Below are positions 1-64,000 of a stretch of DNA of 64,000 bases, one piece after another. Source of the stretch: Peredibacter starrii (GTDB lineage Bacteria > Bdellovibrionota > Bacteriovoracia > Bacteriovoracales > Bacteriovoracaceae); assembly GCF_034259205.1 (NCBI RefSeq), contig NZ_CP139487.1, forward strand, positions 372,001 to 436,000, given 5' to 3'. Each line of letters opens with the position of its first letter. Positions within the stretch are counted from its first letter, which is position 1. A program made the translations under genes and the position numbers. Under the pieces are notes generated by a model, which saw nothing but the letters and a program-made list of their open reading frames with translations, was not told the origin of the DNA and made no database searches.

Positions 1-1189
1 GTAACACACCGGTGGGTTGAGAAAGTAGCGTTTGTGCTGTCTCATCCAGGATGTCGATAAAGCCCTTCGACTTTCCATTTTCCAGGGAGTACTTACCAGT
101 CAGGGTTTGTGATACTGACTTGTAATCTTTTGAAAGCGCCTGTTCGAATTTGGCCTGATCAAATTTCAAAAGACCGTCACGTTGGAAAGTCACACCCAGG
201 TCACCCATTCTCATGGGACCTGCGTCAGTCATTACCGATGTGAAGACCGCTGAACGAACCCTGCTTTCAATGGTAGTAAGTGTTGAGTCACCACCCAGTG
301 TACGTTGCGTATCAGTTTTCTCATCGAGTGAGTTTTGCTCTTTAATGAATTTTAAAACGTTGTTGATGTTATCGATGAGGCTGTTGACCTTACCACCGAT
401 CTTCTGAACGTCTTCCGTGATTTCAATATTGATCTCTTCACCCGGAAGGGCCTTTTTAAGATCAATCGTCACACCCGGAATAAGATCCGTGACTTTGTTA
501 CTTGGAACTTCAATTTCAAATCCATCGAGTTTTACCTTGGCATCTTGAGCTGGTCGCTCTTGCTCAAAGTAAATATCCACTTCGCCGTCTACCAGATAAA
601 GATATGGGAATTCAACGCGGTTCCCATCACCCGTTTCCGTCATTGAGACAATCAAGCGATATGGTTCATCGGAGTCTTTACCATCGTTTACGACGTTCGC
701 CCTGATGCCTAATTCCGAGTCACCGTTAATGAGTTTGGCGATTCCAGAGAGAGTCGCGTGCTTTTCATCCACGTAGATTTCTTTTTCATCTCCGTTAGGA
801 AGATTCACACGGATATATCCAACCCCAACATAGGTCTTATCTTTGTCTTCCACACCATTACTAATGGCCGAAGATTTCTGAGCGAGTTGCACGACTTCAA
901 GTTGATACTTACCAGGATCGGCGATGTTCTTATCTGCCGTAACATTAATGTGTTTGCTGTCACCGGTATTGATTGCTAGTTCGCGGAGTGAACGGGCGTT
1001 CTTATTTTTTAGAACTTCACCACGCATGTTTTCCACCAGCGTAGTAAGCTGCTGCACGAGAGATTTTTTGTCGTTGATCTTGCCCTTACGGACTTCCATC
1101 TGCTGAATAGGAATTTTTTCAGCTTCAACAATTTGCTGAACAATGTCCTTAGGCAGACCTGAATTGATTGATCCGAACGAAATCCCCAA
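1..1189 (-). CDS. fliD: Flagellar filament cap protein FliD, 3' end outside the window
   Basis: FliD caps the growing flagellar filament at the cell surface and helps fold exported flagellin. Read on the minus strand from 1189, the product begins MGISFGSINSGLPKDIVQQI and continues with a coiled-coil-prone stretch (VEAEKIPIQQME...), which is the typical FliD N-terminus. Later it contains ...GDLGVTFQRDGLLKFD, typical of the FliD C-terminal half. The frame stays open for about 396 codons to the left edge, so the end of the gene is missing. The start is TTG at 1189, chosen because GGAGGAAAG lies about 5 bases upstream (1192-1200). The ATG at 1202 is in another frame. No other flagellar gene is visible. 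Confidence 0.88.
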   Translation of the reverse strand, partial: MGISFGSINSGLPKDIVQQIVEAEKIPIQQMEVRKGKINDKKSLVQQLTTLVENMRGEVLKNKNARSLRELAINTGDSKHINVTADKNIADPGKYQLEVVQLAQKSSAISNGVEDKDKTYVGVGYIRVNLPNGDEKEIYVDEKHATLSGIAKLINGDSELGIRANVVNDGKDSDEPYRLIVSMTETGDGNRVEFPYLYLVDGEVDIYFEQERPAQDAKVKLDGFEIEVPSNKVTDLIPGVTIDLKKALPGEEINIEITEDVQKIGGKVNSLIDNINNVLKFIKEQNSLDEKTDTQRTLGGDSTLTTIESRVRSAVFTSVMTDAGPMRMGDLGVTFQRDGLLKFDQAKFEQALSKDYKSVSQTLTGKYSLENGKSKGFIDILDETAQTLLSQPTGVL

Positions 1190-1323
1190 ATCTTTCCTCC
1201 ATGAAAGTAAGAGACGATTGGAGTCGGTTTCTCATCCTGAGAACCTACTAAAGATTATCATGTGGGTTAGTTGTCGCAAGCGGGAAGAAACTGCTGTAGA
1301 ATGATATCTACTTGAAAGGAAAA

Positions 1324-1354
1324 AGAGAGAAGGTGAACAACTCCCTCTCTCTTC
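1324..1354. repeat. Inverted repeat AAGAGAGA / TCTCTCTT
   Basis: An 8-bp perfect inverted repeat (1324-1331 with 1347-1354) and a 15-base loop lie between the divergent fliD and the membrane-protein gene. There is no U-run, so it is a poor terminator. It could be a leader hairpin or chance in a purine-rich stretch. The rest of the 226-base gap 1190-1415 shows nothing I can name. Confidence 0.3.
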
Positions 1355-1415
1355 TTCAAAATCAGTCTATAGGTCTGGGAGCTTTTTAAAAGTCCCACTG
1401 TTCTGATCGGATAAT

Positions 1416-2957
1416 ATGGAAAATGCTTTAGCGAAAAACTCAAATATTATATGGGAAAAGTCGAAGTTCTTTATAAATCGACTACTTATCTACTTTTCTT
1501 TTTTGCTATTACCGGTCTGGATTCAGAAGACTCTTGAGATCAACATCTTCGTTCAGTCTCTTCTCATGCTCGCATATATCTTATTCATGGCGGGCCAGTG
1601 GTATCTATTAGGTAAAGAGATTGATCACCGTTTAAAAATTTACTTCCGCGCCAACTCCAGCATCGACCGCGTCCTTTACCGCGTGTTGATTGGGAATGCG
1701 ACCATGATGATCATCTTCAACATCATGACATTTATCCCGGAGGGGATTGTTCGCCACTTCTTCTGGGGCTTCTTTGTGGTCCTGGGATTGTTTTACTCAT
1801 GGCCCACCCGCGGGAAAATTATTGAAGAGTCCGTTTCAACTCAGTTCACGGAATATAAATATCTCGACTCATTTGAGAAGACGGTTTTGTTTCTGACTCT
1901 CGCCATGTTTGTGGCCAGTATGCCGAGCTTTCCGTTCTTTAGTAATCTTGAAACTTTTAAACTGATCGTAGATCCGGAAGAGAAAATGCACTCTCAAATC
2001 TGGAACTATTTATTCATGAATTTCTATCCATTCCGCAAGATTCCGCACCTGGTGAATCTGGGATGGAGCATGCATTTTTACTTCGTAAACTTTGGGCTTT
2101 ATCTCCTCGCGTTCTACGGAATAATGCGCTTCTTTATGTCCCGCAGACTTTCGATTCTGGGACTATTCGCTCTGGTTTCTACCTGGTCTTTTTCACTCTT
2201 CTTAAAGAAAGATCCTTATATTGGGGCCGCCACATGCTTTTCTGTTTTATGGGTGTGGTCGATTCTTTGGTGTGTGAAAAGTTCAACCTATCGCTCGGGT
2301 CTGATGTACGGGCTCCTTTGTTATACCGGGGTCGTGCTGAACTATAACAATATCTTTTTATTTCCAGTGGGACTGGCGCTTCTCTATTTCTTCTTCTTAA
2401 AAGAAAGCACGGATTGGTACCGCTCGCAGTTTGTGAAATACACTTCCCTCGGCATGTTCCTGATCCTGATAACCATGATCACTCATATAGATCTCCGGTT
2501 CTTTGAAAACGCTTTTACGCTGAAACAATTGGGTGCTTATGTCTCGATTGTCCTAAAGCGTAAGGCCTTCTATGCGTTGTCATTTTTGGGTCTGGTTTCT
2601 CTTCTCATTATGAACTTCAAACCAGAACGCAAAACACTTACGGTGTTAACTCTGGATGTAAAACGTCTGCGTGAATTTAGTGTTCTTGTTCTGTGTCTGA
2701 TTTTGTTGTCCCTCACAGTTGATAAAGATCTTGCTCAGAGTTTTGGTCTTCTGTGGTTTGTCGTGTTCTTGTGCATTCTTCCACTCGAGTGGATTTTCCA
2801 ATCAATCTCACGTCTTCGTTCGCGGCGAAATTTCATCTACATGATTTATGTGATCCTGTGTCTGCTTGATTCTCACTTCGAGGGACGCATCAGAATCATG
2901 TACAATTTCTATGAATCACCACCGGATATAGTTGAGCTAATCAATCGTGAGCCCTAG
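1416..2957 (+). CDS. Polytopic inner-membrane protein of unknown function
   Basis: The protein has 513 residues and roughly a dozen hydrophobic segments spread along its length, for example around residues 25-60, 90-130, 215-300 and 305-365, so it is an integral membrane protein. I do not recognise a family motif. The topology and the aromatic- and basic-rich loops are reminiscent of GT-C glycosyltransferases of the dolichyl-phosphate-mannose type, but I do not see a convincing DD or DE catalytic pair in the first loop, so this is only a guess. The ATG at 1416 has no strong ribosome binding site. The gene stands alone: fliD is divergent upstream, and a promoter-like site separates it from the next small gene. 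Confidence 0.65.
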   Translation: MENALAKNSNIIWEKSKFFINRLLIYFSFLLLPVWIQKTLEINIFVQSLLMLAYILFMAGQWYLLGKEIDHRLKIYFRANSSIDRVLYRVLIGNATMMIIFNIMTFIPEGIVRHFFWGFFVVLGLFYSWPTRGKIIEESVSTQFTEYKYLDSFEKTVLFLTLAMFVASMPSFPFFSNLETFKLIVDPEEKMHSQIWNYLFMNFYPFRKIPHLVNLGWSMHFYFVNFGLYLLAFYGIMRFFMSRRLSILGLFALVSTWSFSLFLKKDPYIGAATCFSVLWVWSILWCVKSSTYRSGLMYGLLCYTGVVLNYNNIFLFPVGLALLYFFFLKESTDWYRSQFVKYTSLGMFLILITMITHIDLRFFENAFTLKQLGAYVSIVLKRKAFYALSFLGLVSLLIMNFKPERKTLTVLTLDVKRLREFSVLVLCLILLSLTVDKDLAQSFGLLWFVVFLCILPLEWIFQSISRLRSRRNFIYMIYVILCLLDSHFEGRIRIMYNFYESPPDIVELINREP

Positions 2958-2996
2958 GTTAAGATCTTAGATTTACTTACTTTTTGAAAATTTCTT

Positions 2997-3026
2997 TTGC
3001 ACCGAATTCTGGAGAGTTGTTAGAAT
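2997..3026 (+). promoter_or_regulatory. Probable sigma-70 promoter for the 78-aa gene
   Basis: TTGCAC (2997-3002) and TAGAAT (3021-3026) are separated by 18 bases, with TG just before the -10 (extended -10 character). The site lies 54 bases before the small gene at 3080. This is motif recognition only. Confidence 0.45.
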
Positions 3027-3079
3027 ATTAGTAAGAACGAGAAGAGAATTAATCTCTTCATCGCGATCAAGGAGGACTT

Positions 3080-3316
3080 TTGTACAAGGCACCCTTAACC
3101 GCTACTGTTTTCAAAGATTTCTCGTCTTGCTATCAACATTTCTCGTCTCAAAAGTCCCGTAACCCCGATCAACCATTTGTCTATGTCGATGCTTCAGGTG
3201 TGAAGTTGGTGACAGATGTTGTGGACGCAGAGGCGACTGCAAGTGATGGAGTTTTCGCTCTATCGATGGCCCAGGACGGATATATAGAGATGCTGGCCTT
3301 GTATGAAGCGAGTTAA
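3080..3316 (+). CDS. Small orphan protein, 78 aa, unknown function
   Basis: This is a short protein starting MYKAPLTATVFKDFSSCYQH. It has no signal peptide, no membrane segment and one cysteine, and I recognise no family. The start is TTG at 3080, supported by a near-perfect ribosome binding site AAGGAGG (3069-3075). A promoter-like motif lies upstream and a rho-independent terminator follows at 3367, so it looks like a single-gene transcript. The combination of promoter, ribosome binding site and terminator is the main reason to believe it is real. Confidence 0.62.
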   Translation: MYKAPLTATVFKDFSSCYQHFSSQKSRNPDQPFVYVDASGVKLVTDVVDAEATASDGVFALSMAQDGYIEMLALYEAS

Positions 3317-3323
3317 TTAATTT

Positions 3324-3493
3324 TGTGGAAAACTAATTTAGTCAACAAATTGAATTGAAAAAAATGAAAAGGGAGCCGCAGGTTCCCTTTTTTTATGTGC
3401 TTGAAATTGCTATAGTACTTCAGTGCATTGTAAGAACAGTTCAGAATTTACAACAAAAACAATTGTGGAAAACTGAGGACTATTTGTGGATAA
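3324..3493 (+). promoter_or_regulatory. Three DnaA-box-like 9-mers around a short intergenic region
   Basis: TGTGGATAA at 3485-3493 is an exact reverse complement of the DnaA box consensus TTATCCACA. TGTGGAAAA, one base different, occurs at 3324-3332 and 3464-3472. All are in the same orientation, and the last overlaps the GTG start of the following phosphatase gene. A cluster of three in 170 bases is suggestive of DnaA binding, but no origin genes are nearby. Confidence 0.35.
3367..3394 (+). terminator. Rho-independent terminator after the 78-aa gene
   Basis: The stem GGGAGCC / GGTTCCC with loop GCA (3371-3387) contains one G-U pair, is preceded by AAAA and is followed by a run of T. It sits 50 bases after the stop codon at 3316. 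Confidence 0.85.
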
Positions 3494-4220
3494 ACAGCAT
3501 TTTTTGAGAAATTCTTTGGCCAAAATTATGGTTGCAGAATTGTCGGCCATTAATGAACTCGTAAAAAGATATCCCAAAGCGGACATTCAGTTTAAACAAG
3601 ACGGCTCACCAGTTACTGAACTCGATTTGTTCTTATCATCCCATGTTGAACTTTTGATGGAAGAGCACTTTAAAGGTGTAACGTTTTACTCGGAAGAGAA
3701 GTTTTCGGATTGGGGCTTTCCTTTACTAGCACTCGATCCCCTTGATGGAACTCGTGAGTATATTGAAGGTCGTCCCGAATGGGCCCTTTCTATTGGCCTA
3801 TTCAAAACAGATAAGTTTGAGGGTGAAGGCTGGGTCTATAATCCGGTGACTCAAGAACTCTTCGATGCTCCTGCAAAAATTGAGTTCCCAAAGAAGTCCA
3901 CTTATCGTGGAGAAGTCTCTCGTTCCGAGTGGAAACAGGGCCTTTTTACAAACAAGTTCACGGAGCGATTTGAACTCCAGGCGGTGGGCAGTATCGCATA
4001 TAAGCTCGGTCGTCTTGCCTATGGAAAATGTGATTACGTAGTTAGCTTAAGACCCAAAAACATCTGGGACATTGCGGGCGGAACCCTGCTTTGTGAACAA
4101 GCGGGATTTAAATTCTACTCTCAAGGAAAAGAAGTCAAAGATGTGAGGAAGCTCTATGAGCCTCCTCTTATTTGGTGCCACGAGAAGCTTTTTTCGGAGC
4201 TTTCAAAGATTTACCCGTAG
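3486..4220 (+). CDS. Inositol-monophosphatase-family phosphatase (CysQ/SuhB-like)
   Basis: This is a Mg-dependent phosphatase of the IMPase/bisphosphate nucleotidase family. Likely substrates are 3'-phosphoadenosine 5'-phosphate or an inositol phosphate. Metal-binding residues are visible: E70-E71 (YSEEKF), the signature DPLDGT at 84-89 and WDIAGG at 194-199, with D195 as the third metal ligand. The 244-residue length fits the family. The start is GTG at 3486 with GAGGA upstream (3475-3479). The last 53 bases overlap the 3' end of the convergent nth gene. CysQ is the most likely subfamily, but this cannot be settled by eye, so no symbol is given. Confidence 0.82.
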   Translation: MDKQHFLRNSLAKIMVAELSAINELVKRYPKADIQFKQDGSPVTELDLFLSSHVELLMEEHFKGVTFYSEEKFSDWGFPLLALDPLDGTREYIEGRPEWALSIGLFKTDKFEGEGWVYNPVTQELFDAPAKIEFPKKSTYRGEVSRSEWKQGLFTNKFTERFELQAVGSIAYKLGRLAYGKCDYVVSLRPKNIWDIAGGTLLCEQAGFKFYSQGKEVKDVRKLYEPPLIWCHEKLFSELSKIYP

Positions 4221-4839
4221 AAGCGCAGACGTCTTTTAAATTACAAAGATCACATTGCGGGCGACGAGCAATACAAGTGCGGCGACCAAGAAAAATCAGA
4301 AGGTGTGAAAGCATCGTCCACTGCTCATTGGGAAAGAGCTTCATGAGATCTTGTTCGACCTTTTCTGGTTCTGTTTCTTTAGTCAGTCCCAGAAGGCCAG
4401 CGGTTCGTTTAACGTGAGTATCAACCACGATGCCGGTGTTGATATTGAAAGCGTTTCCAAGAACCACATTGGCGGTTTTGCGGCCCACACCCGGAAGCTC
4501 ACTTAGCTCTTCAACAGTCTTAGGAACCGCACCCTTATGAAGGGCCACCAGGTCCTGAGCACAGCCAATCAGACTCTTACTTTTATTACGAAAGAAGTTT
4601 ATCGACTTAATCGCCTCTTCCATATCTTCAAGCTTCGCTTTCGCCATTTTTTCGGGAGTTGGGTACTTTTTGAATAAGGCGGGAGTCACCATATTCACGC
4701 GTGCATCCGTGCATTGAGCAGAAAGGATGGTCGCCACTAGTAATTCAAATGGATTAGAGTGATTTAATTCACAATGGGCATCAGGATGGACTTTAGAAAG
4801 TCGCTCATACACCACAGAGGCAAGTTCAGATTTTTTCAT
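4168..4839 (-). CDS. nth: Endonuclease III, base excision repair glycosylase/lyase
   Basis: Nth removes oxidised pyrimidines and nicks the abasic site. The helix-hairpin-helix motif LPGVGRKTANVV carries catalytic Lys121, and Asp140 lies in VVDTHVKR. The [4Fe-4S] ligands C189-x6-C196-x2-C199-x5-C205 are intact. Length is 223 residues, normal for the family. I start at ATG 4839 (MKKSEL...) rather than at 4920, because the extra 27 residues have no family similarity and would overlap the divergent rlmE start. The 3' end overlaps the convergent phosphatase gene by 53 bases. Confidence 0.95.
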   Translation of the reverse strand: MKKSELASVVYERLSKVHPDAHCELNHSNPFELLVATILSAQCTDARVNMVTPALFKKYPTPEKMAKAKLEDMEEAIKSINFFRNKSKSLIGCAQDLVALHKGAVPKTVEELSELPGVGRKTANVVLGNAFNINTGIVVDTHVKRTAGLLGLTKETEPEKVEQDLMKLFPNEQWTMLSHLLIFLGRRTCIARRPQCDLCNLKDVCASTGKSLKAPKKASRGTK

Positions 4840-4893
4840 ACATCCAAAGTAGCAAAGTTGGCCTAAATCGACAAAGCCTGCTAAGAACAGGGA

Positions 4894-5490
4894 ATGAGTA
4901 ATTTTAAAGTCAAAGACCACTATTTTAATAAGGCAAAGAACGAAAACTTTCTTGCCCGCTCAGTTTATAAGCTGGAAGAGATCGACGAGAAATACAAGAT
5001 CTTGAAACCCGGCATGCAAGTGGTTGACTTCGGTTATCATCCTGGATCGTGGATTCAGTACACCAGCCGTGTGATTGGTGATGAAGGTCGCGTGGTAGGA
5101 ATTGATGTCCGTGAGGTTAATAAAAAATTATCTGGTGTTAAAAACGTACGCGTTTATCAAAAAGACATTTTCGATATTCATGATCTTAGCCAGTTAGAAG
5201 TCGACGGACAGTTCGATGTGGTTCTGTCTGACATGGCGCCAAACACAACTGGGATCAAAACTCTGGACCAAGACCGCAGTCTCAATCTGGTTGAATCGGT
5301 TTTTGGCCTTCTTCCTCGTTTCTTAAAACCAGGTGGAAACTTCGTCATCAAGGTTTTCGATTCTCAAAGTGCTCAGAATTATCTGAAAGAGCAGAAAAAC
5401 CTGTTCAAAGAGTTCCATTATCTAAAACCAAAATCTACCCGCAGTATTAGCAAAGAATTTTTTGTCATTGGAAAGAGTTTTAAGGCATAA
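4894..5490 (+). CDS. rlmE: 23S rRNA 2'-O-ribose methyltransferase RlmE (FtsJ/RrmJ)
   Basis: RlmE methylates the ribose of U2552 (E. coli numbering) in the ribosomal A-loop using S-adenosylmethionine. The catalytic tetrad of the family can be matched: K26 in SVYKLEEID, D113 in LSDMAPN, K153 in FVIKVFDS and E188 in SKEFFVIG. The SAM-binding loop reads VDFGYHPGSW instead of the common VDLGAAPGGW. Length 198 is typical. The ATG at 4894 has AGGG just before it, closer than ideal. It is followed after 8 bases by the penicillin-binding protein gene, so the two are probably co-transcribed with lepB. Confidence 0.93.
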   Translation: MSNFKVKDHYFNKAKNENFLARSVYKLEEIDEKYKILKPGMQVVDFGYHPGSWIQYTSRVIGDEGRVVGIDVREVNKKLSGVKNVRVYQKDIFDIHDLSQLEVDGQFDVVLSDMAPNTTGIKTLDQDRSLNLVESVFGLLPRFLKPGGNFVIKVFDSQSAQNYLKEQKNLFKEFHYLKPKSTRSISKEFFVIGKSFKA

Positions 5491-5498
5491 TCTCTTTC

Positions 5499-6758
5499 AT
5501 GGTTTTTAAGGATTTAAACCGCAAAGGCAACTTTGCTCTTCTAGGCGTTCTAGGCGTGGTCGCGCTGGCTACTTTCCCTGCTTGGGGAAATCTCAATTTT
5601 ATTAAGGACAATACACTCTTTGCTCAACCTGCCACTTCGGTGAAACCGGATCCAGTTGCAGACGATTGGAGCAAGATCGTGTCTCGTCACCAAAGTTGGG
5701 TTGATCAGATCGATTACGATAGTTCAAAATATCACGTTAAATACACCTTCAATGATGAACTGGAGACATTCATCAAGAAGCAATTGTCCCTTTATAGGCC
5801 GGACTACACGTCAGTGGTTGTAATGGACAATGAGACAGGGAAAATTCTCGCAGCGGTGGATTACGCTCGCGCGCAGAATATCTACGGTCGAGACCTCGCG
5901 TTTTCTACCACTCACCCTGCTGCCAGTATTTTCAAAGTTATTACTGCCGCCGATCTTTTAGAAAACACTCACATTAAAACTGATACTGAGTTTCACTTCA
6001 CTGGTCGTTCTACGACTTTATATCGTAGCCAGTTAAAAGAACCAAATGGCCCTCGTCGTTGGGTGAGAACACTTGATTTAGAGAAGGCCTTCGCCACATC
6101 TAACAATGTGATCTTCGGACGTACTGCAATTGAAAACCTAACTCCTGCCGGTCTTAAAAAGATGGCGGAAAAGTTTGGATTCAACCGCAGACTGGTTGAA
6201 GGTATTAACCTAGCTCCTTCGGTCTTCAACATGGCCCAGGATCAATACAATCTTGCTGAGTTCTCTTCTGGTCTTAACAACAAGACCATGATGAGTCCGG
6301 TGCATGGTGCTGTCATTGGTTCAGTGGTCGCTAACGGTGGTCTTCTTCGTTATCCAGTTGTGATTGAGCAACTCGAAGGGATCTCGGATAAGAGAACAAT
6401 GTTTCCTCCGCTAAAGAAGGACGAGATTGTTTTAACTCCTAAAACTGCTGAAGATTTGAGAACTCTTTTCATGGCCACTATTACTCAAGGTACGGCCCGT
6501 TCTTCATTCCGTCGTTCCAAGTATCTTTTGGAGAAACTTGAAATTGGTGGGAAGACCGGAAGTCTTACTGGTGGAGAGCCATACGGAAAACGTGATTGGT
6601 TTGTAAGTTATGCCAAGTCACTTGAAGATAAAAATGATAAGGGTATTTCAATTTGTGTCATGATCGTGAACCAGAAGAAGTGGTACATAAAGTCTCCGCT
6701 TCTCGCCAAGAACATCATGGAATACTACTACGCGAACCTTTATCCACATAAAAAATAA
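5499..6758 (+). CDS. Penicillin-binding transpeptidase, membrane-anchored
   Basis: This is a peptidoglycan DD-transpeptidase of the penicillin-binding family with one N-terminal membrane anchor (about residues 12-28) and a periplasmic catalytic domain. The three active-site motifs are present: S143-x-x-K146 (SIFK), S201-N-N203 and K351-T-G353. At 419 residues it has no glycosyltransferase domain and little room for the dimerisation domain of PBP2/PBP3, so it is a minimal monofunctional enzyme. It lies 8 bases after rlmE and 12 before lepB. A class D beta-lactamase is an alternative, but the length and anchor favour a PBP. Confidence 0.85.
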   Translation: MVFKDLNRKGNFALLGVLGVVALATFPAWGNLNFIKDNTLFAQPATSVKPDPVADDWSKIVSRHQSWVDQIDYDSSKYHVKYTFNDELETFIKKQLSLYRPDYTSVVVMDNETGKILAAVDYARAQNIYGRDLAFSTTHPAASIFKVITAADLLENTHIKTDTEFHFTGRSTTLYRSQLKEPNGPRRWVRTLDLEKAFATSNNVIFGRTAIENLTPAGLKKMAEKFGFNRRLVEGINLAPSVFNMAQDQYNLAEFSSGLNNKTMMSPVHGAVIGSVVANGGLLRYPVVIEQLEGISDKRTMFPPLKKDEIVLTPKTAEDLRTLFMATITQGTARSSFRRSKYLLEKLEIGGKTGSLTGGEPYGKRDWFVSYAKSLEDKNDKGISICVMIVNQKKWYIKSPLLAKNIMEYYYANLYPHKK

Positions 6759-6770
6759 AAGGTGGACCTA

Positions 6771-7571
6771 ATGGAAGAAAATTCTAACCCTGAAACTGTT
6801 ACGCCTACACCAGAGGTTGCTGCTGGTGCCGCTCAGCCGCTTATTAACAAGAAGGCGAAGTTCATCAAGGAAGTGAAGTCATTTACCTTGATCATTCTTT
6901 CAGTTCTGGTTTTCCGTTCTGTTCTTTTCGAGCCATTCAAGATTCCTTCTGGCTCAATGATCCCAACTCTATTAATTGGTGACTTTATCCTGGTGAATAA
7001 GTTCTCTTACGGATTCAAAGTTCCTTTCAGTGACTGGTTCACTGATCCTATTTATCTGACTGGTCCAAGCACTCCAGAGCGTGGTGATGTGATCGTGTTC
7101 AAATATCCAAAAGACACGAACCTTAACTACATTAAGCGTGTGATTGGTCTTCCGGGTGACACGATTGAAGTGATCGACAAAGTTGTTTACGTGAACAACA
7201 AGCCGATTGAAACAAAAGACGTGGACGGGAAGAAGATCCTGGAAGATATGGATGATCGTTATAAGTCTTATCAGTTCCGTTTCATGGAAACTAAAACTGG
7301 TGACAAAACTCACATCACACAAGTTGATATGGGGAATGATTACTTCGCTAACTACTATAAGTTCACTGTTCCGAAGGACAATTTCTTCGTAATGGGTGAT
7401 AACCGTGACTTCTCAGCAGATTCTCGTCGTTGGGGTACGGTTCCATTCGGCCATATCAAAGGTAAGGCCGTGATGATCTGGTTCTCACTTTCAGTGCCAT
7501 GGCCATGGAGTGAGGATGAGCAGGAATCGTGGAAATTCCGTCCTTGGAGAATTGGAACAATTATTAAATAA
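6771..7571 (+). CDS. lepB: Signal peptidase I
   Basis: LepB cleaves signal peptides from exported proteins at the outer face of the inner membrane. One membrane segment (about residues 37-52) precedes the catalytic Ser62 in PSGSMIPTL. The general base Lys122 is in YIKRVIGLPGD, and MGDNRDFSADSRRWG is the conserved box E. I start at ATG 6771, which has AGGTGG at 6760-6765. A GTG at 6762 would add three residues and overlap that ribosome binding site. A terminator follows directly. Length 266 is usual. Confidence 0.95.
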   Translation: MEENSNPETVTPTPEVAAGAAQPLINKKAKFIKEVKSFTLIILSVLVFRSVLFEPFKIPSGSMIPTLLIGDFILVNKFSYGFKVPFSDWFTDPIYLTGPSTPERGDVIVFKYPKDTNLNYIKRVIGLPGDTIEVIDKVVYVNNKPIETKDVDGKKILEDMDDRYKSYQFRFMETKTGDKTHITQVDMGNDYFANYYKFTVPKDNFFVMGDNRDFSADSRRWGTVPFGHIKGKAVMIWFSLSVPWPWSEDEQESWKFRPWRIGTIIK

Positions 7572-7576
7572 AAAGA

Positions 7577-7598
7577 AAGGCCCCGTTTGGGGCCTTTT
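7577..7598. terminator. Bidirectional rho-independent terminator between lepB and mutS2
   Basis: AAGGCCCC-GTTT-GGGGCCTT is followed by TTTA on the plus strand and by T-rich sequence on the minus strand as well. It serves lepB (stop 7571) and the convergent mutS2, whose stop codon at 7598-7600 touches the stem. Confidence 0.9.
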
Positions 7599-9961
7599 TA
7601 TTTTAGGACAATCTTTGTTTCACCATCATTCCCAGTTTCTGGAAGCTCGCCCTGAAAATCTCGCGAGCGTTTTAAATAATCTCTCAGCCAATTTTTAAGC
7701 ACACCATCACCGTGTCCATGGATCACACTGATATATGGCACGTCTCCTGAAAGTAAATCACCTAGCGCCTTCTCAATTAAGTTTTGAAACTCGGAAAGTC
7801 GCATCCCACGAACATCAAACTCTAATTGAGAGCTTGAGGTCTTCACGAAACTCACAGACACTTTTGGTTTCAACGGTGCTCGTTTTGAGCGACCAAGGGT
7901 GGCCACCGGAACCGTAAGCTTAATCGGGCCTTTGGCAATCGTGACTTCACGACGACGAAGATCCACTCCTTGTACCGTGAATTCTTTTTTCAGAGTATGT
8001 GAGTAAACGGTATCGCCGGATTTAACTTCCTCGATGGTTAGATCACCTATCGGAACTTCTTCTTCTACGACTTCAATGCCACGAAGTTTATCAATCTGAG
8101 TTTTCAGTTGGTAAGACTTATCATCGATGCGTTTAACTTTTTGAATTTCGTTACGACGAGCTTCCTCTACGAGGGCCCGCGCTTCGTTCAAAATTTTATC
8201 CACTTCCTGACGGGCCTTGGCGAGTTCTTCCTTCATGCGAAGATTTAGGATCCCTTCCATGGCACCTTTTTGGTTTTTAAGTTCCACTTCAAGCTGACGA
8301 TTGGAAGTTAGAATCTGATCGAGCTCAATTTGTTTTTGAGAAACTTTCTGAAGGAGAGTTTCATAACTCACGTTCTTAGCACTCAAATGCGAAAGCGCCT
8401 TGGCAGGCACGTCTTTCACCTCATCATGACCTCGTGAAAGAATGCGGAAAATATCAATCGCCATGGAGGCACCTGGGGTCCCCCACTGGATTTTATAAGT
8501 GGGTTTCATGTTGGTGGTATCAAAGCCCACGTGACACGAAATGTAGTTTCGATCCTGGTGAATCAGGGTCTTAAACATTTGGTGGTGGGTAGAAACCACA
8601 ATGTGGCAAACTGCGCGTTTATGAAGTTCATCAAAGTATGAAAGTGAAAGTGCTGAAGCTTCATCAGAGGATGTTGAGTTAAAGATTTCATCGATCAGAA
8701 TTAAATTCGATGGAAGAATATTTTCCATGAGATCGATATAGTTTTTCACTTCACCTGAGAAGGATGAAAGACCGACTTGCAGGTCTTGAAGGTCATTGCC
8801 GAAATAAAACACGCCTTCATAAGGATACATTTCGGCCTCGGCCGCAGGGACGAAGAAGCCGTGATAGAACAATAAGTACGCAAGTGTTACTGATTTAAGA
8901 AAGACCGTCTTACCACCAGTGTTCGGGCCAGAGATCACAATTCCGTGATTACTCTGATGGCAATCGGCACTGTTTTTAACTGGGTTCTTAATCAAGGGAT
9001 GAAAAAGCCCAGTGAATTTAAATCCAGGATTAGATCTGATGGAAGGGCATTCCAGTTGATACTTAGTCGCAAAATCTGTTTTCGCGAGATAGAAATCAAT
9101 TCTTCGCACGACATATAGGCATTCATTAATCAGATCACCGTGTTCACCCAACAAGCGGGAGAACTTCATGGCGAGTTGATTTATGATTTCATCAATCTTA
9201 GCAATTAATTCTAGTCGGCGGTTACAGGCGTCTCTGACTTCAAATGGTTCAACAAAAAGGGTCTGACCAGATTCTGAACGAGAAACAATGAGACCAAGAT
9301 CCGAACGATAAGAATCTGAACGCACTGGTACTACGAAACGATCATAGTGAACGTCATAACTATTATATTGAAGGACTTTTTGGTTGGCGGCGTTGTTGAT
9401 CCATTCCTGGACCGTCTTTCTAATTTTGTCTTCCAGTTCACGCAAACGGCGATTCAGATCCGCTAGTTCCGGATGACGTTCAAAGTGAACCTCGCCTGAG
9501 CTGTCCACCAGATGGCGAAACTCACGCAGGAACTTCCTTTGAATCGGCATGAAATCCATTTCTGTGATTTTTTGAAATTCAGCGATTTTAAACTTTGGAA
9601 AATCTTGTTTTATGAACTGAGCACTTTCAATGAGGAGAACAACTTTATTGAGTTCGCTAAAGTGCAGCACACCTTCTTTCGCCAGATGCAGAATATGACG
9701 ATCGAGTGATTCGTCTGCGGGAAGTTTTCCAAAAAGTTGACTCACGATCGGTCGGTAGTCATCTTTAAATTCTTGTAAGTAAGTCTGAGTACGAATGAGT
9801 TCAGCAGACAGGTCTTCCCAACGATTCGCAAAGAGCTGCGTCACGAGGCCTTTCTTATTCGATTCAAAATAAGCGAATTGAGATATAATGCCTGAAAGGA
9901 CATCCCATTCGACTTGTGCGTGATGCACGGAGTGTTGAGTAGTGATAAGATTAATCGTCAT
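7598..9961 (-). CDS. mutS2: MutS2 (Smr-domain ATPase, ribosome-collision and recombination factor)
   Basis: This is a MutS family ATPase without mismatch-recognition domains. In Bacillus subtilis MutS2 binds collided ribosomes and feeds the ribosome-associated quality control pathway; in other species a role against recombination is reported. The Walker A GPNTGGKT lies near residue 345, Walker B LILIDEIFN near 422, and a long coiled coil covers about 535-620. A KOW-like segment follows, then a C-terminal Smr domain with FDVRGMR and HGHGDG. The start is ATG 9961 (MTINLITT...). Its first base directly abuts the first base of the divergent rqcH start (CAT|ATG), and no clear ribosome binding site is visible. 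Confidence 0.93.
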   Translation of the reverse strand: MTINLITTQHSVHHAQVEWDVLSGIISQFAYFESNKKGLVTQLFANRWEDLSAELIRTQTYLQEFKDDYRPIVSQLFGKLPADESLDRHILHLAKEGVLHFSELNKVVLLIESAQFIKQDFPKFKIAEFQKITEMDFMPIQRKFLREFRHLVDSSGEVHFERHPELADLNRRLRELEDKIRKTVQEWINNAANQKVLQYNSYDVHYDRFVVPVRSDSYRSDLGLIVSRSESGQTLFVEPFEVRDACNRRLELIAKIDEIINQLAMKFSRLLGEHGDLINECLYVVRRIDFYLAKTDFATKYQLECPSIRSNPGFKFTGLFHPLIKNPVKNSADCHQSNHGIVISGPNTGGKTVFLKSVTLAYLLFYHGFFVPAAEAEMYPYEGVFYFGNDLQDLQVGLSSFSGEVKNYIDLMENILPSNLILIDEIFNSTSSDEASALSLSYFDELHKRAVCHIVVSTHHQMFKTLIHQDRNYISCHVGFDTTNMKPTYKIQWGTPGASMAIDIFRILSRGHDEVKDVPAKALSHLSAKNVSYETLLQKVSQKQIELDQILTSNRQLEVELKNQKGAMEGILNLRMKEELAKARQEVDKILNEARALVEEARRNEIQKVKRIDDKSYQLKTQIDKLRGIEVVEEEVPIGDLTIEEVKSGDTVYSHTLKKEFTVQGVDLRRREVTIAKGPIKLTVPVATLGRSKRAPLKPKVSVSFVKTSSSQLEFDVRGMRLSEFQNLIEKALGDLLSGDVPYISVIHGHGDGVLKNWLRDYLKRSRDFQGELPETGNDGETKIVLK

Positions 9962-11293
9962 ATGATCCAATACTATCTAGATTTAGAGAAACAAGTTAAA
10001 AATATCAAAGAAAAGGCCCTCTCCCAAGGGCAAATCCAGAAGATTTATAGTACGGCCTACTTTATTTCCCTAGCAATTCGCGCGCCTGGAAAAACCTGGC
10101 ATTTATTCATTGGGCGGGGAGGCGGCCAGGAAGGTTTGTGGTTGCATGATTCGCCTCCTCCCTCTGTGCTGAGACGAAAAGATAACTTTCTGGAATATTT
10201 TCGTCGTCACTTAAGTGCCTGCAGTTTCCTCGATGTATCACTCGATAAATACGATCGTATCGCTAAACTTACTTATCAAAAATTTGGTGAAGAACAATCC
10301 TTCCTTCTCTTCTGGAAGGGCCGCAAACTTTATTTCCTTCATCATTACCAGGAGCAACCTGAAGCTCCTTTTAAATTGCTATTAAGTTGGCGGGGAAAGG
10401 CCTTTATTCCAGGAATTGAGATAACTGATCTCTATGAATATTTTGATGAGATCGGTCGCCATCATGACATGAAACATGACATGGCCTCTCCCGAAATTTA
10501 TGGAATGGAAAAACTCCTGGAAGATGAGCTTAAGGCCTCCAACCTTAAAGGTATGGGCTCTGCTCCGACTTTTCTTCAGAGGAAAAAAGACAATATCGAA
10601 GATGATTTACGTCGTACCAAGCAGTGGGACAAGCTTCAGGCGATCCTTGATAAAGGAGAGTCGCTGGATATGTACGAGCTAAAAGTCGGTGATCATAAGA
10701 TCAAGTTTGAAGGTGAACTCAATCCTTATGAACGAAGGAACCTTCTCTTTCAAAAGATCAAAAAACTCAAACGCGGCGAAAGCATTCTAAGTGAAAGACT
10801 TAAGACTGTAACAGATCAGCTGGCCGGAAAAGAGACAACGGTTGCTGCAACATCAACAATTCCCATCACCAAGCCAATTTGGGGAGAAGAAAAAACTCCA
10901 ACATTCCAGGCCCCAAAAAATACAGCTGATGAGTATAAAATTCTATCATTAGAAAATTGTCAGATTGGTGTTGGGTTAAATTCCCAAGGAAACGATCAGC
11001 TCAGAAATAAATGGGCCAACAAAGAAGACTACTGGATCCATCTTGATGGACAGAAAAGTTCCCATGTCGTGATTAAGCTTCCTACTGGGCAGGCGTTGGA
11101 CCCACAAACGCTAAACTTAGGGGCCTCAATAGTTGCCCATTTTTCTCACTTTAATGCTGATTGGATTCCCATCATCTATACCCAGGTGAAAAATTTGAAG
11201 GGTGTTTCCGGGGCCGCGGGTATGGTAATATACAAAAAGGAAAAACATCTACAATGTCCCAGAGTTAATCTGGATAACGTAATTAAGGACTGA
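9962..11293 (+). CDS. rqcH: NFACT-family protein, RqcH-like ribosome quality control factor
   Basis: RqcH binds 60S/50S-peptidyl-tRNA complexes and adds alanine tails to stalled nascent chains; older annotations call the family fibronectin-binding. The N-terminal NFACT-N domain has the GQIQKIY motif, and the functionally essential Asp-Arg pair is at D98-R99 (KYDRIAKL). A coiled coil spans about residues 200-290. The C-terminal NFACT-R domain is recognisable in NKWANKEDYWIHLDG and SSHVVIK. At 443 residues it is shorter than the Bacillus protein (about 570), with a reduced middle part. The start ATG 9962 abuts the mutS2 start. A TTG at 9914 in frame would add 16 residues inside mutS2. Confidence 0.85.
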   Translation: MIQYYLDLEKQVKNIKEKALSQGQIQKIYSTAYFISLAIRAPGKTWHLFIGRGGGQEGLWLHDSPPPSVLRRKDNFLEYFRRHLSACSFLDVSLDKYDRIAKLTYQKFGEEQSFLLFWKGRKLYFLHHYQEQPEAPFKLLLSWRGKAFIPGIEITDLYEYFDEIGRHHDMKHDMASPEIYGMEKLLEDELKASNLKGMGSAPTFLQRKKDNIEDDLRRTKQWDKLQAILDKGESLDMYELKVGDHKIKFEGELNPYERRNLLFQKIKKLKRGESILSERLKTVTDQLAGKETTVAATSTIPITKPIWGEEKTPTFQAPKNTADEYKILSLENCQIGVGLNSQGNDQLRNKWANKEDYWIHLDGQKSSHVVIKLPTGQALDPQTLNLGASIVAHFSHFNADWIPIIYTQVKNLKGVSGAAGMVIYKKEKHLQCPRVNLDNVIKD

Positions 11294-11295
11294 CC

Positions 11296-12096
11296 ATGAA
11301 GGCCCTACTTTGTTTATTGTTCGTTACTTCTACTGCATTTGCACAAGACGCTGCCACATATTTAAAGAACTTTGATGCCAAAGTTTACTCTCTTAAAACT
11401 AAGGGTGTGAAAGATTTTGTGGTTGATATCGAAAGCACAAAATTAACGAAACAAATGAATGATCAGCAGGTCTTCGGGAAAGTTAAAGAAGTCGTTTTCC
11501 GTACTTATTGGACCGCGAATCCAGAGCGTTTAGCAATTGAAGTGGAAGGACTTCCTGATGGCTTTAAAGAGATCAAAGAAGAACTTAAACTTTCTCTATT
11601 GGGGATGATGGATAACCTTATCCCTCCTACGATGGCCCAACGTTTTAATGGTTATAAGTTTGCAAACGGAAATAAAGCGAAAGAATTTATTGCCCAAGAT
11701 ACAACTGGAGTGGCACCCATTCCAAGTTTCGTATTGAAGTTTGATCAGGAAGACAAATTGGTTGAAGTGGTGGGACAAAAACCAATCGGAACTTTAAATA
11801 TTGCCCCGGTTTATGCCAAAGAATCATTCTCAGATGGACGCTATGTTCTTAAACAACAGACTACGACCAGTACAGAAGGTAGCCAGACTGTTACAATCAA
11901 GAAAGTGTTGGAATATGGCCAATCTCAAGGCATCGGTGTTTTAACAGGCGTAGAAGTGACCACTGAACAAAAAGGTCAGAACGGAAAGGCCGTCTCTGCG
12001 ACAGATGAACTTACTTTCAAAAACTACAAAATCAATGCCGGTGAAGCCCTGAAATTCTTTCTTGGTGAAGGCACCAAAGAGATCAAAAAGAAATAA
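11296..12096 (+). CDS. Secreted protein of unknown function
   Basis: A Sec signal peptide (MKALLCLLFVTSTAFA, cleavage before QDAATY) is followed by about 250 residues. The mature protein is rich in beta-type sequence such as FVVDIESTKL and EVVFRTYWTANPERLAIEVEG, suggesting a LolA/outer-membrane-lipoprotein-sorting-like fold. I cannot confirm this by motif. It starts 2 bases after the rqcH stop, so it is likely in the same transcript, although no functional link is obvious. A terminator follows at 12092. Confidence 0.7.
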   Translation: MKALLCLLFVTSTAFAQDAATYLKNFDAKVYSLKTKGVKDFVVDIESTKLTKQMNDQQVFGKVKEVVFRTYWTANPERLAIEVEGLPDGFKEIKEELKLSLLGMMDNLIPPTMAQRFNGYKFANGNKAKEFIAQDTTGVAPIPSFVLKFDQEDKLVEVVGQKPIGTLNIAPVYAKESFSDGRYVLKQQTTTSTEGSQTVTIKKVLEYGQSQGIGVLTGVEVTTEQKGQNGKAVSATDELTFKNYKINAGEALKFFLGEGTKEIKKK

Positions 12097-12124
12097 ACCT
12101 GATCAGAATAGTTTATTCGTTTTT
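12092..12124 (+). terminator. Rho-independent terminator
   Basis: AATAAAC (12092-12098) pairs with GTTTATT (12111-12117), loop 12 bases, followed by CGTTTTT. It overlaps the stop codon of the secreted-protein gene. The stem is AT-rich, so strength is moderate. Confidence 0.6.
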
Positions 12125-12139
12125 AGAGTGCCTTCTTCC

Positions 12140-12167
12140 TTGAGTGGCGCATGTAAGAGGTTATAAT
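12140..12167 (+). promoter_or_regulatory. Sigma-70 promoter upstream of the methyltransferase and moxR/bat genes
   Basis: TTGAGT (12140-12145), a 16-base spacer and a perfect TATAAT (12162-12167), 28 bases before the start at 12196. It could drive the whole methyltransferase-moxR-bat series. Confidence 0.65.
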
Positions 12168-12195
12168 GATTTAATAACTTTCTTAAGGTGTGCAC

Positions 12196-13386
12196 GTGCG
12201 TTCAATAGTTCTCTCTAAAAGTGGTATCAATAAAGTTCGAAGTCATTCAACAGAATTAAAAGCTGCAGATTTCGAAGGATCAATTAAATCTGTTCCTCCA
12301 GGGGAATGGTGCCAGTTTCAGCTTTCTCCAACTGAATTTTATGTGGGCTTCATCAATCCAATGATTGAAGAGAAGTACACATGTGCTTATCTGGTAGGAA
12401 AAGTAACTGCTGAAGAATTAAAAACATTTTCTCCGGATAAATTTGTATCAGCACAAATTAAGAAGGCATTTGATAAGCGTCAGCGCTATGAAACTTATCA
12501 CTCTGGTGCTCGTCTTTTTTACGGTATGAGTGATGGCCTGCCTGGATTGATTGTCGATAGTTTTGAAAACGCTTCAATCATTCAAATCAATACGGCCGGT
12601 GTGGATAAGTTTCGTGATCAGATTAAATCAACTCTAGAAACTCTCACGGGAACGAAGGGATATTTTTTAGATAATCCTAAGTACCGTGAGAAAGAATATC
12701 TCCCAACTTTTGAAACAGAAAAATTTCCTGATCTAGATGTCATTGAAAACGGTCTTCGTTACAAGATTCGTTCTGAAGTTCTTCAGAAAGTTGGTTTTTA
12801 TTACGACCATCGTGAGAATCGTTTTCAACTCATGAGTCTCTTGAAACGTTTAAGTCATAAACCTAAGCGCGGGGTGGATCTTTTTAGTTATGCTGGTGCT
12901 TGGGGCATGAGTGCCTTGTCAGGTGGAGTTGAAAGAGTTGAATTCGTTGATCAGGGGGACTTTGCGGTCGAAGTAGCTGAGGCCCTCAAAATTAATGGCT
13001 TTGCCGATCGTGGTGCTTTTCATCGTCAGGACGTTTTTAAATATCTTGATGAAATGATCAATAAGCAAACTAAGTTTGATCTTGTCCTTTGTGACCCTCC
13101 GGCCTTCGCCAAGAGTGCTTCACAAAAAGATCAGGCCCTAGAAGGCTACAGTAAGCTTCATCGTAAGGTCCTTAAGTGTGCCGCCGCTGGAAGTATTTGT
13201 GCTTTCTCATCTTGCACTCATTATGTTGGACATGATGAGTTCCAGAAGAACGTGATGGACGCCGCCAGAAAAGAAGGACGTAAAGTTCAATTGATCTATA
13301 GTGGAATGCAAGGGTGGGACCATCCAGTCACTTCTCTTGAAGACAAATCTAATTACATTAAAAGTTATTTTTATTTCGTGGAGTAA
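12196..13386 (+). CDS. Class I SAM-dependent rRNA methyltransferase (RlmI family)
   Basis: This RlmI/RlmK-L-type RNA cytosine-C5 methyltransferase has an N-terminal PUA-like segment (about residues 1-75), a linker and a Rossmann-fold domain. Visible motifs are VDLFSYAGAWGMSALSGG (SAM loop, about residue 230), the catalytic-type DPPAFAKS (motif IV) and a Cys-containing SSCTHYV (motif VI). I prefer GTG 12196, which has AAGGTG at 12185-12190, over GTG 12190, which overlaps that site. It is followed after 3 bases by moxR. The exact rRNA target cannot be told. Confidence 0.85.
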   Translation: MRSIVLSKSGINKVRSHSTELKAADFEGSIKSVPPGEWCQFQLSPTEFYVGFINPMIEEKYTCAYLVGKVTAEELKTFSPDKFVSAQIKKAFDKRQRYETYHSGARLFYGMSDGLPGLIVDSFENASIIQINTAGVDKFRDQIKSTLETLTGTKGYFLDNPKYREKEYLPTFETEKFPDLDVIENGLRYKIRSEVLQKVGFYYDHRENRFQLMSLLKRLSHKPKRGVDLFSYAGAWGMSALSGGVERVEFVDQGDFAVEVAEALKINGFADRGAFHRQDVFKYLDEMINKQTKFDLVLCDPPAFAKSASQKDQALEGYSKLHRKVLKCAAAGSICAFSSCTHYVGHDEFQKNVMDAARKEGRKVQLIYSGMQGWDHPVTSLEDKSNYIKSYFYFVE

Positions 13387-13389
13387 AAT

Positions 13390-14331
13390 ATGGTTTTACA
13401 GGAAAAAGCTCACTCGGTTATTAAGCAGGCCAAAACTATTATCTTCGGACAAGATGAACTTCTTGAATCGATTGTGGCCGCTCTTGTGTGTGAAGGACAC
13501 TTACTTATTGAAGGTCTTCCTGGTCTAGGTAAGACTCTCAGTGTTTCAGTCATGAGTAAGTTATGTGATTTAAACTTTCAGCGTATTCAATTTACTCCGG
13601 ATCTTTTACCTTCTGATTTGATCGGTACCATGATGTACAATCAGCAGAAGCAGGAGTTCTCAACTAAGTTTGGTCCAATCTTTACTCAGTTGGTTCTGGC
13701 GGATGAGATTAACCGTTCGCCTGCCAAGGTTCAGGCCGCACTTCTTGAGGCAATGGCCGAAAAGCAAGTAACCATTGGTGATAAGACCCATAAACTTCCG
13801 ACACCGTTTGTGGTGCTTGCAACTCAAAACCCGATCGAGCAAGAAGGTACATATAATCTTCCTGAAGCCCAACTTGACCGTTTCATGATGAAAATCTCGG
13901 TAGATTATCCTGATTTTGAGGCCGAGAAAAGTGTGCTTGGTCTTAAACCAGCTCAGTTGGATCTAAAACCGGTCATTAATCAAAATGATTTATTCGAAAT
14001 GAAAGAGAAAGTAGAACAAGTCTATGTCGATGAGAAAATCAAAGACATGATTATCAGAATTGTTCACGCCACTCGTCCTGGCAGTAAGTTCTTTCTTAAA
14101 AAATACGATGGGGCCATCATTGCGGGAGCTTCTCCCCGTGCTTCGATCTGGTTATTTAAAATTGCGAAGTTTAAGGCCTTCATGGAAGGGAAAGATTTCG
14201 TTTCTCCAGATCACCTTCTATCAATTGTTCCATCAGTGTTGGGTCACCGTGTGATTCCTTCTTATGAAGCACAAATTGATAAACTTAATACAAGGAATTT
14301 AGTGGCGACCATCGCTGCGAACGTAATCTAA
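13390..14331 (+). CDS. MoxR-family AAA+ ATPase
   Basis: MoxR ATPases act as chaperones that mature or control VWA-domain proteins encoded beside them. The Walker A EGLPGLGKT is at residues 41-49 and Walker B LVLADEINR at 101-109. A sensor region (PFVVLATQNPIEQEGTYNLPEAQLDRF) and the C-terminal lid match the family. Length 313 is typical. The ATG at 13390 has GGAG upstream. It is the first gene of the Bat operon and is followed after 2 bases by the DUF58 gene. Confidence 0.93.
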   Translation: MVLQEKAHSVIKQAKTIIFGQDELLESIVAALVCEGHLLIEGLPGLGKTLSVSVMSKLCDLNFQRIQFTPDLLPSDLIGTMMYNQQKQEFSTKFGPIFTQLVLADEINRSPAKVQAALLEAMAEKQVTIGDKTHKLPTPFVVLATQNPIEQEGTYNLPEAQLDRFMMKISVDYPDFEAEKSVLGLKPAQLDLKPVINQNDLFEMKEKVEQVYVDEKIKDMIIRIVHATRPGSKFFLKKYDGAIIAGASPRASIWLFKIAKFKAFMEGKDFVSPDHLLSIVPSVLGHRVIPSYEAQIDKLNTRNLVATIAANVI

Positions 14332-14333
14332 GT

Positions 14334-15176
14334 ATGAATTTAAAGGAAATCGAACGCGTCGTCGGGATGATCCAGACGCATATTTTCAGAAATTCCAATG
14401 CCTACTCTGCGGGCATGCTGAAATCGCATTTCCGTGGTTCTGGTCTTCAGTTCCGTGAACACCAAATTTATGTTCCGGGAGATGACGTACGTTTTATTGA
14501 TTGGAAACTATCGGCCAGATCGCAGAACACTTACGTTAAGACCTTTGAGGAAGAGCGTAACGTTGAGATCGTAGTTATGATGGATCTCAGTCAAACTCTT
14601 CTGTATGGCTTTGAAGATGTTTCAAAATTACAGGCGATGATTGAAATCATTGGTCTGCTGTATATCCTTGCCGGTGAGACTCATGACTTAGTGAGAGTGG
14701 TCATCTGGTCAAACAAGACCATTAATCTTCCTCCAAAAAAAGGCAAGGAAGGTCTGACTCTTTTCATCTCGATGCTCGAACGTCTCGGGCTTATTGATGA
14801 AGATGGCAAAGTCATTTTGAAGCAGAAGGGTCCTCTGAATAACCATACTGAAGAAAATAAAATTGCCCAGATTAAGTCTTTCCTCGCTCGCAGAAAAGAA
14901 GTGATTTATCTGGGAGATTTGAGCCTCGTTAAGAATAAAGAACTTTGGGGCAAGATACTGGATAAGAAGAACATGCATTGCTTTCGCGTGTTTTCACCAG
15001 TTGATAAGAACACGGATCTCCCTTTTCTCTTTAAAGCTAAAAATCCACTCACTAATCGTGGAGTGGTGACTGATTTGAGAAGCAGTGAAAAAGATCCTCT
15101 CTTTATGAAGCAGCGTTTTAAAGAGATTGGTGTACATGAACGTTATTTGGAAAAATTTGTAAAAGAGCTAGTGTGA
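14334..15176 (+). CDS. DUF58 domain protein of the Bat operon
   Basis: DUF58 proteins accompany MoxR and VWA proteins. The hallmark GSGLQFREHQIYVPGDDVRFIDWKLSAR is present near residues 31-58 (here I give only its extent), followed by a VWA-like strand with DLSQT near residue 98. There is no signal peptide or membrane helix, so it is cytosolic. The last four bases (GTGA) overlap the GTG start of the next gene, indicating translational coupling. Confidence 0.9.
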   Translation: MNLKEIERVVGMIQTHIFRNSNAYSAGMLKSHFRGSGLQFREHQIYVPGDDVRFIDWKLSARSQNTYVKTFEEERNVEIVVMMDLSQTLLYGFEDVSKLQAMIEIIGLLYILAGETHDLVRVVIWSNKTINLPPKKGKEGLTLFISMLERLGLIDEDGKVILKQKGPLNNHTEENKIAQIKSFLARRKEVIYLGDLSLVKNKELWGKILDKKNMHCFRVFSPVDKNTDLPFLFKAKNPLTNRGVVTDLRSSEKDPLFMKQRFKEIGVHERYLEKFVKELV

Positions 15177-15931
15177 TTAAATATATCGCTTTCTTCATCC
15201 TACTTATACCTTGTCTGGCCTTTGGAGCTACCGCTCTAAATTTAGATTTTGGTAAAAATGAAATCAAGCAAGGTAGCATTGAAACGGCCAAGATTCTGCT
15301 TAAGGCCGATGCGGTTCAAAGAGTTCCTCTTCAAAAGTTAAAGGGCCAGACTCTTGCCGAGACCATTTATTTCTATGACGTGTCTCCTTTGATGAGAAAA
15401 GAAGGAAGTGACTTTTTTGAGGCAGAGGCCAAAGTTATTTTTGCTAAGACTCCTGAAACAAACGCCTTAGGGACAAAATTCGGAAATGAAGATCTCCTCG
15501 TGACTTGGGGTAATTCTCAAATTTCTCCCACTGAAGCTTCGAAGGGCTTTATTTTTGGAAAGTTTGAAATCCCTTCTCGTCCGAAGATCATTTTGTGGCT
15601 ATCGATTATTTTAGGTTTAGGCGTTCTTATCTTCTTAGTCATTTGGGGAAGAAAGAAGTACCAAATTAAAACCGCTCGTAAGAAGAAGATGCAAGATCTT
15701 AAACGTGAACTTCTGGGTGCAACAAACTACCAGGAAGTCGTCGAGGTTTGGAAGAAGAAGCATAAATTCCTGGATACCTTTCCTCAGATTGAAGAATCAT
15801 TCAAAGGCTTTGAAACAGTCTTATTTAAATACCAGTTTAAACCTCGCCAAAACGAAACTGAGATGGCCCAAGTGACCGAGGCCTATCGAGATTTCGTTCG
15901 TAAGATCGAAGGAGGATTAAATGGAATTTAA
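15173..15931 (+). CDS. Single-pass membrane protein inside the Bat operon
   Basis: A signal peptide (MIKYIAFFILLIPCLAFG) is followed by a periplasmic part of about 125 residues, one membrane helix (about 142-160, IILWLSIILGLGVLIFLVIWG) and a basic cytoplasmic tail with KKK-rich sequence. I recognise no named family. In other bacteria an uncharacterised gene (often DUF4381-like) sits at this place. The start is GTG 15173, overlapping the DUF58 stop. Its 3' end overlaps batA by 11 bases. Its position suggests it is a Bat complex component. Confidence 0.75.
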   Translation: MIKYIAFFILLIPCLAFGATALNLDFGKNEIKQGSIETAKILLKADAVQRVPLQKLKGQTLAETIYFYDVSPLMRKEGSDFFEAEAKVIFAKTPETNALGTKFGNEDLLVTWGNSQISPTEASKGFIFGKFEIPSRPKIILWLSIILGLGVLIFLVIWGRKKYQIKTARKKKMQDLKRELLGATNYQEVVEVWKKKHKFLDTFPQIEESFKGFETVLFKYQFKPRQNETEMAQVTEAYRDFVRKIEGGLNGI

Positions 15932-16898
15932 AAATCCTCTTCTTCTTTGGGTCGGTGTTGTTGCTGGTGTTCTTTGGGCCATTGATTACTGGAAAATTTT
16001 TCAGCGTGCTCAACTCTACTTCCCTTTAAATCAACACAAAGTTTCATGGTGGAAGAACGGCCTGCGTATCATTTTATTTCTGGCGGGCATTATTGGTTGG
16101 GGATATCTAAGCTATTCTATGATGCAGCCGCGCAAGGCCCAGAAGTTTTCACCAAGTAGTGTGGAAGTGAACGATATTGTCCTTTGTATCGACGTTTCTC
16201 GTTCTATGCTGGCCGAAGACATTAAACCAAATCGTTTGGAAGTTGCTAAAGAACGCATCAGAGAGTTTGCTCGTCTGCGTCCTACGGATCGTATCTCAAT
16301 TATTATTTTCTCTGAGAAAGTATTCACTCTTCTACCACTGACTACAGATCCTTCTCTGGTGGATAAAGTGTTATCTGAAATTTCAATCGGCTATCTAGGT
16401 AGTGGAACAAACATCGGTGACGGTCTCGCCCTAAGTGTTGCTCGTGCCGTAAATAGTGATACTAAAAATAAAGTTATCGTTCTTTTGACTGATGGTGTGG
16501 CCAATGTTGGAACCATGACGCCATTGCAGGCAGCTGAAGAAGCTAAACAGTATGGAATCAAGGTTTATACAATTGGCCTAGGTACTGATGAAGACGCAAA
16601 AATTCCGGTGGGTAATGGAATCTTCGGAACTCAGTATCAGCTTATTCCGGGTGGATCAATCGACTACAAGGTGCTGAAAGAAATCAGTGATCTGACAGGT
16701 GGTAAGTTCTATCCTGCCAAGAGTGAGAAGGCACTGAAAGACATTCTCGATGACATCCAGAAACTTGAAAAAACCGAAATCAAAGTAAACAACCAGATTG
16801 TTTACGATGAAAAATATTATTCATATCTCTTAATTGGAGTGGCATTGATCTTCGGAGTGGAAGTTCTTCGCCGTTTACTTCTGAAGGATGTGGTGTGA
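15921..16898 (+). CDS. batA: VWA-domain membrane protein BatA
   Basis: BatA belongs to the Bacteroides aerotolerance (Bat) group. Two membrane helices (about 7-22 and 48-66) precede a periplasmic von Willebrand A domain, and a C-terminal helix lies near 300-318. The metal-ion-dependent adhesion site is intact: D91-x-S93-x-S95 (DVSRS), with T in SGTNIGDGL and D in LLTDGVANVG. The ATG at 15921 has GGAGG upstream (15911-15915). The last 4 bases overlap batB. The Bat group's exact role (envelope integrity, oxidative stress) is not established in predatory bacteria. Confidence 0.92.
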   Translation: MEFKNPLLLWVGVVAGVLWAIDYWKIFQRAQLYFPLNQHKVSWWKNGLRIILFLAGIIGWGYLSYSMMQPRKAQKFSPSSVEVNDIVLCIDVSRSMLAEDIKPNRLEVAKERIREFARLRPTDRISIIIFSEKVFTLLPLTTDPSLVDKVLSEISIGYLGSGTNIGDGLALSVARAVNSDTKNKVIVLLTDGVANVGTMTPLQAAEEAKQYGIKVYTIGLGTDEDAKIPVGNGIFGTQYQLIPGGSIDYKVLKEISDLTGGKFYPAKSEKALKDILDDIQKLEKTEIKVNNQIVYDEKYYSYLLIGVALIFGVEVLRRLLLKDVV

Positions 16899-17950
16899 AC
16901 TTTAATCAACTTACATTCTGGCCCGCCCTCCTGGTGTGCTTTTTAGTTTTTATTGTCATTGTCGTTTTATTAGAGCGTCGTTTCTTCAAGATAGTGCGCA
17001 CCTACTGGTTTTATAATCGGAGTTTCTTTAGCTATCTCTCGACACTATGTTTTATCGCGGGCATGGGTGGCCTTTTGTTGAGTCTCTTGGATGCACGTGG
17101 ACCGGAAGAAAAAATTAAGACCGAAGTTCCTCAAGATCGAACAATCATTCTTATTGATACTTCTGCGAGTATGTTAGCGGAAGACGTTAAGCCTAGTCGC
17201 CTCCAGAAGGCCGCACTGATTGCAAAACACTTTGCTCGTAAAGCGGCCGGACAACAACTTTCCATTGTGGCCTTTGCTGAAATTCAAAAGAAGATCGTCC
17301 CTTTCACAACCGACATTGATCTTATTGATGCGCGTTTAGATAGTATCAAAACTCTAAGAAACCAATACGGCTCTTCGGCCCTAACTCTGGCGATTCAGGA
17401 AAGTATTCAGTACTTCCAGGAAACCGGAAGTGAGGCCCGCGGAAATATTTTGGTGTTAACTGATGGGGAAGAGACCGCTGAAGGTATCAATCTTAAAGTA
17501 CCTAAAGAAGTTCATGTGGCCCTGGTTGGCGTAGGAACAGAACAAGGCGGAAGAATTCCTTTGGATGATAGTCGTGGTTTCCGTTTTGGTTATAAGAAAG
17601 ATAAAGGTCGCGACGTTATTACTAAGTTAAACGAAAAATTTTTCGAAAGAGCTGCGGCCGATATGCCTTCAGCAAAATACTGGATCGCCAATAGTTATTC
17701 TCTACCTTCTGAGGAAATTATTGAGTTCTTCAAATCTGAGAATGTTAAAGGTGACCAACAACAAGATATGGTGATTAAACCAGTTTTGATGGAATGGATC
17801 GTTGTGCCTTCAGTTATTCTTTTAGTACTTTCATTCTTCTTTAAGAATTTAAAAGTTTTTTCTCTCGGCCTTCTTCTTATGATCGCTCCAGTTCGTGCTC
17901 AGGAAGAAGCTCCGGCCCCGAGTTGTCTCCTGAGGCCATTGAGCGCTTAA
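16895..17950 (+). CDS. batB: VWA-domain membrane protein BatB, C-terminus altered by a likely frameshift
   Basis: This is the second VWA protein of the operon, with N-terminal helices (about 8-28 and 47-66), a MIDAS motif DTSAS at 88-92 and a helix near 295-312 (EWIVVPSVILLVLSFFF). After this the product continues into a second hydrophobic stretch KVFSLGLLLMIAPVRAQ and stops after an unusual tail (...SCLLRPLSA). One extra C in the run 17916-17919 would join it in frame to batC, giving a 585-residue BatB-BatC fusion. GTG start at 16895, overlapping batA by 4 bases. The VWA assignment is secure; the 3' end is not. Confidence 0.85.
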   Translation: MNFNQLTFWPALLVCFLVFIVIVVLLERRFFKIVRTYWFYNRSFFSYLSTLCFIAGMGGLLLSLLDARGPEEKIKTEVPQDRTIILIDTSASMLAEDVKPSRLQKAALIAKHFARKAAGQQLSIVAFAEIQKKIVPFTTDIDLIDARLDSIKTLRNQYGSSALTLAIQESIQYFQETGSEARGNILVLTDGEETAEGINLKVPKEVHVALVGVGTEQGGRIPLDDSRGFRFGYKKDKGRDVITKLNEKFFERAAADMPSAKYWIANSYSLPSEEIIEFFKSENVKGDQQQDMVIKPVLMEWIVVPSVILLVLSFFFKNLKVFSLGLLLMIAPVRAQEEAPAPSCLLRPLSA

Positions 17951-18651
17951 ACCTTCTTCAGAAAGGCGAACTCAACCAACTGGAAAAACTTAAACTTGCG
18001 GACGATCTTCAAAAGGGTGGTTCAAAAGAAGAAGGATTAGCTCTCTTTGAGGAAAATTTGCCTGCAAAAATTGATAAAGATCTTCCCCCTGAGGCCTATC
18101 TAAATTACGGTACCGCACTTCTTGAGAAGGGTGATATTCAAAAAGGTCTTTCAGTTTACCAAAAGCTTTCAGATTCTTTAAAAGGTGATCCTAAAGCAAA
18201 TGAATTCAATGAGACGATGAATAAGAACATCGTTTCTTTCTTTAAAAAGCAAGAAGAGCAAAAGAAGAAGCAGGACAAAGAGAACAAAGACAAGAAAGAG
18301 AATAAAGACCAGCAGGATCAAAATCAGCAATCTGGAAATAAAGACCAGAAGGACCAAAACGGAAAGTCAGGTCAACAGCAGAAGAAAGAATCTGGCGAAA
18401 ACCAGGATCAGAAAAAAGAAGATCAAAAGAAAGATCAGTCTGAAGAAAAGAAAGACGAATCTGAAGACCAAGAAAAGAAAGAACAAAAAGATCAGGAGAA
18501 CCAGGGTGAGAAAAAGCCAATGCCTCCTAAAAAAGTTCCAGCAAAGTTAAAACAACTCATGTCTGATGATCGTCAACTTCAAATGAAGATGATTGAACAA
18601 GGCACGAGAGATTTAAATAAGAAGAAATCCAGAAAGAGCAAGGACTGGTAG
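17923..18651 (+). CDS. batC: BatC-like TPR protein with a long charged low-complexity tail
   Basis: TPR-type helices cover about residues 5-100 (for example EAYLNYGTALLEKGDIQKGLS). A tail of about 110 residues made almost only of K, E, Q, D and N follows, then a short basic end. The only available start is TTG 17923, inside batB, with a distant AGGAAGAAG as ribosome binding site. As written the protein has no signal peptide, although BatC proteins are normally exported. The lost signal-like sequence is encoded at the end of batB in another frame, which supports a missing base at 17916-17919. One base separates the stop from the batD start. Confidence 0.75.
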   Translation: MSPEAIERLNLLQKGELNQLEKLKLADDLQKGGSKEEGLALFEENLPAKIDKDLPPEAYLNYGTALLEKGDIQKGLSVYQKLSDSLKGDPKANEFNETMNKNIVSFFKKQEEQKKKQDKENKDKKENKDQQDQNQQSGNKDQKDQNGKSGQQQKKESGENQDQKKEDQKKDQSEEKKDESEDQEKKEQKDQENQGEKKPMPPKKVPAKLKQLMSDDRQLQMKMIEQGTRDLNKKKSRKSKDW

Positions 18652-18652
18652 T

Positions 18653-20326
18653 ATGAAATATATCATTATCATTTTAGCGATGCTTTTAAGTTCAATCGCT
18701 TTTGCTGATGAAGTCAAAGTAGAATTAAATCCTCCTCGTCCGGTTATGGGCGAAGTATTCCAGGCCTATTTCAGGGTCTTCACAGATTCTGATGAAGAAC
18801 CGGTGATTAATTTTAGTCCTGCCGGGATTGAAGTTGTGGGTAAATCTAATCAAGGTGTTTCAACGCGAACGATTTATGCCAATGGAAAGCTGACGGTGAC
18901 CCGTGAGTTAACAATCGTTTATGATCTCGTGGCCGGAAAGCCTGGAATGAATTCACTAAGGGACATAACAGTTCAACTTGGTAATAAAACTTTGAGACAT
19001 CCTTCATTGAATGTGACTGTCTTAAAAGAAGCAGAAGTTCTCGCCGATGTTTTCGTCATGGCCGATGTTCCAAAGAAAGAGCTTTATGTGGGTGAAGGAT
19101 TTGTTGCCCGCTATTTCCTCTACAGCAAAGTTCCTGTGAGCAATTTGGATATTAAGAAGTATCCAAAGCTGGATAATTTTTTGAAACGTTTCTTACAAGA
19201 GCCTGAGCGCACTGAAAGAGTTTCGGTTGATGGCCAGCTTTACATGCGTACGCAAATTTACGCCGCCAAGCTCTTCCCAGAAAAGGCAGGCGAATTTAAG
19301 GTTGATTCACTTCACCTTTCTGCCACATACCCTACTTCTAGACCTAATGATCCCTTTGGCGCTTTTGGCATGAATCGTGATTATAAAACTCGCACGATGA
19401 ATAGCGAGACAATTAAGGTGCTAGTTAAACCTCTTCCCGAGCCGGTTCCCCCGCATTTTACTGGCCTAGTGGGCCCGCACCAGTTTGATCTTCAAGTTGG
19501 TCAGAATAAGCTCATTGTAAATGAGCCTTTGGAAGTGAAACTCACTGTGACTGGTACTGGTGCCCTTGAAAATTTAGAGGCCCCTGAACTAATCAAGCAT
19601 CAAGGTCTAGAAGAGTTCGAATCAAATGGTGATCTGAAAATTACCGATTCCGAGCAGGCCACAAAGGTTTTTGATTATACTTTTCTCGCGAAAGAGAATC
19701 TTCAAATTCCTCCAAAGACTGTGACTTTAAGTTACCTCGATTCAAATACTGGCCGTTATGTTCCCACTCAACTGAATTTCCCTGAAATCGTTGTTGCTGG
19801 TGGTGTAGCTGGAGAGAGAAAAAAAGATTCGACCAAACCTGAGGCCAAGACTGAACCAAAAGAAGAAAAAACTCTTCCCCAAAAGGCCCGTGAATTGGCC
19901 GGCCCCATCACTATTGACCAATGGCAATGGAAGACATGGCTTCCCTACATTAACTTAGGTCTTGGTGTGATTGCTTTAATGGTCGTGGCATTTGGACTTC
20001 TAAGACAAAAGAACTTTTCCGGTATTCATTTAAAAAGTGATGTTCCAAGAGAGTTAAAATCTGGGCCTTTTAAATTCAATGAATTCGTTAAATGGATGGC
20101 CCCGGTAATTCAAGAGACTGGGAAATCTCCCATTATGATCATTCGCGAATCACCTTTGCCTGAAGAGTCAAAACGGTATTTCATTGATTTATTGAGTGCC
20201 AATGATTACAAGGATTACTCTGCTAGAAAATCTGAAATGCAGTTTAGTTATCAATCCGCGCATTTTAAAGAGCTGGGTCGATACATAGAGAGTGTTAAAA
20301 ATGGAAATACTACACAACCTTCTTGA
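18653..20326 (+). CDS. batD: BatD-like periplasmic/membrane protein
   Basis: A signal peptide (MKYIIIILAMLLSSIAFA) is followed by three or more beta-rich Ig-like segments typical of BatD (VELNPPRPVMGEVFQAYFRV, KELYVGEGFVARYFLYSK, KLIVNEPLEVKLTVTGTG). A charged linker with many K and E precedes a membrane helix (about 429-447), and a cytoplasmic tail ends the protein. The 557-residue length fits BatD. It closes the Bat operon and its 3' end overlaps ribF by 26 bases. Confidence 0.88.
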   Translation: MKYIIIILAMLLSSIAFADEVKVELNPPRPVMGEVFQAYFRVFTDSDEEPVINFSPAGIEVVGKSNQGVSTRTIYANGKLTVTRELTIVYDLVAGKPGMNSLRDITVQLGNKTLRHPSLNVTVLKEAEVLADVFVMADVPKKELYVGEGFVARYFLYSKVPVSNLDIKKYPKLDNFLKRFLQEPERTERVSVDGQLYMRTQIYAAKLFPEKAGEFKVDSLHLSATYPTSRPNDPFGAFGMNRDYKTRTMNSETIKVLVKPLPEPVPPHFTGLVGPHQFDLQVGQNKLIVNEPLEVKLTVTGTGALENLEAPELIKHQGLEEFESNGDLKITDSEQATKVFDYTFLAKENLQIPPKTVTLSYLDSNTGRYVPTQLNFPEIVVAGGVAGERKKDSTKPEAKTEPKEEKTLPQKARELAGPITIDQWQWKTWLPYINLGLGVIALMVVAFGLLRQKNFSGIHLKSDVPRELKSGPFKFNEFVKWMAPVIQETGKSPIMIIRESPLPEESKRYFIDLLSANDYKDYSARKSEMQFSYQSAHFKELGRYIESVKNGNTTQPS

Positions 20327-21242
20327 TATACCTAAGATCAATGGCAATTATCCTCCAATTGGTCTGACCATCGGTAATTTTGATGGTGTTCATATTGGCC
20401 ATCGTCAGCTTCTGAAGAAAATTAAGAATGACTGCCTGTCAAAGAACTTGTTGTTTGTGGTTGTGACCTTTGTTCCACATCCTCAAAAGATTCTTCAGCC
20501 TGACAAAGAACGTTTTCTCATTAATAGTTATGAACAGCGACGCACTCTATTGAAGAGTCTTGGTGTTGATGTTCTGGTAGAAATGAAATTCACTCGCGAC
20601 TTCAGCACACTCAAAGGTGAAGATTTCCTTTCACAATATCTTCTGAGCTACCCGAATCTGAAAGACTTCTATCTTGGATATGATTTTGCTTTCGGTGCAA
20701 ATAAAGAGGGCGATTACGACCTGGTTAAATCGATCTGTAATCCTCGTGGTGTTGAAGTTGAGATCCAGCCTAAGTTTGAATTCCAGGGCCAGGTGGTTTC
20801 ATCAAGTCTTATTCGTGAGCGCCTTCTTTCTGGAAAAATCGATGAAGTAAAGGACATCCTTGAGCGACCATTTCACCTAGAAGGTGTGGTTGTTAAAGGT
20901 GAAGGACGTGGTAAGAAGATTGGATTTCCAACGGCCAATATTCAAGTTTCCCAAGACCTCTTGGTTCCTCAGAAGGGCGTTTACGTCACTCGCACTGTCT
21001 ATAATGGAATGATGTTTAAGTCGATTACTAATATCGGTAACAATCCTACTTTCAAAGACACTAATATGATTCATATCGAAACTAATCTTTTTGATTTTGA
21101 TACAGATATCTATGGTGAGCTTTTAGATATTCAGTTCTTACATAAAATCAGAGATGAGAAGAAGTTCCCGACCGTGAATGATCTCATTGGTCAGATCAAA
21201 TCCGATGTCGAGTTTGCAAAAGAGTATTTGAGGGAGAAATGA
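20301..21242 (+). CDS. ribF: Bifunctional riboflavin kinase/FAD synthetase
   Basis: RibF makes FMN from riboflavin and then FAD. The N-terminal FAD synthetase domain shows the nucleotidyl-transferase motif GNFDGVHIGHRQLL, and the C-terminal kinase domain shows GRGKKIGFPTANI. Length 313 is normal. I start at ATG 20301, with AGAGAG upstream; a GTG at 20292 would add three residues. The last bases ATGA overlap the start of aroE, so the two genes are coupled. Confidence 0.95.
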   Translation: MEILHNLLDIPKINGNYPPIGLTIGNFDGVHIGHRQLLKKIKNDCLSKNLLFVVVTFVPHPQKILQPDKERFLINSYEQRRTLLKSLGVDVLVEMKFTRDFSTLKGEDFLSQYLLSYPNLKDFYLGYDFAFGANKEGDYDLVKSICNPRGVEVEIQPKFEFQGQVVSSSLIRERLLSGKIDEVKDILERPFHLEGVVVKGEGRGKKIGFPTANIQVSQDLLVPQKGVYVTRTVYNGMMFKSITNIGNNPTFKDTNMIHIETNLFDFDTDIYGELLDIQFLHKIRDEKKFPTVNDLIGQIKSDVEFAKEYLREK

Positions 21243-21946
21243 AGCTAGGTCTTCTTGGTTACCCCATAACTCACTCGCTTTCACCGAAGCTTTATCAAGA
21301 GATTCTGGGTTCTAAACTTTCCTCATACGAACTCTTTTCATACGAGAGGAAAGATTTAGTTCCGGCACTTACTTTTTTTTCCTCTAAGCTAGATGGACTT
21401 AACATCACATCTCCCTACAAAACTCATTTTATGAATGAGATTAAAATCGATTCTCCTTTGGTTCAAAAGATCGGCGCAGTTAATACCCTTTCTTTTACAC
21501 CTGATGGAGTCCAGGGGACGAATACCGATGTAATAGCGGTTCAAGAAATTCTCACAAAGTATCAACAGGACTGGGGACAACTTCATCTTTTAATTCTGGG
21601 CTCAGGGGTCATGGCGAAGATGACTGAATTGGTTGCAAATGAACAGAAAATTAGTTGGCAGGAATTTTCTCGTAAATCAAATGGAGATATTTCCCATCTG
21701 GATTTAAGACCTCATCTTAAACCCGGTCATCAGAACATTGTCATCAATGCTTGTTCACGAGAATTTGTGTTCCACGGGGAACTTACACAAGAAGAAGTCT
21801 TCTGGGACTATAATTACTCTTTTTTACCACATCAAAATACTCTGCCATCTCGAGTGAAAACATACCACGATGGTCAGGAAATGCTCTTTTTGCAGGCAAA
21901 GGCCGCAGTCAAATTTTGGTCGCAAACAAACCCTAAACTTAAGTAG
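21239..21946 (+). CDS. aroE: Shikimate dehydrogenase, short divergent form
   Basis: AroE reduces 3-dehydroshikimate with NADPH in aromatic amino-acid synthesis. The shikimate-binding motifs are present: SLSP near residue 13, NITSPYK with the catalytic Lys near 61, AVNT and GTNTD. The NADP-binding half (LLILGSGVMAKM) is divergent, and the protein is 235 residues instead of about 270, so cofactor binding may differ. The ATG overlaps ribF by 4 bases. The next aromatic-pathway gene in the window is aroQ at 36070. Confidence 0.85.
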   Translation: MKLGLLGYPITHSLSPKLYQEILGSKLSSYELFSYERKDLVPALTFFSSKLDGLNITSPYKTHFMNEIKIDSPLVQKIGAVNTLSFTPDGVQGTNTDVIAVQEILTKYQQDWGQLHLLILGSGVMAKMTELVANEQKISWQEFSRKSNGDISHLDLRPHLKPGHQNIVINACSREFVFHGELTQEEVFWDYNYSFLPHQNTLPSRVKTYHDGQEMLFLQAKAAVKFWSQTNPKLK

Positions 21947-21993
21947 TGAATAATCCGAAATAGGTTACATACTATTAAGGGGTTATTTATTTC

Positions 21994-23664
21994 ATGATTC
22001 GCAAAGAGTTCATCGACATTGTTACCAATACAGGGATGGCGACCCTAAAAGAGTTGCGTCGTCTCTCTATGGGTAAAGACGATGAAATAAATGAATTTGA
22101 ACTTTTATCGATGCCATACTTCGATGAAAACAAATTTGCGAAGATCTGTTCAGAGAAATACGGAATCACCTTCATTGATCTTCGTAACGCTAAAGTTCCA
22201 ACTGATACGCTTTCAACTTTGAAGAAGAGACTTGTTATTAAGTTTCGTGCGATTCCAATTCAGAAGACCGGAACCAAAGTAACTCTTGCGACATTTGATC
22301 CAAGTGTTGTGGCAGAAGGTACAAAAGAACTATCAGACGTTTTCAAGAAACAAGTTGAATTCATCCTTACCAATATCTCTTCTTGGAGAAAGTTATACAC
22401 CGGTATTAAAGACTCGGTGGATGACCTCATCAATAACATCCAGGAAGTTACTGCTAACACCGCTCAACAAGAAGATATCAAAGCAGAAGATATTTCTGAT
22501 GACGTTGTTACTTTTGTAAACCGTCTTCTGGCCGAGGCCTTTATTAAAAAGGCATCTGATATTCACGTTGAACCATACGAGAAAATTTTCCGCGTGCGTC
22601 TGCGTGTGGATGGTAACTTAGTTGAGGTTGCTCAACCTCCCAAGACCATGATGGCCTCAGTTCTTTCACGTTTAAAGATCATGGCCCAAATGGACATCTC
22701 TGAGAAACGTAAGCCGCAAGATGGTCGTATTAAACTCATGATCGGTGGTAACCCGATTGATTATCGTGTTTCATCACTTCCGACTTTGTTCGGCGAAAAA
22801 ATCGTACTGCGACTTCTGGATTCGACAAACCTTCAGTTAGATATGACAAAACTTGGTTTTGAACCAAAGCAGTTAGAAGTATTTAAAGAAGGGATTCATC
22901 GTCCATATGGAATGTGTCTTGTAACAGGTCCAACTGGTTCTGGTAAAACTACAACTCTGTATTCAGCGATTGCTGATCTCAATACTCCGGACAACAACAT
23001 TTCAACTGCGGAAGATCCGGTGGAATTTAACCTGGAAGGTATTAACCAGGTGAACGTAAAAAAAGAAGTAGGTCTAACATTCGCTACTGCGCTTAAAGCA
23101 TTTCTTCGTCAGGATCCAGACATCATCATGGTGGGTGAGATTCGAGACCTTGAAGTGGGAGAGATTGCAGTTGAGGCCGCTCTGACGGGTCACTTAGTAC
23201 TTTCAACTCTTCATACCAATGATGCTCCAGCAACAATTACTCGTCTTCTAAACATGGGCATTGAACCGTTCCTGGTGGTGGCCGCGCTTAACGTGATTGT
23301 GGCCCAGCGTCTTTGCCGTAAGATTTGTATCAACTGTCGTGAAGAAAGAAAGGCGACACCTGATGAACTTATTGCCTGTGGTTTTGCTCCTGCTTCAGCG
23401 GAGAAGATCAAGGTCTATCAAGGTAAGGGTTGTGAGATTTGTAATAACACCGGCTATAAAGGTCGTGTGGCCATTTATGAAGTTCTGTCAGTAACACCAA
23501 AAGTAAGAGAACTCATTCTGAGAAATGCTTCCTCAGATGATATTAAGAGACAGGCGATCCGTGATGGGATGAAAACATTGCGAATGTGCGCTTTGACAAA
23601 AGTTGCCCAAGGTTTAACGACTTTGGAAGAAGCAGTTTCTAACTCAGCTTCGGATCAATTGTAG
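21994..23664 (+). CDS. pilB: Type IV pilus extension ATPase PilB
   Basis: PilB is the hexameric ATPase that drives pilus assembly from the cytoplasm. An N-terminal GspE-II/MshEN-like domain (about 1-150) precedes the ATPase core with Walker A GPTGSGKT at 312-319, an Asp box, Walker B GEIRD and His boxes. A four-cysteine zinc site (C-x2-C near 446 and C-x2-C near 486) distinguishes it from PilT. Length 556 is usual. The ATG at 21994 has AAGGGG rather far upstream. It begins the pil locus and is followed after 8 bases by pilT. Confidence 0.96.
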   Translation: MIRKEFIDIVTNTGMATLKELRRLSMGKDDEINEFELLSMPYFDENKFAKICSEKYGITFIDLRNAKVPTDTLSTLKKRLVIKFRAIPIQKTGTKVTLATFDPSVVAEGTKELSDVFKKQVEFILTNISSWRKLYTGIKDSVDDLINNIQEVTANTAQQEDIKAEDISDDVVTFVNRLLAEAFIKKASDIHVEPYEKIFRVRLRVDGNLVEVAQPPKTMMASVLSRLKIMAQMDISEKRKPQDGRIKLMIGGNPIDYRVSSLPTLFGEKIVLRLLDSTNLQLDMTKLGFEPKQLEVFKEGIHRPYGMCLVTGPTGSGKTTTLYSAIADLNTPDNNISTAEDPVEFNLEGINQVNVKKEVGLTFATALKAFLRQDPDIIMVGEIRDLEVGEIAVEAALTGHLVLSTLHTNDAPATITRLLNMGIEPFLVVAALNVIVAQRLCRKICINCREERKATPDELIACGFAPASAEKIKVYQGKGCEICNNTGYKGRVAIYEVLSVTPKVRELILRNASSDDIKRQAIRDGMKTLRMCALTKVAQGLTTLEEAVSNSASDQL

Positions 23665-23672
23665 GAGTAGAT

Positions 23673-24818
23673 ATGTCGTCATCACAAGACCAAACCAGTA
23701 CTAGCACCAAGACCAGTGTCGAACAGGGCATTGGTAATTTACAGATTCAGCAGCTGTTTAAAGTAATGGTGGATAATGGTGCTTCCGATCTTCACTTAAC
23801 CGTGGGAACCGCTCCTGGTATGCGTATCAGTGGTGATATCGTACGAGTAAAAGTAGGCAGTCTTACGCCTGAAGATACAAAACGACTTATCTATCAAATT
23901 TTGACAGAGAAACAGAAGGCGGAACTCGAAAAAAATCTCGAGCTGGATTTTTCATTCGGGATTAAAGGTCTTGCTCGCTTCCGTGCTAACGTCTTTTATT
24001 CCAAAGGTGCTGTGGCGGCAGTTTTTCGTCAGATTCCAAGTTTGATTCCAGACTTTGAGGCCCTTGGTCTTCCACCAGTTCTGATGGAGATGGTGAATGT
24101 ATCGAGTGGATTGTTTCTGGTAACTGGTCCAACTGGTTCGGGTAAATCAACAACTCTGGCTTCGATTATTGATAAGCTTAACAGTTCTTCTCCGGCACAC
24201 ATTATCACGTTAGAAGATCCGATTGAGTTCGTGCATGCTCACAAACTGTCTCTCGTGAACCAACGTGAAATTGGTGCCGATACTTTGAGTTTCGGTAAAG
24301 GGATTAAGTCTCTTTTACGTCAGGATCCGGACATCGTTCTGGTGGGTGAGCTTCGAGATCCAGAAACTATTGAGGCCGCTCTGACGATTGCAGAAACTGG
24401 TCACGTGGTGTTTGGAACTCTACACACTAACTCAACTGTTCAGACGATTAACCGTATTATTAACGTTTTCTCTCATGATCAGCAGGAACAAATCCGAACT
24501 CTTCTTTCATTCGTTCTTCAAGGAGTGGTCGCTCAGCAACTTCTTCCTCGAATACCGAAAGGTCGAGCTCTTTGTCAGGAAATTCTTCGAATCACTCCTG
24601 CGATCAGAAACTTGATCCGTGAAGACAAGGTTCACCAGATTTACTCTCAAATGCAAATTGGTCAGGAAGAGACTGGTATGAACACAATGAATCAACATAT
24701 TAAAAAGCACTTGGATGCGGGTATTATTTCTCCGGAAACGGCCATGACTTATTCAAACAACCCGGAAGAATTAACCCGGATGCTTGGACTTAACACTAAT
24801 CCAAGAAAGAAGCCATAA
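23673..24818 (+). CDS. pilT: Type IV pilus retraction ATPase PilT
   Basis: PilT powers pilus retraction. It lacks the zinc site of PilB. Walker A GPTGSGKS lies at 152-159, Walker B is GELRD, and the C-terminal AIRNLIREDK helix region resembles the AIRNLIRE motif needed for retraction. A Ser/Thr/Gln-rich head of about 20 residues precedes the PAS-like N-domain. Length 381. ATG 23673 has GGAG upstream. It lies between pilB and pilC, as in Myxococcus. Confidence 0.95.
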   Translation: MSSSQDQTSTSTKTSVEQGIGNLQIQQLFKVMVDNGASDLHLTVGTAPGMRISGDIVRVKVGSLTPEDTKRLIYQILTEKQKAELEKNLELDFSFGIKGLARFRANVFYSKGAVAAVFRQIPSLIPDFEALGLPPVLMEMVNVSSGLFLVTGPTGSGKSTTLASIIDKLNSSSPAHIITLEDPIEFVHAHKLSLVNQREIGADTLSFGKGIKSLLRQDPDIVLVGELRDPETIEAALTIAETGHVVFGTLHTNSTVQTINRIINVFSHDQQEQIRTLLSFVLQGVVAQQLLPRIPKGRALCQEILRITPAIRNLIREDKVHQIYSQMQIGQEETGMNTMNQHIKKHLDAGIISPETAMTYSNNPEELTRMLGLNTNPRKKP

Positions 24819-24824
24819 TAGAGT

Positions 24825-26047
24825 ATGCCTAAGTATAAGTACGTCGGATTCACAGCAGATGGTAAAAAGGTCGAGAACTCGGTCGAAGCCGAAACTGTGC
24901 GTGATGCGAAGAAAATTCTTCGTCGTCAAAACATCCGTCCTACCAAAGTTATTGAACCATCATTTTTTGAAGCTGATCTTGGTCAGTTCATGGTGGATAA
25001 AGGTCTCGCAAAACCATTTGGTCGCGCGGACCTCATGCGCTTTACGCGTCAGCTATCAATTCTGATTAATGCCGGTGTTCCCATCCTTGAGTGTCTTGAG
25101 ATTCTTTACAAGCAGGAACAAAATCCTGTTTTGAAGCGTGTCTTGAAAAACATCTCACTGCAGGTGGAGGAAGGTAAGAGCTTGTACGATGCAATGTCGG
25201 GTCAGCAAGGCTTCGATAAACTCTACTGCGCACTTGTTCGCGCTGGTGAATCAGCGGGTATCCTTGATTCAATTCTTGTGAAACTTGCCGAGTTCTTAGA
25301 GAAGGCCGAGAAGTTAAAGAAGCAAGTGAAGTCTGCTCTGACATATCCCGTGATCGTAGTGTTCGTAGGTATTGTGGTTATCTTCGGTCTTATGACTTTT
25401 GTGGTACCGCAATTCGTGGGTATGTTGAAAGAATCAAACCAAGAGATTCCTTGGGTAACTCAAGTGGTAATCGATACATCAAATTTCTTTCAGAACTATA
25501 CCCTGCTTCTCATTGCTGGTTTAGTTGCTGCCTTCATGTTGTTCATCAATTTTATTAAAACCAAAGAAGGTAAACAGGCCTGGGATCGCTTCACTATGCG
25601 TGCTCCTTTGTTTGGTGGTCTTGTGATCAAAGGGAATCTTGGTGCCTTCACTCGAACGCTTGCCACAATGCTAGCGGCGGGTGTGCCGATTATTGATTCG
25701 CTTGAGATTTGTATTGATACTCTAGACAATACTCAAATCGCCAAAGATCTTACGAAGGTAAGAAAAGCAGTGATTGAAGGTAAGTCGATTACTGAGCCTC
25801 TCTCTCGAATTCATTATTTTCCACCACTTGTAACTCAGATGATTAAGGTTGGTGAATCTACCGGTAACATCGATCAGATGTTGATTAAAGTTGCTGATGT
25901 GTTTGAAGAAGAGGTTGAAGACCTTGTGGCAAACTTAACCAAGATGATTGAACCCCTGATCCTTGTGGTCTTAGGGGGATTATCGGATTCGTGTTGATTG
26001 CCATGTACCTTCCGATCTTTATGTCGGCCGGTGGGGTTACAGAGTAA
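24825..26047 (+). CDS. pilC: Type IV pilus inner-membrane platform protein PilC, interrupted by a one-base frameshift
   Basis: PilC is the polytopic platform that connects PilB/PilT to the growing pilus. Two GspF domains are visible (about 65-190 and 270-390), with helices near 170-192 and 215-240. The open frame stops at 25997 right after LILVVLGG with the foreign residues LSDSC. Adding one G to the run 25974-25978 restores the conserved end IIGFVLIAMYLPIFMSAGG and a stop at 26045-26047, giving 407 residues, the normal length. As written the last membrane helix is lost. The coordinates given cover the restored gene. Confidence 0.9.
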
Positions 26048-26065
26048 GCGCCAAAGATTAGAGGC

Positions 26066-26090
26066 AATAAGGGATTAAAGCCTTATTTCT
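26066..26090 (+). terminator. Possible terminator after pilC
   Basis: AATAAGG (26066-26072) pairs with CCTTATT (26081-26087), loop 8 bases, with only a short T-rich tail. The rest of the 255-base gap 26048-26302 has no gene that I can support. Confidence 0.45.
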
Positions 26091-26267
26091 CCTTTGGTCT
26101 GACCGAAGTGATCAGGAATAAGTTGCCGAAAACTTGTAGCGCGGATTTTGAGATATATTAAAATAACGTTAATAGCGATAACGATATTAAACTGAACTGT
26201 ACTGACTCTAAGGACTTTTTGAATCTTAATTTCAGAGGGAAATTCGGGCCAGTTTATAAACAACTTT

Positions 26268-26286
26268 CAAGTCTCTTAATGACTTG
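26268..26286 (+). promoter_or_regulatory. Leader hairpin just before pilA
   Basis: CAAGTC (26268-26273) pairs with GACTTG (26281-26286), loop 7 bases, directly upstream of the ribosome binding site AAGGAG (26291-26296) of pilA. Such a 5' hairpin can stabilise an abundant mRNA. No function is proven. Confidence 0.4.
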
Positions 26287-26302
26287 AAACAAGGAGTAGC
26301 AA

Positions 26303-26938
26303 ATGAAAACTTTCTTCAGGTCGTTAAAACGACAAGACGGGTTTACCCTCGTCGAGCTGATGGTAGTGGTAGCGATTATCGGTCTACTATCTGCTGTAGC
26401 AATCCCGAACTTCCGTAAGTATCAAGCAAAGGCAAAGATGTCAGAAGCGAAGCTTCAGCTTTCATCTGTTTATACAGCTGAAACTGCTTTCTTCTCTGAC
26501 TTTAACATCTATCACAACTGTCTGGCTTACATGGGCTATAACCCACATCGAGAAATGCTAAATCGTTATTATGCTGTAGGATTTAAAATTACAGCGGCGA
26601 TCAATGCCAACGCTCACGCTGCTGCTGTAAACTCGGGTCTTCTAGCAACTTCTTGTCCTGCTAACAACGGTACTGTTCAAGCTCCAGCAGCGGCTAATGA
26701 TCCAGTTGGGGCGACAGTGACTTGGTATCCAGCCGGAAAAGGTGTCGGTAACTTAATCGCTACTTCTGTAAACCATCTACCTGATACTCCGCTTGGTACT
26801 CAAGCAGACCAAGGAACTATGACTTTTACTGCTGGCGCCGGTGGTATTATTGATGGGGATTACACTGCGAATACTAACAATTCTCAACTAACAATTAACG
26901 AGCAGAAAGTAATGAGCGTTGTGAGAAACGGCTTCTAA
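26303..26938 (+). CDS. pilA: Major type IV pilin PilA
   Basis: This is the structural subunit of the pilus. A short basic leader ends in G13, and the mature protein starts F14[18 protein letters not shown], with Glu at mature position 5 as in all class III signal peptides; PilD at 29504 should cleave it. The globular part is about 165 residues with cysteines in HNCLAY and TSCPAN, a possible disulfide pair. Total length 211. The ATG has AAGGAG upstream. No two-component pilS/pilR pair precedes it, unlike in Myxococcus. Confidence 0.95.
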
Positions 26939-27805
26939 TTAACGAACTGTACGAATGATTTTTTCGGAAAGGGGGGACAAGTCCCCCCTTTTTCGTATCC
27001 GGTAGAGACTGAATGGTTTTTCTGAATAATAGGTTCCATTCTTTAGAACATAGGGACTGCCAAATTGATCTCTCGTCCCACAGTTCACTCCTTGATGATT
27101 TAAACATTTCAAATCAATTTCTGCTTTAATCGCGTATAAATCCTGCTCAAGCTTTGCTTTTAAAGTTGGATCTTCAGTATTTTCATAGTTGTAAGAAACA
27201 AGCTGGTAGATGGTGTCTAGATCCTCGCCGGTTTCAAGCTTTAACTTATTAACAATAGAAGAAAAAAAAGAAGGTGCTCTTGGATCATTGATGATTTTCT
27301 CAAAATGTAAAATCCCTTTTTGGGCATCACCCATTTCATAGTAATACATCAAAGCGGCGTAATAGTTTAAATCATAATCGTTCGGATATCTCGAAAGGCC
27401 TTTTTCGAAAATGACTGCGGCTCCTGGCAAATCATCTTTAATGATCGAAAGAAATTGTCCACCATATAGATAGTTTTGATAGAAGTTAGGATCTAGTTCG
27501 CTGATAGATGCGAATCTAAGATACATCCAACTGTTCAGATCTTTTTGCTTATAGTGTTCCTGGTCAGATTCCATTAAGGTTTGCACCCAAATTAAGTCTG
27601 AGATCAGCCTCTTGTTACCCAAAGAAAAAAACTTAATGAAGTCGATTTTAAAGTTGACCGCCGATTCCTGTTTCGAAATGAAAACTTTTGGCTTTTGAGT
27701 AAGGGAATGAAGGAATAAGGCACAAGTAAAAAGCACGAGTGCCACGAAGATTAATCGGTAGGTCGCCCAATAGAATTTTACTTTGCCAATGTGACTTAAA
27801 CTCAT
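26939..27805 (-). CDS. Membrane-anchored TPR protein, PilG-like by position
   Basis: One N-terminal membrane helix (about residues 18-37) is followed by TPR-type helices, for example DLPGAAVIFEKGLSRYPNDYDLNYYAALMYY and GDAQKGILHFEKII regions. The C-terminus is short and basic. In Myxococcus the gene between pilA and the pilH ABC ATPase is pilG, a pilus assembly factor, so a PilG role is plausible but is an inference from synteny. I start at ATG 27805, 13 bases from the divergent pilH-like start. Its stop codon abuts the pilA stop, and its last codons contain the pilA terminator. Confidence 0.75.
   Translation of the reverse strand: MSLSHIGKVKFYWATYRLIFVALVLFTCALFLHSLTQKPKVFISKQESAVNFKIDFIKFFSLGNKRLISDLIWVQTLMESDQEHYKQKDLNSWMYLRFASISELDPNFYQNYLYGGQFLSIIKDDLPGAAVIFEKGLSRYPNDYDLNYYAALMYYYEMGDAQKGILHFEKIINDPRAPSFFSSIVNKLKLETGEDLDTIYQLVSYNYENTEDPTLKAKLEQDLYAIKAEIDLKCLNHQGVNCGTRDQFGSPYVLKNGTYYSEKPFSLYRIRKRGDLSPLSEKIIRTVR
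26968..26993 (+). terminator. Strong pilA terminator inside the end of the convergent TPR gene
   Basis: AAAGGGGGGA pairs perfectly with TCCCCCCTTT across the loop CAAG, followed by TT. It lies 30 bases after the pilA stop, within the last codons of the minus-strand TPR gene. Confidence 0.88.
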
Positions 27806-27818
27806 ACACTTGAATTGT

Positions 27819-28724
27819 ATGATAAATTTCAATCAAATTACAAAAATATTCAAATCTGATATTTTAGTAAAACCATTCGTTGCCCTGGATAATGTGAGTT
27901 TCGAAATTCCGGAAGGCAGTATGGTCGGATTTCTTGGGGCCAATGGCGCTGGAAAAACAACATCATTGAAAATTATTATGGACTTCATTCGTCCAACTTC
28001 TGGTGAAGTTCTTTTTTCTGAGAAACTCGGTAAAACAAATTTTGAAGTTTTTAAAAACATCGGATTTCTTCCAGAGAGACCTTATTTTTATCAAAACCTT
28101 AAAGGTGAAGAGTTCTTAAAGTTTTTGGGGAATATTTCGGATGTTCACGCTTCAGATATCCAACAGCGAATTAAGTACTGGGCTCCCCGCTTCAGAATCG
28201 ATCACGCTTTGAATCGTGAAATTAGAACTTATTCTAAGGGAATGCTTCAACGTATTGGCTTCCTGGCCACAATTATTCATGAGCCCAAGATCATTATTCT
28301 TGATGAACCTTTAAGTGGACTTGATCCTATCGGTAGAAAAGAACTTAAAGATGTAATTGTTGAAGTTCACAAACAAGGGAAAACAGTGTTCTTCAGTAGT
28401 CATATTGTTCCAGATATCGAAGAAATCTGTGATCGTGTGGTATTCCTGAAAGAAGGAAAGCTCGTTTATGATGGGTCAGTTGACTCCCTCATGCGCCAGG
28501 GTCACTCGAGCTTTGAAATAAAGGTCATGGCAACGAGTTTGCCTAAACTGAATGCTCCTATTCAAAATCTTTCTACCTTTGCAGGCAGCATAACTGTGGT
28601 TGAGGTCATGCCAGAAAACTTACGAAAGATCATTGAAGAGCTTTACTCACATAATCTCGAGATAGTTGGTGTTGAATCCAAAAAGCCTTCTCTCGAAGAA
28701 ATATTTTACAACATAAAGGGATAA
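27819..28724 (+). CDS. ABC transporter ATPase of the pilus locus (PilH-like)
   Basis: This is an ABC-2-type ATPase. Walker A GANGAGKT is at residues 40-47, the signature region reads TYSKGMLQRIG, and Walker B is IIILDEPLSGLDP, followed by the H-loop in FFSSHIV. Length 301. It pairs with the permease that follows after 3 bases. In Myxococcus xanthus an ABC pair (pilH, pilI) sits at the same place and is needed for pilus formation. The start ATG 27819 (MINFNQ) is preferred over TTG 27810 because it matches the usual ABC N-terminus. Confidence 0.88.
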   Translation: MINFNQITKIFKSDILVKPFVALDNVSFEIPEGSMVGFLGANGAGKTTSLKIIMDFIRPTSGEVLFSEKLGKTNFEVFKNIGFLPERPYFYQNLKGEEFLKFLGNISDVHASDIQQRIKYWAPRFRIDHALNREIRTYSKGMLQRIGFLATIIHEPKIIILDEPLSGLDPIGRKELKDVIVEVHKQGKTVFFSSHIVPDIEEICDRVVFLKEGKLVYDGSVDSLMRQGHSSFEIKVMATSLPKLNAPIQNLSTFAGSITVVEVMPENLRKIIEELYSHNLEIVGVESKKPSLEEIFYNIKG

Positions 28725-28727
28725 GTT

Positions 28728-29504
28728 TTGGGTATCACCAAGAAAATTGGCGTCATCGCCTATTATACAACGAAAGAGATTCTTAAAAGTAAGATCTTAA
28801 TCAATGTTTTCTTGGTTGGTCTCGCCATGATGGTGATCTCTTATGTGGCTTCTGAGTTCACTTACGGAGTTCCTCAAAAAGTCGCCTTAGATTTTGGGCT
28901 TAGTATGTTGTGGTTCTCCTCATGTGGAATTGCTCTTTTCATGGGAGTGGGACTAATTTCGAAGGAAATTGATTCTCGTACCGTATACATGATTATTTCT
29001 CGTCCTGTCCCGCGCTATGCTTTTGTCCTGGGAAAGATTGCGGGTCTGATTGCTGTTTTGGTGATTAATATTGCTCTTCTCGCTGGTATGACACTTTTAG
29101 CATCTGCTTTTTTGGGTGGAGAAATTAGTGATCTTGTTTATTGGACACTGGGCTTTACGTTACTTGAGGCCATCTTATTATTGTTGGTCGTGATCTTCTT
29201 CTCATTAATTGCTAACAATATTCTCGCGATTATCATTTCTTTTTTACTATTAACCGTGGGCCACGCTGTTCAGGAAACCCAAAATTATCTCTTCGTAACA
29301 AGTCGCCCGTTACTGAAATCAGTCCTAGAGTTTTATCATTTGATCTTGCCGGCTTTTTATAAGTTCAATTTAAAAGATTTTATGCTTTATAATCAGACAC
29401 TTCCTTTAGATTATCTTCTGATTAACTTAACCTATGGCGTGATCTATTCATTATTTGTTTTGGTACTCATTATCTTCCTTTTTAACCGGAAAAATCTCGA
29501 TTAA
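28728..29504 (+). CDS. ABC-2 type permease of the pilus locus (PilI-like)
   Basis: The protein has 258 residues with six probable membrane helices and the ABC-2 pattern SKEIDSRTVYMIISRPVPR between helices 2 and 3, the coupling region to the ATPase. The start is TTG 28728 with AAAGGG upstream. It is probably co-transcribed with the ATPase and with pilD, whose ATG shares one base with this stop (TAATG). The transported substrate is unknown. Confidence 0.85.
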   Translation: MGITKKIGVIAYYTTKEILKSKILINVFLVGLAMMVISYVASEFTYGVPQKVALDFGLSMLWFSSCGIALFMGVGLISKEIDSRTVYMIISRPVPRYAFVLGKIAGLIAVLVINIALLAGMTLLASAFLGGEISDLVYWTLGFTLLEAILLLLVVIFFSLIANNILAIIISFLLLTVGHAVQETQNYLFVTSRPLLKSVLEFYHLILPAFYKFNLKDFMLYNQTLPLDYLLINLTYGVIYSLFVLVLIIFLFNRKNLD

Positions 29505-30274
29505 TGGAATACTTATTAGCGGTCTACTTTTTTGTTTTTGGGCTTTTGATCGGAAGTTTTCTGAATGTGGTGATTATACGTCTTCCGCAGAAAATGAATC
29601 TAGTGACCAAACGATCGGCCTGTCCAAAGTGCGGCACACAGTTAAAGTGGTACCACAATATTCCCGTTTTTAGCTTTCTGATCCTTCGTGGAAAGTGCGC
29701 TTTTTGCGGGACCAGAATTTCTTGGCGCTATCCATTGATTGAGTTATTTACCGGTTTAGTGGCCCTGTGGCTTATGCCTGCAGTGTTTACTCAAATGTCT
29801 CTCGGGCTATTCCTTTTTTATTTCACCATTGCCTGCATCTTTATATGCCATTTTATGATCGACCTGGATCATCACCTATTACTTGATTCTCTTAATCTGT
29901 ATTTATTGGCCTTGTTCATGGCGTTCTCCGTTTTTACTTTTTCATGGGAATACTGGTTGATCGGAGGATTGATCGGCTTTCTCGGACCACTTTTAGTGAC
30001 ATGGCTCTTTTACAAATGGCGCGGGCAAGTTGGTCTTGGTGGTGGGGACATTAAACTATATGGCATTCTTGGAATTTATCTTGGTCCTACGGGGATTATC
30101 TTCACGATATTCTTAAGTTGTTTTGTAGGGGCAATTGTTGGTCTTGGTCTCATTGCTGGTAAAAAAATGACCAAGGATAAACCAATGGCCTTTGGACCTT
30201 CGATTCTTTTAGTGGCCGCTTTTCAGATATTTTTTCCAGAACATGCTCGCATCGTTCAGTCTTGGTTGTTCTAA
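29504..30274 (+). CDS. pilD: Prepilin peptidase/N-methyltransferase PilD
   Basis: PilD cleaves pilin leaders and methylates the new N-terminus. The N-terminal cytoplasmic loop has the zinc tetrad C40-x2-C43 and C65-x2-C68. The catalytic aspartates lie in IDLDHHLLLD (near D120/D122) and in GLGGGDIKL (D182, the GxGD-type motif). Eight hydrophobic segments fit the family. Length 256. It overlaps the permease gene by one base. Confidence 0.94.
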   Translation: MEYLLAVYFFVFGLLIGSFLNVVIIRLPQKMNLVTKRSACPKCGTQLKWYHNIPVFSFLILRGKCAFCGTRISWRYPLIELFTGLVALWLMPAVFTQMSLGLFLFYFTIACIFICHFMIDLDHHLLLDSLNLYLLALFMAFSVFTFSWEYWLIGGLIGFLGPLLVTWLFYKWRGQVGLGGGDIKLYGILGIYLGPTGIIFTIFLSCFVGAIVGLGLIAGKKMTKDKPMAFGPSILLVAAFQIFFPEHARIVQSWLF

Positions 30275-30294
30275 TGGCATGAGGCACTAAATCC

Positions 30295-30324
30295 TTGATA
30301 ACTCATATGTGATTTGCCTATAAT
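30295..30324 (+). promoter_or_regulatory. Sigma-70 promoter of pilMNOPQ
   Basis: TTGATA (30295-30300), 18-base spacer, perfect TATAAT (30319-30324). It lies 42 bases before the pilM start. Confidence 0.75.
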
Positions 30325-30366
30325 TAATTAAGTTTATTTATCCATCTATCAAAGACAGGGACGACT

Positions 30367-31458
30367 TTGGCAGGACCATCATTAAAAGAACAACTTGATG
30401 AGCTTTTAGGGAAACTCAATCCAGGCACGATTGTTGGCGTGGACATTGGTTCTCATAGTATCAAGGTGTGCGAACTTGCCGGCTCCCCGGGAAAATTAAG
30501 ATTAGAACGCTTTGGTGTGTTCACACTTTCAGAAGCGGCACTCATTGAAGATGAAGTTCAAAAGCCATCGGAAGTTTCGGATGGGATTTTAGAAGCGTTC
30601 AATCAAGCGAGAATTAAATCACGCACTGTGTGTTTAGGTTTGTTTGGACCAAACACCATGACGAAACGTCTGAATGTTCCTGAAGGTACAGCAGAAGAAG
30701 TTGAAGATCATGTGATGTGGGAAGCGGAACAGTACATCACTTTTGGTGCAGATGATTCGCAAATTGATTTTGATATTGTCGGTGAAAACGAAGGTGGTGG
30801 TAAAGACGCCATTGTAGCTGCTGCTAAGAATGATCTTATCGATAGTTTCACCGAGCTATTAAAATCTGCCAAGATTCAGGTTAAAGTGGTTGATCTGAAC
30901 GTTCTCGCCCTCTCAAATGTTTTTGAGCAAGTGGCGGGGGGTAATATTGAAGAGTACTCTCAAGGGACGCTGCTCTTAGATTTTGGAGCGCAAACCACAA
31001 AGATCGTTGTTTTCAAACGTGGCGGACCGATCTTCACAAAAGAAATTCCGGTAGGTGGTGGTCTCATCACCGAAGAGATTCAACGTCAGATGGGTGTGAG
31101 TTATGAAGAAGCTGAAGACCTCAAGACGACAACTGATGAAAATGGAAACCTTCCGGAAGAAATTTTAAATATCATTAACATTCAGATTGAAAAACAAATG
31201 TCTGATGTTAGAAAAAATATCAATTTCTATATCTCTCAAGGTAGTGCCGAACGAGTAAGTCACTGTTTCGTAACTGGCGGTGGTTCATTACTCCCTGGGC
31301 TTCTTGAAAAATTAACCGAGGTATCGGGCCTACCAGTTGAAAGACTGGATGTTTTCTCTGCAGTTAAAGTTGATGAGAAAAAGATAGGTCATAATCTTGA
31401 GCAACTAGCAGCCATTTCACCAGTGGTGATTGGACTGGCCATGAGGAAATTTTCATAG
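30367..31458 (+). CDS. pilM: Type IV pilus actin-like protein PilM
   Basis: PilM is a cytoplasmic actin-fold ATPase that binds the N-terminus of PilN and links the alignment complex to the motor. The phosphate-1 loop is GVDIGSHSIKV (about 24-34), phosphate-2 is LLDFGAQTTKI, and the adenosine motif is VTGGGSLLPGL. Length 363. The start is TTG 30367 with AGGGA upstream. It is the first gene of the pilMNOPQ operon; pilN follows after 3 bases. Confidence 0.95.
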   Translation: MAGPSLKEQLDELLGKLNPGTIVGVDIGSHSIKVCELAGSPGKLRLERFGVFTLSEAALIEDEVQKPSEVSDGILEAFNQARIKSRTVCLGLFGPNTMTKRLNVPEGTAEEVEDHVMWEAEQYITFGADDSQIDFDIVGENEGGGKDAIVAAAKNDLIDSFTELLKSAKIQVKVVDLNVLALSNVFEQVAGGNIEEYSQGTLLLDFGAQTTKIVVFKRGGPIFTKEIPVGGGLITEEIQRQMGVSYEEAEDLKTTTDENGNLPEEILNIINIQIEKQMSDVRKNINFYISQGSAERVSHCFVTGGGSLLPGLLEKLTEVSGLPVERLDVFSAVKVDEKKIGHNLEQLAAISPVVIGLAMRKFS

Positions 31459-31461
31459 CCT

Positions 31462-32052
31462 ATGATTAAGATTAACCTCTCCAATGAAAAAAAACAGGTC
31501 GACTTAGCCAACGTAGGTGGCTTTGATTTTTCCAAAGTAAAAATCAAACCACTTCTTTTGGTGATGGTCTTGGTTTATTTACCGGATGTTTTATTGGCGC
31601 CGATTCTTGAAGAGCAGAAAGAAGCTGCTAATCAGGAGCTATCAACTAAGCAGGCCAAGTTGAATTCTTTGAAGCGCAAGGTTGCGGCTTCTAAAGATAT
31701 GGATAAGCAGATCAAGGAACTTAAGGCCCAGGAAGAGAACCTTGGGAAAAAGCTTCTTGCCGTAAAACAAGCCATTTCTGAAAAACGTAATCCGTCAAAC
31801 ATTCTTCTTTATATTGCAAAGAACATTCCAGCTGAACTTTGGATTAAGTCTCTGACCATTGATCAGGATAAAATGACGATTAAAGGTGAGGCCCTGGATT
31901 ACACGAGTATCGGAAATTTTGTGAATAGCTTGCGCTCATCCATCTTTATTAAGGACGCCAATATTTCTGAAACCAATAGCACGGTAAGGGCAGATAAGCG
32001 AAGAATTGAAACTTTCGAGGTCGTTTTCGGAATCGCGAGGTTTGATCAATGA
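31462..32052 (+). CDS. pilN: Type IV pilus alignment protein PilN
   Basis: This inner-membrane protein begins with the PilM-binding motif MIKINLSNEK (INL core conserved). A single membrane segment (about residues 30-48), a coiled coil (50-110) and a periplasmic ferredoxin-like domain follow. Length 196. The last 4 bases overlap pilO. Confidence 0.92.
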   Translation: MIKINLSNEKKQVDLANVGGFDFSKVKIKPLLLVMVLVYLPDVLLAPILEEQKEAANQELSTKQAKLNSLKRKVAASKDMDKQIKELKAQEENLGKKLLAVKQAISEKRNPSNILLYIAKNIPAELWIKSLTIDQDKMTIKGEALDYTSIGNFVNSLRSSIFIKDANISETNSTVRADKRRIETFEVVFGIARFDQ

Positions 32053-32642
32053 AAGATTTAATCAATAAACTCATCGCGAACATTCATATCGTTCTCTTTC
32101 TTTACGGTCTTTATAGCGCCTATGGAATGTATGAAACACATAATCTAGAGGTAACTGAGATTCAAAACCAAAGTTTGGCCCTGGATGGGGACATTGAACA
32201 AAACCAGAGAAAAGTTCGCGAGATTCAGGAATTCTCTAAAAAAACTAACGAATATAAAGTTCGCGTAGAAGAAGTGGCCAAAAATATTGAAGCAGTTCAA
32301 AAACAACTTCCTGCTGAGACTAACGATTCTCAGATTCTTGGATTTTTTCAAGGTGAAATGAGTTCACTTAACATTAAGGATTCTAACTTTACCCCAGGTA
32401 AAGAAGACAAGAGCACATACTACATTACTAAAGAGTATTCTCTTAAGGCGAAAGGCACATTTCTCCAGTTCCTGATTTTCCTAGAAAGAATCGGCACCGC
32501 TGATCGTATTTATAATATTAAGACACTAAAGCTTGAAACTTCGGCCACTCCACAAAAGGGTCGCTTTCAGGTTATTTCGGGTGAAGGTGTCATTCAGGCC
32601 TTCCGCTTTAATCCCGATTTTAAAGTCGATCGAGGATTTTAA
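32049..32642 (+). CDS. pilO: Type IV pilus alignment protein PilO
   Basis: PilO pairs with PilN in the inner membrane. One N-terminal helix (about residues 7-25) is followed by a coiled coil (35-90) and a ferredoxin-like domain in which YSLKAKGTFLQFLIFLERIGTA matches the family pattern. Length 197. ATG overlaps the pilN stop; pilP follows after 3 bases. Confidence 0.92.
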   Translation: MKDLINKLIANIHIVLFLYGLYSAYGMYETHNLEVTEIQNQSLALDGDIEQNQRKVREIQEFSKKTNEYKVRVEEVAKNIEAVQKQLPAETNDSQILGFFQGEMSSLNIKDSNFTPGKEDKSTYYITKEYSLKAKGTFLQFLIFLERIGTADRIYNIKTLKLETSATPQKGRFQVISGEGVIQAFRFNPDFKVDRGF

Positions 32643-32645
32643 AAC

Positions 32646-33131
32646 ATGAACTGGATTCTTTTGTTATTAATGATTTTATCTGTAGGGGCATTCGCTGCCC
32701 CTGCGAAAAAAATTGATAAAATGTTCGATAGCAAGACTAAAATCGAAAACCCTTTTGAACTCCGTGATCCTTTCAAGGCCCCTCAGTCCAGTCGAACGGA
32801 AAGTGGAAAAGATAAAAAAGAGGGATTTTATGTCTCAGGTAAGGGCCAATATAGTAATATTGGAGATGTGGCACTTGATCAAATCAATGTGGCCGATATC
32901 CGTTTAGTGGGTGTTCTGATTGGAAAAGAACGCCGCGCTCTGGTTTCCACTAGTAAAGACGGAAAGGATTCAAAAGGACCAGTCATCATTCTTAAGGAAG
33001 GAATGAAGATCGGGCCGGATTCAGCAGAATTGAAAGCGATTCTCCCAGGTGGGATTGTCCTGGTTGAGAAAATAGTCAATGTATACGGTGAGGAAGAATA
33101 TTTAGAAACGGTTATACCAATTTCGAGATAA
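32646..33131 (+). CDS. pilP: Type IV pilus protein PilP
   Basis: PilP connects PilN/PilO to the secretin. The signal peptide reads MNWILLLLMILSVGAFA without a lipobox cysteine, so it may be soluble rather than a lipoprotein. A flexible linker (about 20-75) precedes the beta-sandwich domain with RLVGVLIGKERRALV. Length 161. Located between pilO and pilQ. Confidence 0.88.
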   Translation: MNWILLLLMILSVGAFAAPAKKIDKMFDSKTKIENPFELRDPFKAPQSSRTESGKDKKEGFYVSGKGQYSNIGDVALDQINVADIRLVGVLIGKERRALVSTSKDGKDSKGPVIILKEGMKIGPDSAELKAILPGGIVLVEKIVNVYGEEEYLETVIPISR

Positions 33132-33176
33132 TCTACTTACACTTTTATACATAGGCTCATCTTAAGGAAGAGAAGC

Positions 33177-34979
33177 ATGAAGAAAGGATTTTTTCTAATT
33201 ACGCTTATTTTGGGCATTTCCTATAATGTGTCCGCTCAGGAAATCAAAAACGTAAATTTTGTTCAAGAAGGCGAAGTCAGTAAACTTATCATTGAAACTG
33301 ATAAGGAAAATGTTTTTGCTGAACGCTTCCATGTGACCGAAGATAAGCAGATCATCCTTGATCTTAAAAACGTAAAAGTTTCTCCAAAGCTTCTCCGCGG
33401 AATTGATACTTCAGAATTCCCTGGTTCAACTGTTTATATTTCTGGTTACAAAAAACCAGGTACCGCTAATGACGTGCGCTTTGCAGTTCAACTTCGTGAT
33501 AACGTTCGTTCAATTCTGGAACCTTCTGGTAACAAGATTGTCCTTAATATCGAAAACCGTTTTGGTGTTTTCTCTAAGGGTAAAATCAAAACCAACGATA
33601 AGGCCGCTCAAAGTGACCTGGTTGAAGATGTCGTAGGTCTTAACGTTCCCAAATCAAATTCTATTGAAGACATCCTTCATAACCTGACTCTCTCAGGTCC
33701 AAAAAAATATATTGGAAAGAGAATCTCAATCAACGTTCGTGATATTCCAGTTCCAGATATTCTAAATATGATTGCTGATACCTCAGGTTTCAACATCATC
33801 ATTGATCAGGAAGTTGCGAAACTTCCCAATTTGACCCTTACACTTACGAACGTTCCTTGGGACCAGGCACTTGATACGGTTATTAGCCTTTCAAAACTAG
33901 TTGCCCAGAAGAACGCCAACATTCTAATTGTGAAGACTCTTGCTTCTGCTACAAAAGAAAAAGAAGAAGAGATGAAACTCGCTGATTTGAAAGACAATCT
34001 GGCTCCACTGGTAACGAGAGTATTTTTAATTAACTACGCAACCTTAGTAGACATCGAAAAAATCGTTAAAGACTACATCACAAAAAATGTCGGAACGATT
34101 CAGCTGGATGAAAGAACTAACAGCTTGATCGTTATGGACACAATCGATGCGATCGAGAGAATCAAGAAGATCATTGAGACGCTAGATACTCAAACTCCAC
34201 AAATCATGATTGAGGCCAAAATTGTTGAAGCGGTTGAGAGTTACTCAAAACGTATCGGTCTGACGAAAGGTATCTCTTTCGGTTATGATCCTGTCGGTGC
34301 TATCCAAGCTCCGGTTGGACCTGGTTTCTCCTTCAGTTCTGCTCCAAACGTTACAACTCCAACTGCGTTGGGTATGACGATTGGTATCTATAAGAGACTT
34401 TTAAACTTGGATTTGAACCTTCAGTTAATGGAATCAGAATCTAAGGGCCGTATCATTTCTACTCCAAAAGTAGTTACTCAGAACAAGAAGGCCGCGACGA
34501 TTACAAGTTCAGAACAAACCAGCTTCCGTGTTCAACAACCGGCCACAGGTAACCAACCTGCTCTTGCTACGTTCCAGAACATCACAGCGGATCTTAACCT
34601 GACAGTTACACCTCAGGTAACGAACGATGGTGCTGTTAATATGCAAATTGCACTTAACAAATCTGCTTTCGGTACAAGACCAACAGTGGACGCCCCACCA
34701 AACATTACAAGAAGAAACATTACAACTAACGTTTTAGTTGATAACGGTTCAACTGTTGTAATTGGTGGTTTATACCAAACGACAACACTTGAAACTCGCT
34801 CAGGTATTCCATACCTTCGAGATCTTCCTCTTGTTGGATGGCTTTTCAGTACGCCGTACGCTCCTGACACAAGCAAAAACGAACTCATCATTTTCATGAC
34901 TCCAAGAATTATGAATCAGGATGAGGCCGGAATGGTTGATCGTCAGGCGAAATCAGGTGTAAACAGCACTGAGCTGTAG
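33177..34979 (+). CDS. pilQ: Type IV pilus secretin PilQ
   Basis: PilQ forms the outer-membrane pore for the pilus. A signal peptide (MKKGFFLITLILGISYNVSA) is followed by one AMIN domain (about 22-125), a secretin/TonB short N-terminal domain (170-245), an N-domain (280-345) and a C-terminal secretin domain ending in VVIGGLYQTTTLETRSGIPYLRDLP. At 600 residues it has one AMIN domain, fewer than in Myxococcus PilQ. The ATG has AAGGAAG upstream. It ends the pilM-Q block. Confidence 0.95.
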   Translation: MKKGFFLITLILGISYNVSAQEIKNVNFVQEGEVSKLIIETDKENVFAERFHVTEDKQIILDLKNVKVSPKLLRGIDTSEFPGSTVYISGYKKPGTANDVRFAVQLRDNVRSILEPSGNKIVLNIENRFGVFSKGKIKTNDKAAQSDLVEDVVGLNVPKSNSIEDILHNLTLSGPKKYIGKRISINVRDIPVPDILNMIADTSGFNIIIDQEVAKLPNLTLTLTNVPWDQALDTVISLSKLVAQKNANILIVKTLASATKEKEEEMKLADLKDNLAPLVTRVFLINYATLVDIEKIVKDYITKNVGTIQLDERTNSLIVMDTIDAIERIKKIIETLDTQTPQIMIEAKIVEAVESYSKRIGLTKGISFGYDPVGAIQAPVGPGFSFSSAPNVTTPTALGMTIGIYKRLLNLDLNLQLMESESKGRIISTPKVVTQNKKAATITSSEQTSFRVQQPATGNQPALATFQNITADLNLTVTPQVTNDGAVNMQIALNKSAFGTRPTVDAPPNITRRNITTNVLVDNGSTVVIGGLYQTTTLETRSGIPYLRDLPLVGWLFSTPYAPDTSKNELIIFMTPRIMNQDEAGMVDRQAKSGVNSTEL

Positions 34980-34991
34980 GTAGGTTGACCC

Positions 34992-36092
34992 GTGTTTGGG
35001 AAAAAGAACCAATCTGCCTTACTGGCAAAATACTTCAACATGTATAAAAAGAATCCGCGCTCGAGAGTGTTCGCACCTCTCGCGGAATCTTTTCGTAAGT
35101 TAGGAATGTATGATGACGCCTTCAAAATTCTGAAGGACGGAATTCGTCATCATCCCAATTATACTCTGGGTTACATTGTTCTCGCTCATTGCTATTACGA
35201 TCAGCAAAAGTATGAGCTGACTTACAATACCCTTCGTCCAATCATCGCGCAGAACGCGGATAATATTTCTCTGCAAAAAATCTTCGCTCAGGCATGTATC
35301 CACTTAGGTCATCTAGAAGAAGCACTTGATACGTTCAAGTATCTTCTCTTCATGAATCCAAAAGACCGTTACTTCGCTGAACAAGTAAAACGTCTGGAAG
35401 ATGATCTCATGGTGGGACACAAGAAATTGAGTCTCGATCAAATCATTAAGGCCCCTGATTTACCGGCACCGAAAGATGCGATTTCTCCTCCTGCTCAAAG
35501 TATTGATGATGATTGGGTGCAAGTTGATTTCAATCGTCCTGCCCAGGAAGAAAAGAAACAACCTGAGAAGCCGGCCGCCATTCCTGAACCAGAAGAAGAG
35601 AACGAATGGGTGATGAAAAAGCCCGGCCTGGACGAACATCCGATTCTTAAAACGGAAAAAATTCAGGAAAGAGATCTTGAAGATGAGTATTATGCCGACG
35701 AGTTTGAAGAAGAATTTGGTGATGCCGAAGAAGTAAATGCTAGCGCCATTACTTCGGACACACCAATTGTCTCGCATACACTAATTGATCTTTACTGTGC
35801 TCAACACTATTACGACAAGGCAATTGAACTTCTGGAAAAAATCCTGGAGCTCAACCCTAATGATGTGGCCTCGATCCAGAAGTTGGACAAGGTCCGCGGA
35901 TTAAAAAATCAAAATGTCGAAACGAAACCTTCTGGCCCTGTCACTGAGCAGGAAGGTCATGACGAACTCATCTCAATCATAGAAACTCAGGTAAAGGTGA
36001 AATCACCGAAAGAGATCAAGGTTGAAGAAACATTCAACCGCTTCCTGAATGAATTGAAAGAGAGAGCTCATGAAAAAAATTCTCATTATTAA
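34992..36092 (+). CDS. Cytoplasmic TPR protein downstream of pilQ
   Basis: TPR repeats cover about residues 10-140 (FAPLAESFRKLGMYDDAFKI, YIVLAHCYYDQQKYELTY, ACIHLGHLEEALDTFKYL), then an acidic, Pro-rich linker (150-245) and a further TPR pair (about 255-300). There is no signal peptide. The start is GTG 34992, 12 bases after pilQ, so it may be a pilus accessory protein. Its 3' end overlaps aroQ by 23 bases, which ties the pil operon to the aroQ-efp-acc genes. No exact family recognised. Confidence 0.8.
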   Translation: MFGKKNQSALLAKYFNMYKKNPRSRVFAPLAESFRKLGMYDDAFKILKDGIRHHPNYTLGYIVLAHCYYDQQKYELTYNTLRPIIAQNADNISLQKIFAQACIHLGHLEEALDTFKYLLFMNPKDRYFAEQVKRLEDDLMVGHKKLSLDQIIKAPDLPAPKDAISPPAQSIDDDWVQVDFNRPAQEEKKQPEKPAAIPEPEEENEWVMKKPGLDEHPILKTEKIQERDLEDEYYADEFEEEFGDAEEVNASAITSDTPIVSHTLIDLYCAQHYYDKAIELLEKILELNPNDVASIQKLDKVRGLKNQNVETKPSGPVTEQEGHDELISIIETQVKVKSPKEIKVEETFNRFLNELKERAHEKNSHY

Positions 36093-36495
36093 TGGACCAA
36101 ATTTAAACATGCTGGGAAAACGTGAACCTGAGGTTTACGGAAAAGACAGCCTGGACGATATCCGTGTGTGGACAGATTCAAAAATTAAATCTGAGGCCAC
36201 CACAGAATGGTATCAATCCAATATTGAGGGCGAAATCGTTGACCGTATTCAGGCCGCTCACTCTCAAGATTTTGACGCTCTAGTGATCAATCCAGGTGCT
36301 TACGCCCATACCAGTGTCGCCATTCATGACGCATTAAAAATCCTTAAAATTCCAGTAATTGAAGTTCATTTAAGCCAGGTCTACCGACGCGAGGAGTTCC
36401 GACATACTTTGTTGACGGCAAAAGCTGCTTCCGCCATAATGAGCGGGCTCGGAAAACAGAGTTATTACATCGCGATAAAATCGCTGATCGATTAA
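36070..36495 (+). CDS. aroQ: Type II 3-dehydroquinate dehydratase
   Basis: AroQ dehydrates 3-dehydroquinate to 3-dehydroshikimate. The motifs INGPNLNMLGKREPEVYG, INPGAYAHTSVAIHDAL and EVHLSQVYRREEFRH give the active-site Tyr, Asn, His and Arg. Length 141 is typical. The usual HLSNVHAREEFRH motif reads HLSQVYRREEFRH here. The ATG has AGAGAG upstream. The aroQ-efp-accB-accC order is common in bacteria. Confidence 0.95.
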   Translation: MKKILIINGPNLNMLGKREPEVYGKDSLDDIRVWTDSKIKSEATTEWYQSNIEGEIVDRIQAAHSQDFDALVINPGAYAHTSVAIHDALKILKIPVIEVHLSQVYRREEFRHTLLTAKAASAIMSGLGKQSYYIAIKSLID

Positions 36496-36506
36496 AGGAA
36501 CATTTC

Positions 36507-37073
36507 ATGTACCAAACAACTGATTTTAGAAAAGGTCTTAAAATTGAGATCGAGGGAAAACCTTGGATCATCGTTGATTTCCAACACGTAAACCCTGGTA
36601 AAGGTTCTGCGTTTGTTAGAACAAGACTTCGCAATCTTGAAACGAACCAAACTTTAGAAAGAACTTTCAAAGCTGGAATCGAGACTGTTGGTAAGCCGGA
36701 CATGGAAGAAAAAGAAATGGAATATAACTATTCGGACATCGATGGTTATAACTTCATGGACCAATCAACATTTGAAATGGTTCACCTTTCTCACGATCAA
36801 GTTGGTGACAACAAGTTCTACCTACAAGAGAACATTAAAGTATTCATTCTATATTTCAACGGTCGTCCGATTTCTATCGAGCTTCCAAACTTCATTAACC
36901 TAAAAGTTGTTGAAACAGATCCAGGTATGAAGGGCGATACAGCTACTGGTGGTTCTAAAAAGGCCATCATGGAAACTGGTCTTCAAGTGAACGTTCCACT
37001 TTTCATTAAAGAAGGTGAAGTTCTTAAGATCGATACACGTACTGGCGAATATATCGGAAGAGAGAAGGCATAA
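36507..37073 (+). CDS. efp: Translation elongation factor P
   Basis: EF-P relieves ribosome stalling at polyproline. Three OB-type domains fit its 188 residues. The loop tip is P30-G31-K32-G33 with Lys, the class that is usually beta-lysylated by EpmA, although no epmA is seen in the window. The ATG has AAAGGAA upstream. It lies 11 bases after aroQ and 3 before accB. Confidence 0.96.
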   Translation: MYQTTDFRKGLKIEIEGKPWIIVDFQHVNPGKGSAFVRTRLRNLETNQTLERTFKAGIETVGKPDMEEKEMEYNYSDIDGYNFMDQSTFEMVHLSHDQVGDNKFYLQENIKVFILYFNGRPISIELPNFINLKVVETDPGMKGDTATGGSKKAIMETGLQVNVPLFIKEGEVLKIDTRTGEYIGREKA

Positions 37074-37076
37074 TTT

Positions 37077-37553
37077 ATGAAACTAGATACATTAAGCATT
37101 GATTCTCTAAAAGAAATCGTAAAAGTTGCTAAAGAACAAGGTGTTGCTGAACTTCAGGTTGAAGCAAAAGACTTCAAAGTATCAGTAAACTTCGCTACTG
37201 CTCCGGCAGCTGTTCACCACGTTCAACCAATCGTTCACCAAGCTCCAGTTGCTATGGCCGCTCCGGCCCCAGTAGCTGCTGCTGCTCCTGCAAAGGCCGC
37301 TGCAAACGATGCTGGTCTTCACGTAATCAAATCACCATTCGTTGGTACTTTCTATGCTTCTCCATCTCCTGGGAAACCAGTTTATGCAAAAGTTGGCGAC
37401 AAAGTGAAAACTGGTCAGCCGCTTTGTGTTCTTGAAGCAATGAAAATCATGAACGAAATCGACTCAGACGTTAATGGTGAAATCGTTGAAATCTGTGTTG
37501 ATAACGAGTCTCTTGTTGAATACGGTCAGCCGCTATTCAAGATTAGAAAATAA
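37077..37553 (+). CDS. accB: Biotin carboxyl carrier protein of acetyl-CoA carboxylase
   Basis: AccB carries the carboxybiotin in the first step of fatty-acid synthesis. An N-terminal helical part (1-40), an Ala/Pro-rich linker (41-75) and the biotinyl domain (80-158) are seen, with the biotinylated Lys123 in EAMKIMNE. It is directly followed by accC. Confidence 0.96.
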   Translation: MKLDTLSIDSLKEIVKVAKEQGVAELQVEAKDFKVSVNFATAPAAVHHVQPIVHQAPVAMAAPAPVAAAAPAKAAANDAGLHVIKSPFVGTFYASPSPGKPVYAKVGDKVKTGQPLCVLEAMKIMNEIDSDVNGEIVEICVDNESLVEYGQPLFKIRK

Positions 37554-37571
37554 AAAGTAGAGAGTAGTCCC

Positions 37572-38924
37572 GTGACCACTAAAAAATTCAAAAAAGTACT
37601 CATCGCTAACCGTGGTGAGATTGCAATTCGTGTAATCAGAAGCTGTAAAGAATTAGGCATTGAAACAGTGGCAATCCACTCAACTGCCGATGAAGATTCT
37701 CTTCACGTAAAGATGGCCGATGAGTCTGTTTGTGTTGGTCCGGCGAAATCAAAAGATTCATATTTAAATGTACCACAAATTCTATCTGCTGCTGAAATCA
37801 CTGGTGCAGATGCGATCCATCCTGGTTATGGATTCCTTGCTGAGAATGATGAGTTCGCGGCAATGTGTGAAAAGTGGGGAGTAACTTTCATTGGTCCATC
37901 TGTTTCTTGTATCCAAGCAATGGGTGATAAAATCGAATCGAAAGTTACTGCAAAAAAAGCAAAAGTTCCGACTCTAGAACCGATCCTGGTTCAAGATACA
38001 GACGAAGCATTCATCAAAAAAGAAGTAGAGAAAATGGGCTTCCCAGTTCTTATTAAATCTTCAGCTGGTGGTGGTGGTCGCGGTATGAAGCGAATCGAAA
38101 ACTTCGAGGAACTTTGGCCGGCACTTATTCGTCTTCACGAAGAAGCAAAAGCTGCTTTCGGGGATGGAACTCTTTTCATTGAAAAATATATTACAAATCC
38201 TCGTCACATCGAAGTTCAGATTCTTGCTGATAAACATGGCAATGTAATCCATCTTGGTGAACGTGATTGTACAATTCAAAGACGTTTCCAGAAAGTTCTG
38301 GAAGAAGCACCTTCTCCGGTTCTTTCTCAAAAAGTTCGTGAGGAAATCTGTGATTCTGCTGTTCGTCTGGCGAAGTTCGTAAACTACGATTCTGCCGGCA
38401 CAGTTGAGTTCTTATATGATCTTGATACGGAAAAATTTTACTTCATGGAAATGAACACTCGTATTCAGGTAGAGCACCCGGTGACTGAAGGTCGTACCGG
38501 TGTTGACCTTATTTCTGAGATGATTCGTCATGCTCAAGGTGAAGTTTCTCGATTCAAACAGTCAGATATCACTTTTAGAAACCACGTGATGGAATTCCGT
38601 ATCAACGCTGAAGATCCAAAAACTGGTATGCCATCTCCTGGTCATATCACGCATTATCACAGACCTGGCGGAATTGGCGTAAGAACAGATGACTATATCT
38701 ATACAGGATATACTGTACCACCACACTACGATTCTATGATTTCGAAGATCATCGTTCAGGCCGATAACCGTGCCAACTGTATCACCCGTGCTAAGCGCGT
38801 GTTGAATGAAACAGTGGTAAGCGGAATCAAAACGAACATCGATCTCCACAAGGAAATCTTGAACGATCCTGACTTCGTAGAAAGTAAGTTTTCGACCAAT
38901 TATTTAGCTAAAAAACTAGTTTAA
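37572..38924 (+). CDS. accC: Biotin carboxylase of acetyl-CoA carboxylase
   Basis: AccC carboxylates the biotin on AccB with ATP and bicarbonate. The N-domain starts KKVLIANRGEIAIRVIRSCKEL-like, the Gly-rich ATP loop is SSAGGGGRGMK (about 160-170), and catalytic residues lie in FMEMNTRIQVEHPVTE. Length 450. The start is GTG 37572. A hairpin that could be its terminator begins 9 bases after the stop. Confidence 0.97.
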   Translation: MTTKKFKKVLIANRGEIAIRVIRSCKELGIETVAIHSTADEDSLHVKMADESVCVGPAKSKDSYLNVPQILSAAEITGADAIHPGYGFLAENDEFAAMCEKWGVTFIGPSVSCIQAMGDKIESKVTAKKAKVPTLEPILVQDTDEAFIKKEVEKMGFPVLIKSSAGGGGRGMKRIENFEELWPALIRLHEEAKAAFGDGTLFIEKYITNPRHIEVQILADKHGNVIHLGERDCTIQRRFQKVLEEAPSPVLSQKVREEICDSAVRLAKFVNYDSAGTVEFLYDLDTEKFYFMEMNTRIQVEHPVTEGRTGVDLISEMIRHAQGEVSRFKQSDITFRNHVMEFRINAEDPKTGMPSPGHITHYHRPGGIGVRTDDYIYTGYTVPPHYDSMISKIIVQADNRANCITRAKRVLNETVVSGIKTNIDLHKEILNDPDFVESKFSTNYLAKKLV

Positions 38925-38933
38925 AAGTATAAT

Positions 38934-38978
38934 AAATCCAAGTGTTTAATATGCCACAGGAAGGGGCATCTTGGATTT
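38934..38978 (+). promoter_or_regulatory. Hairpin covering the ribosome binding site and TTG start of the next gene
   Basis: AAATCCAAG (38934-38942) pairs perfectly with CTTGGATTT (38970-38978). An inner stem ATGCC/GGCAT (38951-38955 with 38965-38969) holds the ribosome binding site AGGAAGGGG (38958-38966) in its loop and stem. The TTG start at 38971 is in the 3' arm. A T-rich tail follows, so it may also act as the accC terminator. Confidence 0.6.
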
Positions 38979-40353
38979 TATTATTCAATTTCGGCAGATG
39001 ATGGCCGAGCAGAATTTTTTTGAAGTTCAGAAGTTGATTGAAGTACAACTTTCGCTTCCTCATACCTCGACTCGCCGAGAGCTTTTGCATTTGTATGAAG
39101 AAGCATTAATCGGCCAACAAAAAACTCTTCCATTACATTTTCTTTTAGAACTCTGTGAACTTGAAACTCATGCAGGCAACTTTGAACGAGTTCATGAGTT
39201 GCTGGAAAACATCCCAACAGATGTTTCACAAAAATATTTTCTCACAATTCAAAAATTAAAAATTCAAGCGGCCGAACACAAGGGCCAGATGAATGAGTTG
39301 TACCAATTGGTGACAACGTTTCTTCTGAGACAGTTTGAAAGACAAATACCCAATGTTCCTCTTTGGCTTGAAAGCATTATTGAAAAGTATTTTAAATTCG
39401 ACTTTGCTTTACGCCTTCAAAAACTAAGTCTCGCTCTCTTGCTTAACGATGTAAAAGCGGGCGAAGAATTGGTGAGATCATTAATTCTTTCTTGCGTAGA
39501 GAAGTCTTCCCCCAAAGGCACTGCTCAGAAGCTTCAGTCTATTGCTGAGATTCTCAAAACCGGTCAGCAGAAAGCACAGCTTGAGATCTATCAGAGCTTC
39601 TGCCTTATTTCTTCTCAGGGAATAACTGAGAAGGGAGAGTTGAAGAAACTGGTTGAGATGGTGATCTATTTCGATGATTTTAAGTTTCAGGCCCTCGTGA
39701 TGAATCTTCTTCATCAGTTGGACATGTTGGATGAAGTTCAGAGTTACTCAAAGGTCGTGAGAAGTAATTCTGATTATGACTTTGTGTACTTTGATAAATA
39801 TTTCAGTCATCTGAAACCTTACTTTGTTGCTCCTCGAAAAGCGGAAGAGAAGCATGAGGCGAAACTTGAGACTCCGGATTTAAAGCTCGATGGCAAATAT
39901 AACTCCGAGATTTTTTCAGCACTCCCTGAAAACGAGGAGTCTGAGGAACATAATTATGCCCATTTGTTTAAGCATCAGGACTTTGGCCTAGATCAGCTTT
40001 GCGATCTGGCAGTGAGCTTCCTTCAAAGTGAAATGCCAAAGGTCTCCCTCATGGCCGTGAATGAGGCGATGAAGAAAGTTCAATCTGATAAAGACTTTCT
40101 GAAAGCGGCCTACTTGAAGTTAACTTGCTTATTACAACTTAAAGACTACCGCGCGGCCCTGGATGTTTGTCTCATGGCCCTTGAGAAGGCAACTTCTCGG
40201 GATGATATTTTGTCCTTCATGTATGGGCAGGCGGAGCTTTATATCCGTTTGAATGAAAGAAAACAGGCGAAAATTATTCTATCTAAAATCATTTCGATTG
40301 ATAGCAAGTATCGCCTGGCCAAGGAAAGGCTAGAAAAACTGAATGAGATTTAA
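38971..40353 (+). CDS. TPR/helical-repeat protein upstream of tamB
   Basis: This is a soluble, all-helical protein of 460 residues with no signal peptide. TPR-like patterns appear at about 50-110 and clearly at 350-455 (LKAAYLKLTCLLQLKDYRAALDVCLMAL, FMYGQAELYIRLNERKQAKIIL regions). No named family. The TTG start at 38971 has AGGAAGGGG upstream but both lie in a hairpin; ATG 38998 is an alternative. Its 3' end overlaps tamB by 11 bases, so it is translated together with the TamB/BamA-like pair. Confidence 0.8.
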   Translation: MDFIIQFRQMMAEQNFFEVQKLIEVQLSLPHTSTRRELLHLYEEALIGQQKTLPLHFLLELCELETHAGNFERVHELLENIPTDVSQKYFLTIQKLKIQAAEHKGQMNELYQLVTTFLLRQFERQIPNVPLWLESIIEKYFKFDFALRLQKLSLALLLNDVKAGEELVRSLILSCVEKSSPKGTAQKLQSIAEILKTGQQKAQLEIYQSFCLISSQGITEKGELKKLVEMVIYFDDFKFQALVMNLLHQLDMLDEVQSYSKVVRSNSDYDFVYFDKYFSHLKPYFVAPRKAEEKHEAKLETPDLKLDGKYNSEIFSALPENEESEEHNYAHLFKHQDFGLDQLCDLAVSFLQSEMPKVSLMAVNEAMKKVQSDKDFLKAAYLKLTCLLQLKDYRAALDVCLMALEKATSRDDILSFMYGQAELYIRLNERKQAKIILSKIISIDSKYRLAKERLEKLNEI

Positions 40354-43300
40354 AAGTGTTCTAGGAGCATTCTTATTCATTGTTCTGGCAAGTTTCATTG
40401 CCTTTGTGGTCTTTATTCAGACCAAGTCTTTTGGCGGGCTCGTTACAAAAGTTGTCTCAGACCTTTCCATGAGAAAGGCGCAGACCGACGTTAAAATCAA
40501 AAACTTCACCATCAGTGTTTTTCCACCGGGGCTTGAACTCAACCGAGTTCGAGTTAAGAAAAAAATCTCGGATGTGGAAAACTTTGAAGCAGAATTGGGA
40601 AAGATCGGTTTTTACATTAGTCTAATTGAAGTTGAGGAAAAGAAGTTAACTTTCGGTCAGATTAGAATTGCCGACTCTTCCATTAACTACACGTTCCCCA
40701 AAAAAGACGAGGAGCTCAAAGAAATTGATAAAGCCGTCATCGAAAAGATCTTTGATCTTTCTGAGAAGGCCCCGGTTCGAGTTGATACCCTATTAATTGA
40801 GAATTCAAGAATTTTTGCCAATCATGATCTTTTAGAAGCTCGTCGATTAAAGGTCTTCAAACGTGGAGACTCATTTACGGCGCGTTTTCATCTCGCCAAT
40901 ATTCAACCGACGCCGGAAGTTGATTTCACTTTGGACGAAGTTTGGGGTGATGCTGAAGTTACTCGTAATGATGTGAACATCTATCGTTTGAAGGTTCAGC
41001 ACGATGTTCAAACACTACTGCTAAAAGGCAAGGTTAAGAACTATCGCCTTCTAAAGAACAGTGAAGTCGCCTTAAATGGCGAGGCCCAGCTCCATCTGAA
41101 GAGTTTCGATCGTGATTTTGAACTACCCGAATTCATCGATGTTAAAAATGGCTTTGCGAAAATCGGTTTCAATGTTCAGTATCTCAATAAAGAACTAAGT
41201 GCAAAAAGTGATGTCCTTCTAACAGAATTCAAATCAAATCTTTTCCATGCAGATGAGCTCCGAGCTGGACTTGAATTTCAAGACAACAAAATCACCGTTA
41301 CCAAGATCGATTTAACAAACAAAAATGAAAAGGTTAAGCTTCTCGCTCCCGTTCTAGTTGCAGACATCACTCGCAAGACCTGGTTAACCAAGCCAGTTTC
41401 TGCTTACGTGGAAAACGTATCTCTCAATAACGTTCTACGTTTCTTGGGTCCATCTTTAAAAGTTCTCAAAGGTAACTTAACGGGCCAATTGGTATTTGAA
41501 AAACGTGGGACTGATTTTTACTTCACCCCGAAAGATAACTTCCATGTGCAAAACCTGGGACTCGTGGTTGGAGATGCCAAGGACCCATTTACCATTTTAA
41601 TGGCCAAGACCGTCAGGCTTCAGAAGTCCGAATTTGGAATTGTGAATAATGAATTCCAGATGAGTACCACTGCAGTACTTCCACGCTCAAAATTAGAAGT
41701 AGATGGCTTCGTAAATAAACACAGAGTGAAATTCTTTGTGCCGGACTCACAGGTCAATCTGGAAGATCTGGGTAACATTGCCAACCTGGATATCAAAGGC
41801 GCAGGTCACCTTTCAGTTGATGTTTCCGGACCGCTTGATAATGTGGTTATTAATCTTAAGGGGAAAACCAAAGGCTTTGAGATTCTGGGTTACCGCCTGG
41901 ATGAGACGGAAAAGAACTTATCCATTGAGCTGAAAGAAGATCAGGTTCTCATCAACAAGATGGAATCGAAACTTGGGAAGACCCATGTTTCGGGAACGGG
42001 TCTCGTGAATTGGGGAAATCGTGATATCGCATTAGGCATTAACTCTAACGATGCTACTTCTACAGACCTAGTAGAGATTCTTCACCCGATTCTTTCAAAA
42101 GTTGATTTTTTACCAAGTGATTTAGATTTCAAAGGGAAGGTGGATGTTAACATCTTCGGAAAATATCTTTTGCCTGAGCTTAAGATCAAATCCAAAGTTG
42201 ATTTCACCGAACTAACTGCTTACGGTGAAAACATCCCGACTGGGCGTTTTGATGTTTCTTTATTCAATGAAGTATTGGCCTTCAGTAACCTTGAAGGTAC
42301 AAAAGGCCAGGGCCGAATTGATGGGGATTTCTCATTTAATCTAAGTAATAAGATCATGAAGATGAAGTACCGTTGGGACAATCTTCAATTGAATAGTTTC
42401 AATGCTGTTAAAAGGCTTGGATTAAATCTTGATTCCAAAATTTCCGGGAAATTTGAGGGTTCAGGAACTCCAACTCATTATCACTTAAAATTAGATTCAA
42501 AACTCTTTAATACGAGATCTCAGAACTATACTTTCGAAGACTCTGACATTTCCCTCGATATGTATCCTGATCACATTGCGGGGGACGTTAATCTCTTTGG
42601 CGATATCATCAAGTCAGATTTTGATCTGGCGGTCGCTGATCACAGAAAATCAAAATTGAATTTGAAGATTCTCAATACTGATATAAAGCCACTAGCGGTG
42701 GGGATTTTCGGCGAACATCTGGAATCAGAAGACATCACCGGAAGAGTCAATCTTGAAGTGGCCTCTTCGTTCGATAAGGGTTTCAATAATCTCAACCTGA
42801 CGGGAACTTTAAAGCAACTGGTCTTCAACCATCCTGACTTTAATGTGAATTATCAGTCTAAACGACCTGAGTTCGTGGTGAGAAATAGTGAGATTGAGGC
42901 CTGGAACCTAAATATCAGGGAGTCAGATCTTTTCCTTGTTACAAAAGGTGAAGGGACCTTTGGAAAGAATGTTTCTTTGATCCATGAATTTCATTTGAAT
43001 TCTAAGCTTCTCGAGATTCTCATCGCTCCAGTCCTCTCATCAGAGGGATTCATCCGTAATATCGTAAGAGTAGATGGACGGAAAAATAAATATGACTTTT
43101 CTATTTCATCTAAGGCAACTGACATGTCAGTCTCGATTGAACAGTTACCTTTCCCAATCAATCATCTGAAGTATGACATAGAGTATGCCGGTAGACGTCT
43201 GTTAATTCAGGATCTGATGACTACTCTTGATAGCGGAACTCTTGCCCTTAAAGGTGATGTTTTCTTCGATGAGAATGATCCAGACATTAATCTTAAATAT

Positions 43301-44368
43301 CAGTTTGATCGTGCCGAAATTCCTATCCTTTCGAAATCGGTCATCAACATTTCAGGCGAAGGGATTATTCTAGGAAACAATCCACCATACACTATCGGTG
43401 GCGAAATTCTCATCAATAAGGCACAGATCGTTAATGAATTGAACGACTTTTCTTCGAAGTCGGCCTCATTCTCTCAAATTCGTTATCTTCCTAAGAATCA
43501 AGAATCTGCAGTTGCAAAAATGTTTGCTCTAAATGTGAATGTTAAGGCGGAGAATCCAGTCCGTGTGACGAACTCTCTGATGGACGTGGCGCTGAGAGGT
43601 GAGATTCAGCTTACTGGAAATCCTTCAAGACCTCGTGGAGATGGACGACTCTTTACTCCGGTGAATTCTTCTCGAATTTTCTTTAAGAATAATGAGTATC
43701 TGATCACCGCCGCCGATATCAACTTTAGTCCAAAAAAAGAAATTTCTAATCCAGATTTTGATGTTCAGGCCTTGACTCTGATTTCAAACTATAAGGTCTT
43801 CCCTAAGGCCTATGGTGATTTAGAACGCTTTAATTTTGATCTGACTTCAGATCCACCACTTCCACGTAACTCTATTCTCTCTTTGATTGCTTTTGGTTAT
43901 ACAGAAGAAAGCCAGAGTAACCTTCAGCAAAAAGACCAGCAGAGTTTAACTCAAGTAGGGGTAGGTTCATTTGTCTTCGACCGCTTCAAGATCAGTGACA
44001 TTCTAAATAAGCAGTTTGGTCTCCAAGTAAATCTGGGAACAGTGATTGAACAATCAGGCACTGATAGTCTACTCACTGGACGATCACAAGAAGGTCAGTT
44101 TGGTCAAGGTGGGGGAGCCCTGGGAAGAACCCGATCCGCCACAAAAATTGAATTAAAGAAACGTCTGGATGAGGCACTTACACTTTCGGTATCGAGTACC
44201 ATGGGTGGAAGTATCGGTCAGCGCCAGAGTATGAACCTGAACTACGGACTAACCAAGAAAGTACAACTGGAAGGTGTTTACGAATTAAGAACCAATGCTG
44301 AAGGTGAAGAAGACATCATTGATAACTCCATCGGGGCCGATGTAAAGTTCAGGTGGACGTTTAAATGA
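40343..44368 (+). CDS. tamB: TamB-like translocation and assembly module / lipid-transport bridge protein
   Basis: TamB/AsmA-like proteins span the periplasm as a long beta-groove and act with a BamA-family partner in outer-membrane biogenesis or lipid transport. An N-terminal membrane anchor (about 5-27) precedes more than 1,000 residues of repeated beta-strand sequence. The C-terminal DUF490 domain is recognised by SDPPLPRNSILSLIAFGYT and the final beta segments ending in FRWTFK. Length 1341, in the family range. The last 4 bases overlap the BamA-like gene, the classic tamB-tamA pairing in reverse order. Confidence 0.9.
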   Translation: MRFKSVLGAFLFIVLASFIAFVVFIQTKSFGGLVTKVVSDLSMRKAQTDVKIKNFTISVFPPGLELNRVRVKKKISDVENFEAELGKIGFYISLIEVEEKKLTFGQIRIADSSINYTFPKKDEELKEIDKAVIEKIFDLSEKAPVRVDTLLIENSRIFANHDLLEARRLKVFKRGDSFTARFHLANIQPTPEVDFTLDEVWGDAEVTRNDVNIYRLKVQHDVQTLLLKGKVKNYRLLKNSEVALNGEAQLHLKSFDRDFELPEFIDVKNGFAKIGFNVQYLNKELSAKSDVLLTEFKSNLFHADELRAGLEFQDNKITVTKIDLTNKNEKVKLLAPVLVADITRKTWLTKPVSAYVENVSLNNVLRFLGPSLKVLKGNLTGQLVFEKRGTDFYFTPKDNFHVQNLGLVVGDAKDPFTILMAKTVRLQKSEFGIVNNEFQMSTTAVLPRSKLEVDGFVNKHRVKFFVPDSQVNLEDLGNIANLDIKGAGHLSVDVSGPLDNVVINLKGKTKGFEILGYRLDETEKNLSIELKEDQVLINKMESKLGKTHVSGTGLVNWGNRDIALGINSNDATSTDLVEILHPILSKVDFLPSDLDFKGKVDVNIFGKYLLPELKIKSKVDFTELTAYGENIPTGRFDVSLFNEVLAFSNLEGTKGQGRIDGDFSFNLSNKIMKMKYRWDNLQLNSFNAVKRLGLNLDSKISGKFEGSGTPTHYHLKLDSKLFNTRSQNYTFEDSDISLDMYPDHIAGDVNLFGDIIKSDFDLAVADHRKSKLNLKILNTDIKPLAVGIFGEHLESEDITGRVNLEVASSFDKGFNNLNLTGTLKQLVFNHPDFNVNYQSKRPEFVVRNSEIEAWNLNIRESDLFLVTKGEGTFGKNVSLIHEFHLNSKLLEILIAPVLSSEGFIRNIVRVDGRKNKYDFSISSKATDMSVSIEQLPFPINHLKYDIEYAGRRLLIQDLMTTLDSGTLALKGDVFFDENDPDINLKYQFDRAEIPILSKSVINISGEGIILGNNPPYTIGGEILINKAQIVNELNDFSSKSASFSQIRYLPKNQESAVAKMFALNVNVKAENPVRVTNSLMDVALRGEIQLTGNPSRPRGDGRLFTPVNSSRIFFKNNEYLITAADINFSPKKEISNPDFDVQALTLISNYKVFPKAYGDLERFNFDLTSDPPLPRNSILSLIAFGYTEESQSNLQQKDQQSLTQVGVGSFVFDRFKISDILNKQFGLQVNLGTVIEQSGTDSLLTGRSQEGQFGQGGGALGRTRSATKIELKKRLDEALTLSVSSTMGGSIGQRQSMNLNYGLTKKVQLEGVYELRTNAEGEEDIIDNSIGADVKFRWTFK

Positions 44369-47189
44369 AGTTATTGATCACTCTTTTCCTGATTCTTTTA
44401 CCTATAATTGCTTTTGCTGAAGGCCTGACTCTGTCACAGGTCAATGTTGAATGTTTAAAGTCCGATAATTGTAACGAAAGAAAAAATCGTTTTGCCACAT
44501 TGATCGGTGATTACCGAAGTTTAGTCCACATGAAGGACACTCTCAGAGTTCTGGCCTCTGATGGTGGATATCAGAGCTTTACCTATGAACTAGATGAGAA
44601 TGCTGGAAAATATTCTTTAAATATTCATTTCCAATTAAAGCCCATTATTGAAGAAATCAACATTGGATTTACGGACCGAAACCTCGAGTACGACCCGAAT
44701 CAACTTCTTAGTATTAAGGAAGGGGACTTCTTTGAGATTCAGCGTTTAAAAGAGAATATGACCTCTCTTCAAAAGCGACTGGAAAGCATGGGTTATCCGA
44801 AAAACACTCATACCTATGAGGTTAAGGAGAAGGGCAATAAAGTTGTCGTAAGTGTGGTTGTGACACTTGGTCAGCCCCGGATCTTCAAGAACATTCGCTC
44901 AAATTCAAAGTCGAAGTATGTGCAGGATTACCTGGTAAAGAAATTTTATAATCTCTATAACAGGCCTTTCGAGATGACCAAGTTTAAGCTTTATCTGGAT
45001 GATGCCCAGAAAGAGCTTTTCAATTATGGCTACTTCTTGATCGCCATGGACTTCACTCCGGAGATCAAAGAAAACCGTGTCACTTTAGATATTAAGGTCA
45101 CAAATGACCAGTTATTTGCTTTTGATTTCAAAAATCTGAAGCAAGAGCACCGAAATGTTATTCACAACATTCTTCTGGATTTATTCCGTAAATATAAAAG
45201 ACCACTTTCAGATTCTACGATTAAGAGTGCCCTTAGAGAGCACTATCTGAATAAGGCCCGTTTAAACGCGGAAGTAAAAATCGAAAATTCTGAATTCATC
45301 AATATGTATGATGAAACGGTCCATCTCTATCGTGTATATCTCGATGAAAAATATAAGACCCGTGTGACATCGGTGAATTTTTCTGGAAACAACTATTTTA
45401 GTAATAAGCGTCTCCAGGGGATGTTTGATAAAGAGGCATTTGAACTTGCTTCAATCAATTACTATGACCAGGAATTCTACGAATATTTTGTCGACTATCT
45501 TCGTGGCCAATACATCCAACGTGGTTTTGTTCAGGTAAGAATTCCTCGTCCCGTTAGTAACTTTGATGCCGAAAAACGCACGGCCACTGTAGATTATATT
45601 ATCCAGGAGAACCAGAGAGCTTACGTTCGCAAGATTGAGTTTCAAGGAATTCCTCTTGAATACGAAGATAAACTTCTGACCGTCATGCATAACAAGAGTA
45701 CGAGGCCTTTTAATCCCATCAAGATGGTGGACGACATTAAAAAGGTCGCTTCAACACTTCAGGAAGAAGGCTACTACTATGCAGAAGTAACCAATGCCAA
45801 CGATGAAGATTTGGTTCGCTATACCAAGACCGGAGCAGATGTTGATATTCGTTTCAAGATCAATCTGGGTCCAATGGTTAAACTCAATCGCATTATCTTC
45901 TTAGGCAATAATAAAACCAGAAAGAAAGTCCTTCTGAAAAAGATTCCCCTTGAGCCAGGTGATACCATCACCCCAATGAGAACCCGTGACATCGAGTCTG
46001 CTCTTTCTGCCACCGGTCTCTTTAATACCGTTAACGTTGTTCCTCTAAAACACAACTCCAAGAACGCTTCTACTGACTTATTAGTGAGAGTGGTTGAAAG
46101 AGAGTATGGATTAATTGAGGTGGCACCAGGTTATCGTACCGACTTAGGTCTTAAATTAACCGGTACTCTTTCGTACCAAAACATCGCTGGAGAAAACAAA
46201 TCCATCACCCTTAGAACTCAACTTAACCAACGTCTAAGTTATCAGACACTTGATCCTCAACGTAGAAAGGACGCTGTTCCGATTCTCGAGCACAATACCT
46301 CTCTTACTTATACTCAGGGTGATATTTTTGATACCTTGATTGATTTTTCGGCCTCGGGTGCATATCAGTTAAAACGATTCTACTCTTTCGATGCAGAGAT
46401 TTTGAGAGCGAACACTATCTTCACTCGTGACCTTACTAAACGTATGTCTTCTTCAGTTCGTTACCAATATGAAGATATTCAACAATTCAATGCTACTAAC
46501 GAGATTGATAACGGAAGTTTCGAGATCGGCGCGATCACACCAAGCTTAACCTACGACCTTCGTAATTCTCAGATTAACCCGGTAAAGGGAGCTTTCTTTA
46601 ACTTATCGACAGAATGGGCCAACCCATACTTCCTGTCCCAGAAAGAGCCAGACCTGACTATTAACTATTACAAGCTCATTTCGCGAAACCGTTTCTACAT
46701 CCCGTTCAAAAATGGGACCGTGGCGATTTCGATGGTGGGGGGATCCAGGAAAACCTTGCCCGGGACAAGGTCGAAATTAATGGTGTGACGCAGACCGCTG
46801 GATATATTCCAAACATCAAGGTTTTTCGTTTAACCGGTATGGATATCATCCGGGGGTTCAGTGATGAGGAGGCCAACCGCCTGCCTAACGGGAACGACAT
46901 TTCGGAAGAAAGGATCGATAACCGTGCCTATCTGGCCAATTTCAAGTTTGAGCCGCGTTACTTTATCAATGATGCCCTGATGGCCGGGGTATTTTATGAT
47001 GCGGGGCGCGTGTTCGTGAACCGTGTGGATTTAGGAGACTTGAGAGACTCAGTCGGGGTTACATTTAAGATCATCACCCCAGTAGGTACCCTAGACTTTG
47101 ACTACGGAATAAAACTCTTGAGAGAAAGAAACAAGGATGGTAGTTTAGAGGACCCCGGACGCTTCCACGTGTCAATTGGCTTCTTTTAA
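44365..47189 (+). CDS. BamA/TamA-like outer-membrane assembly factor, interrupted by a one-base frameshift
   Basis: This Omp85-family protein has a signal peptide (MKLLITLFLILLPIIAFA), about five POTRA domains (up to about residue 560, including RTRDIESALSATGLFNTVNV) and a C-terminal 16-strand barrel ending in FHVSIGFF. The frame stops at 46788 after SMVGG. One extra G in the run 46737-46742 restores IQENLARDKVEINGV and joins the remaining barrel strands, including the conserved RGF-type loop IRGFSDEE, to the stop at 47189 (941 residues). As written the last part of the barrel is lost. Whether it is TamA or BamA cannot be decided; the tamB neighbour favours TamA. Confidence 0.88.
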
Positions 47190-47258
47190 TCCCCCGAATT
47201 TTAGAAGAGCCTGATTTACTCATGCTGACCCTTAGCAAGTTGGCCTAGCGAGTAGTTC

Positions 47259-47287
47259 TTGACGTGCGGCCGCAAAGTCCAATATAA
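47259..47287 (+). promoter_or_regulatory. Sigma-70 promoter of rplM-rpsI
   Basis: TTGACG (47259-47264), 17-base spacer and ATATAA (47282-47287), 37 bases before the rplM start. Strong match, expected for ribosomal protein genes. Confidence 0.75.
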
Positions 47288-47324
47288 GGGACAAAAATTT
47301 TTATTAATTAATGGAAGGTTGATT

Positions 47325-47771
47325 ATGATTACTCAGAAATCGTATACGATCACTAAAGCCGAAATGGCGAACAAGAAGTGGTACGTAGTAGACGCAACAG
47401 ATATGGTTGTTGGTCGTCTTGCTTCAGAAATCGCAAGAGTTCTTCGCGGAAAGCATAAGCCACAATTTACAACTCACAACGACGCTGGCGATTACGTTAT
47501 CGTTGTTAACGCTGAGAAAGTTAAATTCACTGGTAAGAAGTGGGATGATAAAGATTACCACTGGCACACAAACCACATCGGTGGAATCAAGAAACGTACA
47601 GCTAAAGAGCAACTTGCTAAGAACCCAACTGCAATCGTAGAAGAAGCAGTTCGCGGTATGCTTGGTAAAAACACTCTTGGCCGCTCTCAGTTTACTAAGC
47701 TTAAAGTGTTTGTTGGTCCAACTCACACTCACGAAGCTCAGAAGCCTGAAGCTCTAACTTTCAAATTTTAA
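47325..47771 (+). CDS. rplM: 50S ribosomal protein L13
   Basis: The product reads MITQKSYTITKAEMANKKWY followed by VVDATDMVVGRLASEIARVLRGKHKPQFT-type sequence, typical of L13, and ends in a KPEAL-type tail. Length 148. I start at ATG 47325, which has GGAAGG upstream. The upstream in-frame TTG at 47259 is part of the promoter. rpsI follows after 17 bases, the usual pair. Confidence 0.97.
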   Translation: MITQKSYTITKAEMANKKWYVVDATDMVVGRLASEIARVLRGKHKPQFTTHNDAGDYVIVVNAEKVKFTGKKWDDKDYHWHTNHIGGIKKRTAKEQLAKNPTAIVEEAVRGMLGKNTLGRSQFTKLKVFVGPTHTHEAQKPEALTFKF

Positions 47772-47788
47772 TTATAAGGTAGAAAGAT

Positions 47789-48190
47789 ATGTCTAAAGCA
47801 AAATCTTACGATCTTCACACAATTGGCCGTCGTAAAACTTCAGTAGCTCGCGTATACGTTTCTCGTGGTACAGGTAAAATCCTTATCAACGACCGTGACG
47901 TTTCAAACTACTTTCCTAAAGCGACAAGCCGTTACATCGTATTCCAACCGCTTAACCTTCTAAAAGTTAACGATAACTACGATTTCAAAATTAACGTAAA
48001 AGGCGGCGGTGTTACTGGTCAAGCTGGTGCTATCCGTCTTGGTATCGCTCGTGCACTTCTTAAGCTAGCTCCGAATTCTCGTGGCGAACTTAAAACTGCT
48101 GGCTTCCTTACTCGTGACTCACGTAAAGTTGAGCGTAAGAAGTATGGTAAGTCTGGTGCTCGTAAATCGTACCAGTTCTCTAAACGTTAA
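47789..48190 (+). CDS. rpsI: 30S ribosomal protein S9
   Basis: S9 binds the 16S rRNA head, and its C-terminal tail reaches the P-site. The GRRKTSVARV start and the basic end GKSGARKSYQFSKR, finishing in the invariant SKR, are diagnostic. Length 133. ATG 47789 has AAGGTAGAAAG upstream. A terminator follows at 48214. Confidence 0.97.
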   Translation: MSKAKSYDLHTIGRRKTSVARVYVSRGTGKILINDRDVSNYFPKATSRYIVFQPLNLLKVNDNYDFKINVKGGGVTGQAGAIRLGIARALLKLAPNSRGELKTAGFLTRDSRKVERKKYGKSGARKSYQFSKR

Positions 48191-48213
48191 TATCCAACAG
48201 ATATATATCGTCA

Positions 48214-48246
48214 GAAAGGGCTCCTTCATGGGGCCCTTTTTTTTTG
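48214..48246 (+). terminator. Rho-independent terminator of rplM-rpsI
   Basis: AAAGGGCTCC pairs with GGGGCCCTTT (one G-U pair) across loop TTCAT, followed by at least eight T. Confidence 0.92.
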
Positions 48247-48317
48247 TCTTTTAGAATCGGTTACTGTCGATATTCCGTTCATTGTCATATTTCTACTTTG
48301 GGCGCATATTATTCTTC

Positions 48318-50957
48318 ATGGAAAAGCACGACGTTGAATCGATCGAAATTCGTGGCGCCAGGGTTCATAATCTCAAGAACGTTGACCTCGATATCCCTCT
48401 CAGAAAGTTAGTTTGTTTCGCAGGGCCCTCAGGCTCGGGGAAGACCTCTTTGGCCTTCCATACGCTTTTAACGGAGTCGAAACGCCGTTTCGTGAATTCA
48501 TTTCCAAACTCCATGAAGTTCTTCACCGAACGTCCGGCGGCAGTGGATGTGGATCGGATCTTCCCGGTTCTACCTGTATTTGGACTACCTCAGATCAACC
48601 CGGTAGTAGGTTCAAGGACTGTGGTCTCAGATGTAATGAGACTCACGGATAGCTTGCAGAATCTCTTTTTCAGCTTCGCTAAAGAGCTTTGTCCTACTCA
48701 CGAGATGGAACTAGAAGTTCGTCCAGTAGTGGACCAGTTAAAATCTCAAGCACCTAAAAACATCCAAGGTGTAGGTTATATTCTTCTGACTCCCAATGAG
48801 TTTTTGCGTGTATTTGGCGAGGGCTTTTTGCCGGCCAGATCTTATTCGCAGAAACGTAAAACCATTGACGTCTTCAATCAGGAAGATGAGTTGTGGGAAG
48901 TTCTGCGATTTAAATGGGACAATCTTGGAAGTATAGAGAAGAAGTGGAAGGAACTGAAGCTCGATCAATACCGATTGAACTATCAGCTTTTCGGTGAAGG
49001 TTTTAAGAGGCCTCAGCTTCTTGAATTTCACTTTGAGAAAGTTTGTCCTAAGTGTGACTTTGAATCAATTCCAGCTGTGACTGTGAGTGCTTTCTCACCT
49101 TATAGTGCCTTGGGAGCTTGTCCTAAGTGTAATGGTTATGGTGCGATCTTGATCTATGATGAAAAGAAAATCATGGATAAGGACCTCTCAATTCAAGAGG
49201 GTGGTTTAAAGCTTTTAAATTATGGCCCTTTTCAAGATGCCTATGAAGAGCTCTTGAAACTTTTGAAGAAACGAAAAATTCCTCTCGATACTCCGATAAA
49301 AAAATTACCGAAAGACTTTTTTCAGTTATTGGAAGAAGGACAGGGACAATATCCCGGTTATGGTGAATTGAAGCGTTATCTCGAGAGTAAAAAATACAAA
49401 CCCTCGGTTCGCATTTACATCAGACAACTGCAACGAGAAGAGCCGTGTCTGGTTTGTCACTCGTCTCGACTGAATAAAAACATTCATCATTACAAAGTAA
49501 AACTGAAAGATAAAAACTGGGGACTCGATGAAATCATGAGTCTCACAGTTGAAGAAGCGTATCCGCTTTTCTGTTCGACTCGAGCGCTTGCAACTTCTCA
49601 TGAAAAACGCCTCTTCACCAGCATCTGCGAAAATCTCAAAATGGCGATGGAGATGGGGCTTAATCACCTTTCACTGTTAAGAAAGGCGAAGACTCTTTCC
49701 GCCGGAGAGTATCAGCGATTGTTGCTTATTAAGTATCTTTCGTTTCAAGGCACAGACAGTTTGTTTGTGTTAGATGAACCAAGCTTGGGTCTTGCCGAGA
49801 AAGAACTGGAAAAACTTATTCAGGGTCTTCGCAATCTCATTGCTCAAGGAAATACCGTCATCCTGATCGATCACACTGAATATATTCAGAAGCATTCAGA
49901 TCACTTGATTGTGATGGGGCCTGGTTCTGGAAAAAAAGGTGGGGAGATTCTTTATCAAGGTCTTCCGAATGAGTACTTTAAGAAAAAAGAAGTCGTGACT
50001 TGGGAGAAGAAAAAATCCTCAACCAAGTATCCAGAGTATATTGAAGTTTTGTCTCCAGAAATCTATGGCAAAACTTATCATGATTTCAAAATTCCCCTGA
50101 ATGATATGACCTGGGTGACTGGCCCTTCTGGTACGGGAAAGACCGCCACCGTGATTAAAGTCATGGCCAATACACTCTATAAAAAGATCTATGGAGAGTG
50201 GTTTGAGGAAGAAGAATTTTATAGCAAGGGTGTAAAAACCGGAGCGAAGTTTGAAGATGTGATTGTGATTGCTTCTGACTTGAATCGATTTACTTCGCGT
50301 TCATCAGTGGGAACCATCACAGAACTTTCAACTGTCATTAGAAAACACTTTCTAAAACTTCCAGTCGCAAAAAGTATGAATCTCAAAGAGGGTCATCTTT
50401 CGAGTAACTCAGAATTAGGTATGTGTCCTCGTTGTGAAGGACGTGGTTCGATTACGATTGAGATGCAGTACCTTGAAGACATTGTCCTTGAGTGTGAAGA
50501 TTGTAAGGGTCTTAAGATCAAACCCCTTTATGCTAATATCTCAGACGGACACATGACGGTGGCGGAGGCCTACAATCTTCCTCTAAGTCAGGTGCTGGAG
50601 AGAATCGAACTAACTCCAAAGTTTCGTCGAGTGTGGGACTATCTTAAAATTTTGAATTTGGATTATCTCTCGCTTGATCGAGCTCTTAATTCTTTGTCCG
50701 GAGGAGAGAAGCAGCGTATTTTCTTGCTCTCAAAACTCTTGAAGAACATTCAAAATTCTCTTTTAGTATTCGAAAACATCTCCTTTGGTCTTTCGGAAAA
50801 AGAGCTCCAGCATCTGGGTACATTCCTGGGTGACTTGATTCAGCTTAAAAACACCATTGTTATCATCGATGCATCCAATTGTTTTAAGCACTTGGCCAAC
50901 TGGAAGCTTAGTTTTGATACTAAGTCCATTGATCTTATCCCTGTGAAAAAAGACTGA
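48318..50957 (+). CDS. Divergent UvrA paralog (UvrA2-like ABC ATPase)
   Basis: UvrA-family proteins bind DNA damage through two ABC ATPase modules and zinc fingers. The first module has Walker A GPSGSGKT, a signature LSAGEYQR (LSGGE in UvrA), an intact LDEPSLGL and IDH at the H-loop. The first zinc module shows CPKC...CPKC, and a second four-Cys motif appears in MCPRCEGRGS...CEDC. The second module has Walker A GPSGTGKT and LSGGEKQR, but Walker B reads FENISFGL and the H-loop IDAS, so its catalytic Glu and His are lost. 879 residues against about 940 in UvrA. It is a paralog, not the housekeeping uvrA. Start ATG 48318 (MEKHDVESIEIRG). Confidence 0.88.
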   Translation: MEKHDVESIEIRGARVHNLKNVDLDIPLRKLVCFAGPSGSGKTSLAFHTLLTESKRRFVNSFPNSMKFFTERPAAVDVDRIFPVLPVFGLPQINPVVGSRTVVSDVMRLTDSLQNLFFSFAKELCPTHEMELEVRPVVDQLKSQAPKNIQGVGYILLTPNEFLRVFGEGFLPARSYSQKRKTIDVFNQEDELWEVLRFKWDNLGSIEKKWKELKLDQYRLNYQLFGEGFKRPQLLEFHFEKVCPKCDFESIPAVTVSAFSPYSALGACPKCNGYGAILIYDEKKIMDKDLSIQEGGLKLLNYGPFQDAYEELLKLLKKRKIPLDTPIKKLPKDFFQLLEEGQGQYPGYGELKRYLESKKYKPSVRIYIRQLQREEPCLVCHSSRLNKNIHHYKVKLKDKNWGLDEIMSLTVEEAYPLFCSTRALATSHEKRLFTSICENLKMAMEMGLNHLSLLRKAKTLSAGEYQRLLLIKYLSFQGTDSLFVLDEPSLGLAEKELEKLIQGLRNLIAQGNTVILIDHTEYIQKHSDHLIVMGPGSGKKGGEILYQGLPNEYFKKKEVVTWEKKKSSTKYPEYIEVLSPEIYGKTYHDFKIPLNDMTWVTGPSGTGKTATVIKVMANTLYKKIYGEWFEEEEFYSKGVKTGAKFEDVIVIASDLNRFTSRSSVGTITELSTVIRKHFLKLPVAKSMNLKEGHLSSNSELGMCPRCEGRGSITIEMQYLEDIVLECEDCKGLKIKPLYANISDGHMTVAEAYNLPLSQVLERIELTPKFRRVWDYLKILNLDYLSLDRALNSLSGGEKQRIFLLSKLLKNIQNSLLVFENISFGLSEKELQHLGTFLGDLIQLKNTIVIIDASNCFKHLANWKLSFDTKSIDLIPVKKD

Positions 50958-51023
50958 TAAATCTATTCAAGTTCTCCTCTGGAAAGACCGACAAGTTAAG
51001 TAGGTCAATTCGAGGAGAACTTT

Positions 51024-51746
51024 GTGTTTGTTCGATTATTTTTCCTGCTTCTTACCTTCCCGGTTTATGCCACGGTTTTTCAACCGCAACCGGTGGTCCA
51101 ACAAATCAAAGAATCTGACGGCATCATGATTGGCCATTACCTAAAAAGTAAGGCGATTAAGCTTGATGATGGTTCCATCGCCACTCAAATGATTTTCAAA
51201 ATGAATAAAGAATACGGACTTCAGTCTGATCTTTTTGGGATGGATGAGGTCATTGTTCACTACCCAGGTGGAAAGCTGGATGGGATGGAAGTTCATGTTG
51301 ATGGAGTTCCAAAGTTTGTCCCAGGTGAACATGTTGTCCTGATGATTAAAAGTAATCAGGACCGTTACTGGGGGATGAATCTTGGTTTTGGCTCTTTCAA
51401 AGTCGTAAATTACGGCAATGAAACCATGATTATTAACACCATCTTTCCGAATGATCGCAAAGTAGGGCAGATGAGTCTTTCTGAGTTTGAAAAAAACGTC
51501 AGAGTTATCAAGGGCTCAAACCTGAAAGTGGTGATGGCACCTGATTATCCGACTGAAACAGACCAAGGTGCAGATTTGCGCGCTCCTGCCTCTGTGGATG
51601 AAGGGAAAAATCGCTCCATTGCTTCAAAAACTGAAGAAGTAGAGAATATTGAAGATCAGCCGCACATTAGTGTGTTTTGGCTGGTGGCCTTTCTGGCAGT
51701 TTTAGGCGGCTGTTTTCGCCTGATGAGACAGAAAGAGGCCAAGTAA
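51024..51746 (+). CDS. Exported protein with C-terminal membrane anchor
   Basis: A signal peptide (MFVRLFFLLLTFPVYA) precedes a domain of about 150 residues with a possible metal-free beta fold (EVIVHYPGGKLDGMEVHVDG). A hydrophilic linker (about 170-210), one hydrophobic helix (216-233, ISVFWLVAFLAVLGGCF) and a basic tail RQKEAK follow. No family recognised. The layout of anchor plus basic tail is shared with the next gene. The start is GTG 51024 with GAGGAG upstream. It lies 24 bases before the protease gene, so they may be co-transcribed. Confidence 0.7.
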   Translation: MFVRLFFLLLTFPVYATVFQPQPVVQQIKESDGIMIGHYLKSKAIKLDDGSIATQMIFKMNKEYGLQSDLFGMDEVIVHYPGGKLDGMEVHVDGVPKFVPGEHVVLMIKSNQDRYWGMNLGFGSFKVVNYGNETMIINTIFPNDRKVGQMSLSEFEKNVRVIKGSNLKVVMAPDYPTETDQGADLRAPASVDEGKNRSIASKTEEVENIEDQPHISVFWLVAFLAVLGGCFRLMRQKEAK

Positions 51747-51770
51747 TGTTCCCATTTCCGATGGATTGGA

Positions 51771-53465
51771 ATGAGTTTTCTTTTAGTGGTTTTAACTCTG
51801 GTGGCGTCCGCTTGGGCGCATCAGTCGTCATTAACGACGACGGGTAGAGAACTATTCTGGGCCACTCCGACTATTCCCTTAACCATTCGGACAAACACTT
51901 CTGATCTTTCCGCTTCTGATGCTCGAACCATCATTTTAAATTCAATGAATCAGTGGAACGCGAGTTCGACTGCGACGGTGACTGAAGCTGCTTCAGTGAA
52001 TGAAATTCGTTTCGTATCGAACTTTCCTTATGGGTCAGCGGTATTGGGAGTCACTGAGCTTTCTTACAATACAGCTGGGGCGATTCAAAGAGCATCGATT
52101 TTGTTAAATGATGATTACTTTTTCCATAACACTCCCGGATTCTACGCTGCTGGACAGGTCTTTCTTGGGGACGTGGTAACTCACGAATTAGGACATTTAT
52201 TCGGTCTTTCTCACTCGGAAGTTTTAAGTTCGACCATGTTTTATTCTGCCTTCTCAGGCCAGAGCACGGTTTCATTGGATGATCGTTCTGGCATTCGTCA
52301 GAAATATGATTCAAGTTATGGCTCGATCACTGGCTATGTTAAGGGTGGAAACCATATTGGCGTTTTAGGTGCTCATATTCAGGCAATTTCTCGCAGAACG
52401 GGAGAGTCAAGTGGGGCCATCTCAGATGAGAATGGGGCCTTCACTTTAGGTGGTTTGGATCTGAATGATTCTTACTATCTTTATGTTTCTCCAGTAAAGA
52501 ACACTGATTCACTTCCAGGTTATTTTGCGAATACACAGAATGAGTTTTGTCCGGGTTCTTATGTTGGTTCATTTTTTTCAGCTTGTGGAAAAGAGAATGA
52601 GGGCAAACCTCAGACCATTACATTAACTCCCTCAAACCCTTCGGTGGATGTAGGAGTGGTGTCTATTCATTGTGATCTTAAATCTGATGAGTCTTATAGC
52701 GTTCAAAAAGTAGCAACAACTTTTACTCCGATTACCATTTATGATTATGGGTCAGAGAATAGACATGAAAAGGCCTTCGTAGGTTGGTTCAGATCTACTA
52801 CGTCTTCGTTATGGTCAGGCCATGATTCACTTAACATTGATCTAACAGATTTTATTAACCTTAGTGGAAATCCGAAGTTTTTAAAACTCTCACTAATTTC
52901 TTTTCCGTTCGGCACAAGAATGGAATATGAGTGGAGCATTAAAAAGAACGGAGTAACTGATACGACTCTTAATCGTGCCATGTCTTATTCATCGTTGACT
53001 GAGACTTATAATACTGACCTTGAGGCCTTTGTTCCTCTCAATGCTTCAACTGCCATGAATAATTTCCAGGTAAACATTCGTGCCAGAAGACTCTCTAACA
53101 ATTATTCGGCGCAAACTTTTCCTTCCTACATTCAGTTTGCCAGTGACCAGCATTTACCCTATCTCGTTGTCGCGAGTATTTGGGAGCAGTCGGGCCCCCA
53201 AATGATACCAATCATTGATACCGGTGCATTATTGTCAGATAATTATGCTTGTTTAGAAGCACCATATACTTACGCTGTGTCTCGCGCTCGAGAGGCCAAT
53301 GATGAGAATGATCTCTCTAAGACTGCGGGTGCGGCCGCGAGTTGTGGCACCATTGAACCTCCTACCTCTGGACCTGGGTCATCCCTTCCCATCATCACTC
53401 TAGGATTTATGCTTGCCCTGCTACCATCTTTGTTTGCCAAATCCCGTAAGAAATTTTTGTCTTAA
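51771..53465 (+). CDS. Matrixin-like (M10-type) secreted zinc metalloprotease with C-terminal anchor
   Basis: A signal peptide (MSFLLVVLTLVASAWA) precedes a metalloprotease domain with H138-E139-x-x-H142-x5-H148 (HELGHLFGLSH) and a Met-turn at M156 (STMFYS), the metzincin signature. A carboxypeptidase-regulatory-like beta domain (about 180-300) and a further beta-rich region follow. A Ser/Pro-rich spacer, a hydrophobic helix (about 537-556) and a KSRKKFLS tail end the protein. No cysteine-switch propeptide is visible. ATG 51771 has only a weak ribosome binding site. Likely acts outside the cell or at the surface. Confidence 0.85.
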   Translation: MSFLLVVLTLVASAWAHQSSLTTTGRELFWATPTIPLTIRTNTSDLSASDARTIILNSMNQWNASSTATVTEAASVNEIRFVSNFPYGSAVLGVTELSYNTAGAIQRASILLNDDYFFHNTPGFYAAGQVFLGDVVTHELGHLFGLSHSEVLSSTMFYSAFSGQSTVSLDDRSGIRQKYDSSYGSITGYVKGGNHIGVLGAHIQAISRRTGESSGAISDENGAFTLGGLDLNDSYYLYVSPVKNTDSLPGYFANTQNEFCPGSYVGSFFSACGKENEGKPQTITLTPSNPSVDVGVVSIHCDLKSDESYSVQKVATTFTPITIYDYGSENRHEKAFVGWFRSTTSSLWSGHDSLNIDLTDFINLSGNPKFLKLSLISFPFGTRMEYEWSIKKNGVTDTTLNRAMSYSSLTETYNTDLEAFVPLNASTAMNNFQVNIRARRLSNNYSAQTFPSYIQFASDQHLPYLVVASIWEQSGPQMIPIIDTGALLSDNYACLEAPYTYAVSRAREANDENDLSKTAGAAASCGTIEPPTSGPGSSLPIITLGFMLALLPSLFAKSRKKFLS

Positions 53466-53520
53466 CCCATCCTTTTTATTAAAATAAATAAGTCATTTCA
53501 TTATCGCGAGGAGTGCTTAA

Positions 53521-53988
53521 ATGAAGTTCGTTTTTATCTGGCTGTGTTTACTCGTAGTGACCCCGGTGCTTGCGCAAAACCTCATGGAAGAGCGCATCTG
53601 GAAAGTGGCTCCCCGTAAGAAATCTATTTTCTTAGATTCAGGCGTTTTTCATTACAATTCGAACTTAAAATCTTCCAGCATCATGGGTGTAAGAAACTCA
53701 GCGGTGAATGGTCGGGGTTATGAAAGAGTTGTGGTTGATTTTAACACTGCTTCAATTCCTAAGATTTATGGGCACATCACAACTGACAAGAAAGTGTCGA
53801 TCGATTTTTTCGACACCAACATTCAGACGTCTCAGCCCAACATGAAGAACTCAAAATTTGTAAAATCAGTCGACTTTATTAGTGTTGATGGAAAAACCAT
53901 GACGATGGAAATGTCTCTTAAGGGCAAATCTAGCTTCGACATTTTCTATCTCGAGAATCCAGGTCGTCTTGTTATTGATATCCGCTAA
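53521..53988 (+). CDS. Exported AMIN-domain protein
   Basis: A signal peptide (MKFVFIWLCLLVVTPVLA) is followed by one AMIN-like domain: GVRNSAVNGRGYERVVVDF and the closing GRLVIDIR match the pattern. AMIN domains bind peptidoglycan and target PilQ or amidases, so a periplasmic cell-wall role is likely. Length 155. It lies 14 bases before lon. Confidence 0.78.
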   Translation: MKFVFIWLCLLVVTPVLAQNLMEERIWKVAPRKKSIFLDSGVFHYNSNLKSSSIMGVRNSAVNGRGYERVVVDFNTASIPKIYGHITTDKKVSIDFFDTNIQTSQPNMKNSKFVKSVDFISVDGKTMTMEMSLKGKSSFDIFYLENPGRLVIDIR

Positions 53989-54002
53989 CCTAAGGAAAAA
54001 AA

Positions 54003-56582
54003 ATGGCCAAGGATAAAAACGCAAAGGCCAATACTGAATCAAGTATTGTTGCCGAAATTCCATCAGAAGTGGTGATTATTCCCATCGTGAATAGTCCTAT
54101 TTTCCCAGGAATGATCGCACCGATTATTCTTTCGGAAGATAAATATACTCCAGAGCTAGACTCTTACTTAACGAAGAACAATTATGTGGCCTTGAACCTT
54201 GTTAAGTTCAAGGACTTTGGTGAGAACTCAGACGCTGTTCTTCAGGAAATGGATGAAGAGCAAGTTAGTTACGAAGACGATACTGAAAGCTTTCCGGTAA
54301 CTTCAAGTTCCGATTCACCTAAAGGCATCACTCCAAAAGACATTTATAAAGTGGGTGTTCTTTGTAAGGTGATTAAGAAGCTTAAGCTTCCTGATGGTTC
54401 GGTAAACCTTCTGGTTCACGGGATGAAGCGCTACCGCGCAGTTGAGTACATTGCGGACGCTCCACTTCTAGTGGCACGCACTGAAGTATTTAATGATATT
54501 CATGAGCCGGATGAAGAGCTGGATGCTTATACTCGTTCAGTAATCAATCAGGTGAAAAAACTTTCTGAGATCAATCCATACTTCAACGAAGAGATGAAGC
54601 TTGCGATGCTCAACTCACCATCTCCAGGATCACTGGCAGATTTGGTGGCCTTCGCGCTTTCACTAGATGTTCCTGAAGCTCAGGACTTCCTTGAAACTTT
54701 GATCGTTAAGAAGCGTTTCGCCAAGCTTCTGGTTTACCTTAAACGTGAAAAAGACGTGGCGGACATTCAGAAAAAAATCACTGATGAAGTTAACGACAAG
54801 GTTAACAAGTATCAACGTGAATACTTCTTGCGTGAGCAACTTAAAGTAATTCGTAATGAACTTGGTCTGGATGAAGATGATAAGGCCAAAGACATTAAGA
54901 AAATCAAAGAGACGCTTGAAGCAGGTGGACTTCCAGAAGAGGCGAAGAAAGCCGCTATGGAAGAGCTTGAAAGACTTGAGTCGATTCCTGATTCTTCTCC
55001 GGAGTACAACGTTACTCGTACATACTTAAATTGGATGGTTCAACTTCCTTGGAACGCGGCCACTGACGATAAGGTAGATATTGAATCGGCCAAGAAGATG
55101 CTTGAAAAAGATCACTATGGTCTTGAGAAGCCAAAAGAAAGAATCATGGAATTCCTGGCGGTGAGAAAACTTAAGCCGGAATACGATGGTACAATTCTTT
55201 GTCTAGCGGGTCCTCCTGGCGTAGGTAAAACTTCACTTGGTCACTCAATTGCAAAAGCACTTGGTAGAAAGTTCTATCGTTTCTCACTTGGTGGTATGAA
55301 GGACGAGGCGGAAATTAAAGGTCACCGCCGTACATATGTAGGTGCGATGCCTGGTAAAATCATTCAAGCTCTTAAACGAGTTGAAGTGAATAACCCGGTA
55401 ATCATGCTGGATGAGATCGATAAAATTGGTAAGTCGTATCAAGGTGATCCTGCTTCAGCTCTACTTGAAGTCTTGGATCCTGAACAAAATAAAACGTTCA
55501 TCGATAACTATCTTGATGTTCCGTTCGATCTTTCAAAAGTTCTCTTCATTGCAACTGCCAACTACGTTGGTGAGATCCCTGAAGCGCTTCTTGATCGTAT
55601 GGAGTTGATTGATCTATCTGGTTATACGATTGAAGAAAAACTTTCGATTGCTACTAAATGGGTGATCCCTAAGCAGCTTAAGAAGCACGGTCTGGTAAGT
55701 AAGGAGTTCTCTCTGGGTGCTCCGGTTCTTAAGGCCCTCGTTTCTGATTATGCTCGTGAACCAGGTGTGCGTGTGATGGAGCAAATGGTGGCAAAACTTT
55801 GTCGTCGTGCCGCTCTTGAAAAAGTATCGAATAAGAAATTTAAAAAGTTTGCTCCGGCAGTTGCTGATCTTGAAAAGTATCTTGGACCAAAACGTTTTGA
55901 AACAGACATGGCCCAAAAACCACTTCAACCAGGTATCGTGACCGGTCTGGCATGGACTTCGTTTGGTGGAGATATTCTTTTCATTGAAACGATTCCGCTT
56001 AAAGGCCGTGGCTTTAAGCTTACAGGTCAACTGGGTGACGTAATGGGTGAGTCTGCGAACCTTGCTTACAGTTACGTGAAGAGCATTCTTCAGGCCCAGA
56101 TTGAAGAAGAGAAGGCATTAGAAGAGAAGAAAGCTTCTAAGAAGAAAGTATCGAAGAAAAAAATCGATACTCCGGCCACAGTTACTGCACCTGCAGTAGC
56201 TGCTCCGAATCCTGAAGAGGCTACTGACTTCCTGGCGAAGCATGAAATTCACCTTCACTTACCAGCTGGTGCGACTCCAAAAGATGGTCCGTCGGCCGGT
56301 ATTACAATGGCCTTGGCGCTTTACTCGCTTTCAACCAATCAAATGGTTCGTGGTGATATCGCGATGACTGGTGAGCTTAGTCTGACTGGGAAAGTTTTGC
56401 CGGTTGGTGGTATTAAGGAGAAGGTTCTTGCAGCAAAACGCGCGGGAATTAAAGAGATCATTCTTCCTTGGCAGAACGAGAAGGACCTTAAGGAAGTTCC
56501 AGAACGTCACCGTAAGGGTATGAAATTCTATCCAGTTAAACACTTCGATGAAGTTTTAAAAATCGCTTTAAAGAGTCGTTAA
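54003..56582 (+). CDS. lon: ATP-dependent protease Lon with a Lys-rich insertion
   Basis: Lon degrades misfolded and regulatory proteins. The N-terminal substrate domain is followed by the AAA+ module (Walker A GPPGVGKT, Walker [10 protein letters not shown]). The proteolytic dyad is Ser764 in KDGPSAGI and Lys807 in GGIKEKV. About 40 extra residues rich in Lys, Ala and Pro (about 702-740) lie just before the protease core, and an acidic stretch is inserted near residue 85. 859 residues against about 784 in E. coli. ATG 54003 has TAAGGA upstream. A terminator follows. Confidence 0.97.
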
Positions 56583-56587
56583 TAAGT

Positions 56588-56610
56588 AAGGGGCCTAAGG
56601 GCCCCTTCTT
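56588..56610 (+). terminator. Rho-independent terminator of lon
   Basis: GGGGCC (56590-56595) pairs with GGCCCC (56600-56605), loop TAAG, followed by TTCTTGTTT. Confidence 0.8.
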
Positions 56611-56668
56611 GTTTCAGTCTGCGGCCATTCTTGCCCAGGGTCTGCTTCATTCCTTCAATCAACTATCA

Positions 56669-56705
56669 TGTTATTACGGGGTAATCCCGTGTTGTTACAG
56701 GGTAG
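56669..56705 (+). repeat. Direct repeat with 21-bp period and a small hairpin before the CDEY protease gene
   Basis: TGTTATTACGGGGTAA (56669-56684) and TGTTGTTACAGGGTAG (56690-56705) match at 13 of 16 bases, exactly two helix turns apart. ACGGG (56676-56680) also pairs with CCCGT (56686-56690). The site ends 5 bases before the ATG at 56711, so it could be an operator or an mRNA control element. Confidence 0.4.
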
Positions 56706-56710
56706 GATCA

Positions 56711-58729
56711 ATGAAAGTTCTATTTCTCATAATGGGTGTCATGCTCATCCATTCGCCTCTTTGGGCGAAAGGGTTCATTGTTAATTGGTCGTGTCCTGCG
56801 GATTCATCCGAAAAAATCTCAGTAGAAGTTTTCTACGATGAAAGTGGTAAGTTAATTTTTGAACCGGAAATTTTTAGCGAGATTAAAAAAGAAAAGAATG
56901 TTGATTACTCAAAGTGTATCAATGATTTCCAAAAGAAAATTAGCACTGGCACTAAACTTTATCAGGAAAAGAAGTGTCCTCAGGCGAAGGACAGCTTTTG
57001 TGCTTCGGCCGTTCAATATACCAATCTAAAAGTTCTGGAAAAAATTCGCGGCAGTTACTTCATGAAGAAGTTTAGAGATGTGCGCGTGTTGCCGATTGAA
57101 GTTGAAAATACTCCTGTTGCAAAGGCGAAAGATCCAACAGTGGAAACTGAGACAAGTCCAGTTTCTTCGGGACCTGATAGTGCGGAAGCGTTTTTAGATT
57201 CTATGGTGAGATCAAAGGTGATCAATCCTAAAGAACTTAATCGCATTTTCACCTTTCAGAACAAGTCATATCGAGTGGGTGATTTTGATCAAGTGATCGG
57301 AAAGAATATTGATATGATTTTCTCTGGCTCAAGTCCGGAAGAGGGAAAGCAGTTTGCCCAGAACTATATGGTTGCAAAGTCAGAGTACCTTAAAGAGGGA
57401 AGTGATCCAGTTAAGAGAAAGGCCGTCCTCGATAACCTAAATCAAATGTTCGGAAAAATTTACGGCAGCCGTGGCCCGGAAGAACTTGCCAAGATGCTTG
57501 AGTGCGATCCCGACGATAATCTTACTCCCATTGGAGATATTCTTAATAAGCTTCAATCCACTAGAAAAGTCGAAGGCTGTAAGCAATTGTCCCCTGGAGA
57601 GCATAAGGTTTTTGAGAAGGACAATGGTAATTACTATTCAACCGGCGATTATCTTCTTAAGCGAAAGAAGGACGGTAACTACCAGGCCTTCGTGAATGTG
57701 AATTTTAAAAGAGGATCTGGATCTGTTTCGCCTGAGGCGATGATGCAAAGATCTAAGGAATGTCTTCAAGAGGCCTCTCCTTATATGAAAGGTCCGGATG
57801 GCACTCGCATTGAGATGATGGTGTTTTCTCCGAGTGAATTGGAGAAACTTCCAAAGGAAGAACGTCCGGATAAAAAAGATATTACTATTGAAAGACCAGG
57901 AGCACGGGCCAATGCTGGTGCCTACCCGGAAGATATTCCTTGTGCCACTATTGTGCATGAAATGCTTCACTTACTCGGTCTCTGTGATGAGTATGAAGAG
58001 AAAAGTGATGATCTGAAGAGAATGTGGAACTGTCGTGTGGTACCGAAGGCCGATTCAATCATGAGAAACAGCTATGACGTGTATCCTAAGGCGGTCGCCC
58101 AGGAAGTCTACTGTAAGTGCGATCGTTTTCCTTGTAGTTCAGTTCAAAAAAACGGCGATGAAAACGCCAAGAAAATGCTGTTGAAGGGCAACTTCTACGA
58201 TGTCTCTGATTATAAATTTCGATCAGACTTTTGTAGGTTCACTGATCTGCCTTACCAAAAGAACATGAAAGATCCTCTCAGTACTGCTTTGGTTCAATCT
58301 GAGAGCTCAGACAGTATTGTCATTGAGAACAGAACCTTTTCCGGTGATCAGAGGGCCCCTAATTTTAGAATCAATCGAACACAGATCACTTGTACATGTA
58401 ATGGGAACAAAACTTGTCTGGCCGAAAAAAGCAAAATTCCTTCTCAGATTGCCAGTATAGGTATTCGTGGCATATGTCCTGGTGGAGCGGACAGAACGGA
58501 CAAGGCCAATGCCAATTTAGCGAATGTGATTAAATTTAAATCTGAACCAACAATGCCAAGTCTGCTTCAGCCAAATCATTTTAAAAAGATTCTCGCTGGA
58601 AATTGTCGTGGAGTCGTGGATGGTTACCTTGAATGCGCAGATTGGGCGTATAAGGGAAGAGATAAGTATTCTTGTAATGCTCCTGCAAAATGTCAGGATG
58701 ACTCTTACTACCTAGGAACACCACAATGA
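56711..58729 (+). CDS. Secreted HExxH metalloprotease with a GLCDEY extension
   Basis: A signal peptide (MKVLFLIMGVMLIHSPLWAK) starts at 56711, preceded by AGGA; the open frame upstream has no signal. The 672-residue product has a central linker domain and the zinc motif H416-E417-x-x-H420-x-x-G423-L-C-D426-E-Y (HEMLHLLGLCDEY). Its HExxH plus DEY layout resembles peptidase M64, but I cannot assign the family. Many cysteines (for example KCDRFPCSS, CTCNG) suggest disulfides, consistent with extracellular location. The last 4 bases overlap the next gene. Confidence 0.75.
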   Translation: MKVLFLIMGVMLIHSPLWAKGFIVNWSCPADSSEKISVEVFYDESGKLIFEPEIFSEIKKEKNVDYSKCINDFQKKISTGTKLYQEKKCPQAKDSFCASAVQYTNLKVLEKIRGSYFMKKFRDVRVLPIEVENTPVAKAKDPTVETETSPVSSGPDSAEAFLDSMVRSKVINPKELNRIFTFQNKSYRVGDFDQVIGKNIDMIFSGSSPEEGKQFAQNYMVAKSEYLKEGSDPVKRKAVLDNLNQMFGKIYGSRGPEELAKMLECDPDDNLTPIGDILNKLQSTRKVEGCKQLSPGEHKVFEKDNGNYYSTGDYLLKRKKDGNYQAFVNVNFKRGSGSVSPEAMMQRSKECLQEASPYMKGPDGTRIEMMVFSPSELEKLPKEERPDKKDITIERPGARANAGAYPEDIPCATIVHEMLHLLGLCDEYEEKSDDLKRMWNCRVVPKADSIMRNSYDVYPKAVAQEVYCKCDRFPCSSVQKNGDENAKKMLLKGNFYDVSDYKFRSDFCRFTDLPYQKNMKDPLSTALVQSESSDSIVIENRTFSGDQRAPNFRINRTQITCTCNGNKTCLAEKSKIPSQIASIGIRGICPGGADRTDKANANLANVIKFKSEPTMPSLLQPNHFKKILAGNCRGVVDGYLECADWAYKGRDKYSCNAPAKCQDDSYYLGTPQ

Positions 58730-59310
58730 AATATTTAGGTCTTGTGATCTTATTATCGACTTCAGTGGGAGCAACGACCTTGGGACGTTATTACAGCGCG
58801 ACTGAGGGCACTTCAGTTCAGAAGTTTGTTCTGACAAATTCTTCTGTCACCTATCAGAAACAATCCAATTTTTTTGATGAAAAAGCAGATAATCGCCTTG
58901 GTACATTTGAAAGCTCAGATACTAAGGGCATCAAAGAAGATCTAAAAAAACTTGATACGATCTTGGGAAAGGTCAAACGGGTCGATGAGTTCATGAAAAA
59001 GCGAAACGAGAGTTTCAATGATCTCTCATTGAAAACTCCTCACGAAGCTTTTTTTGTTTTGGACGATTATCGTATCTCTCAGGAGTCTGACTTATATCCG
59101 GAAGTGAAGGCCATCTATGATCGCCTGGCAGGTAAGAAGTGGAAGCAGAAGAGTGGGATGAAGTTGTCTGACGATATGAAGAAGATCATTCAGATCAAAG
59201 ACGGCAAAGAAGTGTCCCAGGAAGAATTCAATTTTGCTTTTTATTGCCAGAAGGCTGAACCGCCCAGTGTTTGTAGCTTCAAAGATGCAGGAATTTTATA
59301 CGTAAAATAA
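58726..59310 (+). CDS. Small exported protein coupled to the metalloprotease
   Basis: A signal peptide (MKYLGLVILLSTSVGA) is followed by about 178 polar, helical residues with a cysteine pair near the end (YCQKAEPPSVCSF). I recognise no family. ATG 58726 overlaps the protease stop by 4 bases (ATGA), so the two are translated together; it may be an inhibitor, chaperone or partner of the protease, but that is inference. Confidence 0.7.
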   Translation: MKYLGLVILLSTSVGATTLGRYYSATEGTSVQKFVLTNSSVTYQKQSNFFDEKADNRLGTFESSDTKGIKEDLKKLDTILGKVKRVDEFMKKRNESFNDLSLKTPHEAFFVLDDYRISQESDLYPEVKAIYDRLAGKKWKQKSGMKLSDDMKKIIQIKDGKEVSQEEFNFAFYCQKAEPPSVCSFKDAGILYVK

Positions 59311-59311
59311 A

Positions 59312-59333
59312 AAGGCCACCGAAAGGTGGCCTT
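59312..59333. terminator. Bidirectional terminator between the small exported gene and rpoZ
   Basis: AAGGCCACC-GAAA-GGTGGCCTT. The minus-strand side is followed by TTTTTATTTT (good for rpoZ) and the plus-strand side by CTTATT. Confidence 0.88.
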
Positions 59334-59357
59334 CTTATTACAACTGTCTTTTTAGAA

Positions 59358-59570
59358 TTAGAATTCGTCTGAGTCGTATTCGCTTTTTAAAGTGTGTTTC
59401 ACTTTACCAGCAGCGATCTCGCGAAGAGCAGTAACTACTTCTTTGTTTTTGCTCTTAACTTGAGAATCGTCACCTTCACGAAGTTGTTTCACGCGCTTAG
59501 CTGTTAGGTGAACTAGCTCATAACGGTTTTCAACATGCTCTAGACAATCTTCGACTGTGACTCGTGCCAT
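59358..59570 (-). CDS. rpoZ: RNA polymerase omega subunit
   Basis: Omega helps assemble RNA polymerase. The [20 protein letters not shown] start is diagnostic, followed by a short [11 protein letters not shown]-type helix. Length 70. The ATG at 59570 has AGAGGT upstream. No spoT or gmk is adjacent as in E. coli. Confidence 0.95.
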
Positions 59571-59635
59571 ACATACCTCTTGGGGAATTTAGAATCTTCA
59601 TTTTTAAAAGAGAAGGCCTCTTCTGTCAAAGGAGA

Positions 59636-61453
59636 TTATTGATACATTGCTTCAATTGTAGTCTTGTAACGCTCCGAGACAACCTTTCTTTTAATTTTTA
59701 ACGAAGGAGTCAGGTAATTATCCGTGGTGAATTCCTCGGAAATGATACTGAACTTCTTGATGGTCTCGTACTGGGCCAGATCATGATTAATCTCATCCAG
59801 CTCTTTTTGGAGAATTTCCCGTACCTTAGGGCTCTGAGCGAGGTCAATGACGCTGCAGTCACTTGGTAGACCCAGCTCTTCCAGATTCTTCAAAAAGCGC
59901 TCTTTTTCAATTCCCACTAAGGCAGTGAGGAAGTTGCGGCGATCCCCGATAACCACTAAATGCGAGATGTGGGGCTTGGTTTTCGCCATATTTTCGATTT
60001 TTTGTGGGGCCACGTTCTTGCCCCCACTGGTAACGATCAGGTCTTTTTTACGGTCAGTAATGCGCAGGAACCCGTCCGGAGTGAATTCCCCGATGTCCCC
60101 GGTATAAAACCAGCCGTCTTTGAGTGAGTCTTCCGTCGCTTTTGGGTTCTTATAATATTCCTTCATCAGGGCTTCACTCTTAATCAGGATCTCTTTATCC
60201 GGACCAAAAGAAATCTGCACGTCACCCATTGGGCGACCCACAGTTCCTGGAACTTGTTTTGCCAAAGGATTTAAGCAGCAAGGAGCGACTGTTTCTGTGG
60301 CGCCATAACCTTCAAGAATAGTGAGATTAGCATAACGAAGGAACTTAATGATCTCAGGTGAAAGAGGAGCACCACCGGAAACGAAGTAACGGATGCGTCC
60401 ACCAAAGCGTTGATAGATTTTAGAGAACACAACTTTCTGAGCAAGTTTGAATTCAAGAATTTCAGTGGCACCTGGTGAAAGGTCGCGATCAATTTTATCA
60501 AAGTATTTTTGAGCAACACCAACTGCCCAGGTAAAGGCCTTCTGCTCAAAGACACTTCCGGATTTAATTTTATCCATGATACCGTTGTAGATTTTTTCAA
60601 ACACACGCGGCACAGAGATCATGATAGTTGGTTTTACTAGTGCGATATTCTCTATCAGCTTCTCCATGGATTCAGCATAAACTCCCTGCCAGCCAAACAT
60701 GATCGGAAGTAGAGAGTCACAACGACCAAGAACGTGGGAAAGCGGAAGGAAGATAAGCGTTCTATCTGCTGAACTGAAAGCACCTTTAACAGTCGTCTCA
60801 ACATTCATGAGCATGGTCACGAAAGCATTGTGAGTAACAACAGCACCTTTTGGTTCACCGGTAGTTCCAGAAGTATAAATGATGGATGCGTAATCTTCTG
60901 GTAACTGATTATTGATATGATTTTCAAACAGGTCAGGATGAGATTTAAGTTCATCTTTCCCGATGCGCATAAGTTCTTTGTAACTAAAATATGGATAAGA
61001 GTTACGGAACTTCTTCAGTGTTTCTTCTGAAAGCTCCTGGATTGAAACCACAATTTTCAGATTGGTCCAGTTCTTAAGTTCCGGAATGACCTTTTCCATC
61101 TGCTTATCATTTTCAACAACCAGCACTGAACTGTCGGAGTGAGTGAAAATGAAACTCACCTCGTGAGCAAGATAACTCGGATAAACTGGAACAAGGCAAG
61201 CACGTGAACACATGGTCGCCATATCGAGTAGGTGCCACTCTTTACAAGTTTGTGAAAGAAGCGCCACTTTATCACCAACGTTGATTCCGATTTTGTGAAA
61301 AGCGCTGATAAGAATTTCGATTTGATTTTTATATTCGAGAAACGTGAGGTTTTTGATTTCGTGATTTTCAATCCAACCAATCGCATTTCGCTCTGGCGTT
61401 TTCTGAACTCTAAGTTTTAGTAATCTGCCTAATGTCCGTGGTCCTTGTAACAT
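59636..61453 (-). CDS. Long-chain acyl-CoA synthetase (AMP-forming)
   Basis: The enzyme activates fatty acids to acyl-CoA, for use in beta-oxidation or lipid synthesis. AMP-binding motifs: YTSGTTGEPKG (P-loop), YGATETVAPCC (A5-type), GWFYTGDIGEF and RKKDLIVTSGGKNVAPQKIE near the C-terminus with the catalytic-type Lys region. About 605 residues. I start at ATG 61453 with AAGGA upstream; ATG 61483 has no ribosome binding site and lies next to the palindrome at 61488. The exact chain-length class is unknown. Confidence 0.9.
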   Translation of the reverse strand: MLQGPRTLGRLLKLRVQKTPERNAIGWIENHEIKNLTFLEYKNQIEILISAFHKIGINVGDKVALLSQTCKEWHLLDMATMCSRACLVPVYPSYLAHEVSFIFTHSDSSVLVVENDKQMEKVIPELKNWTNLKIVVSIQELSEETLKKFRNSYPYFSYKELMRIGKDELKSHPDLFENHINNQLPEDYASIIYTSGTTGEPKGAVVTHNAFVTMLMNVETTVKGAFSSADRTLIFLPLSHVLGRCDSLLPIMFGWQGVYAESMEKLIENIALVKPTIMISVPRVFEKIYNGIMDKIKSGSVFEQKAFTWAVGVAQKYFDKIDRDLSPGATEILEFKLAQKVVFSKIYQRFGGRIRYFVSGGAPLSPEIIKFLRYANLTILEGYGATETVAPCCLNPLAKQVPGTVGRPMGDVQISFGPDKEILIKSEALMKEYYKNPKATEDSLKDGWFYTGDIGEFTPDGFLRITDRKKDLIVTSGGKNVAPQKIENMAKTKPHISHLVVIGDRRNFLTALVGIEKERFLKNLEELGLPSDCSVIDLAQSPKVREILQKELDEINHDLAQYETIKKFSIISEEFTTDNYLTPSLKIKRKVVSERYKTTIEAMYQ

Positions 61454-61487
61454 CCGTGTGGTCCTTTTTTTCCAGCCACGCATTAGA

Positions 61488-61505
61488 CACTGAAGTAATT
61501 CAGTG
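61488..61505. promoter_or_regulatory. Perfect 18-bp palindrome upstream of the acyl-CoA synthetase gene
   Basis: CACTGAA-GTAA-TTCAGTG, 7-base arms around a 4-base centre, lies 35 bases upstream of the synthetase ATG and 47 bases before the divergent small gene. It looks like an operator for a dimeric repressor; no matching regulator gene is in the window. Confidence 0.55.
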
Positions 61506-61552
61506 ACTTGATGAGTGCAAAAGCTGGTCCGATACTTGCCTTATCGGTCAAC

Positions 61553-61813
61553 ATGAAGACTGTCATTATAGTTTCAAAATGTTTACGAGTCACTAAATTC
61601 AACTCTGAAGCAAGTTGGTATGAATTCCATTTTAAAGGGGCCTATGCTGGTGAGCGAGTGAAAAAAGTCATGCTCCAAGGAAGTAATCAACCACCGCTTA
61701 AAGCGGGTGAAGAATACTTAATCTATGTGCGGCTATTGTCCTGTGTAGAAGGAGTTCTCAGAGGAGAAATTCTGAAATTTAGACCACTGGATGAGTGCTG
61801 GGACCGATCTTAG
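61553..61813 (+). CDS. Small protein of unknown function
   Basis: The protein has 86 residues (MKTVIIVSKCLRVTKFNSEA...) with beta-strand-rich sequence, possibly an OB- or PilZ-like small fold; no signal peptide. ATG 61553 is chosen over ATG 61508 for the better N-terminus, but the ribosome binding site is weak. The stop codon overlaps the stop of the convergent gene 61810-62193 by 4 bases. Confidence 0.5.
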   Translation: MKTVIIVSKCLRVTKFNSEASWYEFHFKGAYAGERVKKVMLQGSNQPPLKAGEEYLIYVRLLSCVEGVLRGEILKFRPLDECWDRS

Positions 61814-62193
61814 TCGACACTTACAGCAACGTGATCACCAATCATGAATTGGGGGATTTCGAAGATAGGTGTGTTTTCTTTTTCGTACTCATTCACCATG
61901 GCAATTGAAGCGTTGTCCATTGAGTGAATGATTTTAAGTTCGCCGATTTTAACTTTGTAATTCACACGTGACTTAGCGTCGTATGGATTCTGGACTGAGA
62001 TAATCCGGAAGACATCAACCACACTGTCTTTGCGAATTCCCTGACCTGTGCCCATGTTAATGTAGTAGTTCTTACGAACAACTTCATTCTCCACACCCAT
62101 TGGTAGATCTTGCGCCATACTGAAAATGACAAAAGACTTTGCCCAAAGTGACTGGCACAAAAGTAATGTAGTAAGCAGGGTTAACAGTTTCAT
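61810..62193 (-). CDS. Exported protein of unknown function, 127 aa
   Basis: A signal peptide (MKLLTLLTTLLLCQSLWA) is followed by a short beta-rich domain: YINMGTGQGIRKDSVVDVFR and YKVKIGELKII resemble the C-terminal domain of FlgT-like or other envelope proteins, but weakly. The ATG at 62193 has GAGGAT upstream. It lies downstream of the oligopeptide-binding gene on the same strand, separated by a terminator. Confidence 0.7.
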   Translation of the reverse strand: MKLLTLLTTLLLCQSLWAKSFVIFSMAQDLPMGVENEVVRKNYYINMGTGQGIRKDSVVDVFRIISVQNPYDAKSRVNYKVKIGELKIIHSMDNASIAMVNEYEKENTPIFEIPQFMIGDHVAVSVD

Positions 62194-62254
62194 TGGATCC
62201 TCGCAGGTGTCTCCAATGTACTTATCGACGGATCGTGGGGGAAATTAAGAGGAA

Positions 62255-62280
62255 GACCATGATACCGAAGCATCATGGTC
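62255..62280 (-). terminator. Terminator after the oligopeptide-binding gene
   Basis: GACCATGAT and ATCATGGTC form a perfect 9-bp stem with an 8-base loop containing TTCG (minus strand), followed by a T-rich tail (TTCCTCTTAATTT). Confidence 0.65.
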
Positions 62281-62289
62281 GGGTAAGGA

Positions 62290-64000
62290 CTATTTGCCCT
62301 CTAATCTTAGGTACTTAAAGTTATTATTGATGATATCTGAATAGCGGTAGTTTTTCAGATAGTTGTGAAACAGTACATAGTTTCGCGAATAGTACTGCAT
62401 GGCCCATGGAAGCTCTTGGTTTACGATTTCTTCCATCTGCTTCATTAAAGCGAATTTTTTCTCACCATCTTCCAGCTCTCTTACTTGCAGGAAAAGCTTA
62501 TCAAATTCTGGATTAGAGAATTGTGATGAGTTTGGTCCTGGAGGAAGATTCGCTGTCGTTAGGAGCTGAAGCACGTTCTCTGCATCCGGGTAATCCAGGA
62601 TCCAGCCACCTTGCCAAAACTGAAGTTCACCATTACGTGACTTCTCTAGGAATGCTGGGAAAGTGTTTGTGCGAACTTCAATGTTAATCCCAAGAGGACG
62701 AAGTTCTTGCTGGATGAATTCGCCCATCTGACGTTTACGAGAATCAGTTCCACGTACGTCATACTTAAGTGTGGGAAGACCTTTTCCTTCAGGGTAACCC
62801 GCTTTCGCTAGATATTCTTTAGCAAGCTTCACATCGTACTTAAAAGGGACTTCCGTCGAAGGAGAGTAACCCGGAACACCCGGAGGATAAATCGAGTTGG
62901 CCTTCTGGGCGATGTTGTAAGTGAAAAGTTCAATGAACTTATCGTTATTCACACCGTGAGCGATCGCTTTTCTCAGATTTAGATTCTTACCAATGATTGG
63001 ATCTTTCATATTGAAAGACAACCACCAGTAAGTCAGAGTCGGAGCAGCGTAGAGTTGAATCTTCTGTTCAGTGATTTCTGGTTTAAGTTTTCCTTCTAAA
63101 GTCAAAGCGAGTGGGAAGTGATCTTTCGTGAGGTTAACGATATCGATCTTTTTTCCCATGAAGTTCAACCAATCAGTCTGAGCTTCTTTAATCACTACCA
63201 GGCGAACATTTTCAACGAAAGGAAGCTTCTTACCAGCATCTTTCAAAAGACCATTTTCATGGGCATAGCGGTCACCCTGAGCAGGATAAACACTTGTGAT
63301 GTAGTTAGCGTTCTTTTTTAAAACTACTTCCTGAGCAGAGTTATAGTCTGTGATGTAGTAGGCACCAGTTCCAATGCTCTTAAGTGACAGATCATTGTTT
63401 GTGGCGCGAATCGCTTCTTCCGGAACCGGTGAAGTGAAGTTCATGGCCATGGCAAACAAGAGCTGAGGATAAGGACGGATAAGATCCACTACTAACGTGT
63501 AATCATCCGGAGCTGTGACCCCAGAGATTTCCGTCTTAAACATCAAGTCCAGATCAGTTCCTACTTTATCGCGGAACTCGTTAATGCCTTTGATCTTATT
63601 ATCAAAAAGCCACCAACCTTGAGAGCGCGTGCCGTGGAAAGCAAGACGCTTAATCTGGTTTACGATATCACGGGCCTTAACTTCGCGACCTTCTTCCACG
63701 AATTCAGACTTGTGATACTTAATGCCTTTTTTAAGTTTGAACGTATAACGAAGACGGTCCTTCGAGACCATCGGCATCCCTTCCGCCAGAAGCGGACGGA
63801 GAGTGTAGGGACGCTTATGATATTCATACTCGTACAGCGTTTCATAAACAGGTGTCACTGCCATGTAGCAAACCTGGTCAAAGCAGTTCGCAGGATCGAG
63901 AGTCGAGATATCACTTGGGATAGAAATCTCGATACGATCCGACTTGTTCTTGCTTTTGGTACAACCAACAACAGCAAGAGTGAGAGCTAGAAGAAGGAAT
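62290..64000 (-). CDS. Oligopeptide ABC transporter substrate-binding lipoprotein, 5' end outside the window
   Basis: This OppA/DppA-type (family 5) solute-binding protein is read on the minus strand. The frame is open to the right edge and begins with FLLLALTLAVVGC, a lipoprotein signal with a lipobox cysteine, so only the first few residues are missing. The mature protein shows LDPANCFDQVCYMAVTPVYETLY, the cluster RLRYTFKLKKGIKYH and ILDYPDAENVLQLL, all typical. The ATG at 63864 is internal. No permease or ATPase gene is visible inside the window. Confidence 0.92.
   Translation of the reverse strand, partial: FLLLALTLAVVGCTKSKNKSDRIEISIPSDISTLDPANCFDQVCYMAVTPVYETLYEYEYHKRPYTLRPLLAEGMPMVSKDRLRYTFKLKKGIKYHKSEFVEEGREVKARDIVNQIKRLAFHGTRSQGWWLFDNKIKGINEFRDKVGTDLDLMFKTEISGVTAPDDYTLVVDLIRPYPQLLFAMAMNFTSPVPEEAIRATNNDLSLKSIGTGAYYITDYNSAQEVVLKKNANYITSVYPAQGDRYAHENGLLKDAGKKLPFVENVRLVVIKEAQTDWLNFMGKKIDIVNLTKDHFPLALTLEGKLKPEITEQKIQLYAAPTLTYWWLSFNMKDPIIGKNLNLRKAIAHGVNNDKFIELFTYNIAQKANSIYPPGVPGYSPSTEVPFKYDVKLAKEYLAKAGYPEGKGLPTLKYDVRGTDSRKRQMGEFIQQELRPLGINIEVRTNTFPAFLEKSRNGELQFWQGGWILDYPDAENVLQLLTTANLPPGPNSSQFSNPEFDKLFLQVRELEDGEKKFALMKQMEEIVNQELPWAMQYYSRNYVLFHNYLKNYRYSDIINNNFKYLRLEGK

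Follow-up and report, generated by a model that had tools for sequence, protein, structure and literature searches.

The mutS2-rqcH locus

The window analyzed here, a 64,000-nucleotide stretch of the Peredibacter starrii genome (4.15 Mb, a single contig), carries two divergent genes, mutS2 and rqcH, in the gene order rlmE, a PBP gene, lepB, mutS2 (leftward), rqcH (rightward), a lolA-like gene (family unknown, labeled so for brevity), an rlmI-like gene and moxR; the names of the neighbors, except lepB, were assigned by reading the translations. The mutS2 gene (7598..9961, minus strand) encodes a 787-residue MutS2, an Smr-domain ATPase that splits collided ribosomes. The whole protein scores 436 bits against TIGR01069 (cut-off 400, residues 18–784), contains a MutS_V domain at residues 341–504 and an Smr domain at residues 716–787, and matches the MutS2 structure PDB ID: 7qv3 with an E-value of 1.7e-62. 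Reading of the sequence identified the Walker motifs GPNTGGKT and ILIDE and, in the Smr domain, HGHGDG together with FDVRG at the place where DxH is expected. In lacking the DxH of mRNA-cleaving Smr proteins the protein resembles Bacillus subtilis MutS2 and is of the splitting, not the cleaving, type (PMC10897456).

The rqcH gene (9962..11293, plus strand) encodes a 443-residue, diverged RqcH/NFACT protein, a homolog of Rqc2 and NEMF. Its NFACT-R domain (PF05670, NFACT-R_1) scores 42.2 bits against a cut-off of 29.8, and NFACT_N (PF05833, NFACT-N plus the middle domains) scores 30.7 bits against a cut-off of 31, over residues 7–111 only. Profile comparison with the RqcH structure PDB ID: 7aqc gave an E-value of 6.7e-14, and Foldseek analysis of a model of the protein identified 8s1u (4e-16), 7aqc (9e-15), NEMF (1e-11) and Rqc2 (2e-10), all as matches of local domains, which are the only ones that count given the model's pTM of 0.44. 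Both the profile and the fold comparisons rank RqcH, NEMF and Rqc2 first. The Asp-Arg pair of the NFACT-N domain (D98-R99) is invariant across 14 genus members; elsewhere, the Arg is replaced by Lys in genome G035, from one other genus. An earlier note on this DNA had described the Asp-Arg pair of RqcH and the Smr and Walker motifs of MutS2 as intact, and these data bear it out. A tmRNA is present in the host genome.

The start codons of the two genes lie back to back in the hexamer CATATG (9959..9964). CAT at 9959–9961, the mutS2 start on the minus strand, directly abuts ATG at 9962–9964, the rqcH start on the plus strand, leaving 0 intergenic bases; the earlier note had read the junction in the same way, and the assignment of both starts is backed by the conservation described below. 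In the window's genus the 5′ ends of the genes have 0 bp of coding sequence in common, so the pair abuts rather than overlaps. A TTG at 9970–9968 on the minus strand is a formal alternative start for mutS2 and would make a 9-bp overlap. The potential upstream starts of rqcH, TTG at 9914 and ATG at 9923, were ruled out as they are closed or absent in several relatives; in genomes G007, G016 and G024 a closure of the reading frame 12 nt before the rqcH ATG makes an earlier start impossible. Neither gene has a clear ribosome binding site, in agreement with the earlier reading: the best match to AAGGAGGT spans 3 nt in both cases, and a match of at least 4 nt occurs at 53% of the predicted starts in 436 kb of the host genome. 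Those 436 kb contain 38 divergent pairs with a median gap of 318 bp and none below 30 bp, counted with a crude gene predictor that misplaced the rqcH start, hence the absence of the mutS2-rqcH pair from the 38.

Conservation of the junction in relatives

Among 129 genomes of the Bacteriovoracaceae, a family of predatory-type bacteria, rqcH is found in 119 and mutS2 in 113, and the two genes are head to head in every tabulated genome that carries both on one contig (102/102). Within the window's genus, the gap between the ATGs is exactly 0 in all 24 genomes with a readable junction, that of the window included, and for nearly all of these a gap of 0 is also obtained from alignments that cover both proteins from residue 1 onward. 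At the base level, 101 junctions of the family comprise 62 with CATG (a 2-bp overlap), 24 with CATATG, three with starts 1 bp apart and 12 others with small spacings of −26 to +51; ATG pairs were picked by smallest distance, a mild bias that the residue-1 alignments within the genus avoid. In 27 CATG genomes, no start codon lies upstream of the overlapping ATGs in either frame. A survey of adjacency in relatives, named beforehand in the earlier note as a refutation test, thus finds the arrangement conserved, and the abutment of the mutS2 and rqcH starts is not due to chance. With start codons that touch or overlap, the on-switch of at least one gene is hidden inside the other.

The genes lie apart in genomes G094, G095, G117 and G149, and contig ends apparently split the pair in G059 and G064. 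The sister families f24, f25 and f29 carry the same head-to-head pair with gaps of ∼6–95 bp, namely 6 or 18 bp in G337, 19 bp in G336, 24 bp in G294, 31 bp in G293 (obtained by joining the annotation of one contig end) and 95 bp in G292. These wider gaps indicate that the divergent arrangement is older than the Bacteriovoracaceae and that the spacing closed inside the family. mutS2 and rqcH are apart in Bdellovibrio-type genomes, and in family f6 and others where positions could be compared. The pair has been broken naturally in five genera: mutS2 was lost in g8 and g44 and moved in g41, g51 and g66, with rqcH retained in each, so linkage is dispensable in some lineages. In all five, rqcH is co-directional behind lepB or a PBP gene, with a stop/start overlap in g8, g51 and g66 and a spacing of 12 bp in g41 and 48 bp in g44. 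This fits a history in which rqcH lost its own promoter along with mutS2 and then joined the upstream operon.

Such tight spacing could be a frozen accident, in which genome compaction brought the genes together and mutually embedded promoters alone kept them there, with no regulatory coupling of MutS2 and RqcH. The wider gaps of the sister families, from which the spacing later shrank, and the several genera that kept rqcH after mutS2 was lost or moved speak for this explanation, as does the consideration that promoter geometry by itself would account for the conservation. However, partners of one pathway would be unlikely as random neutral neighbors, and the CATG or CATATG geometry, seen in 86 of the 101 junctions and across ∼45 genera, has been kept more strictly than promoter embedding would by itself demand. 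We consider a frozen accident a serious contender, at slightly under even odds; this is a statement on regulation and is compatible with interlocked promoters.

Predicted rqcH control region within mutS2

The earlier note had reasoned that either each promoter lies inside the partner gene or the mRNAs are leaderless. We applied a synonymous-constraint test, in which same-residue codons are compared between genome pairs and corrected for the divergence of each pair. Across 24 genus members, codons 19–38 of mutS2 (9848..9907, a putative rqcH-directed control region on the plus strand) show synonymous differences at 0.62–0.63 of expectation, with z of −7 to −11, and, among the first 480 codons of the gene, the 8-codon windows that fall under 0.75 of expectation all start between codons 18 and 35. 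Over codons 19–38, six neighbor genes used as controls gave 0.90–1.14, and codons 1–18 of mutS2 itself are unconstrained in the window's genus (0.96 and 1.02). Codons 24–33 are constrained independently in genera g32, g40 and g5 (Fisher p of 5e-4 without the window's genus); constraint on the mutS2 codons is absent in g3, g42, g53 and g38, for which the samples are small.

The constrained stretch includes a predicted −10 element for rqcH, TATAAT at 9884..9889 on the plus strand, formed by mutS2 codons 25–26 (ATT ATA). TATAAT, TATGAT or GATAAT is present at this site in 24 of 24 genus genomes, and the TATAAT signal reaches z = 11 over synonymous-codon shuffles. Ile26 of mutS2 is encoded by ATA, which makes up 15% of Ile codons, in 23 of the 24. 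A weak candidate −35 element, GATTCA at 9861..9866 on the plus strand, may precede the −10 element with a 17-bp spacer and takes the form nnyTCA in relatives. Judged from the position of the −10 element, the rqcH mRNA would carry a 5′ leader of ∼65 nt (9895..9961, plus strand), antisense to mutS2 codons 1–22. A scan with a sigma-70 consensus promoter found zero sites in 9700–10200, and per-genome promoter scores, the best ones included, were not above those of synonymous shuffles apart from the conserved TATAAT, for which reason promoter calls in single genomes were not used. One −10 position for the whole family was ruled out, as the position on the rqcH strand differs by genus.

The constraint might instead reflect features of mutS2 itself, in its protein, codon usage or mRNA, with rqcH transcribed from elsewhere, and the stretch does encode a conserved protein segment, EW...IISQFAYFE. 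We regard this as unlikely, given that the test compares same-residue codons only, that other conserved parts of mutS2 are unconstrained, and that the rare ATA is retained at Ile26. Moreover, in 20 Bdellovibrio-type genomes, where mutS2 is unlinked, the homologous block gives 0.90 and its core 1.03, and neither is significant. The constraint on codons 19–38 and the conserved TATAAT together place the rqcH promoter most likely inside mutS2, with a leader of ∼65 nt rather than a leaderless mRNA. Indeed, a leaderless rqcH mRNA was ruled out for the window's genus, as mutS2 codons 1–18, in which its −10 site would lie, are unconstrained. For rqcH, the first of the two possibilities raised in the earlier note is supported, and the second is not.

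Candidate mutS2 control element within rqcH

The 5′ end of rqcH is also constrained, and codons 1–24 (9962..10033) constitute a putative mutS2-directed control region on the minus strand. Codons 12–24 lie at 0.68–0.70 of expectation in the window's genus (g1), at 0.41 in g32 and at 0.52 in g3, and six control genes gave 0.92–1.10 over the same codons. Codons 1–8 are constrained as well; most control genes show this at their first codons too, in part a general start-of-gene effect, and we dropped this stretch as promoter evidence. On weaker evidence than for rqcH, a mutS2 control element lies most likely within the first ∼25 rqcH codons, where its placement is loose. Candidate hexamers on the minus strand, a −10 GATAGT at 9977–9972 and a −35 TTAACT at 9999–9994, are uncertain; from this −10 element, the mutS2 mRNA may be near-leaderless, with a ∼4-nt leader. 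A Shine-Dalgarno match of at least 4 nt precedes mutS2 in 3 of 101 family genomes, compared with 16% of random sites. The N terminus of RqcH, MIQ, leaves little room for a mutS2 Shine-Dalgarno sequence. A terminator-like hairpin, antisense in rqcH at 10031–10016, does not stand out clearly from chance, with 0.4 expected.

We consider it unlikely that both mRNAs start leaderless at the start codons, whether the junction holds a promoter for each gene or a single symmetric bidirectional one. In favor of this reading are the palindromic CATATG or CATG junction, the lack of a Shine-Dalgarno sequence for mutS2 across the family, the candidate −10 element of mutS2, which leaves almost no leader, and the constraint on mutS2 codons 1–10 in g32, g3 and g38. 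In the window's genus, however, the constraint falls on codons 19–38 and spares codons 1–18. The bidirectional promoters described in Escherichia coli have common −10 elements, with 10, 18 or 23 bp typically separating the start sites (PMC12825309), whereas 70 bp separate the supported rqcH −10 element from the mutS2 start.

Discussion

We propose, with a probability of about 0.68, that the two genes are an interlocked cassette, arranged head to head, with a promoter of each inside the other. The rqcH promoter would lie in the mutS2 5′ coding region (approximately codons 19–38, with the −10 at 9884–9889) and give an mRNA with the ∼65-nt leader, while the mutS2 promoter would lie in the first ∼25 rqcH codons and give an mRNA with a very short or zero leader and without a Shine-Dalgarno sequence. 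The two promoters would face and cross each other, so that the predicted mRNA 5′ ends would be complementary over ∼65–70 nt, both start codons included. Moving or losing either gene would remove the control region of its partner; with each gene carrying the partner's control region, the pair and its spacing would stay fixed. Interlocking is well supported by the geometry, by its conservation and by the constraint on both coding 5′ ends, and the constrained stretches are read from sequence comparison as probable promoters that would set the start sites and the overlap of the mRNAs. We further infer that the two genes may be under shared regulation, in which promoter interference or antisense pairing would balance the two ribosome-rescue proteins. 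It seems improbable that the pair acts as a reciprocal switch, in which transcribing one rescue gene occludes or antisense-silences the other, and in which ribosome stalling, or the stage of the predatory life cycle, sets or flips the ratio of the splitting factor MutS2 to the tailing factor RqcH. The weights that we assign to these readings are not mutually exclusive.

The B. subtilis RQC system, with MutS2 (RqcU) and RqcH, employs the same two protein families as are found here. It differs in that here they are encoded as a head-to-head cassette, that the RqcH is shorter and diverged, and that the host genome yielded no small RqcP-like S4 protein. In B. subtilis, mutS2 and rqcH are not known as a pair. 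The two proteins work in one pathway, in which stalled ribosomes are split by MutS2 and the product is acted on by RqcH (PMC10897456), and mutS2 is present in 97% of genomes with rqcH (PMC11633108); the earlier note's assignment of both proteins to one pathway is thus backed by this literature and not by the sequence of the window. In the literature on their co-occurrence, searched mostly among papers outside subscription, we found no report of a physical linkage of mutS2 and rqcH, and no usable start-site maps for Bacteriovorax were found.

Divergent overlaps account for ∼1% of prokaryotic gene overlaps (PMC2478687) and are under-represented in prokaryotes (PMC2174442); as a rule such pairs are uncommon, and their annotation is often wrong (PMC2478687, PMC2174442). 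The pair described here resembles other divergent overlapping or abutting pairs in its opposite strands and few-base 5′ overlap but, unlike typical cases, is conserved over ∼45 genera, mostly with an identical 4- or 6-base geometry. The bidirectional promoters of E. coli resemble the arrangement predicted here in that a small region of DNA gives rise to transcripts in both directions; in contrast, the mutS2-rqcH pair has no common −10 element, the rqcH −10 is well inside mutS2, and the predicted promoters face each other. Excludons, such as those of Listeria, are overlapping divergent transcripts with an antisense effect and resemble the pair in its predicted complementary mRNA 5′ ends, whereas the overlap predicted for mutS2-rqcH is short, lies in coding sequence and joins pathway partners.

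The co-occurrence of MutS2 and RqcH was already known, and the family-wide, base-exact linkage of their genes provides independent genomic support that the two proteins act as a unit outside Firmicutes. The mutS2-rqcH pair illustrates the rarest gene neighborhood, that of divergent genes with touching starts, in a clean and conserved form. A common explanation holds that touching divergent starts should be selected against, since space is needed for the control regions upstream. The comparative signal points to a solution in which control regions would be encoded in the synonymous positions of the partner gene, and mutS2-rqcH would offer a system in which promoter occlusion and 5′-5′ antisense control of ribosome rescue can be put to the test.

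Synonymous constraint and a hairpin in and around rqcH

Synonymous constraint was assessed by comparing codons for the same residue between pairs of genomes, with correction for divergence, such that values below 1 indicate constraint. In the 3' part of rqcH (9962-11293), codons 385-427 (11114-11242) are under strong synonymous constraint, reaching a minimum of 0.30 of expectation, and Ile390 is encoded by ATA in 22/23 cases. The constraint on these codons and the retention of ATA suggest that rqcH contains a promoter for the following gene, at 11296. Also within rqcH, upstream of mutS2 and on the minus strand, is a terminator-like hairpin with a T-rich tail (10016-10031), for which 0.4 would be expected by chance; the sequence CTCTCCCAAGGGC at this site is nearly invariant in approximately 10 members of the genus. 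Separately, the end of rlmE (codons 187-198, 5452-5490) shows almost no synonymous variation, at 0.04 of expectation, and is perhaps where control or translation start of the downstream PBP gene is encoded.

Distribution of RqcH, MutS2, and RqcP

In genera lacking mutS2 next to rqcH (L131, L132, L134, L133, L082, and L088), rqcH lies on the same strand as lepB or the PBP gene and overlaps or closely follows it. Seven Bdellovibrionota genomes outside Bacteriovoracaceae (G054, G185, G189, and G204-G207) contain a clear mutS2 and no RqcH match over threshold, which fits either loss or divergence. Across the whole P. starrii genome (G000), we found no small, stand-alone S4 protein resembling RqcP; the open frames with an S4 match are 223-414 aa long, and one is TlyA-like. 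Ribosome quality control in this organism may operate without RqcP or with a diverged RqcP.
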